A stretch of 42,847 bases of DNA from a virus: the IMG/VR virus record IMGVR_UViG_3300042560_000801, positions 1-42,847 of that record; one strand, 5' to 3'. Of this stretch, positions 1 to 42,847 are shown piece after piece (position 1 is the first letter of the stretch; each line of letters starts with the position of its first letter). The notes beneath the pieces are model-generated. The model saw only the letters and a list, made by a program, of their open reading frames with translations, did no database searches and was not told the origin of the DNA. The position numbers were made by a program, and so were the translations under genes.

Positions 1-39
1 GCCACGGCTAACGCGCCTGGCGCAAGCATCAATCTCTAA
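1..39 (+). CDS. Partial CDS: C-terminal end of capsid cement protein
   Basis: These 39 bases encode the last twelve residues (ATANAPGASINL) and stop of the protein whose full copy lies at 42271-42759. It is the same gene cut by the linear representation of a circular genome, not a second gene. Confidence 0.9.
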   Translation, partial: ATANAPGASINL

Positions 40-127
40 CTGACGGAGGGTACAGATGAAGATCGTGAAGGCGACAGCTTTAGGCTTTTACAAAGGGTCA
101 AGGGTGCGTCCCGGCACGGTCTTCTCT
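1..127. repeat. Terminal overlap, left copy (circular closure)
   Basis: The first 127 bases are identical to the last 127 (42721-42847). The repeat starts inside the end of the cement-protein gene and ends inside the next small gene, so both genes read continuously through the joint. A perfect overlap of 127 bases equals a common assembler k-mer size, so circular closure is the simplest reading. A real direct terminal repeat is possible but less likely. Confidence 0.95.
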
Positions 128-256
128 GTGCCTGACAGCATGGCCGGCAGCTGGTTCGAGCTTGTGGAACGGAGAGGGCCTGAGCCCGAACCGGAGCCCG
201 CAGCCGAACCAGCAGTCGAACCAGCCCCCCGCCGCATCAAGCGTTTAGACTTGTGA
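56..256 (+). CDS. Small protein downstream of capsid genes, acidic EP-repeat tail
   Basis: A 66-residue protein with a strong GGAGGG ribosome site just upstream of its ATG. Residues 1-40 form a compact basic and hydrophobic domain (KIVKATALGFYKGSRVRPG). The C-terminal part is a run of Glu-Pro and Ala-Glu-Pro units followed by a basic tail (RRIKRLDL). It follows the cement protein and precedes the tail adaptor, a position where related phages encode small virion-associated proteins. No enzymatic motif is visible and I do not recognise the family. Similar Pro-Glu stretches occur in the products of 15733-16368 and 17911-19329. The gene continues across the circular joint, with a truncated copy at 42776. 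Confidence 0.8.
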   Translation: MKIVKATALGFYKGSRVRPGTVFSVPDSMAGSWFELVERRGPEPEPEPAAEPAVEPAPRRIKRLDL

Positions 257-268
257 TAGGACGCCGCC

Positions 269-943
269 ATGGCCAGCGTGATTGATATCTGCAACCTCGC
301 TCTGAGCCATATTGGCGACCGAGCCAACATCAACAGCATCAGCCCGCCTGAGGGATCGATCCAAGCCGAGCATTGCGCGCGGTTTTACCCTTTGGCTTTG
401 GATACGCTGTTGCGTATGCACCCGTGGACCTTCGCCACGCGGCGCTTGCTTCTGGCTGATGCGTCGCTAGTCGTCCCGCCGGCGCATCCATGGCAGTATA
501 GCTACGCCATTCCGTCTGATCTCGTAACGGTCATCGGCATCTACTCTGGCGCGCGGCAGTTCGACGAAGACGCGCATGAGTATGAGTTCGAGATCGGTAA
601 CGACATCAACCGTACGCGCGTGATCTTCACGAACTGCGATGAAGCCACCATGCGCTACGTCTCCGACGTGACCGACAGCGCGCGCTTTCCCGCCTGGTTC
701 GTGCAGGCTCTGAGCTGGATCTTGGCCAGCCACCTTGCAGGGCCCATCATCAAAGGCGAGCAGGGCGTCCGCACGGCTCAAGCCGCCTTGCAAACCGGCT
801 TATCCTACGCGGCCAAAGCGGCAGCCAATGACGCCAACGAACGCCGCCGCAGTCCTGTGCGCAACGACACCCGCCACACTGCCCCATGGCTGGCCAACCG
901 CGCGCTTATCTGGCCCTACAACGATGAGCCTTACAGCCCATGA
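269..943 (+). CDS. Head-tail adaptor (T7 gp11 / tail tubular protein A-like)
   Basis: A 224-residue protein beginning MASVIDICNLALSHIG, the characteristic start of podovirus gp11-type adaptors, followed by a long helical N-terminal half with HPWTFATRR, also typical of that family. By family knowledge it forms a ring below the portal and links it to the tail nozzle. It overlaps the nozzle gene by an ATGA junction at 940-943, matching the usual gp11-gp12 order. Length is close to the family norm (about 200 residues). Confidence 0.87.
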   Translation: MASVIDICNLALSHIGDRANINSISPPEGSIQAEHCARFYPLALDTLLRMHPWTFATRRLLLADASLVVPPAHPWQYSYAIPSDLVTVIGIYSGARQFDEDAHEYEFEIGNDINRTRVIFTNCDEATMRYVSDVTDSARFPAWFVQALSWILASHLAGPIIKGEQGVRTAQAALQTGLSYAAKAAANDANERRRSPVRNDTRHTAPWLANRALIWPYNDEPYSP

Positions 944-3375
944 GCAATAAGACCTACACACGGTCCTTTAACGGCGGCATCGTCAGTCCAGAGATGTACG
1001 GGCGGCTGGATGACGTTAAGAACAACACCGGCCTTGCCGTGTGTCGGAACTTTGTCGTGACCCCGCAAGGGCCAGTGGTCAATCGCCCTGGCACGCAGTT
1101 TGTTCGCGAGGTCAAGACCAGCGCCAAGGCAACCCGCCTGATTCCGTTTCGTTACAGCGCGACCCAAACTGTCGTCATCGAAGCGGGAAACGCCTATTTC
1201 CGTTTTCACAGCTTTGGCGCAACGCTGCTTACCCCGACCACTGGCGTCAGTGCGTGGGATGTGGCAACGGCCTATGTCGCCGGCGATCTTGTCACCCGCA
1301 GCGGCTCGACGTGGTACGCTGTCGCCGCTTCCACAGGTTCTGATCCCGCGACCCCTGCAAACCAATATGGCGCAACGCCCGTCATCACAGCCACATGGGT
1401 GCAAGACGTGGGGCCAGTCTCAACCCCGCCAGCAGGCTACACTAACAGCGGCTCGACCCTGCCAACACAGGTTGTGATTGGCCAGAAGCTTTACATCAGC
1501 GAGATCACCTACACTTATCAGCCGCCCCCATTTTATAACGAGTGGCTTTACATCGATCTTGAGCCTATCGAGACGGTTGTTTACTACGGCTACACCGGCA
1601 CGGCAAACACCAGCCCCACGGGGCAATGGTACCAAATGCCGACGGTTTATGAGATTCCGTCGCCCTACGCCGAGCAGGATCTTTTTGACCTGCACTACAT
1701 CCAAAGCGGCGACATCATTACAATCGTGCATCCCAACTATGCCCCGCGCGAGCTGAAGCGATTGGGCGCGACAAAGTATGTTCTGAGCACGGTCACCTTC
1801 GGCTCAACCCTGGCCGCGCCAACGATCTCCAGCGTGACGCCGACCTTAGGAACGTCGCCGTCTCTTGCCCAGACCTACAGCTATGTGGCCACGCGGGTGG
1901 CGGACAATCAGCTTGATGAAAGCGTGGCTAGCGCGGCTGTGACAGCCAGCAACCAGTTGTTTGACACAGGCGCAGTCAACACGATTAACTTTGCCACCAG
2001 CGCACGGCGCAATGTGTATCGCGAGAGCGGCGGACTCTACGGCTTTATCGGTCAATCCACCGGCACAAGCCTAGTAGACGACAACATTGCGCCAGACACA
2101 AGCCGCACGCCGCCGCTCAACCAGAACCCGTTCGCGTCCGACTTCCCCGGCGCGGTCTGTTATTATGAGCAACGCCGCGTCTTTGCCGGCACGCCGCTCT
2201 TCCCGCAAACCTTCTGGATGACCAAAGCCGGGACCGAAAGCAACCTGGACTATTCGATCCCGGTCAAGGACGATGACGCCATCAGCGTCAAGATCGCTGC
2301 GCGCGAGGCCAACACGATCCAGCATGCGGTTGTGATCGGCGATCTTCTGTTGCTCACCGAAAGCGCGGAATGGCGCGTTGCCAGCGTTGGCGATCTTCTG
2401 ACCCCAAGCACGATCACGATCCGCCCGCAGAGCTATATCGGCGCAAGCAATGTGCAGCCTGTCACGGCCAACACTGTGGCCATCTACGCCGCCGCGCGAG
2501 GCGGGCACATGCGCGCGATCGGTTTTGACAACGACATTCAAAGCTACATCTCAGTCGACCTGTCCCTGCGTGCGGCGCACCTGTTTGACTACAAGACAAT
2601 CAAGGACATGGCTTACGCCAAAGGACCGACGCCGATCGTCTGGGCCGTCTCAAGCGACGGGCGCTTGCTGGGCATGACCTATGTTCCCGAGCAACAGGTT
2701 TACGCCTGGCACTATCACGACACACAGGATGGCGTGTTTGAAAGCGTGGCTGTCGTCAGCGAGGGCAACGACGACATTCTTTATGCTGTCGTAAGACGCA
2801 CGATCGGCACAAGCACCAAGCGCTACGTCGAACGCCTTGCCAGCCGCTACTTCCCTGACCTGAAGGACTTCATTGGGTCTGATTGCAGCTTGACCTACTC
2901 AGGCTCGCCGGCAACCACGATCAGCGGCCTTGGCCACCTTGAAGGCAAGACCGTCACCGTGCTTGCCGATGGCGCAGTCTTGACTTCCCGCGTGGTCACA
3001 AGCGGGCAGATCACCCTCGACAAAGCCGCCAGCCTTGTGCATGTGGGCTTGCCTGTTATCTGTGATCTTCAGACCTTGCCGCTGGCAATCGAAGCTGAAG
3101 CTCTGGCTCAAGGCACAAAGAAAAACATCAGCCGGGTCATGCTGCGGGTCTACAAAAGCAGCGGCATCTTTATTGGTCCGACAACGGACGAACTGAAGGA
3201 AGCCAAGATCCGCACCAGCGAGCCCTACGGTTCGCCGCCGAACCTTTTCACCGGCGAAATTGAGGTTGAGATCCCGCCCGCTTGGACCGATGACGGGCAG
3301 ATCATTGTGCGCCAAGCCGCGCCTGTGCCATTGACGATTGTGTCAATGACGACCACCCTGCAATTCGGAGGCTGA
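940..3375 (+). CDS. Tail nozzle (T7 gp12 / tail tubular protein B-like)
   Basis: An 811-residue protein rich in beta structure that opens with TRSFNGGIVSPEMYGRLD and RNFVVTPQGPVVNRPGT, the signature of podovirus nozzle proteins. Known family members assemble under the adaptor and carry the fibres. Further typical motifs are EQRRVFAGTP near residue 410 and the central beta-propeller-like region. The gene starts inside the stop of the adaptor gene and is followed after one base by the GTG start of an internal virion protein. No frameshift or truncation is seen. Confidence 0.88.
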   Translation: MSNKTYTRSFNGGIVSPEMYGRLDDVKNNTGLAVCRNFVVTPQGPVVNRPGTQFVREVKTSAKATRLIPFRYSATQTVVIEAGNAYFRFHSFGATLLTPTTGVSAWDVATAYVAGDLVTRSGSTWYAVAASTGSDPATPANQYGATPVITATWVQDVGPVSTPPAGYTNSGSTLPTQVVIGQKLYISEITYTYQPPPFYNEWLYIDLEPIETVVYYGYTGTANTSPTGQWYQMPTVYEIPSPYAEQDLFDLHYIQSGDIITIVHPNYAPRELKRLGATKYVLSTVTFGSTLAAPTISSVTPTLGTSPSLAQTYSYVATRVADNQLDESVASAAVTASNQLFDTGAVNTINFATSARRNVYRESGGLYGFIGQSTGTSLVDDNIAPDTSRTPPLNQNPFASDFPGAVCYYEQRRVFAGTPLFPQTFWMTKAGTESNLDYSIPVKDDDAISVKIAAREANTIQHAVVIGDLLLLTESAEWRVASVGDLLTPSTITIRPQSYIGASNVQPVTANTVAIYAAARGGHMRAIGFDNDIQSYISVDLSLRAAHLFDYKTIKDMAYAKGPTPIVWAVSSDGRLLGMTYVPEQQVYAWHYHDTQDGVFESVAVVSEGNDDILYAVVRRTIGTSTKRYVERLASRYFPDLKDFIGSDCSLTYSGSPATTISGLGHLEGKTVTVLADGAVLTSRVVTSGQITLDKAASLVHVGLPVICDLQTLPLAIEAEALAQGTKKNISRVMLRVYKSSGIFIGPTTDELKEAKIRTSEPYGSPPNLFTGEIEVEIPPAWTDDGQIIVRQAAPVPLTIVSMTTTLQFGG

Positions 3376-3376
3376 C

Positions 3377-3922
3377 GTGGGAACCGCTGCTCTAGCATTG
3401 CAGGCCGGGTCAGCCGTCACAGCCGGCATTGGCTCTTACTACGCCGCCCAAGGCCAGCGCACGGCGCTTAGAAGCCAAGCGCGCATTGCAGAGATCAACG
3501 CGCGCATCAGCGAAGGCCAAGCCCGTGACGCCATGCTACAGGGCCAGATGCAGCAACAGGCCATTCGCGAGCGCGCGGGGCAGATCAGAGGCCAGCAGCG
3601 TGTAGCCCTCGGCGCGAACATGATCGACCCAACGTCAGAGACGGCGATCGCCCTGCAAACCTCAAGCGACTATCTCGCCGAGCGCGATGTCAACATGGCT
3701 GAAGCCAATGCCTTGCGCCAAGCGTGGGGGTATCGCATGGAGGCCACCGGCCAGCGCAACCAAGCCATGATGGCGCGAGCGACAGCCAAAGGTATCAGCC
3801 CATTGCTAGCTGGCGCAACGTCGCTTTTGACAGGCGCTGCGCAAACGGGGATGACCTACACCAGCCTGAAGCAAGCGGGCTATGAATTTCCTGACTGGAT
3901 GCGAAGAGGGCCACGAGACTAA
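3377..3922 (+). CDS. Internal virion protein, T7 gp14-like
   Basis: A 181-residue, strongly helical Ala/Gln-rich protein starting at GTG with CGGAG about five bases upstream. The N-terminal hydrophobic Gly/Ala stretch (ALQAGSAVTAGIGSYYAAQGQ) followed by long helices with GQQRVALGANMIDPTSETA is typical of gp14-type core proteins ejected into the host envelope at infection. It lies between nozzle and larger core proteins, the standard order. Its TAA stop overlaps the next ATG. Confidence 0.8.
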   Translation: MGTAALALQAGSAVTAGIGSYYAAQGQRTALRSQARIAEINARISEGQARDAMLQGQMQQQAIRERAGQIRGQQRVALGANMIDPTSETAIALQTSSDYLAERDVNMAEANALRQAWGYRMEATGQRNQAMMARATAKGISPLLAGATSLLTGAAQTGMTYTSLKQAGYEFPDWMRRGPRD

Positions 3923-5646
3923 TGCCGCGCGTCCCAACATACGAGAGCCAGATCCTGCAACCGACGATCCGCCAGGGCGAGGCCCGGCAGGTCATCACGT
4001 CGGAACAAGCCACCCTGCCTGGCCGCCAAATGCAAGAGGTGGGCGAGGCCATGGGGCGCGTTGGGAGCGCGCTGGGTCAGTATGTGTTGCAGCGGCAGAA
4101 TGACCTTAACGAGGCTCAAGCCCTTGACGCCTTCAATCAAGCCGAGCGCATCACGCAAGAGCGCCTTAACGAATATACAGCCCTGTCTGGCTTAAACGCC
4201 ATACGTGACTCACGCTTTGGCGAGGAAGGGCCAATCTCTTATTACACAAGCGAACTGTCTCGCGCTTACAGCGACATCACCGGCGGCCTTAACGCCAACG
4301 CCCAAGAACGCCTTCGCCCAAGGCTTTTTGCCCTGCAAACGCGAGCAAGCGATCAGCTTAACAGGCACTTTAACGCTCAAAGCACAGCGTTTGAAACAGA
4401 GACCTATGAGACATCTAGGGCGCAAGCGCAACAAGCTATGATTGCCAGCCCGGACAATCCAGAGGTTGTTTCTGAAAGCATAGCGCGCATTGTCACAGCG
4501 ACAAACCGTCTTGGCGCAATGCAAGGCCAAGACCCAGAAACAATTAGCCTAAACACGCGCAACGCTATCAGCGAAGCTATTGCCACCACGCACGCTGGCC
4601 TTTTGGATAGCAACAACATCCCCGCTGCAGAGCGGTTCTTAGAGCAGTATCAGAGTCAGTTTCAGCCCGATGCTTTGGTGGAGGCGCGCAACAATCAGCA
4701 AAGGGCTGGAGCTGAATTTTACGGCAACAGAGACGCTGAAACAGCTGCAACCCGCTTTCCTTGGCAAGAAAACTTCAATCAGCAATCAGAAGTTGACGCC
4801 TTTTTGCGCGAGCAAGCCACGGTCGATGGCGTTCTCGATCGCAACAGGTACAACGTCGCAAGGATTGAGTTTGATCGCTATCTGGGCAGATCGCAAGATG
4901 ACTTTTCTGCCACAAGAAACACCGCACTGCAAAACACTTACAGGAGAATGCAAACTAACGTGTCCGCGGCAATCGCGCATTCTGATTTCAATCTCTTGTC
5001 CCCAACGCAGCAAGCCGCAATTCGCAACATGCGCGGCTATGCGTCGCCTGAGCAAAGGCAGGAAAACTCTACTGCTTTGCTTTCTAGCGACAATTATGAA
5101 GACCGCTTGTCAGACATGACAAGAGACGAAGTTGCAGCGCTGCAAGATCAACTTCCTGCGGTAGAATACAGCCAAATTGTAAACGACTGGAACGCCGTTC
5201 AGCAAACTCAACTTCGTTCCGTTTCTTTAACTGGAGCGCCTCGCACCGCGCTTCGCGAGGCGTTGACAATGCTTGGATTGCCAACAAGCGGCGATGAGTA
5301 CACAACTATACAGTCTCGCATGAGATATTTGCTTGGCGAAGAACAAATAAGACGCGGCGGCGAAATACCACAATCAGAGCTGCAAGGCTTTTTTATTAGA
5401 ATGCTTGGCCTAGACATTGTTGCAAGAAGCGGTCGAGACAGAAATGTTGGAGAGTTCAGATACAGAGACATTCCAACATCTGACGCTCGCCGCATTGAAG
5501 CGGCTTTGGAGCGAGCGTATCAAGATGCTTCTGAAGCAGGCGATCCGAATGCTGAGCTTTACAATCCAGAGCTAGAGGAAAACGTATTGCGTCGGTACCT
5601 TGGCGAACAAACTGGTGTATTGCCTAGAGCTAGGGTTCCAGAATGA
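3922..5646 (+). CDS. Internal virion protein, gp15-like
   Basis: A 574-residue helical protein rich in Gln, Ala, Arg and Asn. Residues 1-60 contain an ordered start (MPRVPTYESQILQPTIRQGE) seen in podovirus ejection proteins; the rest is long helices without membrane segments or catalytic motifs. It lies between the gp14-like and transglycosylase-bearing proteins and is joined to the latter by an ATGA overlap. By position and composition it is the middle ejected core protein. The 3' half appears more AT-rich than the flanking tail genes. The exact family is inferred from synteny. Confidence 0.72.
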   Translation: MPRVPTYESQILQPTIRQGEARQVITSEQATLPGRQMQEVGEAMGRVGSALGQYVLQRQNDLNEAQALDAFNQAERITQERLNEYTALSGLNAIRDSRFGEEGPISYYTSELSRAYSDITGGLNANAQERLRPRLFALQTRASDQLNRHFNAQSTAFETETYETSRAQAQQAMIASPDNPEVVSESIARIVTATNRLGAMQGQDPETISLNTRNAISEAIATTHAGLLDSNNIPAAERFLEQYQSQFQPDALVEARNNQQRAGAEFYGNRDAETAATRFPWQENFNQQSEVDAFLREQATVDGVLDRNRYNVARIEFDRYLGRSQDDFSATRNTALQNTYRRMQTNVSAAIAHSDFNLLSPTQQAAIRNMRGYASPEQRQENSTALLSSDNYEDRLSDMTRDEVAALQDQLPAVEYSQIVNDWNAVQQTQLRSVSLTGAPRTALREALTMLGLPTSGDEYTTIQSRMRYLLGEEQIRRGGEIPQSELQGFFIRMLGLDIVARSGRDRNVGEFRYRDIPTSDARRIEAALERAYQDASEAGDPNAELYNPELEENVLRRYLGEQTGVLPRARVPE

Positions 5647-8600
5647 CGGACATTTTTGAAACCGACGACGAAGAAGAAGACGAACTTATTCAGCCGCGCA
5701 GACCGCCTATTATTAGCCGGGACTACATGGCTCCATATCAAGAGCAGCCACCAGAACAAAGGCAACCATCAGGCGCGCCAAGACTTTTCGGAACCCCGCA
5801 ATCCAGCTTTGACGAGGAACAACTAGCCTACCTAAGAGGCGAGCGTCCATCCGTTAGCATGTCTCGTATCAGGGCGCGGACCAACGCGGCACGTTTTGCC
5901 ATTGGCGATTTTCGGCCAGATGAAGAAGCAGAAGTGCGGCAATGGGCCGATCGAGAGGGGGTCGCCCGCGAGGTTGCTCGCTCTTTGCCGCGTGAGGAAC
6001 GGCAGACGCAAGCGGCTATTAGCGCGCTAAACCGATCTCCAGTCCTAACCCGTTATTTGGCAAATGAGCCAAACGCGCGCCTTTCCGGCGATGACATTGA
6101 CCGTCTTGAAAGGGTGGATCAGGCTTTTGATGATGCACGCGCCACGCCGCCCATGTTTGGCGGGCTTGCTCCTGAGGCGCAAGCTTTTGAATGGCTTGCA
6201 ATGCAAATTGGTGCCGGCTCTAGAAGAGGCTGGCGACGCCAAGAAATTCTTAACAGATCGGCCCAGGTTGTTAACAATTCTCTCTTAAGCCCAGAAGGAA
6301 GCCGCCCTCCAACCACAGAAGAACGCAACGCTTATTTGCGCGGGCAAGAAGAAATCGAGCGGTTGGGCATGAGCTTTGATCGCCCAATTGAATGGGCGTC
6401 TGGCGCAGTCGCAGAATCCGCCGCTTCAGTTTACTTTTCGCTTGAGCAAGCGCCGTTTTTTACGGCTGCAGGAGCTTTATTAGGCGGTGCTGTTGGCGGA
6501 TTAACAACCCGCACTGGAGCAGGTGCAGCTGCAGGCGCTCGCACTGCTGGCGGCATTGGTTACACCGGCAGCATATACTCAACCAATTTTGGCACTCAGT
6601 TTGCCAGCGCCTACATGACTTATTCCGAAACTCGCCTCAACACAGGCGAGAGGATGGACCACGATACAGCCTTAGGTGCGGCGACATTAACCGGGGTTGT
6701 CAATGGCGCTCTGGATGCAGCGGTTGATAAGCTTCTTGTCGACAGGATAGCGGGCGTTGATCGTTTGTTTTCTCGCCGCGCTGAAGACACGGTCAATGAG
6801 CTTTTGCAAACCCCGCAAGGCCAAAACATTCTGCGCAGAATCGGGGCAAACGCTGCGGCAGCCGGGACAATCGAAGGCGCGACAGAGTTCCTTCAAACTT
6901 TAGTTGAGCTTGGCGTTGGTCAAGGCGCTGTCGCCACTGCCGAAGGCGCACCGCTGATTGAAGCGATCCCTGAAGGCATTGGCGAGGCTTTTTCGCCTGA
7001 AAGTTTAGCCGCTGCAAGCGCGGCAGGCTTGCAAGGCGCAGTCGGCGGTGCCGGCTTGGTGGTGGTCACATCGCCTGCAACCGCCTCTTTGGAGGCTTAT
7101 TTCCAACGCCGCGAACAGCGCTCGCAGGAACAACGCGCCGCGACCGCAGAAGGCAGAATTGAGATTGTCGAAAACGCCATCGCAGCGGCCAGCGAAACCC
7201 GGCTGGTTGATCGCGATCGGGGCGAGCTGGCGCAGTTTATCAATGAGGCCACAGCCGAAAGCTTGGTTTCGACAATCTATGTCGCGCCTGCGGATCTTCA
7301 GTCTTTGGCGCAAGAGCGCGGCGTTACTTATGAGGCTTTGGCCCAGTCCATAGGCGCAAGCGCAGAACAGATTGCTCAAGTTGACGCGACGCCTGGCACG
7401 CTGATCGAAATTCCGATTGGCGACTTCATTGCAGCGGTGGCCAAGACTGACCTGCAACAAGCGGCGGTGGAGATCATTAAGACCGATCCCATGCTTTTCA
7501 CCCGGCGCGAGATCGGCGCTTTGCGTGAGGCAGGGCAAGAAGAGGCTATCACTGTCGCCGAGCGGCTGGCGCAAGACATGGCCGCAGACATCGAAGGCCG
7601 GACTGAGGTAGCGGCGCTAGAGCGGGACTTGGAAGCAGAACTTGCGCCCGTGCAACAGGCGATCGAAGAAGGCCTTGCGCCGCTCATCACAGACGGCGCG
7701 GCGAGGCAGATCGGCGACAAAGGCGTCATCCCTTATGCTCGCATCACTGCGCAATCTTATGCCGTGATCGGACAAATCGAAGGCATTACCGCCAGCCAGG
7801 CGCGGCAGCTTTATCCTTTGCGGTTTGCTGCTATGGAACGCGGCGGCCAAGGTCTTGGCCAACCAATCGAAGAAGGCGCCCCTGTCGAAGGCGGCCCCGC
7901 TGTGCGTGCTGGCAGGCGCGAAATCCCTGTTCTGCCTGAGCCTAACACCCCAGAGTGGAACGCCTTGCTGCAAGCTGTTGCGGACAAGCAAGCTCGCGGC
8001 GAGCGCCTTACCGCCAATGAACGCGCGATCGCCAACCTCAACCGCGAAGATGCAGCCGAGCTGTCCCGCATCTTGCAACGCATTCGCGACGGCAAAGAGC
8101 TTACCCCTGCCAGCCAGCGCTTCCTGCGTGAGCGCGGCTATGATCCGGTGACGGGGCAGCCGGTGGAAGAAGGGTTTGGCCAGTCGCAAAAGCGTTCGCG
8201 TCTTACGCCTGATGAGGCGCGATTGGTGCAAGAGCGAGCCGATGAGCTTGCCAATGCAGCCATTGCTGCGTCGAAATGTAGCGCCAAAACTGCACACATA
8301 ACAGGAGGCGCTTTGACTGTTATGGCCGTTACTGGCCGATCAGGATCTCCAGCGGCGGCAGGCCTTGGTGAGATGATCGCAGGCAATCTTTTAGGCCTTG
8401 GAATCGGCGGCGCAATTGCCACTGTGCCTCTTGTTATGCGAGCGCAACAAGAAAACCTTAAAAGGATGGCGGAAGAAGCGCGCATTGAAGGCCAAACTGA
8501 AGAAGCCAGACAACGTCAAATGCAGCTTGAACTGCAAGACTTTAGTGCTTTCGTCGACGGAAAAATTACCGAACTGAACCTGCCTTTGTGGCGAGATCAG

Positions 8601-9257
8601 GTTCTTCAGTATGGTTATACCAGCCTTCCAGAAGACGCTGATCTTGGGATGATGGTGCAGCTCTTTGCCGGAATCGAAAGCATTGATCCAGCCTATCTTA
8701 ACTCAATGATTTCAAGAGAAAGCAGAGGCCAGCGGACAGCGGCCAACCCAGAGTCTACAGCTTTGGGCGTGGCTCAGTTCATTGAAGAAACTTGGCAAAA
8801 CGAACTTCGTGTCAACGGGGCGCGCTACGGATTTACGGGCGACCCAAAGACCGATGACGCGTCTTGGTTGCGCACTGATCCGCGGCTAGCTATCGCCATG
8901 GCTGCGACTTTTACACGAGACAACGCCAAGACGTTTCAAGAGCGCACGGGCCGCGAGCCTACACATCGAGACGCTTACGGGGCGCACTTTTTTGGAATTG
9001 ACGCCTATTTGCGAGCGTTGCGTTTGGCGGCAGAAAATTACCCAAATGCGGCAAGGGCGTTTCCAGCCGCGGCAGAAGCTAACGAAACAATTTTCTTTGA
9101 CACGCGGCGCAGCGGATGGCGAATCAACCGGCAAGGGGACCGCGTGCCAAATTACATTCGCCTCCGCAATCGTTCTGTGAGCGAAGTTTTGGCAAACCTT
9201 TATCGGTTCAAGCGCCCTGTTAGCGTGTGGGCGCAAACGGAGCCCGCCAATGACTAA
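5643..9257 (+). CDS. Internal virion protein, gp16-like, with lytic transglycosylase domain
   Basis: A 1204-residue protein. Residues 1010-1150 carry an SLT/lysozyme-like transglycosylase signature: the presumed catalytic Glu1026 lies in SMISRESRG and is followed by TALGVAQFIEETW and a later Ala/Tyr-rich helix. By family knowledge this domain cuts peptidoglycan during DNA ejection. Glycine-rich hydrophobic segments near residues 275-320 and 880-935 could enter the inner membrane. In T7 the transglycosylase is at the N-terminus of gp16; here it is near the C-terminus, as in many other podoviruses. Acidic residues crowd the first 20 positions. The stop codon overlaps the stop of the antisense gene at 9254. 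Confidence 0.85.
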   Translation: MTDIFETDDEEEDELIQPRRPPIISRDYMAPYQEQPPEQRQPSGAPRLFGTPQSSFDEEQLAYLRGERPSVSMSRIRARTNAARFAIGDFRPDEEAEVRQWADREGVAREVARSLPREERQTQAAISALNRSPVLTRYLANEPNARLSGDDIDRLERVDQAFDDARATPPMFGGLAPEAQAFEWLAMQIGAGSRRGWRRQEILNRSAQVVNNSLLSPEGSRPPTTEERNAYLRGQEEIERLGMSFDRPIEWASGAVAESAASVYFSLEQAPFFTAAGALLGGAVGGLTTRTGAGAAAGARTAGGIGYTGSIYSTNFGTQFASAYMTYSETRLNTGERMDHDTALGAATLTGVVNGALDAAVDKLLVDRIAGVDRLFSRRAEDTVNELLQTPQGQNILRRIGANAAAAGTIEGATEFLQTLVELGVGQGAVATAEGAPLIEAIPEGIGEAFSPESLAAASAAGLQGAVGGAGLVVVTSPATASLEAYFQRREQRSQEQRAATAEGRIEIVENAIAAASETRLVDRDRGELAQFINEATAESLVSTIYVAPADLQSLAQERGVTYEALAQSIGASAEQIAQVDATPGTLIEIPIGDFIAAVAKTDLQQAAVEIIKTDPMLFTRREIGALREAGQEEAITVAERLAQDMAADIEGRTEVAALERDLEAELAPVQQAIEEGLAPLITDGAARQIGDKGVIPYARITAQSYAVIGQIEGITASQARQLYPLRFAAMERGGQGLGQPIEEGAPVEGGPAVRAGRREIPVLPEPNTPEWNALLQAVADKQARGERLTANERAIANLNREDAAELSRILQRIRDGKELTPASQRFLRERGYDPVTGQPVEEGFGQSQKRSRLTPDEARLVQERADELANAAIAASKCSAKTAHITGGALTVMAVTGRSGSPAAAGLGEMIAGNLLGLGIGGAIATVPLVMRAQQENLKRMAEEARIEGQTEEARQRQMQLELQDFSAFVDGKITELNLPLWRDQVLQYGYTSLPEDADLGMMVQLFAGIESIDPAYLNSMISRESRGQRTAANPESTALGVAQFIEETWQNELRVNGARYGFTGDPKTDDASWLRTDPRLAIAMAATFTRDNAKTFQERTGREPTHRDAYGAHFFGIDAYLRALRLAAENYPNAARAFPAAAEANETIFFDTRRSGWRINRQGDRVPNYIRLRNRSVSEVLANLYRFKRPVSVWAQTEPAND

Positions 9258-9472
9258 GAGGTTGCTTGCATTTCACAGGGGAGAGGCGTGATCAAAATTA
9301 ACCATCCTTCCATGCCTAATTCTTGGGCCATGAGTGCGTCCGCAACGCCATGGCGAGCAGCTTCACATTCGGCTTGAGAGGCAAACGCTCGGCGCTCATG
9401 GCGAAAATGCGGCGTGTCGCCAATCCACAGCACAAAGATCACGGTAAAAACCCACATGCGACAACAGTGCAT
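9254..9472 (-). CDS. Small antisense protein with N-terminal membrane segment
   Basis: A candidate gene of 72 residues (ATG at 9472, CGGAG three bases upstream) or 67 residues (ATG at 9457). The product has a hydrophobic start (MWVFTVIFVLWIG) followed by RRAFASQAECEAARHGV, a pattern of small phage membrane proteins with the F-S-x-x-E-C-E-A-A-R motif. It fills the only sizeable gap between the two largest + strand genes. Its stop overlaps the upstream gene's stop in CTAA, and the ATG at 9457 overlaps the ATG of the downstream gene in CATG. The further upstream extension to 9766 looks like a shadow of the + strand gene. Function unknown. Confidence 0.5.
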   Translation of the reverse strand: MHCCRMWVFTVIFVLWIGDTPHFRHERRAFASQAECEAARHGVADALMAQELGMEGWLILITPLPCEMQATS

Positions 9473-12400
9473 TAACTCCGCCGAAAAAGCCATTGGCCGT
9501 TCGTTCAATGACGGCGAAGTGAACTTTGTCGATGCGGCTATTGCGCGAGCTGGCGCGGACCTGCAAGCGCAAGACCCCGATGCTTGGAACCAGATGTCCC
9601 CAGCTGAGCAATGGCGCGCAGCGGGCCAGCGCGCGGCGGAAGTTATGCGTGCAGAAGCGCAGCAGCTTGTGGAGCAAGCTGAAGGTGGCGCGCAGATCGA
9701 AGAAACAGGGCAGCCGGAGGGGGAGGCGTATGCCGCCCGCGAAGCCGAAGGCCAACGCCAACGCATCGGCGAATACTACCCCGCCTTAACCGAAATTCGT
9801 CTCGGCCCCCAAAGCAACATGTCCACTTTCTTGCACGAGATGGGGCACCACTTTCTCGAAGTGCATGTCAAGGTGGCAATGAGCCTGCTTGATCGCCAAG
9901 CGCGCGGCGAAACCCTAACCGAGCGCCAGTTGCAACACATCAGAGACATGGAATTTGCCATTGGCGAAATGGCGCGGCAAGCGGGGGAGCAGCCGGCGCC
10001 GCCTGAGGCTGAAGGCGATGTGTTGGCGCAAGAAGAAGTTCTTAACCAAGCCCGCCTCACCATGCGGACGCCTGAAGAGGAAAAAAAGTTTGTTGATGAG
10101 GCTGTCGTTAGTTTTGGCGATGGACATTATTATTTCCGCACAAGCGACGGGGTTGTGTATGTTAAACTAGAGCCAATAGACACGCCACGGTCAAAAAGCG
10201 TTGAAATCCAATACTGGTTTAACGATGGAACTGGAGTTCGAAATAATGCTCCGTTGTCCGAATCCATCAGAATTACGCGGCGCATTCATGCTATTGTAAA
10301 AGCTCATGCCGCTTCGCATGGCCCGCGCAGCTATAGCTTTGTGGGCATTACAGACAGCCGAGACAGGCTTAATAAAGCTGTTCTAACCCGCGATCCGCCA
10401 AAAGGGTACAAGTTTGCCAAAAGAAACGATGGAACAATGTTGCTGGTGCGCCAACCAGATGCGCCAGCGCCAACTAAAATAGACATCGGGCTAGACGCTT
10501 ATGACGCTCTTAACATGGCGGACTACTATCTTGCCACGACATACGAAGAAAAAGAGGCTGCCCTTAATAAGGCTATCACCGAAGGGATTGTGCTGTATCA
10601 AGAAGAGGAACCCCCCACCGGCCAACCCACCCCCACCCCACCCTCAGGCGCTGACCTCATCCGCTGGTTTAATGGCCTAACCATTCAAGAACGCACGGCC
10701 ATGCACGAGGTCTGGGCGCGCATGACTGAGCGCTATTTCATGGAAGGCAGGTCGCCAACGCCAGCGCTCGACAATCTTTTCAACGTGTTCAAAGACTGGC
10801 TTGGCAAGGTCTATCGCTCGATGACGGAACTCAACGTCGAACTGTCCAACGACGTGCGCGAGGTCATGGACCGGCTCTATGTTGCGCAAGGAAACACGCA
10901 ACGGGCGGAAGAGGCCCTTGGCTTCAAGCCTGCGTTTACCGCCAAGCCCGCCTTTATGACCGAACAGGAATGGCGAGCTTACCAAGAGCTAGGACGACAA
11001 GCCACGCAAGAGGCGACCGCCGATCTTGGTGCGCGCACCTTGCGAGACATGCAATGGCTTGGCAACGCCAAAAGCCGCGAGCTGCGCAAGCTGCAAGCTC
11101 AACACCGCAAGCTTCGCAACGCTATCAAGGCGCAAGTTACGGAACAGATCGCAGACTTGCCAGTCAACCGGGCGCGTCGGTTTATTGCGCGCGGCATTGG
11201 CCCAGACGGTCAGCCTATTCCAGGACCGCATAAGCTGTCGATCGCAGCACTGCGCGCTCAGTTTGGCGACAGCCTTGACTGGCAAAGCCTTGGCTATGGC
11301 AAATATGGAATGCTGGCCGAGACGGGATTGGACGCCGACACTCTCGCCGGCATGCTTGGTTATGACAGCGGTCAGGCCCTAGTGACCGATCTTCTGACGC
11401 AACCTAAGCAGCAAGACGCGATTGAAGCCGAAACCGATCACCGCATGCAGATGCAATACGGCGACACCTACACGCCGCAGCAGATGGAGCGTCAGGCCCT
11501 TGACGCCGTGCATAACGGCCTGCGCGGTCGCTTCCTAGCGGCGCAGCACGCCGCTTTGGCGAAGGCTGTTGGCAGCAAAGCCTTGCTGCGTGAGAACGCC
11601 CGCGCTGCGGCTGAAATCATTGTCGGACGCCAAACGGCTAGCAAGCTGAGTGCGAAACAGGCAAGCGCCGCAGAGCGCAAAGCCGGGCGCGCAGTGCTGA
11701 TGGCGCTGAAGAAAAATGATCTTGAAGCCGCCGCAACCGCCAGCCGCGATCAGCTTCTGGCCTTCGAGATCACCGCCGAAACGCTGCGCCAGCAGAAAGC
11801 CTACCAAAGCGCTCGCGCTCTGTTCCGGCGTGTGCGTGCTGGCAAAAAAGAAAACGTCGCCAAGAACCGGAACTTCGATCTTGTCATGGCGGCGAGGGCG
11901 ATCTTGAGCATTTACGGCGAGGGCACGCAGCGTCAGTTTGAGCAGAACATGGAGTATGTCGAGCTGATCAAGAACTACTTGCCGACGCTCTATCTCGAAA
12001 TCGAACCCACAATTACAGAAGCCAACAAAAACAACACTCGCATTGATGATATGCGGGTCCGCGAACTTACGGGTTTGCGTGACACGATTGACCAGCTTTA
12101 CACGCTCTCGCGAGAGCAAAAAAAGCTTGAGATGGAAGGCCGCGCGGTTGAGTTTGAAGCCGTTGTTGAAGGCTTGGTTCAGCAACTGGAGCAATGGAAA
12201 AAGCCCGGTCGCACACGCCCGACTACAGACCCGACAGATACGAAAAAATATGTCTTTTCGGTCATGGGCTTCAAAGCAGGCTTGCGCCGCGTGCAAAGCT
12301 GGGTGCGTCTGGCTGACGGCGGCAAGGTTGGCCCATGGACGCGGCTAAACCGCACTGTGTCGAAGGCGCGCGACGAATATCGAAAGGCTTCAGCAGGCTA

Positions 12401-14345
12401 CACCGAGCGGCTGCTTGCGCTGTTTGAAACCATCAAAGACGGCATTCCCAACGGGCGCATCGACGCAACGCGCCCCGGCGAGCTGAACCACATCTTCACG
12501 TCTAAGCTGGAGCTGTTACACGCTATTTTGCACACCGGCAACGACAGCAATAAGCGTAAGCTGTTGCTTGGCCATGGCTGGGGCACGCTTATGCCCGATG
12601 GCAAAACGGTGGATGATAGCCGTTGGCGCGCCACAATCAACCGCATGGTGGCGGATGGCACGCTTACCAAAACAGACTTTGATTTTGTGCAAAGCGTTTG
12701 GGACTTGCTGGAAGACACCAAGGTGGGCGCGCAAGAAGCCCACCGGCGCATGTACGGGCGGTTCTTTAGCGAGATCACCGCGCAACCCGTTGTCACTCCT
12801 TTTGGCACATACCCAGGCGGCTATGCGCCAGCGATTTACGACAAGACCGAAGGCATTGATGCGGCGCTTTTTGAAAATCAAGACATCCTTGAAAGCGATG
12901 CGCGCAGCATGTTCCCGACGCCAGAAAACGGATTTACAAAAAACCGAACAGATTACATTGCCAAGCTAGAGCTGAACATTCAGCTTCTGACATCGCACGT
13001 TGATAAGGTGTTGCGCTTCACTCATCTTGGGCCGCCTGTGTCTCAGGTTGCCCGCGTCATGCGCAATAAACGGGTTCAAGCTGCGCTGACAGAGTACGAT
13101 AAAAACGCCTATGCCAACATGTTTTTGCCGTGGTTGAGGCGCACGTTTAGTCAGATTGTTGAGCAGCCAATCGCCAATGATGATTTTACGTTGCTGCAAA
13201 ACATCATGCGCGAAGTGCGCAGCGCATCTGGACTTGGCATTTTCTTTATGAGCGTGGTCGGCGCTGCGCAAAACATTGTCGGCGCGCCGTTTTTGACTCT
13301 TACGCGCATTGGCGGTGTCAAACCGCAAAGCCTTATGCAAGCCTATGGTCGCTACATTACAAACCCTGGCAAGGTTTCCAAAGCCGTGGCCGAAGCCAGC
13401 GTTTTCATGGAAGAAGACCTTAGCAACCGCATTCGCTTTATGGACGGGCGCATCAAGCAGATCATCGATCCCAACAACAAGCTGAAGCAGCTCAGCGAAT
13501 GGTTTGCGCAGCATGGCTACTTCACGCTTGCGGCCACACAAAACATGTCGAGCATTATCGTTTGGTCTGCGGCATACGATGAGCAAACGGCTAATGGTTC
13601 AACGCATGAAGACGCTGTGCGGTTTGCAGATGAGCTGGTAAAGGAAACGCAAAGTTCGCAGAACCCGGAAGATATTTCTGCGATCGAAGCAAAAGACCCG
13701 ATCACACGCGCTTTGCTAACCCACATGTACAATTTCTTCAACGCGCAAGCGAACCTGCTGACGACGGAAACCCTTCTTATCAAGCGCACGCTTGGTCTCA
13801 AGCGTGGGATGGGTCGGTTGCTCTATGTCCATCTCATGGGCTTTGTGCTGGTAGCGGCAACCGGAGAGTTCATCGCCAATATGTTGCGCGGCCAGCCGGT
13901 TGAGGATGAGGATGAAGACGGCTACCTTGACGACTGGTTGGCTTGGTTCTGGAACCTTAGTTACAAAAACGCCACCGCGTTTATCCCCGGCATAGGCCAG
14001 ATTGCTCAAGCCTTAGCAAACAACGCAAACGACAAGCCCTTTGACGATCGCATCGGTGGGTCTCCTGCGATTGGCATGCTTGAAAACGCCGCTAAAGCGC
14101 CAACCAGCGTTTACAAGGCGATCATGGAAGAAGGCGATCAAAGCAGAGCCTTCAAAGACGCAATGAGCTTTTTGACGGTGACAACGGCGGTCGCCCCTGG
14201 AGTTCCGACTTTGCCGTTTACAATCTTTAATCGCCCCGTCGGCTACGCGCTCGATGTTGCAGAAGGCGATGTGGATTACATCAGCGAATTGGATTATGCA
14301 CGGGGCTTGGTGACCGGCTCCGCATCGGAGGCTAGCAAGCAATGA
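9456..14345 (+). CDS. Giant polyvalent virion-associated protein with HExxHH metallopeptidase motif
   Basis: About 1629 residues from ATG at 9456; a GTG at 9414 would add 14 residues. I prefer 9456 because MRQQCINSAEKAIGRSF matches the helical start of related large phage proteins. Residues 127-132 are HEMGHH, a zinc-metallopeptidase motif, within MSTFLHEMGHHFLEVHV. An AT-rich inserted segment follows (about residues 205-385). Long helical regions with few recognisable motifs fill the middle. The last 250 residues have a hydrophobic stretch (LLYVHLMGFVLVAATGEF) and an acidic linker. This composition fits polyvalent proteins carried in virions and injected with DNA. The catalytic role is inferred from the motif only. 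It ends in an ATGA overlap with the fibre gene. Confidence 0.75.
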   Translation: MRQQCINSAEKAIGRSFNDGEVNFVDAAIARAGADLQAQDPDAWNQMSPAEQWRAAGQRAAEVMRAEAQQLVEQAEGGAQIEETGQPEGEAYAAREAEGQRQRIGEYYPALTEIRLGPQSNMSTFLHEMGHHFLEVHVKVAMSLLDRQARGETLTERQLQHIRDMEFAIGEMARQAGEQPAPPEAEGDVLAQEEVLNQARLTMRTPEEEKKFVDEAVVSFGDGHYYFRTSDGVVYVKLEPIDTPRSKSVEIQYWFNDGTGVRNNAPLSESIRITRRIHAIVKAHAASHGPRSYSFVGITDSRDRLNKAVLTRDPPKGYKFAKRNDGTMLLVRQPDAPAPTKIDIGLDAYDALNMADYYLATTYEEKEAALNKAITEGIVLYQEEEPPTGQPTPTPPSGADLIRWFNGLTIQERTAMHEVWARMTERYFMEGRSPTPALDNLFNVFKDWLGKVYRSMTELNVELSNDVREVMDRLYVAQGNTQRAEEALGFKPAFTAKPAFMTEQEWRAYQELGRQATQEATADLGARTLRDMQWLGNAKSRELRKLQAQHRKLRNAIKAQVTEQIADLPVNRARRFIARGIGPDGQPIPGPHKLSIAALRAQFGDSLDWQSLGYGKYGMLAETGLDADTLAGMLGYDSGQALVTDLLTQPKQQDAIEAETDHRMQMQYGDTYTPQQMERQALDAVHNGLRGRFLAAQHAALAKAVGSKALLRENARAAAEIIVGRQTASKLSAKQASAAERKAGRAVLMALKKNDLEAAATASRDQLLAFEITAETLRQQKAYQSARALFRRVRAGKKENVAKNRNFDLVMAARAILSIYGEGTQRQFEQNMEYVELIKNYLPTLYLEIEPTITEANKNNTRIDDMRVRELTGLRDTIDQLYTLSREQKKLEMEGRAVEFEAVVEGLVQQLEQWKKPGRTRPTTDPTDTKKYVFSVMGFKAGLRRVQSWVRLADGGKVGPWTRLNRTVSKARDEYRKASAGYTERLLALFETIKDGIPNGRIDATRPGELNHIFTSKLELLHAILHTGNDSNKRKLLLGHGWGTLMPDGKTVDDSRWRATINRMVADGTLTKTDFDFVQSVWDLLEDTKVGAQEAHRRMYGRFFSEITAQPVVTPFGTYPGGYAPAIYDKTEGIDAALFENQDILESDARSMFPTPENGFTKNRTDYIAKLELNIQLLTSHVDKVLRFTHLGPPVSQVARVMRNKRVQAALTEYDKNAYANMFLPWLRRTFSQIVEQPIANDDFTLLQNIMREVRSASGLGIFFMSVVGAAQNIVGAPFLTLTRIGGVKPQSLMQAYGRYITNPGKVSKAVAEASVFMEEDLSNRIRFMDGRIKQIIDPNNKLKQLSEWFAQHGYFTLAATQNMSSIIVWSAAYDEQTANGSTHEDAVRFADELVKETQSSQNPEDISAIEAKDPITRALLTHMYNFFNAQANLLTTETLLIKRTLGLKRGMGRLLYVHLMGFVLVAATGEFIANMLRGQPVEDEDEDGYLDDWLAWFWNLSYKNATAFIPGIGQIAQALANNANDKPFDDRIGGSPAIGMLENAAKAPTSVYKAIMEEGDQSRAFKDAMSFLTVTTAVAPGVPTLPFTIFNRPVGYALDVAEGDVDYISELDYARGLVTGSASEASKQ

Positions 14346-15736
14346 CAATCAGCTCGGAAACCCGGCGCGCTGGCCCCTACGCAGGCAATGGATCGACCAC
14401 GGCCTTCGCTTTCGCCTTTAAGGTCTTCACCACAGGCGAGGTGCAGGTCACGCGCACCGCCTCTGGCGTGGACACGGTGTTGACCCTGACCACGCACTAC
14501 ACGGTGACGCTCAACGCAAACCAAAACCTTAACCCAGGCGGCACAGTGACGATGCTGACGGCTCCTGCGGTGGGTCAGTCGATCACGATCACTAGCAATG
14601 TGCTGAACCTACAGCCCACGGCAGTGGCGAACCTTGGGGCGTTTTACCCTGAGGTTGTGAACGATAGCCTCGACCGGGCCACCATCCAGATCCAGCAGCT
14701 GGATGAGCGCCTTGACCGGGCGCTGGTTGTGCCTGTGTCGTCGAGCGGCCTTAACACGCAACTGCCTGTGCCTCAAAGCAATGCGCTCATCGGCTGGAAC
14801 AGCGGTGCGACGGCGTTGCAGAATGTCAACGGAACCGGCCTTGGCACGACCACTTACCAGTATGTGCATCGTGTGTTGGCCACGGCGGGCCAGACAGTCT
14901 TCACCTTGCCAACGCCTTATGTCCTTAACGCCAGCGCCATTGAAGTTTTCGTCAATGGCCTTCGCCTTGAGCAAGGCGCAACGCAGGACTGGGTGGAGAC
15001 TAACACCACGACGGTGACCTTCAATAGCGGTCTGACCGTTGGCGATTTGGTGGTGTTTGTCGTCAACGTGATGGCGAGCGCTGTGCCGCTTGCAGCTTTC
15101 CCCGCGGCGAGCGTCAGCCCGTTTGGCGCTGGCCTGGTGGACGATGCAGACGCTGCGGCGGGGCGCACCACGCTTGGCCTTGGCTCGCTGGCTGTGATCA
15201 ATTCGCCTTTGCCGATCGCTGACGGTGGCACGGGCGCAACGGCGGCGGGAGCAGCCTTGACGGCGTTAGGCGGGCAGCCTCTTGACGCGACGTTGACGGC
15301 CCTTGCCGGGCTTGCGACGGGCGCGGACAAGCTGGCTTACAGCACGGGCACGGACACTTTCTCCCAGACGGACCTCACTAGCTTTGCCCGGACGATCCTA
15401 GACGACGCTAACGCAGGCGCCGTGCGAACCACGCTTGGCGTCGGCACAGGCGACAGCCCGACCTTCGCAGGCCTGACGATTGCGGACACGGGCAACATCG
15501 TGTTGGACACAGGCACAGGCACAAAGATCGGCACGGCGACGGGGCAGAAGTTGGCTTTCTACAACGCCACTCCTGTTGTGCAACAGGCCGGGACGGGCGA
15601 AACCACAGGCGTTTCAGGTGGCAGCGGTACAAATATTCACGCCAACGCCACTTTTACTGGCAATGTCGGCTCTGCCGCTTACACAATTAGCGACGTTGTT
15701 AAAGCGTTGAAAAATCTGGGGCTTTTGGCGTTATGA
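14342..15736 (+). CDS. Tail fibre protein with T7-type N-terminal attachment domain
   Basis: A 464-residue protein. Residues 1-130 match the T7 gp17 N-terminal domain pattern: GNGSTTAFAFAFKVF, then TVTLNANQNLNPGGTV and LDRATIQIQQLDERLDRAL. That domain binds the nozzle. The rest is low-complexity Thr/Gly/Ala-rich fibre sequence with the IADGGTGATAAGAAL repeat common in phage fibres, and it ends DVVKALKNLGLLAL. No lectin or enzymatic tip is visible, so it may serve as an adaptor for the separate spike proteins encoded near 37-39 kb. GGAGG lies nine bases before the ATG. Confidence 0.85.
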   Translation: MTISSETRRAGPYAGNGSTTAFAFAFKVFTTGEVQVTRTASGVDTVLTLTTHYTVTLNANQNLNPGGTVTMLTAPAVGQSITITSNVLNLQPTAVANLGAFYPEVVNDSLDRATIQIQQLDERLDRALVVPVSSSGLNTQLPVPQSNALIGWNSGATALQNVNGTGLGTTTYQYVHRVLATAGQTVFTLPTPYVLNASAIEVFVNGLRLEQGATQDWVETNTTTVTFNSGLTVGDLVVFVVNVMASAVPLAAFPAASVSPFGAGLVDDADAAAGRTTLGLGSLAVINSPLPIADGGTGATAAGAALTALGGQPLDATLTALAGLATGADKLAYSTGTDTFSQTDLTSFARTILDDANAGAVRTTLGVGTGDSPTFAGLTIADTGNIVLDTGTGTKIGTATGQKLAFYNATPVVQQAGTGETTGVSGGSGTNIHANATFTGNVGSAAYTISDVVKALKNLGLLAL

Positions 15737-16368
15737 GCGAAATACACACAATCTTGGCGGACTGGCAGAATGTCCGCGTGCGGATGGTTGGCGATTTGGT
15801 GGCTATCGCCGGATCGTTTGACGGCGTCGAGCACAGCGGCGCGCGGGTGGATGGGGTTAGCCTTGCGCTGGATCTCGATCGCATTGCCCGCGGTGGGGCG
15901 AAGGTGGCGCCAGAACCCGTGGCGGAACCAGCGCCTGAGCCAGAGCCAGAGCCAGAGTTAACGCCAGAGCCAATGTTTGAGTCCGAATATCCTCCTGCCA
16001 CGCCAACAAAGTTGTCGTTTGAGGAACTGACTGGCGGCGGGATTATGCTGGTTGAGGATGAGCTTCTCATCCGGCGCGGCTTGGCATGGGCGGCGGTCAG
16101 CGATCATGCTGAGGTGTTGGTTGGCAATCTGATCGATCCCAATCGCCGCACCGAAATGATTGCCGAGATCGCGCACATCGCCAACAAGCGGCAGCTTGGT
16201 TTGCCGCTAACTCCTTCAGATATGGAAGCTGAAAGCGCCTTCGCCGCATTGCAAGCGCGCGAGGATGAAATCCGTCGCTTTGAACGGCAGATGCGCGAAG
16301 CGGTTCGGTATGCTAGTCTTGAAATGCTGAAGGACTTTGACGTGGAGGGCGCGGGATGGCCGACGTAG
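15733..16368 (+). CDS. Unknown protein with central Pro-Glu linker
   Basis: A 211-residue protein in two parts. Residues 1-55 form a small beta-rich domain (VRVRMVGDLVAIAGSFDG). Residues 57-80 are an acidic EP-repeat linker. Residues 90-200 are mostly helical, ending in a predicted coiled coil (REDEIRRFERQMREAV). No membrane segment is seen. The gene begins with an ATGA overlap to the tail-fibre stop and overlaps the next membrane gene by 13 bases, so it belongs to the late tail-lysis transcription unit. I do not recognise the family. Confidence 0.7.
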   Translation: MSEIHTILADWQNVRVRMVGDLVAIAGSFDGVEHSGARVDGVSLALDLDRIARGGAKVAPEPVAEPAPEPEPEPELTPEPMFESEYPPATPTKLSFEELTGGGIMLVEDELLIRRGLAWAAVSDHAEVLVGNLIDPNRRTEMIAEIAHIANKRQLGLPLTPSDMEAESAFAALQAREDEIRRFERQMREAVRYASLEMLKDFDVEGAGWPT

Positions 16369-17348
16369 GACCAGAAGACGGCGGCCCGCGCGCGCGAGAA
16401 TGGGCGGCGGGCATTCCTGCGTTTAACGCCGCGGTCGCTCTAATTTGGGCGCGCTGGCGACGCTGGATTATTACCGGCGCAGGAGGGGTAGGCCTTGTGT
16501 GGCTTGTGTTCCATCAGCTGGCTTTCTGGGCAGTCACAGTGGCTGCTCTTTTTGTTTGGTACTGGTTCGCCGACACGCCTCGCGTGCGCGCTTGGTTGCG
16601 GCATTTGCTGATGGCGCTGCGTTTGCGGTTGTTGCCACCGCAATCGGTGCACTTTGTGTGGCGTACGCCTGCGCAAGACTTTGACCATCAGCAAGCACGC
16701 AAAGCCTTTGAACAGGTCATGGTGTCGCTGCACGCTTTGCCCCGCGACGTGGAAGGCGACGGGCGCATTGAACGGCGCAAGTGGATTTACGCCGCAACGG
16801 AACAAGCAGACGGGCTGATCATTCGGGGCGACGACCCTTTCCTTGCTATTCGGACACGACCCCAAAGCGCGGCTTCAGCCCCCGTGCAGGGGTTCGTGGG
16901 GGCGGCGGCGACATTGGGCCTGCCTCGCTGGCGCTCACTGGTCATGGTCGCGCTTGGCGTTGCCGCCGCCCTTCTCTATGCACGCGGTGAGATGCTTGAA
17001 ACGCAACGCAATGATGAGCGCGCGCGCCGAGTTACCGCAGAAGAAACAGCGCGGGGCTGGCAAGCGCGGGCGCAGCAAAGCGAGACCGATCTTGCCGCAT
17101 GGCAAGAGCGCCGTGACCAAGACCTTGCAGCGCTGATCGAAGAGAGCCGCCAAAGCCGCGACCTGATGGAGCGATCATTGCGGCGGTCTAGCAGATTAAC
17201 AGCACGGAGGGCTGAGCGTGAAACTGTGGTTACTACCCCTGGCCCTGTCGATCTCGGCGACAGCCTGCGCGACCTCGCAGCCCCTGCCTCCGCCGACCCC
17301 CTGCCCGTCGTGCCCAGCCCCTCCCCCGGCAGTGATCCCGCCAGCTGA
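16356..17348 (+). CDS. Membrane protein with i-spanin-like C-terminal part
   Basis: A 330-residue protein. Two adjacent hydrophobic segments lie at about residues 37-55 and 56-72. A soluble domain follows (residues 75-190), then a third membrane segment (194-208, SLVMVALGVAAALLYA), a charged coiled coil (212-275) and a Pro/Ser-rich tail. The last half has the layout of an Rz-type inner-membrane spanin subunit. A lipoprotein gene overlaps its 3' end out of frame, the classic Rz/Rz1 arrangement. The extra N-terminal membrane domain is not part of an ordinary i-spanin. GGAGG precedes the start. Spanin role is well supported; the N-terminal function is unknown. Confidence 0.65.
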   Translation: MADVGPEDGGPRAREWAAGIPAFNAAVALIWARWRRWIITGAGGVGLVWLVFHQLAFWAVTVAALFVWYWFADTPRVRAWLRHLLMALRLRLLPPQSVHFVWRTPAQDFDHQQARKAFEQVMVSLHALPRDVEGDGRIERRKWIYAATEQADGLIIRGDDPFLAIRTRPQSAASAPVQGFVGAAATLGLPRWRSLVMVALGVAAALLYARGEMLETQRNDERARRVTAEETARGWQARAQQSETDLAAWQERRDQDLAALIEESRQSRDLMERSLRRSSRLTARRAERETVVTTPGPVDLGDSLRDLAAPASADPLPVVPSPSPGSDPAS

Positions 17349-17544
17349 ATGCACGGTTGATCGAGATGCGCCGCCCGTGTTCGCTTTGCGCGAATTGCCG
17401 CCTGCAAGCGAGCAAGCGCGGCATGCGATCGAAGCAGCGCGCCAAGCGATCGACTATGCCGATGAAGTAAGGGTGTACGCGGTGGATTTGCACGATGCAT
17501 GGGGGCGTTGCGCGGCATGGGCGCGACGGGTGAACGATGAGTGA
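17218..17544 (+). CDS. o-spanin (Rz1-like outer-membrane lipoprotein)
   Basis: A 108-residue protein with GTG start and a signal peptide (MKLWLLPLALSISATAC) ending in a lipobox with Cys17. The mature part is proline-rich (PLPPPTPCPSCPAPPP), followed by a helical segment. It overlaps the i-spanin gene by 131 bases in another reading frame. By family knowledge the lipoprotein pairs with the inner-membrane coiled coil and fuses the two membranes at the end of lysis. At 108 residues it is longer than many Rz1 proteins. Confidence 0.8.
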   Translation: MKLWLLPLALSISATACATSQPLPPPTPCPSCPAPPPAVIPPAECTVDRDAPPVFALRELPPASEQARHAIEAARQAIDYADEVRVYAVDLHDAWGRCAAWARRVNDE

Positions 17545-17893
17545 CTTCCTGACAAGCCGCGATATGTGGACCATCCAGCGCGAGCTTGGCATTGCCCAAG
17601 CGCGGGATGAGGCCCTGGCCAAAGAGCTGGCCGAGATCCGCACAAGCCTATCAAGGTTGTCCACGGAGATAGGCGCCCACGAGGGCCGCATGATTGCGCA
17701 AATGGGTTCGCTGCGGGCCGAGCTGATCACAGAGACAGACCGCGCGGGCCATAAGATGCACACAGAGCTTCGCGACTTGTCCGCAAAGGTCGACGACCAA
17801 GGCCGCCAAAGCAGTCGCATGCTGCTTGTGGTCGCTGGCATTGCAGGCGCGGCATTGGGGCTGGAGGGTCTGAGCAAGCTAGGCTTGCTGTGA
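17537..17893 (+). CDS. Coiled-coil protein with C-terminal membrane anchor
   Basis: A 118-residue protein: a helical, charged coiled-coil body (residues 10-92, with AKELAEIRTSLSRLSTEI) and one hydrophobic C-terminal segment (about 95-113, MLLVVAGIAGAALGLEGL). It overlaps the o-spanin gene by eight bases and is followed by another membrane protein. A single terminal membrane helix next to spanins makes it a holin or lysis-regulator candidate, but its topology is not that of a well-known holin class. No stronger assignment is possible from sequence. Confidence 0.7.
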   Translation: MSDFLTSRDMWTIQRELGIAQARDEALAKELAEIRTSLSRLSTEIGAHEGRMIAQMGSLRAELITETDRAGHKMHTELRDLSAKVDDQGRQSSRMLLVVAGIAGAALGLEGLSKLGLL

Positions 17894-17910
17894 CGTGAGA
17901 AAGGGCTGAG

Positions 17911-19329
17911 ATGTTTGACAAGCTAAAAGCACAGTGGGCGGCTATGCGGCCGCCAAAGCCAGAGCGTGCGCCAAAACCAGAGCGCCCCGCCGATCCGCCT
18001 GGCGTAATCCCCGAGAGCCTAGTGCGCAGCGCAGAAATCGCCTCTTGGTTGGCGTTTGTGGCCCTGGTCTATTTCCTTTGGCTCTATACCCTTGACATTG
18101 CCAAAGACCGCGCCGCCGCGTTGCAACTGGAGAACGTCGGTCCCTTTATGGGCTTAGGGCTTGATTTTTGGTTTCCGTACATTGTCGGTTTTGGCATTGT
18201 GGCGATTGGCATACCCTACGTCGCCAAGATTGCCATCCCTGTGTTTATGAGCCTGTCTTGGCGCGGGCAGGCTTGGCCAAAGGCGTGGGCGCTGGTGATC
18301 GCCCTGAGCGTGTCCAGCGTTATTATTGCAGGCACGTTCGCTGTGCAAGGCGACGCGCTGATCGAACGTGATCGCGGGTCTGCCGTGGCGGTGGAAGAGG
18401 TGCGCCAAGGGCGAGCGGCGTTGCAGGCGCGCATTCAAGCCCGCACGGATGACCTCAACAGGCTGACGGCCCCCGACGACGATACGCCGAATATGCAACA
18501 GATGGCCGCGCGCGCCGGCGAGGAAGCGTGGTCTGAGCGGGTTGCTACGGCCACGGCGCAGAACAGTTCGCAACGGCTGTCCATTGAGCGCGCTTTGTCG
18601 GATGCACGCGCAGCCGACCGCATCCGGGCGGACATCGAAACTTTACGTGTTGAACTGGCCACTGCGCCCACCGAAGCCGCTGTCAGCGCAACCGTCGAAA
18701 GCGCGAGCGGCAGTGTCATTAGCGGAATGCTTGCGTGGGTGGAAACCTATCGGGCAATCCTGCTTAGCCTCGTCATGGACATTGTTTGCCTGATGATGCC
18801 GTGGATTGCGCTGCGGTTGCGCCAGGCGCGCGAGGCTCAGTTGGCAGGCCACGAGCCGCCGACGGTGGAACCTGTTGGGGAGGCGATCACTGATGAGGGT
18901 CACATGATCCCCGACCTGCGCGGGCAAGAGCCGCTTGAGCCTGAGGTTGATGCTTACTTCGAGGATCTTTCGGCCAAACGATCGGAGGCTGCTCGCAAAG
19001 GCTGGAACAAGCGCAAGATGAAGGTGCAGACGCGCGAGGGCGGTGCGTTTGAAACAGCTGGCGTAGTTGAAGAACGGCTAACCGAAAGCCCGTCGGATGA
19101 GCGTGTGGTCAGGGAAGTTGCGCCTGTTGTGGTTGCGGCTGTGGCTGAGCCTGAACCCGTCACCAAGCCTGAGCCCGTCATTGAGCTTGAGCCTGCCATT
19201 GAGCCTGAACCCGCCATCGAGCTGACCGAAGAGGAAGAACTTTTGGCCCTCTACGGCGAAGACGCCGTGGCCCTGCCCGATGGCGAGGGCGTCATGGTGG
19301 GAGACGAAAAAAAAGCCCCCACGGCGTGA
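17911..19329 (+). CDS. Membrane protein, 3TM-coiled coil-TM architecture, EP-rich tail
   Basis: A 472-residue protein. Hydrophobic segments lie at about residues 43-61, 86-106, 125-145 and 282-302. Between the third and fourth is a charged helical region of about 100 residues (150-250). After the last segment comes a long soluble tail with a basic patch (RKGWNKRKMK) and repeated PEPV/EPAIE units. The N-terminus is also Pro/Lys-rich. The start has only a weak ribosome site. The convergent neighbour on the - strand has the same segment order and a similar third segment. Function unknown; a role in lysis control or superinfection exclusion is speculation. Confidence 0.75.
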   Translation: MFDKLKAQWAAMRPPKPERAPKPERPADPPGVIPESLVRSAEIASWLAFVALVYFLWLYTLDIAKDRAAALQLENVGPFMGLGLDFWFPYIVGFGIVAIGIPYVAKIAIPVFMSLSWRGQAWPKAWALVIALSVSSVIIAGTFAVQGDALIERDRGSAVAVEEVRQGRAALQARIQARTDDLNRLTAPDDDTPNMQQMAARAGEEAWSERVATATAQNSSQRLSIERALSDARAADRIRADIETLRVELATAPTEAAVSATVESASGSVISGMLAWVETYRAILLSLVMDIVCLMMPWIALRLRQAREAQLAGHEPPTVEPVGEAITDEGHMIPDLRGQEPLEPEVDAYFEDLSAKRSEAARKGWNKRKMKVQTREGGAFETAGVVEERLTESPSDERVVREVAPVVVAAVAEPEPVTKPEPVIELEPAIEPEPAIELTEEEELLALYGEDAVALPDGEGVMVGDEKKAPTA

Positions 19330-19342
19330 ACCGTGAGGGCTT
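19313..19342. terminator. Bidirectional intrinsic terminator between convergent genes
   Basis: Two 12-base arms (19313-19324 and 19331-19342) pair with one mismatch around the six-base loop CGTGAA. On the - strand the hairpin is followed by eight T residues (A run at 19307-19314 on the + strand, partly within the stem), the classic intrinsic form. On the + strand it is followed by a weaker CTTCTATTT tract. The left arm overlaps the stop of the 472-residue gene and the right side borders the stop of the - strand gene. Confidence 0.8.
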
Positions 19343-19345
19343 CTT

Positions 19346-20047
19346 CTATTTGACCTTGGCCCAGCGGCGTTGAGCCAACAGGCTTGCGGGACTGGACGCG
19401 GTTTGCGCCGGGGTTGGTTGGCGTTGCTGGCTGACGGCCCAGAGACCGGCTACCTTGAGCGCCTCGATCAACACCACAATCGCCTTAAGGACGATGGGCG
19501 GCGTCGCAGGCGGCGGGGCTTCGACCGTCGGAAGCGAGGCTAAGCGCTGATGCGCCGCCGCTCGCTGCGGCTCAAGACGGGCCAACTCGGCATTGCGGGT
19601 CTCTTGATAAGCCCGCAGCCGTGCCGCCGGGACATTGGCCGGGAGAACCGGGACCGCAGCGATCGCCGCTTCGATCCGATTCACCTCGGCCTGCGCCTCA
19701 ACCCGTGCCGCTTGCGCAGCCAGATAGGGCGCCGCCCGTTCCGTCTCGATCATGGTCAGCGCCCGGTGCCCAGAGTAGGCATTGAACAAACTGACCCCGA
19801 CGAGAAGAATTCCCGCAACCACCACACGAGCCCAAGCCTTGCGGCTGACGCTGTGTTCGATCGCGAGCGCTAGAGTGATGCCGAGAATCTCGGACGCCAA
19901 CACTAGCGTAACCAGGACCACCGCGACCAAACCCGCCGCGCTGGCCCACCAACCCCAGGCGTTGAGCAGCCCTGAAGCCGCTGCAATCGCCCAAATCGCA
20001 AACCCAGCAGCGATGACGCTAGCCGGGACAGAAGGTGCTTTCGACAT
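19346..20047 (-). CDS. Membrane protein with 3TM-coiled coil-TM architecture, repressor-controlled
   Basis: A 233-residue protein with hydrophobic segments at about residues 11-30, 35-62, 72-91 and 185-205. A charged Ala/Glu/Arg-rich helical region of about 75 residues (95-170) lies between the last two. AAGGAG sits seven bases before the ATG. It is the only gene of its transcript: a near-consensus promoter lies upstream and an intrinsic terminator follows. Its segment order and the KAWARVVVAG stretch resemble KAWALVIALS in the convergent 472-residue protein. Function unknown; single-gene control by a nearby DNA-binding protein suggests expression outside the main lytic programme. Confidence 0.75.
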   Translation of the reverse strand: MSKAPSVPASVIAAGFAIWAIAAASGLLNAWGWWASAAGLVAVVLVTLVLASEILGITLALAIEHSVSRKAWARVVVAGILLVGVSLFNAYSGHRALTMIETERAAPYLAAQAARVEAQAEVNRIEAAIAAVPVLPANVPAARLRAYQETRNAELARLEPQRAAAHQRLASLPTVEAPPPATPPIVLKAIVVLIEALKVAGLWAVSQQRQPTPAQTASSPASLLAQRRWAKVK

Positions 20048-20079
20048 GGATTGACTCCTTGCTTGCTGTCGATAGCAGT

Positions 20080-20108
20080 AATGTAGCAGCCATGTAGCCT
20101 CTTGTCAA
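20080..20108 (-). promoter_or_regulatory. Sigma-70-type promoter for the - strand membrane gene
   Basis: Reading the - strand, TTGACA (20108-20103) is followed by a 17-base spacer and TACATT (20085-20080), then by the AAGGAG ribosome site and the ATG at 20047. The -35 is consensus and the -10 matches four of six positions. The -10 lies within one ATGTAGC repeat copy. Confidence 0.7.
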
Positions 20109-20121
20109 GCGGTCATGTAGC
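20081..20121. promoter_or_regulatory. Phased ATGTAGC repeats, probable operator
   Basis: ATGTAGC occurs exactly at 20081-20087, 20092-20098 and 20115-20121, spacings of 11 and 23 bases, so the copies lie on about the same helix face. They cover the -10, the spacer and the region upstream of the -35 of the - strand promoter. Tandem short repeats like this are typical targets of ribbon-helix-helix repressors, and a candidate one starts 17 bases away. Binding is inferred. Confidence 0.6.
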
Positions 20122-20137
20122 TGATACCTGTTAAGCC

Positions 20138-20341
20138 ATGAGCAAGACCCCGAAAAAGCAAGTCACCCTTCGCATGGATGACGCAGAGATCGCGCTGTTA
20201 GAGCACTTGGGCCAAGTGCATGGCGGCAAAGGCGCAGCGATGATGGCAGGCCTTCGCATGCTGAGCGAAGAAGCCTATGATTTGCGCGCGGTATCCTCAC
20301 AGGAACTGCTTGCCGAACTGCAAAGGAGGCTCATCACATGA
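20138..20341 (+). CDS. Ribbon-helix-helix-like DNA-binding protein
   Basis: A 67-residue protein. KKQVTLRMDDAEIALLEHLG has the short beta strand followed by a helix expected of ribbon-helix-helix domains. The second half (GKGAAMMAGLRMLSEEAYDL) supplies the second helix, followed by a C-terminal helix. It sits directly beside the ATGTAGC repeats, divergent from the - strand membrane gene, and could repress that gene and itself. No strong ribosome site is seen before the ATG. It is translationally coupled to a 43-residue membrane peptide. The fold call is by pattern and moderately sure. Confidence 0.65.
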   Translation: MSKTPKKQVTLRMDDAEIALLEHLGQVHGGKGAAMMAGLRMLSEEAYDLRAVSSQELLAELQRRLIT

Positions 20342-20469
20342 ATGTGATTTGGATTGTCAAGCCGCACGATGAAGCAACGCATCGTGTATCCATGCCTGGA
20401 TGGCTGATCTATGTCGGCGTGTTTGCTGTGATCTTTGGCGTCAGCATCGGCGTGTGGGTGGCGAGTTAA
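20338..20469 (+). CDS. 43-residue single-pass membrane peptide
   Basis: The peptide starts at an ATGA overlap with the upstream DNA-binding gene and has a near-perfect AAAGGAGG ribosome site inside that gene. Residues 1-22 are polar; residues 23-41 are hydrophobic (WLIYVGVFAVIFGVSIGVWV). The strong ribosome site and tight coupling support a real gene. Function unknown; being encoded with the putative repressor of another membrane protein is notable. Confidence 0.65.
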   Translation: MNVIWIVKPHDEATHRVSMPGWLIYVGVFAVIFGVSIGVWVAS

Positions 20470-20572
20470 TGTTATGCGCATCTGAGGCAGTCGCCGGAAA
20501 CCCAAGGGGCGCAAGCTTCGATGCGCATGAAGCCAATCGTGTGGCGAGTGCGATAGTTAATGTTTGGGGCGC

Positions 20573-20647
20573 TTACGCCACCCCCATCAGTGCAAAGATC
20601 AGCGCGCCCAAAAGCAGCCCAGCGCAGAGGCCAAGAGCGGCGGTCAT
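20573..20647 (-). CDS. 24-residue hydrophobic peptide, last gene of the - strand operon
   Basis: ATG at 20647 overlaps the TGA of the preceding gene in an ATGA junction. AGGAG lies about eight bases upstream. The sequence MTAALGLCAGLLLGALIFAL continues with four residues to a TAA and forms one membrane helix with a GLLLGA motif. Very short, so supported only by the ribosome site, coupling and hydrophobicity. Confidence 0.45.
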   Translation of the reverse strand: MTAALGLCAGLLLGALIFALMGVA

Positions 20648-21072
20648 GGCTGCGGCTCCTGTGCTTTTGCAATTTCCGCTTGGATCAAAGCAGCAACGAG
20701 GGCGCGGGGTTCGTCGCCGGCTTCGCCAATGTACTTGATCGGATCAGGCCCCGGCGGGAACAGGCCGGCAAACGCGCGCGGCCCGTCGGCGCCTTTCAGG
20801 ATCATGCGGCCCCACCCCGGCCTCACGCGCTCGCACAGGCCCACGGCAGCATCGAAAGAAGACAGGAAGTGAGGCAATGGTTCCCATTCGCAGTCGTCCT
20901 GCCATTTAAAATGCCAAGCGTGTTGCGTTTTAGCGTCATCGTCGTACCAATTCCGATACCGAACGCAGCCGCCAATGTGCAGGGCGATCTCCGCATCCAT
21001 AGCTCTATCTTCTCCCTTCTCGCCTTCGACGCGGGCAAGGAGGGCTTCGAGGGTGGGGAGGTCAGCGGTCAT
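20644..21072 (-). CDS. Small phage protein, resembles the ABA-sandwich domain family
   Basis: A 142-residue protein from ATG at 21072, with AAGGAG seven bases upstream. The start (TLEALLARVEGEKGEDRAMD) and the later FLSSFDAAVGLCERV, then a C-terminal Ala-rich helix (EPRALVAALIQAEIAKAQ), match the general plan of small phage ABA-sandwich proteins of unknown function. An in-frame ATG at 21198, with AGGAG upstream and an ATGA overlap to the 23-residue ORF, would give a 184-residue form with an unusual Cys/Arg/Pro-rich extension. I prefer the shorter form. It lies near the end of the accessory operon. Confidence 0.65.
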   Translation of the reverse strand: MTADLPTLEALLARVEGEKGEDRAMDAEIALHIGGCVRYRNWYDDDAKTQHAWHFKWQDDCEWEPLPHFLSSFDAAVGLCERVRPGWGRMILKGADGPRAFAGLFPPGPDPIKYIGEAGDEPRALVAALIQAEIAKAQEPQP

Positions 21073-21194
21073 GGGTGGGCTCCTTAAAACGCAAACGCAC
21101 TCATCTCGCACGCACACGAGCCATGGCGAAACGCCGGGCGGGCGGGGCGTGTCGCGCAGCCACGAGCAGCGGGGCGCAGTCTCAGTCGGCCTGC

Positions 21195-21266
21195 TCATGG
21201 CGCGTCTCCTGGGGTGGGGGGCTCGGGAAGCGGCATCCAGTGGGTGGGAGCGAGCTCGGTCATCAT
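21195..21266 (-). CDS. 23-residue peptide carrying a DUF551-type HWMPLPEPP motif
   Basis: The ORF begins in an ATGA overlap with the stop of the 230-residue gene, with GGAG about eight bases upstream. Its sequence contains APTHWMPLPEPPTPGD. In phage DUF551 proteins the segment THWMPLPEPP is the conserved C-terminal motif of a larger domain. Here it stands alone. It could be a gene remnant or a real mini-peptide; coupling on both sides argues for translation. Confidence 0.4.
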   Translation of the reverse strand: MMTELAPTHWMPLPEPPTPGDAP

Positions 21267-21955
21267 GGCAACAACTCCATCTGCTCTGGTTGCAGCACCC
21301 ATCGCGCGGGGGTTTGCATGGCGTCCCAGCGGTCAGCCATGGCGCGAGGCGTGTTCTGGGGGCGGCTGTGGTTTTGCGCGATGTCGGTGCTATCGACTGA
21401 GGCGAAGGGCCAGCGCTTGCCGCTGAGCTGCATTCCCCGCAGCTTGTGGAGCGCCGGAGTTCGGCGATGGGTGCGGGCGACTGCGTTCCACATCGCGTCC
21501 ATGGCCCGGCAATAGGCATCGCCCAAAATCGGAAGGTCGGGCTCCGCCCAGCCGATGCAGACGCGCGGCCATTGGTCGATGAGGCGCAGAAGGCGGCTAA
21601 GCGGCTGGCTCATGTCCGCGTCGAGGTGAAACACCGGCGCGCCGCGCGTTCCGTGCGGCCAGTCGCGTATGAGGGCGTCTTGCTCCTGGCTGCCGGCGCC
21701 GATCTCGTCGGGGATCACGGCCCATGTCGTCGGATAATCCAGCCACCGATCCGCCCAGGCATAATACCCCGCCCAATCCAATTTCACGCCCCGCCGCCAT
21801 TTGCTGTACGCGCCGTTGTCGAGCATCACCGATTGACCGATCTCATGGCATCGCGCCACCTGCTCCGGCCGGAAGTGCGACACGCAAAAGTGTCGCCCCG
21901 AAAGCTCATAAAGCGCCGCAATCGGCGTGATCGGGGTGCCGTGATAGTGGATCAC
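21263..21955 (-). CDS. TIM-barrel-like protein, possible tRNA-guanine transglycosylase/DpdA relative
   Basis: A 230-residue protein starting at GTG in a GTGA overlap with the upstream gene. Residues 44-52 read MLDNGAYSK, like the LDSGAF motif of DpdA and related transglycosylase-like barrels, and PRVCIGWAEPD near residue 130 suits a barrel strand. Those families exchange a base in tRNA or DNA for a 7-deazaguanine. No 7-deazaguanine synthesis gene was found in the genome, so a substrate would have to come from the host. It is shorter than typical TGT enzymes. The assignment is tentative; many phages carry this protein as a hypothetical. Confidence 0.6.
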   Translation of the reverse strand: MIHYHGTPITPIAALYELSGRHFCVSHFRPEQVARCHEIGQSVMLDNGAYSKWRRGVKLDWAGYYAWADRWLDYPTTWAVIPDEIGAGSQEQDALIRDWPHGTRGAPVFHLDADMSQPLSRLLRLIDQWPRVCIGWAEPDLPILGDAYCRAMDAMWNAVARTHRRTPALHKLRGMQLSGKRWPFASVDSTDIAQNHSRPQNTPRAMADRWDAMQTPARWVLQPEQMELLP

Positions 21956-22179
21956 GCCTGCCCCGCGTGATAGTCGCTTACGGCCTCAAGAAACTCGTCC
22001 ACGGCCTCGCCATAGCCCGCCTCGCGCATCAGGCGGCACATCAGTTCGTCCGCCGCTTGGTGGAGGAAATGCCCGTCAAGATCGCGGACGAGGGCGCGCA
22101 TAGCCGTGGCGGCGGCGGCCGGGGAGAGACTGTCATCCGCGCGCAGGCTGCGCTTATCCTGTTCCGTTGTTCCGCTCAT
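21952..22179 (-). CDS. Small accessory protein, unknown
   Basis: A 75-residue protein from ATG at 22179, which overlaps the stop of the previous gene as ATGA. It is largely helical (AAATAMRALVRDLDGHFLHQ, then YGEAVDEFLEAVSDYH). No membrane segment, cysteine cluster or known motif is visible. A longer reading from 22221 adds an Arg/Pro-rich start that I reject, because it lies over the upstream gene. Confidence 0.6.
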   Translation of the reverse strand: MSGTTEQDKRSLRADDSLSPAAAATAMRALVRDLDGHFLHQAADELMCRLMREAGYGEAVDEFLEAVSDYHAGQA

Positions 22180-22400
22180 GGCTGCGGGTCCGTGGAGAGG
22201 GCGGCGCGGGCGGCTTCCCACAGGGCGCGCATTTGCATCACAGTGCCGGCGTAATGCATATGCGGCAGCGAGGCGGCGTCATTGTATTCGCGCTTAAGCA
22301 ACCTGAGGAGCGCATCGAAATCGCTTTCCTGCAAAAGATCGGCTGGCGCGCGAAGCGCCTCTACCAGCGCCCGCAGTTCGTCTGTCGTCAGGTCAGTCAT
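22176..22400 (-). CDS. Small helical accessory protein
   Basis: A 74-residue protein, MTDLTTDELRALVEALRAPA followed by a Leu-rich helix (LLRLLKREYNDA) and a C-terminal Ala-rich helix. AGGGGA precedes the ATG and the start overlaps the upstream stop as ATGA. It resembles the many short helical proteins of early phage operons; function unknown. Confidence 0.6.
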   Translation of the reverse strand: MTDLTTDELRALVEALRAPADLLQESDFDALLRLLKREYNDAASLPHMHYAGTVMQMRALWEAARAALSTDPQP

Positions 22401-22609
22401 TGGTCCCCTCGCGCTTTAAGTTGAGACGCGCCACGCAGGCGATACGGAAACTCCGCCAGCGGCCAATAGCCGGGGCACACGTCACCGCCCCACTGAGACG
22501 GACCCCAATCGTGGTACGCCTGATAATCGGCGGTCGGCTCAGCAAGAAATCGCCCGCACTCATATTTGCGCGGGCATTCCCCGCCTTGGCATAGGGCGAT
22601 GTCAGGCAT
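22397..22609 (-). CDS. Small Cys-rich protein
   Basis: A 70-residue protein from ATG at 22609 with GGAGG upstream. Residues 7, 12 and 18 are cysteines in CQGGECPRKYECGRF, with another Cys near the C-terminal third (DVCPGYWPL). The CP-R-x-x-C-x-R-F pattern recurs in small phage proteins and may bind zinc. It lies between a membrane peptide and a helical protein, coupled at both ends. Confidence 0.65.
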   Translation of the reverse strand: MPDIALCQGGECPRKYECGRFLAEPTADYQAYHDWGPSQWGGDVCPGYWPLAEFPYRLRGASQLKARGDQ

Positions 22610-22710
22610 TACAGCAGCCTCCAGAGCAACACCCACGGCGCCCAGGACAGTGCAATAAGCACTGCCCAAATCAGGGCGCGCAGGCGCATGGAGTAGGGGC
22701 GGTCAGTCAT
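22609..22710 (-). CDS. 33-residue membrane peptide
   Basis: ATG at 22710, stop TAA overlapping the next ATG as TAATG. After eleven polar residues the rest is one hydrophobic, Trp-rich helix (ALIWAVLIALSWAPWVLLWRLL). Its start lies in a 22-base segment that is repeated at the preceding gene junction. Small size lowers confidence, but coupling on both sides supports it. Confidence 0.55.
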   Translation of the reverse strand: MTDRPYSMRLRALIWAVLIALSWAPWVLLWRLL

Positions 22711-22724
22711 TCCCATCCCCCGCA
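22703..22724 (-). repeat. 22-bp junction repeat, copy 1
   Basis: Identical to 23007-23028. On the - strand it encodes the last codons of one gene (AGDGND and stop) and the ATGACTGA start of the next, so the whole stop-start junction is duplicated 304 bases apart. Confidence 0.9.
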
Positions 22725-23014
22725 AGGGTGGGATCCAAAACCAAACCATTTGACCACGCACGCCAAGCGGCAAAATCGTTGTGTTCACCGCACCAATCGT
22801 CGTCATTAGTTGACGGCCATTGCCCTAACGAAAATTCCAAAGAAGCGCGCGGCGCATAACGGCGGCATTTGCCTATAGAGCGACGATTGTCTGGAACACG
22901 GTTATCAGCTTGTGAGCGTTTAGACCTTGTTTTTAAACCTATTGTTGGGTCCCAATAACTGCAAGTTTTGCACACGCCAAAAGATGGCGTTTTGTTATTG
23001 CTTTGATCAGTCAT
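22703..23014 (-). CDS. Cys-rich putative zinc-binding protein
   Basis: A 103-residue protein from ATG at 23014. CKTCSYWDP near residues 15-23, then GKCRRYAPR and DDWCGEHNDF, form the C-x2-C...C-R-R-Y-x-P...W-x-G-E pattern of small phage proteins proposed to bind zinc. The C-terminal end AGDGND is the same as in the upstream gene because of the 22-bp junction repeat. DNA here appears less GC-rich than neighbours. Function unknown. Confidence 0.7.
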   Translation of the reverse strand: MTDQSNNKTPSFGVCKTCSYWDPTIGLKTRSKRSQADNRVPDNRRSIGKCRRYAPRASLEFSLGQWPSTNDDDWCGEHNDFAAWRAWSNGLVLDPTLAGDGND

Positions 23015-23028
23015 TCCCATCCCCCGCA
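23007..23028 (-). repeat. 22-bp junction repeat, copy 2
   Basis: Exact copy of 22703-22724, at the junction between the 105-residue and 103-residue genes. It again supplies the end of one coding region and the start of the next on the - strand. Confidence 0.9.
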
Positions 23029-23324
23029 TCCGCAGCTGCATTGGCCAAACGGCGCAGGCTGGTCACCAGCGCTTCAATGTCCACCAGCGTAGTTTCAATC
23101 TGGCGCGTGATCTCCACCGCGCTCTCTTCCAAGTAGTCACCGGCTCCAAACTCGGCGATGTCGCTAACGCTAAGCTGATTCAGCACTGCCGCTGCATGCA
23201 AGCGGCGCAGCTGCGTGATGCACGCCTCATACGCCTGCATGGCGCGAGTTGCTTGGCGCTCAACGTCCCAGCCTAAACCACGGCCTTCTTCGGCGATTAG
23301 CCGGTGCAAACCCTCAACGTCCAT
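23007..23324 (-). CDS. Helical accessory protein, unknown
   Basis: A 105-residue all-helical protein (RQATRAMQAYEACITQLRR, then EITRQIETTLVDIEALVTSL) with a coiled-coil look and no membrane segment. AGGGAAG precedes the ATG. It starts inside the 3' end of the 55-residue GTG gene. Function unknown. Confidence 0.6.
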   Translation of the reverse strand: MDVEGLHRLIAEEGRGLGWDVERQATRAMQAYEACITQLRRLHAAAVLNQLSVSDIAEFGAGDYLEESAVEITRQIETTLVDIEALVTSLRRLANAAADAGDGND

Positions 23325-23481
23325 TGTTCTTCCCTTTCACTTTTAACGTCTTTGGCGCAAGCGGCGCGCCGTTAATCGTGGCGCTGGTCAGCCCCTCAGG
23401 GCTTGGCGTCACCTTCACAACGTAACCCCGTTGCGCCCAATATTGAGCGATCACACGGGCTAGGCGTTCGTTCTTAGTCAC
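23314..23481 (-). CDS. 55-residue basic protein with GTG start
   Basis: The start GTG at 23481 has an AAGGAGG ribosome site about five bases upstream. The overlapping ATG two bases earlier is followed at once by a stop and cannot be used. The product begins MTKNERLARVIAQYWAQRGY and continues with a short beta-rich, basic C-terminal half (KTLKVKGKNNGR). It fills the gap between the nuclease gene and the 105-residue gene, overlapping the latter by eleven bases. Function unknown. Confidence 0.65.
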   Translation of the reverse strand: MTKNERLARVIAQYWAQRGYVVKVTPSPEGLTSATINGAPLAPKTLKVKGKNNGR

Positions 23482-23503
23482 ATGCACCTCCTTGGTTGTG
23501 AGG

Positions 23504-23935
23504 TCACCTTATCACCGATGATTGCAAAAGCAACCACTCTTGTAGCTTTTTTTGTGCATCGTCTAAGCCATGGCCAATAATGACCGTGTGGCCAACGCTG
23601 GCAAGGTAGGCGTGCCAATCGGCCTGCACTGCCGACACGACCCCGCCATCGGCGCGCTTCATCTCAATCCACAAGCACCAAGCGGGAACGAAAAGGTCAG
23701 GTACGCCAGCACTAACGCCTTCGACCTTGAGCCTAGCGCCCGTCGTGCGGCTGCGCGCCTCGCCATTGGGAATGGCAAAGATCCGCACTGGTTTGTGGGT
23801 CTGGCGAAACCAGCTGACAAACTCGCGTTGTTCAACGTGTTCAGAACGCGCGGCGACTTTGCGCCCATTGGCGATCGACAACGCGAAAGAAGCGGCTTTC
23901 TTGGCGGTATGTGATCGACGTCGGCGCGGGGGCAT
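23504..23935 (-). CDS. VRR-NUC domain nuclease
   Basis: A 143-residue protein. Residues 35-40 EQREFV, 77-80 GVPD, 91-93 EMK and 104-107 QADW form the PD-(D/E)XK-type motifs of VRR-NUC enzymes (Asp80, Glu91, Lys93, Gln104). Known members cut branched or flapped DNA. A basic N-terminal tail (PPRRRRSHTAKK) could bind DNA. The start overlaps the helicase gene by 95 bases, suggesting either tight coupling or a later start. The helicase-nuclease neighbourhood supports a role in replication or recombination. Confidence 0.8.
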   Translation of the reverse strand: MPPRRRRSHTAKKAASFALSIANGRKVAARSEHVEQREFVSWFRQTHKPVRIFAIPNGEARSRTTGARLKVEGVSAGVPDLFVPAWCLWIEMKRADGGVVSAVQADWHAYLASVGHTVIIGHGLDDAQKKLQEWLLLQSSVIR

Positions 23936-25502
23936 CTTCTAATATATCCCAAATCGCATGCGTATTTTGTTCCCAAAAGTCCAAGTCTGTGGTTTTAGAC
24001 AGCTTTTGAAGAAAATCAAAATCATCAGCATCGCTTGCCCAAAATATGGATAAAGCGCCTAGGATCTTTGTCAGCTTTTCCCAAGCGCGATAAGACGCCG
24101 CTCCGCCGTGCCACACGGTGAAATACTCAGTTACAATAGGGTCAGTGTAGCTCGCGGGATAGTACCTCACCCGCAACATGTCCTGCCCATTGTTGTGGAT
24201 ATCCCACCGCCAGCTGGCGACTTTCATCTCACGGCCTAAAGCCGCTTCATCCGACATGACTGGCGCAATCTTAAGCGTCAGGTCCGCAGGCTTAGGCGGC
24301 GGAAACTTAAACCCACACTTGGGACATTCCCTCACTGCCGTGTGGCATAGCGTAAAGCATACCGGGCAGGCCTTGACCGGCGCTTCACCGCCTTCTGTTT
24401 TCTTGGGCCGCTTAACGACCGGATCATCGAAAAAGCCATGCGTGTAGGTCAGCCCGGCAAAGTCCAGAACCAAGCAATAGTCCACATTGTCTTTCAGCCT
24501 AGTCCCGCGCCCCAGCATCTGCACATAGAGCGAGGTTGAAAGAGTAGGGCGGCAGCAGGCGATCACGTCCACGTTAGGCGCGTCAAAACCAGTCGTTAGC
24601 ACATTCGCGTTTGTCAGCGCCCTAATCTCGCCAGCCTTGAACGCGCGGATAATCTCTTCCCGCTCCTTGGCTGGCGTGGTCCCGACAATTGTTTCCGCGA
24701 TCACGCCTTTTTCCCGCAGCGCATCCCGCATTGCAAAGGCATGGCTGACGCCAACACAGAACACCAGCCAGCTTTGGCGCTGATAAGCCTTTTCGACAAT
24801 CTCCTCAGCGACAGATTTGTTCAGCGCTTTTGTGTTAACAGCCGCGTCAAGATCCGCCTCAACATATTCCCCGCCTTTCTTCTTGACGCCCGCAAGATCA
24901 AACTGCGTGGCGGTAGCCAGCGAGCGCAAGGGCGCGAGGTAGCCCTGCTTCACTAGATCCATAACCCCGATCGGCTCAAGCAGATCCGTAAAAAGGGCAG
25001 GCGCATCCGTAATGTAACCATGGCCTAGCCGGTAAGGCGTGGCCGTCAAGCCGATCACTTTAAGGTCTGGCGTCTTAGCCGTCAGCTGCGCAATCAACCG
25101 CCGATAATGGCCGTCAGCCGTGTGGTTGATGCGGTGGGCTTCATCGATAATCACGATATCCACGCGGCCCAGCAGGTCCACCTTTTTGGCCACACTCTGA
25201 ATGCCAGCAAACGTGATCGATTGCCCCGCATCGCGTTGCCTAAGCCCCGCCGAATAGACGCCCAGCGGCGCATCTGGCCAGTGCTGGCGCATTTTTTCGG
25301 CGTTCTGCTCGATCAACTCCTTGACGTGAGTAAGCATGAGAATGCGCTGATCGGGATAGGCCATCACCACCAACCGACAAAACTCGGCGATGATGTGGCT
25401 TTTCCCCGCGCCCGTCGGCAGCACCAAGCAAGGGTGGCCGTCGTGGTGCTGGAAGTACTCAAACAGCATGTCCAGCGCGCGTTGTTGATATTTTCTGAGC
25501 AT
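23841..25502 (-). CDS. SF2 DEAH-type helicase with zinc-finger insertion
   Basis: A 553-residue protein. Motif I is GAGKS (31-35), motif II DEAH (120-123), motif III TAT (153-155) and motif VI QMLGRGTR (328-335). Two RecA-like domains cover residues 1-350. A four-cysteine zinc motif follows (Cys379, 382, 393, 396, with CH at 386-387), then a C-terminal domain of unknown fold. Phage SF2 helicases of this type are linked to recombination-dependent replication and DNA remodelling. It lies between the PD-(D/E)XK and VRR-NUC nucleases. Confidence 0.9.
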   Translation of the reverse strand: MLRKYQQRALDMLFEYFQHHDGHPCLVLPTGAGKSHIIAEFCRLVVMAYPDQRILMLTHVKELIEQNAEKMRQHWPDAPLGVYSAGLRQRDAGQSITFAGIQSVAKKVDLLGRVDIVIIDEAHRINHTADGHYRRLIAQLTAKTPDLKVIGLTATPYRLGHGYITDAPALFTDLLEPIGVMDLVKQGYLAPLRSLATATQFDLAGVKKKGGEYVEADLDAAVNTKALNKSVAEEIVEKAYQRQSWLVFCVGVSHAFAMRDALREKGVIAETIVGTTPAKEREEIIRAFKAGEIRALTNANVLTTGFDAPNVDVIACCRPTLSTSLYVQMLGRGTRLKDNVDYCLVLDFAGLTYTHGFFDDPVVKRPKKTEGGEAPVKACPVCFTLCHTAVRECPKCGFKFPPPKPADLTLKIAPVMSDEAALGREMKVASWRWDIHNNGQDMLRVRYYPASYTDPIVTEYFTVWHGGAASYRAWEKLTKILGALSIFWASDADDFDFLQKLSKTTDLDFWEQNTHAIWDILEDAPAPTSITYRQESRFFRVVDRQWAQSRRAF

Positions 25503-25517
25503 TGGTCATCCTCCAGA

Positions 25518-26477
25518 TCAGAACGGCACCCAATGCTTGTCGATCAGCTCCTTCGACGACACATGGCCATCACCGTTCATGACCTTTTGGCCGTCGATCA
25601 TGTAGGCCCCGGTCACCCCGTCTGGGCTATCCAGCATTGTCCACGGCGTCAGGTCCGGGTGGATCACATGCTTGGGGCAACCCTCAATTTGCGCTTCAAC
25701 GGGGATCTCTGAATCCCACACGGCGCAATGGCTTGTGCCATCTGTCCGCGCCGTGTAGTGCGCGCATGTGCGGCAATTGACCTCTTTCGTCAGCCCAGAC
25801 ACATGGCAAAAATGAAAGCCAGGGCACGTCTTGCATTGCCACCAAGCCGCGCTGGCCTGATACATAGGCTCTGGCATATGATCGGAGCAGGACACCCTTA
25901 GGCCCCGCGCGATGGCGTCTTCCGCCGTCAACCGATCGTATTTGACGCGCTCGAAATAGTAACGGTCATCGTCCTTGCAGATCGCCACATACAGCGCCCG
26001 CTCCAAGCCCGTCGCGTGCATGTAGACCTGCATCTGCACGTAGTGTTCTGGCTTGACCGTCTCGACGCCTTGTTTTGTCAGCGTAGTGAAGCTCGCTTTG
26101 TTGTGCGTCTTGAACTCGGCCACATGCTGCTTCGTTGGGGCCTCAGGCACGCCAAGGACAATGGCGTCAATGGTCCCCGCAACATGGCCTTCGATCGCCA
26201 CGCGCGCCTGCTCTGACACAATCTCAATTCCCGCCATCTGGAGATCCTTAAGAATCGTCTCTTCCTCGCGTTGGCCGCGCCGGAAGATGCGCAACACGCG
26301 CCCTTCAAAACTGCGCGGCGTGGCCCAGCGAAAGCTAAGCCAAAGCCATCGGTCGCAAGGGTGTCCAAGCATGGACGCCCCAAGATGGGGGCGAGGCTCG
26401 CGCCCCGCCTCCTCTTGTTGATGGGCCTTATCGATGAGCGCGGCCAGATCATTCTGGGCTTCGGGAAGGGCGCTCAT
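25518..26477 (-). CDS. PD-(D/E)XK exonuclease with Cas4-like cysteine set
   Basis: A 319-residue protein from ATG at 26477, which overlaps the upstream stop as ATGA; an ATG 15 bases earlier lacks a ribosome site. Motifs: GTID with Asp104, EFK with Glu121 and Lys123, and QMQVY near 148-152. Cys41, Cys215, Cys218 and Cys224 have the one-plus-three spacing of the iron-sulfur cluster in Cas4 and AddB-like nucleases. A second cysteine group (235, 238, 251, 267) may bind a metal. Likely processes DNA ends for the neighbouring Sak4-like recombinase. Confidence 0.8.
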   Translation of the reverse strand: MSALPEAQNDLAALIDKAHQQEEAGREPRPHLGASMLGHPCDRWLWLSFRWATPRSFEGRVLRIFRRGQREEETILKDLQMAGIEIVSEQARVAIEGHVAGTIDAIVLGVPEAPTKQHVAEFKTHNKASFTTLTKQGVETVKPEHYVQMQVYMHATGLERALYVAICKDDDRYYFERVKYDRLTAEDAIARGLRVSCSDHMPEPMYQASAAWWQCKTCPGFHFCHVSGLTKEVNCRTCAHYTARTDGTSHCAVWDSEIPVEAQIEGCPKHVIHPDLTPWTMLDSPDGVTGAYMIDGQKVMNGDGHVSSKELIDKHWVPF

Positions 26478-26998
26478 GACCGCTTCTTCCATGGCGGGGT
26501 TTGGCCTGACAGAGCTTGGCTTGTCGCCGCGCCGGGTTGTGCAGACGGCTGTGCGGCGGACTGTGCGGCCGACGGTTGCGGGCTAAACGCAGTAGCTCGC
26601 GCCTCAAGGGCCTTCCATCCCTTAACATCATTGCTGGCTTTGTACTGCCCATCGGCAGGGCGGATCTCCAGCTTGATCTCGCACGTCCCGCCGATCAGTT
26701 GATCGGTATCGGAAATGCGCTCCAGCCCGATCGCCATCATAAGTTGGCCCAGCTGCTGGCGGCCAATCTGCTCGGCTTTGGCCGATGGATTGGAGATATT
26801 GAGGTTGCCATAAATCACCCGGCCTTGGTGCGTCGGGCCGATGATGTCGTAACGCACTGCCAAATATTGGCCCGTGTTGGCCTTGTTGGGCCGAGCCTCG
26901 ACCGCAGCAACCCGCGCCTGATACCAGCCGGGGGGCAGGGGATCATAGGACGTTTCAAGGGCCTCGGGCAGGTCATCAAGGGAAAAATCAAGCTTCAT
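26474..26998 (-). CDS. DUF669-type protein, probable ssDNA-binding
   Basis: A 174-residue protein with AAGGAG before the ATG. PLPPGWYQARVAAVEARPNK, YLAVRYDIIGPTHQGRVIY and RQQLGQLMMAIGL are typical of DUF669 proteins, which lie beside phage recombinases. An Ala/Ser/Gln/Pro linker follows and the end is PPWKKRS, similar in style to the C-terminal tails of ssDNA-binding proteins but basic rather than acidic. Its place between Sak4 and the nuclease supports a recombination role. Confidence 0.75.
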   Translation of the reverse strand: MKLDFSLDDLPEALETSYDPLPPGWYQARVAAVEARPNKANTGQYLAVRYDIIGPTHQGRVIYGNLNISNPSAKAEQIGRQQLGQLMMAIGLERISDTDQLIGGTCEIKLEIRPADGQYKASNDVKGWKALEARATAFSPQPSAAQSAAQPSAQPGAATSQALSGQTPPWKKRS

Positions 26999-27025
26999 CG
27001 TGGTCTCCTTAAAAGTCTGTGCGAA

Positions 27026-27370
27026 TTAAAAGTCTTCGCGGATAGTAAAGGTTGGTCGGCCTGGCGTGATGGTGATCGCCGGAAGCAGGGGTTTCGTGAT
27101 CTTGGATGCAGCGGCGTCCCAGATTTTTCTGTTCACCTCAGGCTTCCAACGAAACAGCGTCGGAAGATAATCGGTCAGACCATTGGCCTCGGCCAAAGCC
27201 TGCAGCTTGTCACCGTCGATCTTCCAGTTGTCGCGCTCGGCGATGCGAACCGTGTAACCGGCCCATTCAGTCTGGCCTTTGGCGATCATGGCGTCTTCGA
27301 TCTTCCGCCGCTTCTCAATCGCAGCAAGCTCGGCTTCTTTGGCTTCAAGCCATTCGGCGGCGAGGTTCAC
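27026..27370 (-). CDS. Phage protein of DUF7173 type
   Basis: A 114-residue protein with GTG start in a GTGA overlap with the Sak4 gene. An N-terminal coiled coil (AAEWLEAKEAELAAIEKRRK) is followed by a compact domain (GYTVRIAERDNWKIDGDKLQ, RWKPEVNRKIWD). Proteins of this shape commonly lie next to Sak-type ATPases and ssDNA-binding proteins. No catalytic motif; probable accessory protein of recombination. Confidence 0.65.
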   Translation of the reverse strand: MNLAAEWLEAKEAELAAIEKRRKIEDAMIAKGQTEWAGYTVRIAERDNWKIDGDKLQALAEANGLTDYLPTLFRWKPEVNRKIWDAAASKITKPLLPAITITPGRPTFTIREDF

Positions 27371-28038
27371 GACGCACCCCCTTGTATCTTCGCAATGATT
27401 TGCCCCAAATCAGGCGCTTCCCACGGCGCAAGCTGGCCAGAGCGATCCTTGGCCAGCCAAAGCCCGTCGCTGTCGCACATCAGCGCCCGCTGCGGCACGC
27501 CATCTGCGTCCCGCTCCACACGCAGCGCCAGAACTTCATCGAAAAAGTAGGGCAAAGCTTGGCCGGTCTTGTTGCCGGGCATGCTAGGGCTGTACAGCAT
27601 GCGGCCCATCTCATCGGCCTGCTTCTCAAGCTTGGCCGTCATGTAAACGTGTTTGCCGGGCAGATCGCGGAAAGCGCGGATCACTTCGGTCATCGTGTCC
27701 TGCATGGCGCCATAGGCTTGGCGCGGGTCTTTGGCCACACGCTTTTCGGCATTCAGCACGACTTCAGCGATCTCGCTGATCGAGTCGATGGCCACGGACT
27801 GGAAGTCTTGATCCGATTGCAGCCATGCCAAGGCCTCCCTGAGATCATTCATGTTGCCGATCTCAAGGTAGGGCAGGTCAGCGCCAGCCACGGATAGCAA
27901 CCCGCCTTCCGCTGATAGGGTAACAGGGTTTGGCAGGGTAGGGATGAGCGACGTCTTGCCGGCGCCAGCCTGTCCGTAAACAAGCAGTTTCACGCCATCA
28001 CGGGCAATCGCGCCCGTGCGTTTGAGGGTAATAGCCAT
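27367..28038 (-). CDS. Sak4-like RecA-fold ATPase
   Basis: A 223-residue protein from ATG at 28038. Walker A is GQAGAGKT (22-29) and the Walker B-like strand is SVAIDS (81-86). The order LLVYGQAGAGKTSLIPTLP, then FQSVAIDSISEIAE and PGKHVYMTAKLEK, is that of the Sak4 family of phage recombinases, which anneal single strands with an SSB partner. An upstream in-frame ATG (28128) lies across the operator palindrome and is unlikely. It is the first gene of the long - strand operon. Confidence 0.82.
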   Translation of the reverse strand: MAITLKRTGAIARDGVKLLVYGQAGAGKTSLIPTLPNPVTLSAEGGLLSVAGADLPYLEIGNMNDLREALAWLQSDQDFQSVAIDSISEIAEVVLNAEKRVAKDPRQAYGAMQDTMTEVIRAFRDLPGKHVYMTAKLEKQADEMGRMLYSPSMPGNKTGQALPYFFDEVLALRVERDADGVPQRALMCDSDGLWLAKDRSGQLAPWEAPDLGQIIAKIQGGAS

Positions 28039-28096
28039 GGTTTTGTCTTTCGTTTGCCCCTTCGGCCAATCCGGTCGGGCAAAGCGACCTTGCGTG

Positions 28097-28117
28097 TGTT
28101 GACCAATTATGTCAACA
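28097..28117. promoter_or_regulatory. Perfect inverted repeat between divergent operons, probable operator
   Basis: TGTTGAC (28097-28103) and GTCAACA (28111-28117) are exact reverse complements separated by seven bases. The 112-base gap between the Sak4 and HTH starts holds no gene. A TTGAC -35-like core is contained in the palindrome on both strands. A clear -10 was not found for either, so promoter positions remain open. The HTH protein encoded 34 bases away is the obvious candidate ligand. Confidence 0.65.
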
Positions 28118-28150
28118 GCAATGCGCAAAAAAATTATCAGGAGCGATTAC

Positions 28151-28321
28151 ATGCAGACCATTGAAGCCATCCGAAAACAGCTACAGGATCGAAACCTGCG
28201 GGCTGTGAGCCGGTTGACGGGGGTTGGATATGCCACAATCCTGCGTCTGATGCGCGGCGCGACGCCGTCTTACGCCGTGGTCAAGAAGCTGAGCGACTAT
28301 TTGGGGGACAAGCGTGACTGA
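28151..28321 (+). CDS. Small helix-turn-helix protein (Cro-like)
   Basis: A 56-residue protein from ATG at 28151 with AGGAG eight bases upstream. LRAVSRLTGVGYATILRLMRG is a helix-turn-helix pattern, and AVVKKLSDYLGDK forms the last helix. It lies upstream of the primase-helicase and divergent from the recombination operon, with the palindrome between. By position it may regulate both. A longer start at 28109 would begin inside the palindrome and has no ribosome site. Confidence 0.75.
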   Translation: MQTIEAIRKQLQDRNLRAVSRLTGVGYATILRLMRGATPSYAVVKKLSDYLGDKRD

Positions 28322-30332
28322 CTTGACGCATATCCTAGGCGGCCCCTGGAGCCCGCCGAAGCCCGCGCCGATCGAAGATCAGATCCGCACCGCCATGCAA
28401 AACGCAGGCGTGACCCCGCCTAGTTCGATTGTGATCGACGGCACGCTGCACCGCTACCAGACCGGCAGCAAGGGCCAAGCCGGGCATGATAAAGCAGGCT
28501 GGTATGTGTTTTTTCCCGATGGCGTGTGCGCGGGGATGTTTGGGGACTGGCGCACGGGCGTGACGCAGACCTTCAGGGCTGAGGTGGGGCGAGAGCTGAC
28601 GGCCCAGGAGCAGATGGCCATTACCCGCAGGCAGGCTGAGGCCCGCGCTGCTCGCGACGCTAGGGCCGCCCAGGCCGCCGAGACGGTCGAAGCCATATGG
28701 TCCCAAGCCGGGGCGGCGAGCGATGACCATCCTTACCTTGCGCGCAAGCGGGTCAAAGCCCACGGCCTTCGCATCACCGGCGATGGGCGGTTGATGGCCC
28801 CCCTCTACGATCACACGGGCGCGCTGTCGTCGCTGCAATATATAGACGCCGAAGGCGGCAAGCTTTATCACGCAGGGGCGGCGACAGGCGGGCGGTATTG
28901 GGTTGTCGGAAGCTGTGAAGGCGATGTCGTTTACATCGCCGAAGGCTTCGCCACAGCGGCCACCATTCACGAAGTGACCGGCAAGCCCTGCGTGGTGGCG
29001 TATAGCGCCAGCAATCTGGTCCCCGTCACCGGCTCCATACGCGAGGCCCACCCGGACGCTGAGTTGGTCATCGTGGCGGACAATGACGCCAGCGGCGTTG
29101 GCCAGAAATACGCCGATCAAGCAGCAGCTAAACACCGCGCTAAGGTTGTGGTCATTCCCATCCAAGGTGACGCCAATGACTACGTTGCTGGCGGGCATGA
29201 CCTGCAGGCCCTACTTAACCCGCCGATCGAGCAATGGCTCATTCCCGCCGATGAGTTTGCAGCCCAGCCCGCGCCGCTGCGATGGCTGGTCAAAGGCTGG
29301 ATCCAGGCCGAAGCCCTGCACATGATCCATGGCCCTTCAGGCGGGGGCAAGACGTTTGCCGTGCTTGATCTCATGCTCCACATGGCGGCTGGCCGCACTG
29401 AGTGGAACGGCTGCAAGGTCAAGCCGGGCGCAATCGTCTATCTTGCCGGCGAAGGACACCATGGCTTGCGAGGGCGCGTTGCCGCTTGGAAACAACACCA
29501 CCAAGCCGACAGCCTGACAATGTGGTTAAGCCGGGAAGGGTGCGATCTCAACACCAAAGAGGGCTTGCAGCATGTGATTGATCACATTCGAGGCCTGAAC
29601 CACCAGCCCGACGTGATCGTGGTTGACACCCTGCATCGCTTTCTCAAGGGCGACGAGAACAGCGCCCAGGATGCCAAGACCATGCTCGACGCCTGCGCCC
29701 ATCTCATGCGCGGCTTTGGGTGCGCGGTCATTCTCGTTCACCACACAGGAGTGAGTGAGGAAGCCCAGCATCGCGCCAGAGGATCGAGCGCTTGGAGGGG
29801 TGCCCTAGACATCGAGATCAGCGTAGTCCCCAGCGACAACGGGTGCCTGCGTTTGGTCCAGAGAAAGAGCAAAGACGCCGAGTTGAAGCCGCCCATGAAT
29901 GGCAAGCTTGAGACCGTTACCCTCGCCGGATGGGTTGATGAGGATGGCGAAGCGGTCACCAGCGCGGTTCTCGTTGAAGCCCCGCCAGAGCCGAAAGAAG
30001 CCGCTCTTGCCGGGCACGGAGCCATCCATCACCACCAGAAACTGTTTTCCAGGGCTTGGGTCGAAGGCGGCAAGATTTTGCTTGGTGAAGATCCATTCGT
30101 GGCAAGGGATGCTGTGGCCAGTTTGCTTCAAAATGATGGCTACAAGCCGGGGTCGGTCAAAAATATGCTCGCGCCAAGCAGCAAGGGGAAGCCCGTGCAT
30201 GACCTGCTGAACGCTGAATGGATTAAAAAGGCGTCAGACGAGGGGGAAAATGGCGATGGCTGGATCATTATCGAGCCAGGGTGGAGGGCCTCACTTTTGG
30301 TCATTAGTGACTCACTAGTGACTCACCAGTGA
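28314..30332 (+). CDS. Primase-helicase (Toprim plus RepA-type AAA domain)
   Basis: A 672-residue protein with GTG start and GGGGGA upstream, overlapping the HTH gene by eight bases. Residues 1-150 resemble the N-terminal region of phage primases without visible zinc cysteines. The Toprim domain has AEGFATA (Glu210) and ADNDASG (Asp256, Asp258). The helicase domain has Walker A GPSGGGKT (340-347), VIVVDTLHRF (Asp438) and a Walker B-associated HH motif (ILVHHTG). This RepA-like hexameric helicase arrangement unwinds and primes DNA. The last codons lie in the repeat region that may be the origin. Confidence 0.88.
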   Translation: MTDLTHILGGPWSPPKPAPIEDQIRTAMQNAGVTPPSSIVIDGTLHRYQTGSKGQAGHDKAGWYVFFPDGVCAGMFGDWRTGVTQTFRAEVGRELTAQEQMAITRRQAEARAARDARAAQAAETVEAIWSQAGAASDDHPYLARKRVKAHGLRITGDGRLMAPLYDHTGALSSLQYIDAEGGKLYHAGAATGGRYWVVGSCEGDVVYIAEGFATAATIHEVTGKPCVVAYSASNLVPVTGSIREAHPDAELVIVADNDASGVGQKYADQAAAKHRAKVVVIPIQGDANDYVAGGHDLQALLNPPIEQWLIPADEFAAQPAPLRWLVKGWIQAEALHMIHGPSGGGKTFAVLDLMLHMAAGRTEWNGCKVKPGAIVYLAGEGHHGLRGRVAAWKQHHQADSLTMWLSREGCDLNTKEGLQHVIDHIRGLNHQPDVIVVDTLHRFLKGDENSAQDAKTMLDACAHLMRGFGCAVILVHHTGVSEEAQHRARGSSAWRGALDIEISVVPSDNGCLRLVQRKSKDAELKPPMNGKLETVTLAGWVDEDGEAVTSAVLVEAPPEPKEAALAGHGAIHHHQKLFSRAWVEGGKILLGEDPFVARDAVASLLQNDGYKPGSVKNMLAPSSKGKPVHDLLNAEWIKKASDEGENGDGWIIIEPGWRASLLVISDSLVTHQ

Positions 30333-30512
30333 CTTTTGGGGAAAAAGTCATCGGTCATTTTCAGGTCATTTGTGAGTCATCGATGAGTGGTCAGGAGTGA
30401 GCGCAATTTCACTCGGTCAGTCATTCACTTTCTCCCCTCCCCCCGTAGGGGGGGGGAAATGAGTGACCGAGTGAAGTGCTCACTGAAGGTGACCCTAATG
30501 ACCCCGGTGACC
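30306..30512. other. Candidate replication origin: phased GTGAC/GTCAT repeats
   Basis: Three AGTGACT copies begin at 30306, 30317 and 30328, exactly 11 bases apart. GTCAT copies begin at 30347, 30354, 30365 and 30376, the last three again 11 apart. TGACC copies begin at 30490, 30499 and 30508, nine apart. Most share a GTGAC/GTCA core. The gap 30333-30632 contains no gene and lies right after the primase-helicase. Repeats phased on the helix and a large hairpin suggest an origin; this is inference. Confidence 0.55.
30408..30475. repeat. Large imperfect hairpin with C/G-rich core
   Basis: Arms of 18 bases (30408-30425 and 30458-30475) pair with one mismatch. The loop region contains a second possible stem, six C (30439-30444) facing nine G (30448-30456) around GTA. 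Flanking GAGTGA/TCACTC and AGTGA/TCACT pairs add alternative stems. No T tract follows on the + strand, so a simple terminator is unlikely. Confidence 0.75.
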
Positions 30513-30632
30513 CTGGTAAGAGGGGGGTAGATAGGTTGGTTAAGGGGTGAGGCTTAAAAGGGGTTGGTTAGCTAAGTTGGCTAAGTGGAGGGGCGTGGTT
30601 AACACAATGGTTAACGGCAAGGGTGGAGCGAC

Positions 30633-31100
30633 ATGAACGAAGATTACTGGAAAGTAAGGTGTGAGGAGCTGGAGGAGGAACTGCGCCAGGTCCGCGATGT
30701 GCTGCGGAGGGAAATTCATCCCGTCGTGTCGGCGATGGGAATGATTGCCCCGCAGACCCCCAGCGGGGCGGTTACGATGGTGGCGGCGCTGTACAAGGCC
30801 CACCCTCACGCCCTGTCGCGAGAGCGCCTGATGCTGGCGCGGCGGGCCTGCAAGGAGGACGTGGACGACAAGGTGATCGATGTTCAAATCTGCAAGGCTC
30901 GCCAAGGGCTGCGGAAAGCCGGAGCCGAAGGGCCGATCATTGTTAACGTCTATGCCGCCGGCTATCGGATGCACGCGAGCGCTTACGCTTGGCTGTCTGA
31001 GCGGCTGATGGAGGTGCAATTAGCTGAGGCGCGGTTGACGGACACACGGTTGACAGACGCTACGAACCTTGCTTCTGTCCCCACAAAACACAGGGGCTGA
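30633..31100 (+). CDS. Stand-alone winged-helix regulator (OmpR/PhoB effector type)
   Basis: A 155-residue protein with GGAG five bases before the ATG. Residues 1-40 form a coiled coil (ELEEELRQVRDVLRREI). Residues 45-115 match the effector domain of response regulators: ALSRERLMLARRA, then DDKVIDVQICKARQGLRKAG and a wing ending VYAAGYRMHA. No phosphate-receiving domain is present. It follows the origin-like region and precedes the packaging genes, a suitable place for a late-gene activator or host-programme mimic. The domain call is good; the target is unknown. Confidence 0.72.
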   Translation: MNEDYWKVRCEELEEELRQVRDVLRREIHPVVSAMGMIAPQTPSGAVTMVAALYKAHPHALSRERLMLARRACKEDVDDKVIDVQICKARQGLRKAGAEGPIIVNVYAAGYRMHASAYAWLSERLMEVQLAEARLTDTRLTDATNLASVPTKHRG

Positions 31101-31102
31101 TT

Positions 31103-31459
31103 ATGGGTAATCACTTGGACATGGCGCAACGCCAGATCGAAGACCGAGCAGAACTGAGCCGCGTGCGGGCAGAGCTGGCGATCCAGCGCAAGGCGCTCGC
31201 TAACCTGGAAGAGCGCGAGGTCGCCATTGTGGGGCGCATGGATGAGCGTTTGCTGGCCGTGGCGAGCTTGTTGGAGGCCGACAAAGCGATTGGGTTGGTG
31301 GTGGAGGCGCCCGCTTTGGAAGTGACGATTGAGACAACGCCGGTGGACGCGGACGCGGATGCGGATGCGGATGCGGATGCGGTTGACCTAACTGCGGTTG
31401 ATCTGGCCGCCGTGTCTGAAAAGCCGTTTCAACGGCCTCCTGGCGCAGTCGCTTTCTGA
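31103..31459 (+). CDS. Coiled-coil protein with Asp-Ala repeat
   Basis: A 118-residue protein. Residues 5-50 form a charged coiled coil (ELSRVRAELAIQRKALANLE). A linker with VDADADADADADAV, encoded by a hexanucleotide repeat, and a short C-terminal tail follow. AGGGG lies before the ATG. No membrane segment or catalytic motif. It is coupled to the next membrane gene by TGATG. Function unknown. Confidence 0.6.
   Translation: MGNHLDMAQRQIEDRAELSRVRAELAIQRKALANLEEREVAIVGRMDERLLAVASLLEADKAIGLVVEAPALEVTIETTPVDADADADADADAVDLTAVDLAAVSEKPFQRPPGAVAF
31343..31384 (+). repeat. Hexanucleotide tandem repeat (GCGGAT-type, seven units)
   Basis: Seven six-base units run without a break: GTGGAC, GCGGAC, four GCGGAT and GCGGTT. 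They are in frame and encode the Asp-Ala run of the 118-residue protein, so copy number can change without shifting the frame. Confidence 0.9.
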
Positions 31460-31863
31460 TGGCCGCTATTGGCAACCCCGCCGCCGTCCAGGCCGCAGCT
31501 GCAAAGCGCGATCAGTGGGGCCGCGAGCGTTACGAACAGGGTCGCCGCGATGGCGAAGCTCAAGCCGACGCCCGTTATGCCGATCGCCTTGACGCCGCCC
31601 GGCAAGAGCACCTGCAAGAGATCGCGCGCTTGGATGAGCGGCACAAGGCAAACGACATTGAGATTCGCGGTGCGGCCTACTGGCGCGGCAAAGTGATCGG
31701 TGCTGTCGGCGGCCTCGTGGTGGGGTGTTTTCTGACTGTGCTGACCGGCGCGCTGATGTTTAACCAGAACGAACGCGCTTTGCAGGCTGGCGCTAATGTG
31801 GCCCAGGGCGGCATGACCGCGGGGCTGGCTATCGATGCTTTGCAACAAGGGGCAGAACAATGA
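31459..31863 (+). CDS. Single-pass membrane protein with coiled coil
   Basis: A 134-residue protein: a charged helical N-terminal part (KRDQWGRERYEQGRRDGEAQ, then coiled coil LQEIARLDERHKAND) followed by a membrane helix near residues 78-100 (GKVIGAVGGLVVGCFLTVLT) and a Gln/Ala-rich tail. It starts in a TGATG overlap and ends in an ATGA overlap with another membrane peptide. The pair could function in lysis (holin-like) but no family is recognised. Confidence 0.6.
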   Translation: MAAIGNPAAVQAAAAKRDQWGRERYEQGRRDGEAQADARYADRLDAARQEHLQEIARLDERHKANDIEIRGAAYWRGKVIGAVGGLVVGCFLTVLTGALMFNQNERALQAGANVAQGGMTAGLAIDALQQGAEQ

Positions 31864-32036
31864 AGATTGGCGTTGGACTTCCACCCGGTTGGTCCGTTAT
31901 CGGGACGATCTTTACCGGCGCTCTTCTCTGGATTGGCGCGCAGCTGCCGGCATGGCTTTCTTGGGGCTTTACCGTCTTGACGGCGCTTGTCCCTGATGTC
32001 AGTGTGGCCCCTGTTGTTGAGCCCCCTGTGCAGTGA
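31860..32036 (+). CDS. 58-residue membrane protein
   Basis: Starts in an ATGA overlap and ends in a TGATG overlap with the next gene. The sequence has one or two short hydrophobic segments (VIGTIFTGALLWIGAQLPAW, then LSWGFTVLTALVP). It lies just before the terminase genes with another membrane gene, a possible alternative site for holin function. Unknown family. Confidence 0.6.
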   Translation: MKIGVGLPPGWSVIGTIFTGALLWIGAQLPAWLSWGFTVLTALVPDVSVAPVVEPPVQ

Positions 32037-32185
32037 TGGCAAAACGTCCCGGCCTTTACGCTAACATCGCAGCCAAGCGAGCCCGCATTAAAGCGGGCTC
32101 CGGCGAGAAGATGCGGAAGCCAGGCGCAAAAGGCGCTCCCACTGCGAAGGCGTTTCGCGAGAGTGCGAAGACGGCGAAAAGATAA
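32036..32185 (+). CDS. 49-residue basic protein, common in podoviruses
   Basis: The product begins MAKRPGLYANIAAKRARIKA and continues with GSGEKMRKPGAKGAPTAKAF, the recurring sequence of a small basic phage protein of unknown role found in many tailed phages. The TGATG overlap with the upstream gene supports the start. It may be a virion or DNA-binding component. Confidence 0.8.
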   Translation: MAKRPGLYANIAAKRARIKAGSGEKMRKPGAKGAPTAKAFRESAKTAKR

Positions 32186-32207
32186 AACGTAGCTCGCGCG
32201 CGGTAAT

Positions 32208-32555
32208 ATGAAGAAACCAGGTCGCCCTCCTCACGTCAAAACTGAAGAGAACGCGCAGCGCGTTGAGCAGCTGTGCGCCTATGGCATGGATCACGTCACT
32301 ATCGCCAAGATTTTTGGCATTAGCCACGACACGCTGACCAAGTATTATCGCGATGAGCTTGACGTTGGCAAAGCCAAGGTTGTTGAACAGGTTGCAAACT
32401 CGCTGAAGCAGAACGCCCTTAATGGCGACACGCAGGCGCAGAAGTTTTTTCTGTCAAGCCGTGCGGGCTGGAGCGAAAGCTCACAGCAAAAGGTTGATGC
32501 GAGCGTAACCCTTGCCGTCGTCACAGGCGTCCCGCATGCCTCAGAAGCAGATTAG
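32208..32555 (+). CDS. Terminase small subunit
   Basis: A 115-residue protein with KKPGRPPHVKTEENAQRVEQ, then an HTH (DHVTIAKIFGISHDTLTKYY) and RDELDVGKAKVVEQVANSL, the typical pattern of small terminases that recognise phage DNA. The C-terminal GWSESSQ region fits the family. It overlaps the large subunit by 20 bases. The start has only a weak ribosome site. Confidence 0.85.
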   Translation: MKKPGRPPHVKTEENAQRVEQLCAYGMDHVTIAKIFGISHDTLTKYYRDELDVGKAKVVEQVANSLKQNALNGDTQAQKFFLSSRAGWSESSQQKVDASVTLAVVTGVPHASEAD

Positions 32556-33861
32556 TCTCGCCTACTACCCCCGCGAATGGCAAGCCGAATGTCACAAGCG
32601 AAGGGTTAGGTTTCGCGTGTTGGCGCTCCATAGAAGGTCGGGCAAAACCGAGCTTGCGCTGATGGAGCTAATTGACGCGGCGCTTAAGACCACCGCAGAC
32701 CTAGCTTATTACGTCTATCTCGCGCCGTTTTTGAAGCAGGCCAAGACCATCGCATGGGCGCGCTTGAAGCAGCGCCTGGCCCCGCTCCTGAACGTCAACG
32801 CTGTGGCGGTGAACGAAAGCGAGCTAAGCATTAAGCTGGCGCACAATGGCGCAGTGATCCGCATCTTTGGCGGCGACAACCCGGACGCCTTGCGCGGTGT
32901 GCGCCTGGATGGCGTGGTCATCGATGAGGTGGCGCAGATCAAGCCCGAGGTGTGGCAGGACATTATTCAGCCGGCGCTGTCAGACCGCAAAGGTTGGGCG
33001 CTGTTCATCGGTACGCCGTCTGGCGTCAACCTCTTCAGCGAGCTTTTTTTTCGCGCTAAGACCCTGCCTGATTGGGCCTCGGCGCTTTACACTGTGTACG
33101 ACACCGACGCCCTTGATACTGATGAGGTCGCCCGCTTGCGTCGGGATATGAGCGAGACGTCTTTCAGCCGCGAGTATTTGTGCGACTTTAGCGCGGCCGG
33201 CGAGGATCAGCTGATTAGCTTGTCTGACGTCCAGGCCGCGACGCAACGCCACTACGCGATCACAGAGTATCAATGGGCGCCGCGCATTCTTGGCGTTGAC
33301 CCTGCGCGCTTTGGCGATGATCGATCGGTCATCTTCCCGCGCCAAGGGCTTGTGGCGTTCCCGCCCATTGTCTTGCGTGGCGTGGACAACATGGACCTGG
33401 CCTCGCGTGTTGCGGCTAAGATCGCTGAGTGGCAACCCGATGCGGTGTTCGTGGACGCAGGCAATGGCAGCGGCGTGATCGATCGGCTGCGTCAGCTTAA
33501 GCATGAAGTCACAGAAGTCTGGTTTGGCGGACGCCCTATTGACGAAGCGTACAAGGACAAGCGCACCGAGATGTGGTGCGGGTTGGCCGAGTGGATTAAG
33601 CTAGGCGGCGCGATCCCTGATGACGTGGCGCTTAAGCAGGATCTTGCTGCGCCGACTTACGCCTTCACGCAGACGGGTAAGCGCGTGCTGGAAAGCAAGG
33701 ATGACCTCAAGGCGCGCGGGCTTCCCTCACCCGACCTTGGCGACGCCTTGGCCCTGACCTTCGCCGCGCCAGTGGCGGCTAGAACACGCTTTGAGCGCCA
33801 GCGCGATGAGTTGGCCCGGCCTCGCTCGCGTGGTGAGTACAACCCCTTGGATATGGTCTGA
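32536..33861 (+). CDS. Terminase large subunit
   Basis: A 441-residue protein from ATG at 32536. Walker A is HRRSGKT (32-38), Walker B VVIDE (127-131) and the coupling region GTPSGVNLF follows. Nuclease acidic residues are Asp255 (GVDPARFGDD), Asp307 (FVDAGNGSG) and Asp403 (SPDLGDALAL). It cuts and packages DNA into the prohead. A TTG start at 32512 is less likely. Its stop overlaps the next ATG as TGATG. Confidence 0.92.
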   Translation: MPQKQISLAYYPREWQAECHKRRVRFRVLALHRRSGKTELALMELIDAALKTTADLAYYVYLAPFLKQAKTIAWARLKQRLAPLLNVNAVAVNESELSIKLAHNGAVIRIFGGDNPDALRGVRLDGVVIDEVAQIKPEVWQDIIQPALSDRKGWALFIGTPSGVNLFSELFFRAKTLPDWASALYTVYDTDALDTDEVARLRRDMSETSFSREYLCDFSAAGEDQLISLSDVQAATQRHYAITEYQWAPRILGVDPARFGDDRSVIFPRQGLVAFPPIVLRGVDNMDLASRVAAKIAEWQPDAVFVDAGNGSGVIDRLRQLKHEVTEVWFGGRPIDEAYKDKRTEMWCGLAEWIKLGGAIPDDVALKQDLAAPTYAFTQTGKRVLESKDDLKARGLPSPDLGDALALTFAAPVAARTRFERQRDELARPRSRGEYNPLDMV

Positions 33862-34337
33862 TGGCGATCCCGCGCGAGATTGTGGCCAGTGAGTGGATCG
33901 ACCGCGCCTGGCCGCTGCTTGAAGAGCATTATGCCGAGCTGGCGACTGTGCCGGACATCATGTTGCTCAAGCCTGACGTCGAACGCTATCAAACCCTTGA
34001 GGCGGCGGGGAACTTGTTTGCTATCGGTATGTTTGACACTCATGTCGACATTCATGTCGATGGCGCCGAAACCCTGGTTGGCTACAGCGTTAACATTGTG
34101 TGCACTAACCTGCACTATGGCGACCTCTTGATGTGCCAGAATGACTTGCTCTTTGTGCGCAAGTCACACCGGCGCGGCATGACCGGCATGCGGCTGATTA
34201 CGGCGACCGAGCGCGCCGCCAAAGAGCGAGGTGTCAAGATGATGCTGTGGCACGCTAAGCCTGGGACAACCCTTGATCGGATGCTCCCAAAGCTGGGCTA
34301 CGAGCCGTTTGAAACTATCCACTATCAGGTGCTTTAA
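33861..34337 (+). CDS. GNAT-like acetyltransferase
   Basis: A 158-residue protein with the order of a GNAT fold: LFAIGMFDTHVD and ETLVGYSVNIV strands, then VRKSHRRGMTGMRLITATER as the cofactor-binding loop and helix, and YEPFETIHYQ at the end. R-x-x-G-x-G/A spacing is approximated by RRGMTG. Such genes often lie between terminase and portal in podoviruses. Substrate unknown. Confidence 0.75.
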   Translation: MAIPREIVASEWIDRAWPLLEEHYAELATVPDIMLLKPDVERYQTLEAAGNLFAIGMFDTHVDIHVDGAETLVGYSVNIVCTNLHYGDLLMCQNDLLFVRKSHRRGMTGMRLITATERAAKERGVKMMLWHAKPGTTLDRMLPKLGYEPFETIHYQVL

Positions 34338-34642
34338 TGGTCCAAGCTATTGCAGCCGCCGCCGCTGTCGCTACCGCTGGCGCAACCGTTGCGCAAGGGC
34401 GTCAAGCGCAACGTGCTCAACGCAGGGCCGCCGATCAGGCTACTATGCAAGCCGAGATGCAACAACGCCAGGCCGAACGCGAGTTCAACCGCGCCAACCA
34501 GAAGCGCCCCAACATCGCGGCGTTGGCCGCACGCAATCGCGCCATGAGCGGCGGTGGGGTTGGCGGCACATTCCTTACCGGCACAATGGGTGCGCCTACA
34601 TCGAGCGGCATGTTGGGCCGCACGAGCCTGCTAGGATCATGA
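34337..34642 (+). CDS. Small protein upstream of portal
   Basis: A 101-residue protein: Ala-rich hydrophobic start (VQAIAAAAAVATAGATVAQG), Gln/Arg/Ala coiled coil, and a Gly-rich end with GGVGGTFLTGTMG. This recurring protein in podovirus head modules lies just before the portal, with an ATGA overlap at 34639. Probably virion-associated; function unknown. Confidence 0.7.
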   Translation: MVQAIAAAAAVATAGATVAQGRQAQRAQRRAADQATMQAEMQQRQAEREFNRANQKRPNIAALAARNRAMSGGGVGGTFLTGTMGAPTSSGMLGRTSLLGS

Positions 34643-36309
34643 TACCCAAGACCGACATGCTGCGCCGCTGGACGGCGCTTCAGACCGAGCGATCTAGCTG
34701 GATCGCCCACTGGCGCGAGCTGTCGGATTATCTGCTTCCTCGCTCGACGCGGTTCTACAAGAGCGACAGAAATAAAGGCACGAAGAAGCACAACGCCATC
34801 TTTGACAGCACGGCTTCACGCTCCCTGCGCATCCTGTCAGCCGGCATGATGTCGGGCATGACGTCGCCTGCTAGGCCATGGTTTCGTTTGGCTTTGCCCG
34901 ATGAAGATCTGATGGACTATGCGCCGGTCAAGTCATGGCTGGCCGAGACGCAAGGGCGCATGCTGAACGTGTTCGCTCGATCGAACACCTACCTCATGCT
35001 CCATGCGTGCTATGAAGAGCTTGGCGCGTTTGGCACGAGCGCTTCTGTCATCATGGATGACTATGACGCCCTCATCCACCATTACCAAAGCCCTGTTGGC
35101 GAGTTCGCCTTGGCCACGGATTATCGCGGCAACGTCAACACGATTTACCGCGAGTTTGAGAAGACGGTCGCCGAGTTGGTTGCAGAGTTTGGGTATGACC
35201 AGTGCTCGCGCACGACCCAGGCGCTCTACAACTCAGGCAATCTCGATGCGTGGGTGCCAATCATCCACGGCATAGAGCCCCGCTCTGACCGCGATGCACG
35301 CAAGGCCGATGGCAAGAACAAGCCATGGCGCAGCGTGTACTTTGAGCCTGGCCGCGAGGACGCAGGCGACAAGGTATTGCGTGAGAGTGGCTATGATCGC
35401 TTTCCGGGCCTCGCTCCGCGCTGGCACAAGATGCCCGGCGATGTCTATGGCAACAGTCCCGGCATGGAGGCCCTCGGCGACATCAAGCAACTTCAGCACG
35501 AGCAGCTGCGCAAAGCCAATGCGATAGACTATCAAACCAAGCCGCCGCTGCAGGTGCCCGCCAACATGAAGGGCCGCGATCTGGATTACCTGCCTGGCGG
35601 CGTGACCTATGTCGATGCGCCTGGCGCGCAGAACGCAGTGTCCACGCTGTTCAATGTGCAGCTAGACTTGCAACATCTGCTCTTCGACATCCAAGACGTG
35701 CGCGAGCGCATCCGTGGCGCTTTCTATGCCGATCTCTTCCTCATGCTGGCCTCAACCGTTCCAGGCCGCATGACCGCCACTGAGGTAGCCGAGCGGCACG
35801 AAGAGAAGCTCCTGATGCTCGGCCCCGTGCTTGAGCGCCTGCACAATGAGCTTCTTAAGCCCCTGATCGACGAAACCTTCACCCGCATGGTGCAGGCCGA
35901 CCTTGTGCCACCGCCGCCTGAAGCGTTGCAGGGCGTGGAGTTGGACGTAGAGTTCGTCAGCATGCTCGCCCAAGCGCAGCGGGCGATCGGCGTCAATGGC
36001 GTTGATCGCTTCGTTGGGGCCCTTGGCGCGGTGGCTCAGATGCGCCCTGAGGTCATCGACAAGATCGACGTGGACAAGTGGGCTGACAGCTACAGCGACA
36101 TGCTGGGCGTGGATCCTGACATCATCGTTGCATCTGAGAATGTCGCCATCATTCGCCAGCAACGCGCCCAGGCCCAAGCCCAAGCCCAACAGATGCAGGC
36201 CGCGCAGATGCAGGCCGATGCAGCGGCCAAGCTTGGCACGGTCAAGACCGACGAAAAGAACGCCGCGACTGATCTCATTAACCTTTTTAGCGGCTATGGA
36301 GGAACCTAA
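34639..36309 (+). CDS. Portal (head-tail connector) protein
   Basis: A 556-residue protein from ATG at 34639. The start (MLRRWTALQTERSSWIAHWR, then ELSDYLLPRSTRF) and FDSTASRSLRILSAGMMSGM are hallmarks of the T7/BPP-1-type head-tail connector. LASTVPGRMTATEVAERHEE and a Gln/Ala-rich C-terminal helix also fit. It forms the DNA gate for packaging and ejection. The in-frame upstream extension to 34273 would overlap the preceding gene fully and is rejected. Confidence 0.92.
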   Translation: MIPKTDMLRRWTALQTERSSWIAHWRELSDYLLPRSTRFYKSDRNKGTKKHNAIFDSTASRSLRILSAGMMSGMTSPARPWFRLALPDEDLMDYAPVKSWLAETQGRMLNVFARSNTYLMLHACYEELGAFGTSASVIMDDYDALIHHYQSPVGEFALATDYRGNVNTIYREFEKTVAELVAEFGYDQCSRTTQALYNSGNLDAWVPIIHGIEPRSDRDARKADGKNKPWRSVYFEPGREDAGDKVLRESGYDRFPGLAPRWHKMPGDVYGNSPGMEALGDIKQLQHEQLRKANAIDYQTKPPLQVPANMKGRDLDYLPGGVTYVDAPGAQNAVSTLFNVQLDLQHLLFDIQDVRERIRGAFYADLFLMLASTVPGRMTATEVAERHEEKLLMLGPVLERLHNELLKPLIDETFTRMVQADLVPPPPEALQGVELDVEFVSMLAQAQRAIGVNGVDRFVGALGAVAQMRPEVIDKIDVDKWADSYSDMLGVDPDIIVASENVAIIRQQRAQAQAQAQQMQAAQMQADAAAKLGTVKTDEKNAATDLINLFSGYGGT

Positions 36310-36310
36310 C

Positions 36311-36415
36311 ATGCCTGGAATGAAACCCTACGGCGCCAAGCCCGCTGGCAAAGGCGGCAAGATGACCCCGCCGCGCACGCCCCGTCGCCCCGCGCCATCT
36401 CGCAAAGGAAAGTAA
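36311..36415 (+). CDS. 34-residue basic peptide
   Basis: GGAGG lies seven bases before the ATG. The peptide (MPGMKPYGAKPAGKGGKM and a Pro/Arg/Lys-rich end) is similar in style to short basic peptides next to portal genes in related phages. Three bases separate it from the next start. Function unknown. Confidence 0.6.
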   Translation: MPGMKPYGAKPAGKGGKMTPPRTPRRPAPSRKGK

Positions 36416-36418
36416 GCC

Positions 36419-36772
36419 ATGGGTGCGCCCGTCGTTTCACAAGCGCTTGAGACGCTCACAGCCACGATCGAAAACAGCGGCAGTTTGTCCGGCGCTGTGG
36501 ATCTTGGCGGGCGCAAACTCGTGGCGATCGACATGCCGTCGTCGTGGACGGCCGCGTCGCTGACCTTCCAGGCCAGCGTGGATGGCGCCACCTATGATGA
36601 CCTGTACGATGGCGCGACTGAACGCGCGTTGACAGTCGCCGCTTCGCGTTACCTTGCGTTCAATATCGCGGACTGGGTCAGTGTGCGGTTCCTGAAGATC
36701 CGGTCAGGCACAGCCGGCACGCCAGTCAACCAGGCCGCAGCGCGCACGCTCACGCTGGTCGTGCAGCCGTGA
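36419..36772 (+). CDS. Virion structural protein, beta-rich
   Basis: A 117-residue protein with regular beta-strand composition (SGSLSGAVDLGGRKLVAIDM, then LTFQASVDGATYDDL). The order resembles small phage structural proteins that hold a galactose-binding-like fold. It leads the receptor-binding cassette and ends in a GTGA overlap with the lectin-like protein. Role inferred. Confidence 0.65.
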   Translation: MGAPVVSQALETLTATIENSGSLSGAVDLGGRKLVAIDMPSSWTAASLTFQASVDGATYDDLYDGATERALTVAASRYLAFNIADWVSVRFLKIRSGTAGTPVNQAAARTLTLVVQP

Positions 36773-37914
36773 GCATGCTCTGGGCGAAGCGCGGATGGGC
36801 GTCTCCCGGCTCGCAGTTCCTGCGGGCCGCGGAGCAGCTCGGCGCGACCGACGCCTGGGACTTCGTCGACGGCGTGTATGTGCGATCGGGCAGGGCGACG
36901 CCGGATCCCGGCCTCACCGTTACGCGCGCATCAAGCGGGTATGCAGAGACCGCGGGGGGCGTGCTGGTTTCGTTTGCCTCTGGCGAGCTACGGCGCACGG
37001 ATCGGGGTGTGCTGGTAGAGGGGGCGCGGACAAACGGTCTGACGCATAGCCTGACGTTGCAGACAGGATGGGCGGCGTTGCTTGGCGCGACCATTTCGAG
37101 CGCTGACACATTTACGACAACCTCGACCTACGGGTCTGGTGTTGAACCAAATCAGGCTTTAATTGCAGCAGCGGGAACAACAGTGACCAGCTCTGTCTGG
37201 CTCAGTGGCAGCGGTGCATGCGAAATCACGGTAAAAGACGTCAGTGGATCGTTTGGGCGCTCACTAAGCGCGCTCATAACACTAACTTCCACACCAACGC
37301 GATATAGCTTGACGCGCACCTTGGTTGACGCAAACGCAGTCATGGAAATCAGGTCAGTCGGCACCGCATCGACAATTACCGTGTTTAAGCCGCAGCTAGA
37401 AGCGGGCGCGTTTGCGTCGTCTCCGATCGATACGTCAGGCGGAACGGCCACGCGCGCGGCAGACTTGATTGTAGCCAATCAAACGGGACCAACATATCCG
37501 ATTACTTTATACGCGGAAATTGATGGCGCGACGCCCAATGGCGAGCCGTTTCCAAGATTTTTGCAATGGGAGGCGGGAACCGGCGCGCGTATTGAGCTAG
37601 TCAATGCTGACCCCACGCTTACAACGGATCGCACGTATGCCTACGCAGGTATCGGCGGCGGAATTAACGCGGCAGTTGTAAGTGGTTTGTCTGGCCGCAA
37701 AAAAGTCGCGGCAAAGATTGAGAGCGGAGCGCTGCGCTTGTCGGCCAATGGTGGGGCCGTTGCAACCGGCACAGCCACCGGCACAGCGCCAACTGGGGAT
37801 CTGTATTTTGGCAATCGCACAGATGGAGCCCGATCAGCGTTTGATTATCTGCGCCGCGTGGCAATTTTCCCCAGCGCCTTTACTGACGCGCAATTACAGG
37901 CGATCACGTCATGA
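36769..37914 (+). CDS. Lectin-like tail fibre or decoration protein
   Basis: A 381-residue protein with GTG start. TRASSGYAETAGGVLVSF and RGVLVEGARTN are the N-terminal module found in many phage surface proteins. KPQLEAGAFASSPIDTSGG, then TRAADL, closes a carbohydrate-binding-like module, and the C-terminal part (FDYLRRVAIFPSAFTDAQL) is typical of a concanavalin-like fold. It is joined to the next gene by an ATGA overlap. Probably a receptor-binding or fibre component. Confidence 0.72.
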   Translation: MSMLWAKRGWASPGSQFLRAAEQLGATDAWDFVDGVYVRSGRATPDPGLTVTRASSGYAETAGGVLVSFASGELRRTDRGVLVEGARTNGLTHSLTLQTGWAALLGATISSADTFTTTSTYGSGVEPNQALIAAAGTTVTSSVWLSGSGACEITVKDVSGSFGRSLSALITLTSTPTRYSLTRTLVDANAVMEIRSVGTASTITVFKPQLEAGAFASSPIDTSGGTATRAADLIVANQTGPTYPITLYAEIDGATPNGEPFPRFLQWEAGTGARIELVNADPTLTTDRTYAYAGIGGGINAAVVSGLSGRKKVAAKIESGALRLSANGGAVATGTATGTAPTGDLYFGNRTDGARSAFDYLRRVAIFPSAFTDAQLQAITS

Positions 37915-39389
37915 CCAGCAAAGCTTTAGACAACGTCGCCAAACTGCGCGATATCGTCAATGTGCGCGATTTTGGCGCAAGCCCGACAGCCAGCGCAACG
38001 GTCAACACGGCGGCGATTCAAGCGGCGATTGATTATGTGTACGGCCTCATGGGCGGAGGCGCCGTCCAAATCATTGGCGATTACAACATCAATGGCGCTC
38101 TGGTCATCGGGTCGCTGGTGCGCCTGCAGGGGCCAGGGCGGCTGGTGCAAACGGCCTCAAACACGCCCATTATCAAAGTCACCAAAAGCACCTTTAACCA
38201 AGGGTGGTCAATTCGACAACTAGAATTGCGCTATCAGTCAGCTCAACCTAGCACCAACACAGACGCTCGCGCCATCATCCTCTGCGAAGCAAACAAGTTT
38301 AGTTACAGCTTTATCGTTGAGGACGTGCGGATTTGGCAGGCTGCAAAAGGCATCGACGCGCCAGAGGAAACGGCGTCGTTTGCGTTTCTTGGCACGTTTA
38401 ACAACGTGGTGATCGAGCAGTGCTCTGATTGGGGCTTCGACTGGCGCAACGCAATCACCGGCGGAAGCACCTACCTGTCGATGAACAATGTCTGGGTCAA
38501 CAACATCGCGGGACAAGAGATTGCAGGATCAAAAGGCTTTCGCATTCGCGGCTGCGCCACTCTGTGCATTAACGGTATTGCGGCTGATCATGTGCAGGAT
38601 CAGCCGTTTTATTTTGACGCCTGTGTGGGAAATATCGGCGTTCTTACTGCCGAAAGTTGCGATTTGACAAAATCAAGTGGCGGCGCAGAACTAGTAAACA
38701 TTTCAGGCGGAAGCCTGACCATCGGCGAAATTGCGCTGGAATCAAATAACATTACAATCAGCGGAACCGCTTTTGGCGCTGGGCTTCGCGTTACAGACGC
38801 AGCTTATGTGCGCGTGGGGATTTTGCGCGACAACTTTAACGCGGTAAACGACACAAGCAGCGACGATTATTTCACAATCGCCGCTGCGACAAACGCCTCT
38901 GCGGTATATGTTGACAAGTACATTTACAGCCCCAACACAAGCCCGCCAGCCGGTTTTGCGACAGCGCCAAATGGCGCGATTGCGGATTTTAACGCTCCAC
39001 CAAAACTGCGGTTGTTCAGAGAAAATGTCCGAACGGACGTGCGCGGCGGCAGGACGCACATTTTTGGCACATCGCCGCCTGCGTCCGGGACGTGGGCCAA
39101 GGGCGACATCACTTGGAATAATGATCCGATTGATGCTACATCGCCAATCGGTTGGATTTGCTTAGTTGCTGGCACACCGGGCACATGGTTGGAGTTTGGT
39201 GCGCCAATTATAACGCAAGCAACAGCTGCGGCAATCGCGGCAGTCGGTAATGCTATTAACACCACCGGAAAATTTGGCGGCAAATTAGTGTGGGACAGCA
39301 CGAATAACCGCCTGTTGCGTACCCAAGGAGGAGCCGCCGCGGACCCGTGGTATGTGGTTGACGGCAGCGCGTCCGTCACACCAAGCTAA
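37911..39389 (+). CDS. Beta-helix tailspike (pectate-lyase-like fold)
   Basis: A 492-residue protein. LRDIVNVRDFGASPTASATV, followed by AIQAAIDYV and GGGAVQIIGDYNING, is the start of phage pectate-lyase-like spikes. The middle has repeated short strands of a right-handed beta-helix (NNVVIEQCSDWGFDWRN, FRIRGCATLCINGIAAD). The C-terminal TWAKGDITWNNDPIDATSP and WLEFGAP resemble a trimerisation or capping region. Such spikes bind or cut surface polysaccharide; catalytic residues cannot be named. Confidence 0.8.
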   Translation: MTSKALDNVAKLRDIVNVRDFGASPTASATVNTAAIQAAIDYVYGLMGGGAVQIIGDYNINGALVIGSLVRLQGPGRLVQTASNTPIIKVTKSTFNQGWSIRQLELRYQSAQPSTNTDARAIILCEANKFSYSFIVEDVRIWQAAKGIDAPEETASFAFLGTFNNVVIEQCSDWGFDWRNAITGGSTYLSMNNVWVNNIAGQEIAGSKGFRIRGCATLCINGIAADHVQDQPFYFDACVGNIGVLTAESCDLTKSSGGAELVNISGGSLTIGEIALESNNITISGTAFGAGLRVTDAAYVRVGILRDNFNAVNDTSSDDYFTIAAATNASAVYVDKYIYSPNTSPPAGFATAPNGAIADFNAPPKLRLFRENVRTDVRGGRTHIFGTSPPASGTWAKGDITWNNDPIDATSPIGWICLVAGTPGTWLEFGAPIITQATAAAIAAVGNAINTTGKFGGKLVWDSTNNRLLRTQGGAAADPWYVVDGSASVTPS

Positions 39390-39399
39390 GGACATGATC

Positions 39400-39651
39400 A
39401 TGGCATTGAGCAAGACAGTTGAGACACCGCAAGGCTTCATCGCCACTGGCGCATATCATCGCGTTGAAGGCGTCAGCGTGACAAAGACGCAACTGGCGTT
39501 TCGCGTGCGGTCCTATGTGCAAGCGGACAAGCCTGCGTTTGGCGATCAGGGTTATGAATGCGCTTATGACCTGACCGGCGAAAACCCAATCCGGCAGGCG
39601 TATCTGCATCTCAAGATTTTGCCCGAGTGGGCAGATGCGGCAGACGCGTGA
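39400..39651 (+). CDS. Small head-module protein, unknown
   Basis: An 83-residue protein. ATG at 39400 has AAGGA eight bases upstream, better than ATG at 39394. The product has regular beta strands (TKTQLAFRVRSYVQAD, then YECAYDLTGENP) and may be a virion component accompanying the spike. No family recognised. Confidence 0.65.
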   Translation: MALSKTVETPQGFIATGAYHRVEGVSVTKTQLAFRVRSYVQADKPAFGDQGYECAYDLTGENPIRQAYLHLKILPEWADAADA

Positions 39652-39926
39652 TGGCCTGGAATGCTTCTCTCCTTGACGGCCCCGTCCCCATCCCGATTTA
39701 CGGCGAGCCCGATCAAGACGGCGCGCGCCCCGTCACGGGCTACGAACCCGGTTATCATCTTAACGTCGCGCCCCAGGTCTACACCGCAGAAATGGAGCCC
39801 TATCTCATGACCCCCACGGTTCCGCGTCGCGTGTTTGCGGGGGCGGAGACGGTGTTTTTAAGATTCGCCGATGAGGCCGAAGCCCGCAGCGCGCTTGGCG
39901 CTTACTGGATGGAGCCAACAGAATGA
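39651..39926 (+). CDS. Small head-module protein, unknown
   Basis: A 91-residue protein, start overlapping the previous stop as TGATG. Sequence AWNASLLDGPVPIPIYGEPD and later GYHLNVAPQVYTAEMEPY suggest a compact beta fold. It ends ALGAYWMEPTE. No motif or family recognised; it may belong to the virion with its neighbours. Confidence 0.6.
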   Translation: MAWNASLLDGPVPIPIYGEPDQDGARPVTGYEPGYHLNVAPQVYTAEMEPYLMTPTVPRRVFAGAETVFLRFADEAEARSALGAYWMEPTE

Positions 39927-40150
39927 CCAACGTCATCGACGCCCCCATCGTCACCCGCCTATCGCTTAACCCCGAGCGCGTGCTGGAAGCGGCCCTTGGT
40001 AAGCTGAGCGATGTGGTCATCATTGGCTACACGCATGACGGCGAAGAGTACTTCGCGTCATCCGAAGCCAACGGCGCGGAAGTGGTGTGGCTGTTGGAGC
40101 GGGCTAAGCTTCAGCTTTTGCGCATGGGAGACGGCGACAATGCCTCTTAA
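39923..40150 (+). CDS. Small conserved phage protein
   Basis: A 75-residue protein with DVVIIGYTHDGEEYFASSEA and VVWLLERAKLQLL, a pattern I associate with a small phage protein that recurs near structural genes in many tailed phages, of unknown role. ATGA overlap upstream. It overlaps the next gene by eleven bases. Confidence 0.7.
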   Translation: MTNVIDAPIVTRLSLNPERVLEAALGKLSDVVIIGYTHDGEEYFASSEANGAEVVWLLERAKLQLLRMGDGDNAS

Positions 40151-40280
40151 GCGTGGCTCATCCAAGGCGACGGTAAGCGCCAACATCCGCACCGAGATGG
40201 CGGCAGGTCGCCCGCAAAAGCAGGCGGTGGCGATTGCTTTGTCCAAGGCTGGAAAGAGTAAACCGAAAACAAAGCGTTAA
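40140..40280 (+). CDS. 46-residue basic protein, common in phages
   Basis: MPLKRGSSKATVSANIRTEM, then AAGRPQKQAVAIALSKAGKS, is a recurrent small basic phage protein. It starts inside the end of the preceding gene. Probably DNA- or virion-associated; function not known. Confidence 0.8.
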   Translation: MPLKRGSSKATVSANIRTEMAAGRPQKQAVAIALSKAGKSKPKTKR

Positions 40281-40285
40281 CACAA

Positions 40286-40591
40286 ATGACCGACTTCGAC
40301 CCCTTCGACATCCAAACTGCCCAAGCCCGCGAGAATGACCGCAGGCACACGGCGGCTATGGAGCGTCGTGCAGAGGCTGAAGACTGGTCTTGGTTGCTCG
40401 CCAGCAAGCGAGGCCGGAGAATTGTGAAGGAGCTTCTCGACGTGTCTGGCGTGGCGAGATCGAGCTTCACCGGCTCAAGCGAGACCTTTTACCGCGAAGG
40501 CCAGCGCGCCATTGGGCTGCATATCTTGCGCCAGGCTTGGGCCCACGCGCGCGAGGAAGTGCCAAACCTACTGAGGGCTGACGATGAGTAA
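40286..40591 (+). CDS. Bbp19-like protein
   Basis: A 101-residue protein. DWSWLLASKRGRRIVKELLD, then SGVARSSFTGSSETFYREGQ and RAIGLHILRQAW, match the domain named after Bordetella phage BPP-1 Bbp19, found beside scaffold and capsid genes. Role unknown but linked to the head module. Eight-base overlap with the scaffold gene. Confidence 0.78.
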   Translation: MTDFDPFDIQTAQARENDRRHTAAMERRAEAEDWSWLLASKRGRRIVKELLDVSGVARSSFTGSSETFYREGQRAIGLHILRQAWAHAREEVPNLLRADDE

Positions 40592-41216
40592 CGAAACGAC
40601 ACCAGAGACGTTGATGACCGCCGCAGAGATCACCGCAGGCGAGCCATCTACGACGGCCAGCGCCACCGATGCATCGGTGACTGGCGACCAGCAGCCGGAG
40701 ACCGGCAGTAGCACACCGCCCGCGGAAGACCAGCCCGCGACCAGTGGTGAAGAGATTGACTATGCTTTCACCTTTGAAGGGGACGTCGATGTTGACGCAA
40801 CCTCGCTCGAAGACCTGAAGGCCCTAGCCAAGGATCTTAAGCTACCGATCGATCAGGCGCAGAAGATTGCCGATCTTGGCCAGAAGCAAGCTCAGCGCTG
40901 GCTTCAGGCCCAAGAGCAAGCGATCCAAGACGCCACGGCCCAGTGGGTTGAACAGGTCAAAACCGACAAGGAGCTTGGTGGAGAGGCGCTTAACGCCAAT
41001 CTGGCCACGGCCAAGACGGCCTTGACCCGCTTCGGATCTCCTGAGCTGACAAAGCTGTTGGACGAAAGCCGCCTCGGCAATCACCCGGAAGTTATCCGGT
41101 TCTTCCACCGTGTCGGCAAGGCCATCGGAGATGACAGCCTAGTGCCTGGAGGCAGGACGACCAATCGCCCCGCTAACCCGGCGCAGCGTCTCTACGACAA
41201 CTCTAACCTCTCATAA
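40584..41216 (+). CDS. Scaffolding protein
   Basis: A 210-residue acidic protein with a disordered Thr/Ser/Glu/Pro N-terminus, a helical middle (DLKALAKDLKLPIDQAQKIA, QRWLQAQEQAIQDATAQWVE) and a basic C-terminal end, FFHRVGKAIGDDSLVPGG. This order directly upstream of the capsid gene fits podovirus scaffolds that guide prohead assembly. Confidence 0.82.
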   Translation: MSNETTPETLMTAAEITAGEPSTTASATDASVTGDQQPETGSSTPPAEDQPATSGEEIDYAFTFEGDVDVDATSLEDLKALAKDLKLPIDQAQKIADLGQKQAQRWLQAQEQAIQDATAQWVEQVKTDKELGGEALNANLATAKTALTRFGSPELTKLLDESRLGNHPEVIRFFHRVGKAIGDDSLVPGGRTTNRPANPAQRLYDNSNLS

Positions 41217-41241
41217 CGTAATGATGTAAGGATACAGCCCA

Positions 41242-42246
41242 ATGGCAACCCTTTCGACTATCCACCCCACGCTGATGGACGTGGCCAAGCGCCTCGATCC
41301 GGACGGCAAAATTGACACTATCGTTGAGATCCTCGCGGAAACCAACGAAATCCTCGAAGACATGGTCTGGATGGAAGGCAACCTGCCAACCGGCCACCGC
41401 ACCACGATCCGCAGCGGCTTGCCCGCCCCGACTTGGCGCAAGCTTTACGGCGGCGTGCAGCCGACGAAGTCCCGCACCGTGCAGGTCACGGACACCTGCG
41501 GGATGCTCGAAGCTTACGCCGAAGTGGACAAGGCCCTTGCCGACCTTAACGGCAACACGGCTGCGTTCCGCTTGTCTGAGGATCGCGCGCACATCGAAGG
41601 CATGAACCAAGAGTTTGCGTCTTCGTTGTTTTACGCCAGCGAGGCCACCGCGCCTGAAGAGATCACGGGCTTCGCCCCGCGCTTCAATCTCAGCACGGCA
41701 GAGAATGGCGAGAACATCATTCGCCAAAGCAATGCCCAACCGGACGGCACTGACAACGCATCGATTTGGCTGATTTGCTGGGGTGAGAACACCTGCCACG
41801 GCATCTATCCCAAGGCGTCTATCGGCGGCTTGCAGATGACCGACAAGGGGCAAGTGACCATCGAAAACATCGACGGTTCCGGCGGGCGCATGGAAGCTTA
41901 CCGGACCCACTATCGCTGGGATTGCGGTTTGTCTGTCCGTGATTGGCGCTACGTGGTTCGCATCCAATACAACAGCGAAGACCTCGTTGGCGATGCAGCC
42001 TCTGGCCCCGATCTCTTGGACCTCATGACCCAAGCGCTCGATGTGCCTCCCTCGTTGACCCTCGGTCGCCCGGCGTTCTACATGAACCGCCGCGCTCGCT
42101 CTTTCCTGCGTCGCCAGATGCTGGAGAAAGTCGCAGGCTCAACCCTGACGATGGAGCAGATCGGCGGCAAGCTTGTGCTGGCCTTCGCGGGCATCCCTGT
42201 GCGTCGCTGCGACGCCCTTCTCAACACTGAAACCGGCGTCGCCTAA
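41242..42246 (+). CDS. Major capsid protein, BPP-1-like
   Basis: A 334-residue protein. HPTLMDVAKRLDPDGKIDTI, NEILEDMVWMEGNLPTGHRT, RSGLPAPTWRKLYGGV and PAFYMNRRARSFLRRQ are typical of the BPP-1-type HK97-fold capsid protein. It follows the scaffold and precedes the cement protein, the expected order. The start is preceded by AAGGAT. Confidence 0.9.
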   Translation: MATLSTIHPTLMDVAKRLDPDGKIDTIVEILAETNEILEDMVWMEGNLPTGHRTTIRSGLPAPTWRKLYGGVQPTKSRTVQVTDTCGMLEAYAEVDKALADLNGNTAAFRLSEDRAHIEGMNQEFASSLFYASEATAPEEITGFAPRFNLSTAENGENIIRQSNAQPDGTDNASIWLICWGENTCHGIYPKASIGGLQMTDKGQVTIENIDGSGGRMEAYRTHYRWDCGLSVRDWRYVVRIQYNSEDLVGDAASGPDLLDLMTQALDVPPSLTLGRPAFYMNRRARSFLRRQMLEKVAGSTLTMEQIGGKLVLAFAGIPVRRCDALLNTETGVA

Positions 42247-42270
42247 AGCGAACGGGCAGGAGACATTCCT

Positions 42271-42759
42271 ATGATTATGGATGAACGACTTGAGTTCGCT
42301 GACAACGTGTCCGTGGCGGCTTCGGCTGGCACGGCTTTGATCGGCGATGTGATCGACCTTGGCGCCACGACCCAGGACGTTGGCAATGGCGAACCGCTGT
42401 TTCTGGTCATCAAGACTGGCGCGACGGAAATCATCACGGGCGGTTCCGCTGGTACGGTCAAGTTCCAGCTGGCTTCTGACGCTCAAGCGGCGATTGCCAC
42501 GGATGGATCGGCTACGGTTCACTTTGACACGGGCACGATCGTCACTGACGACGCAGCAGCGAACAGCGCATTGCTAAACGCGGGTGCGACGATTGCCATG
42601 GTTGCTCTTCCTCTGGGAACCTACGAGCGTTACCTTGGCATCCTCTGCACCACGGCGACGACCACGACCACGGCAGGCACGATCGACGCCTTCTTGACGA
42701 AAGATCCGTCGAAGTGGATCGCCACGGCTAACGCGCCTGGCGCAAGCATCAATCTCTAA
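42271..42759 (+). CDS. Capsid cement protein, Bbp16-like
   Basis: A 162-residue protein with AGGAG eight bases before the ATG. MIMDERLEFADNVSVAASAG and TALIGDVIDLGATTQDVGNG match Bbp16-family cement proteins that stabilise BPP-1-like capsids. The C-terminal end crosses the joint of the linear representation, so a piece also appears at 1-39. Confidence 0.85.
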   Translation: MIMDERLEFADNVSVAASAGTALIGDVIDLGATTQDVGNGEPLFLVIKTGATEIITGGSAGTVKFQLASDAQAAIATDGSATVHFDTGTIVTDDAAANSALLNAGATIAMVALPLGTYERYLGILCTTATTTTTAGTIDAFLTKDPSKWIATANAPGASINL

Positions 42760-42847
42760 CTGACGGAGGGTACAGATGAAGATCGTGAAGGCGACAGCTT
42801 TAGGCTTTTACAAAGGGTCAAGGGTGCGTCCCGGCACGGTCTTCTCT
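42721..42847. repeat. Terminal overlap, right copy
   Basis: Exact copy of bases 1-127; see the left copy for interpretation. Confidence 0.95.
42776..42847 (+). CDS. Partial CDS: start of EP-repeat small protein
   Basis: The first 24 codons of the gene complete at 56-256, cut by the window end. Not a second copy. Confidence 0.9.
   Translation, partial: MKIVKATALGFYKGSRVRPGTVFS

Follow-up and report, generated by a model that had tools for sequence, protein, structure and literature searches.

A candidate iteron-type replication origin downstream of a phage primase-helicase gene, with repeat words that co-vary with the winged helix of the encoded protein

The window analysed here is the whole of a 42,847-base virus record (IMG/VR record IMGVR_UViG_3300042560_000801), a tailed-phage genome whose bases 1-127 recur identically at 42721-42847. 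This recurrence of the first 127 bases at the end points to a circular assembly, of which such a k-mer-sized overlap is typical, and the record is probably a complete genome. At the center of the locus lies a gene for a 672-aa primase-helicase, the proposed initiator (28314..30332, plus strand; stop codon at 30330-30332). Its upstream partner gene on the same strand encodes a Cro-type HTH regulator (28109..28321; HTH_3), and just upstream of this gene or at its start there is a palindrome, GTTGAC-N7-GTCAAC (28090-28130), which is probably the operator of the Cro-type gene in a divergent promoter region. The next gene downstream (30633..31100, plus strand) carries an OmpR-type DNA-binding domain (Trans_reg_C), followed by a TerS-like gene at 32208 and the TerL region, so that the terminase genes are less than 2 kb away from the repeats described below. 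The gap after the primase-helicase gene had been singled out as the only large non-coding one, and it is indeed the largest non-coding stretch seen; the interval 31864-32207 is apparently empty only at a 60-aa ORF limit and contains two short ORFs. One of these is apparently membrane-spanning and the other starts MAKRPGLYANI. The gap holds a repeat array with a long hairpin in its middle and, between this putative origin and the Trans_reg_C-type gene, a second motif set unrelated to the array (30536..30615), made of TTGGTTA, GGTTAGCTAA, GGCTAAG and two copies of GTTAAC. This second set is perhaps the operator or promoter of the Trans_reg_C-type gene. Close relatives, L007 among them, carry variants of it.

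At the protein level, the placement of the repeats behind a RepA-type helicase-primase gene was borne out by Pfam matches to AAA_25 (E 1.5e-39) and Toprim_3 (E 3.3e-12) and by a match of the helicase profile to the RepA helicase of RSF1010 (1G8Y, E 2.4e-7, residues 322-501). The Toprim (primase) domain spans residues 206-291 (28929..29186, plus strand), with E210, D256 and D258 invariant, and the RepA-type helicase domain spans residues 311-481 (29244..29756, plus strand), with the Walker A motif GPSGGGKT. The C-terminal 110 residues are confidently predicted to form a winged helix, the AlphaFold2 model having a mean pLDDT of 85 and core blocks of 93-96. This domain (residues 570-672; 30021..30329, plus strand) is proposed to be the reader of the repeats, on the basis of the model and of the co-variation with the repeated word described below. 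Its recognition helix H3 corresponds to residues 612-619 (PGSVKNML; codons 30147..30170, plus strand; helix H53-60 of the domain model). Comparison of the domain by Foldseek and VIA-align retrieved many generic winged helices with Z about 6 and no particular family, and neither PDB nor Pfam gave a credible match when searched with the winged-helix sequence. No invariant cysteine was found in the primase-helicase alignment, and no plasmids carrying the whole protein were found at 80% coverage.

The array covers 215 bp (30299-30513), and the primase-helicase gene terminates within it. It is built on the word RRTGAS, which, counting both strands, occurs 19 times within 30296-30530 (235 bp) versus 1.0 expected. 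This makes it the densest RRTGAS site of the genome; the runner-up place has 8 copies, and there is no second dense site elsewhere in the window. Block A (30299..30334) presents the word in alternating orientation with an 11-bp period and overlaps the last codons of the gene. It contains the AGTGACT copies that had been reported at exact 11-bp steps, found at 30306, 30317 and 30328, and these run into the stop codon, in agreement with the claim that the first iterons overlap the end of the gene. Block B (30346..30401) is formed by GATGAC and AATGAC, mostly on the minus strand, and then AGTGAG. Block C (30488..30513, plus strand) reads GGTGACC/AATGACC/GGTGACC with a 9-bp period and includes the TGACC copies anticipated at 9-bp steps (30490, 30499 and 30508). 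The three supposed families have periods of 11, 11 and 9 bp. Two claims of the original prediction survive only in part. GTCAT does occur at 30300, 30347, 30354, 30365, 30376 and 30420, but the 11-bp step holds for 30354-30365-30376 and not for the remaining copies. Similarly, the repeat families do have one word in common, but what had looked like three families is a single degenerate RRTGAS in two orientations. The commonest 4-mer (15 copies) and 5-mer (10 copies) were matched in 0 of 1000 dinucleotide shuffles, while the commonest 6-mer (5 copies) was equalled in 1 of 1000 and is unexceptional versus the rest of the genome. The window fails the strict 6-mer test that works for its relatives, its signal sitting in the 4- and 5-mers. 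No A+T-rich melting region is obvious in the window, although no quantitative test was applied. Its helix type (GSVKNxLAP) is common only to its close clade and to the more distant L095, which carries GGTGAC, and for this type the association of helix and word has no wider basis. The case for the window itself rests on its place in the family, as inferred from sequence comparison.

Homologues were collected from IMG/VR, GTDB genomes and annotated phages and define a phage family of more than 599 contig stretches. From these, 100 clusters with distinct downstream DNA were subjected to a shuffle test on 270 bp that surround and follow the stop codon, and 87 of them passed, displaying a short word repeated in both orientations after the primase-helicase gene. 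These 87 clusters fall into about 30 word groups. In a held-out set, a word with at least 5 copies was present in 115 of 121 new clusters, and across the about 200 clusters the array is nearly always located directly 3' of the primase-helicase gene. The word is GGTACA in Idiomarinaceae phage 1N2-2, GGTTCA in Alteromonas phages XX1924 and PB15, and GGGGACA in Salicola phage CGphi29; uncultured phages carry GGGTCA, GGGTGA, GGTAAC, GGAAC, CGGACC, CGTACC, AGGGGG and others. Conservation of the repeats in related genomes had been put forward as a check, and the outcome was divided: close relatives keep them, whereas at greater distance the whole word is replaced. Far from refuting an origin, this replacement is the key observation of the study. 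In L031, L032, L144 and L158 no array was found near the gene in the available stretches, and the recognition-helix region differs. Dense ACTTGA repeats in L052 (2200-3200, upstream of the primase-helicase gene) were considered as an array and discarded, since they resemble one or more pentapeptide-repeat genes.

The identity of the protein that reads the words was approached through their co-variation with the neighboring genes. In partial Mantel tests, the word followed the winged helix when the helicase was accounted for (r = 0.39, p = 0.001), and not the helicase when the winged helix was accounted for (-0.08). A different possibility is that a transcription factor, either the Cro-type HTH or the OmpR-type protein, uses the words as its operators and thereby controls the next operon. 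Such an explanation would suit words that are short and near-palindromic, that lie in an intergenic position and that have two DNA-binding proteins encoded next door. Nevertheless, no relationship between the word and the upstream Cro-type HTH is left after correction for the winged helix (r = 0.03, p = 0.16, n = 44), and this protein is not supported as an alternative reader. The OmpR-type gene, for its part, is missing from the listed neighbors of the array in the annotated relatives L002-L005, no promoter-like site was called in the array region, and the arrays of some relatives have DnaA boxes alongside. Control of the next operon is consequently considered an unlikely function of the array.

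A joint regression over protein regions assigned a beta of 0.50 to H3 and its loop, 0.09-0.14 to the segments nearer the array and 0.01 to the helicase. This gradient is difficult to reconcile with a co-variation due only to physical linkage, in which adjacent winged-helix codons and array would be inherited jointly without any functional contact. The winged-helix codons do adjoin the array and cassette exchanges span both, but H3 is the best predictor even though the wing and the C-terminus are closer to the array, which argues against mere linkage. The same was observed in a held-out prediction test, fixed in advance, on the 121 new clusters: the H3 neighbor did better than the helicase neighbor in 38 and worse in 5 (Wilcoxon p 1e-6). 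Prediction fails at a nearest-helix distance above about 0.45. In L204, the nearest-neighbor prediction was wrong and a single-position rule gave the right word. Among such residue-word rules, SAKQY goes with GGTAAC (23/23), SAK(V/I)Y with GGAAC (11/14), SAKTY with GGGAC (34/35), KPGYPDQ with CGGACC (7/7) and KPGS(A/T)DQ with CGTACC (10/10). Clusters within one rule are related to each other and their counts are not independent events; near-isogenic and swapped pairs constitute cleaner evidence.

Several such pairs were found. L103 and L150 are 96% identical up to position -293 relative to the stop codon and again from +225, with a wholly different winged helix and word in between, and L048 and L049 share 95% identity until -305, beyond which they differ. 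Judging from these alignments, winged helix and array have moved together as one cassette between phages that are 96% identical otherwise. The near-isogenic pair L127 and L112 shows 89.6% identity across 2.4 kb, array included; most array words change from GGTAAC to GGAAC, the recognition helix differs by Q/V and the domain otherwise shows few differences, so that word and H3 change jointly within closely similar DNA. In L148 and L157, whose helices predict GGTAAC, there is no array at the stop codon; a GGTAAC array with a hairpin is located about 300 bp farther along, behind an inserted short ORF, and the prediction is thereby met. L055 carries a GGAAC array and hairpin 5' of the gene. The displaced arrays of these three relatives keep the expected word class, a situation that, with the L127/L112 pair, renders linkage without contact improbable.

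The 18-bp-arm hairpin with a C6/G9 core that had been described in the gap was recovered in the middle of the array (30408..30475), with 18-nt arms at 30408-30425 and 30458-30475 that are 94% complementary and contain words, and with the C6 and G9 tracts at 30439-30444 and 30448-30456. Folded as single-stranded DNA it reaches -28.3 kcal/mol (z = -8.6, 0/200 shuffles). The core is C6-GTA-G9 in the window and in L018 and CACACCTTAGGGTG in other close relatives, having been exchanged as a block within this clade, and the pairing of the stem is kept through compensatory changes (CGG/CCG to CAG/CTG, CATT/AATG to CACT/AGTG). Across the family, 71% of loci versus 0.9% of shuffles have in the array a palindrome whose arms form 5 or more pairs and whose apex is C(TTTA/TATA/TTA and similar)G. 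This regular-apex hairpin was also found in 66 of 111 held-out clusters, with arms of varying sequence, and is missing in about 30-40% of clusters. The hairpin is, on this evidence, a conserved and separate part of the locus. Any strong stem-loop directly 3' of a gene raises the question of whether it is a transcription terminator or an RNA element, with the repeats as mere decoration. However, no terminator-like site was called in the array region, a T-run follows the hairpin in just 2 of 92 loci, all matches in an Rfam search were far below gathering scores, and the words flank the hairpin on both sides and occur outside it. A role of the hairpin at the RNA level is, for these reasons, very improbable. 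In L182, which has a different C-terminal domain, a 46-bp perfect palindrome lies 3' of the gene, with TGTCCGG twice per arm and TATATATA at its center.

A further association with replication is provided by boxes for the host initiator DnaA. The density of the consensus TTATCCACA is 0.54 per kb in the regions downstream of the gene versus 0.027 per kb elsewhere in the loci, a 20-fold difference, and such boxes are present in 15 of 100 relative clusters. They adopt a recurrent layout, two before the array and one after, that is common to arrays of different words and that has been displaced together with the array in L148 and L157. The window has no DnaA box (all candidate sites have at least 2 mismatches). 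This absence lowers the likelihood that it belongs to the iteron origins, without excluding it, as the feature is common and not universal. Packaging (pac/cos) recognition or cutting by the nearby terminase (TerS-like gene and TerL region within 2 kb) is very unlikely to be the purpose of the array, given that the words track the winged helix of the primase-helicase, that DnaA boxes accompany arrays, and that XX1924 and PB15 keep the array with no terminase among the listed genes of the following 4 kb. Cumulative GC skew, which had been suggested as a check of the origin, was uninformative: it follows gene direction and, after linear detrending, has two minima of about equal depth, one near 5 kb and one near 28 kb.

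Altogether, the proposal of an iteron-type origin is supported by the architecture in about 200 clusters, by the co-variation with the initiator domain and by the DnaA boxes in some relatives. A replication protein with its own array-matching winged helix, together with DnaA boxes, indicates initiation. With a probability of roughly 0.84, the stretch 30299-30513 would be the replication origin of this phage and, with its counterparts, of a large phage family, read by the winged helix of the primase-helicase; there are no binding or replication data. Repeats, hairpin, position, co-variation, swaps and the DnaA boxes of relatives have been established computationally; binding and origin activity have not. 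In the mechanism that can be inferred from the co-variation, the winged helix would bind the short words (RRTGAS in this phage) in either orientation, and the RepA-type helicase would be assembled on the array. DNA would then be melted beside the array, presumably with the help of host DnaA where relatives have boxes for it. The hairpin, either as a cruciform or as a single strand, might serve as the priming or loading site for the Toprim primase; this is the weakest step, inferred by analogy with the ssi hairpins of RSF1010. The pair formed by recognition helix and word would have diverged into the about 30 word groups, partly by cassette exchange, and such divergence would stop related phages from firing each other's origins. 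Whether the locus can be regarded, more ambitiously, as a hypervariable, cassette-exchanged origin specificity locus of a widespread group of tailed phages, with initiator, helicase and primase in one protein, a residue-to-base code obeyed by its winged helix and coinfecting relatives unable to share origins, is a question on which the present evidence is evenly poised. The finding supplies a family of phages with a predicted origin and initiator; no description of their origins was found in the open-access literature searched. It also offers a natural mutant series of about 200 clusters (about 30 word groups among the first 87) on how a winged helix reads DNA, in which single residues go with single bases, and it opens replicon incompatibility between related tailed phages to direct testing.

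No helicase-primase of the RepA type that carries a winged helix of its own and is followed by a word-switching hairpin array was found in the open-access literature searched, although parts of this arrangement are present in several known systems. The layout of the locus is like that of alpha and crr in phage P4. P4 alpha also combines a Toprim primase, a helicase and a C-terminal winged helix in one protein, and this winged helix binds short repeats (PMC4234260). In the P4 record, crr lies directly 3' of alpha and contains, per 120-bp unit, five type I repeats (TGTTCACC = GGTGAACA) in both orientations. In contrast, P4 alpha has a helicase that is not RepA-type and, at its N-terminus, a cysteine-rich (zinc-ribbon-like) motif. 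A second array (ori) lies 4.5 kb away in P4 where the window has one, and no conserved-apex hairpin is listed in crr. Sequence comparison with the P4 origin-binding domain (1KA8) gave no match; 1KA8 is absent among the 50 structural matches listed, which excludes nothing, and both domains belong to the winged-helix fold class. RSF1010 (IncQ) shares the RepA-like helicase core, by a sequence match from which a hexamer can be inferred at most, as well as repeats and hairpins in its origin (PMC4234260). There, the functions are divided among the iteron initiator RepC, the RepA helicase and the RepB' primase with its ssiA/ssiB hairpins, whereas the phage studied here has one 672-aa polypeptide with a C-terminal winged-helix reader.

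The hairpin has parallels in pRN1-type archaeal plasmids and Bordetella phage BIP-1, in which a primase-helicase with a C-terminal winged helix is directly followed by a large stem-loop whose stem is kept while its sequence varies; in pRN1, the stem-loop directly 3' of the gene is essential (PMC4234260). These pRN1-type proteins join an archaeal-type primase to an SF3 helicase, in place of the Toprim and AAA_25 domains found here, and neither iterons nor specific binding have been found in pRN1. In PICI/SaPI elements the origin is located immediately 3' of the initiator gene and has two iteron sets, and the iterons differ between elements (PMC6092414), but the initiator proteins are others and an AT-rich melting region separates the iteron sets, in contrast to the in-array hairpin described here. 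The concept of a switching word has its precedent in begomoviruses, whose iterons lie beside a hairpin with an invariant apex (PMC2974675). These are ssDNA viruses with a rolling-circle nickase, a protein unrelated to the primase-helicase and without helicase-primase loading. Co-variation of iterons with a single initiator residue and their joint exchange are already documented in them: the variable base of the iteron goes with one residue in the iteron-related domain, and origin and specificity determinant are exchanged jointly by recombination (PMC2974675).
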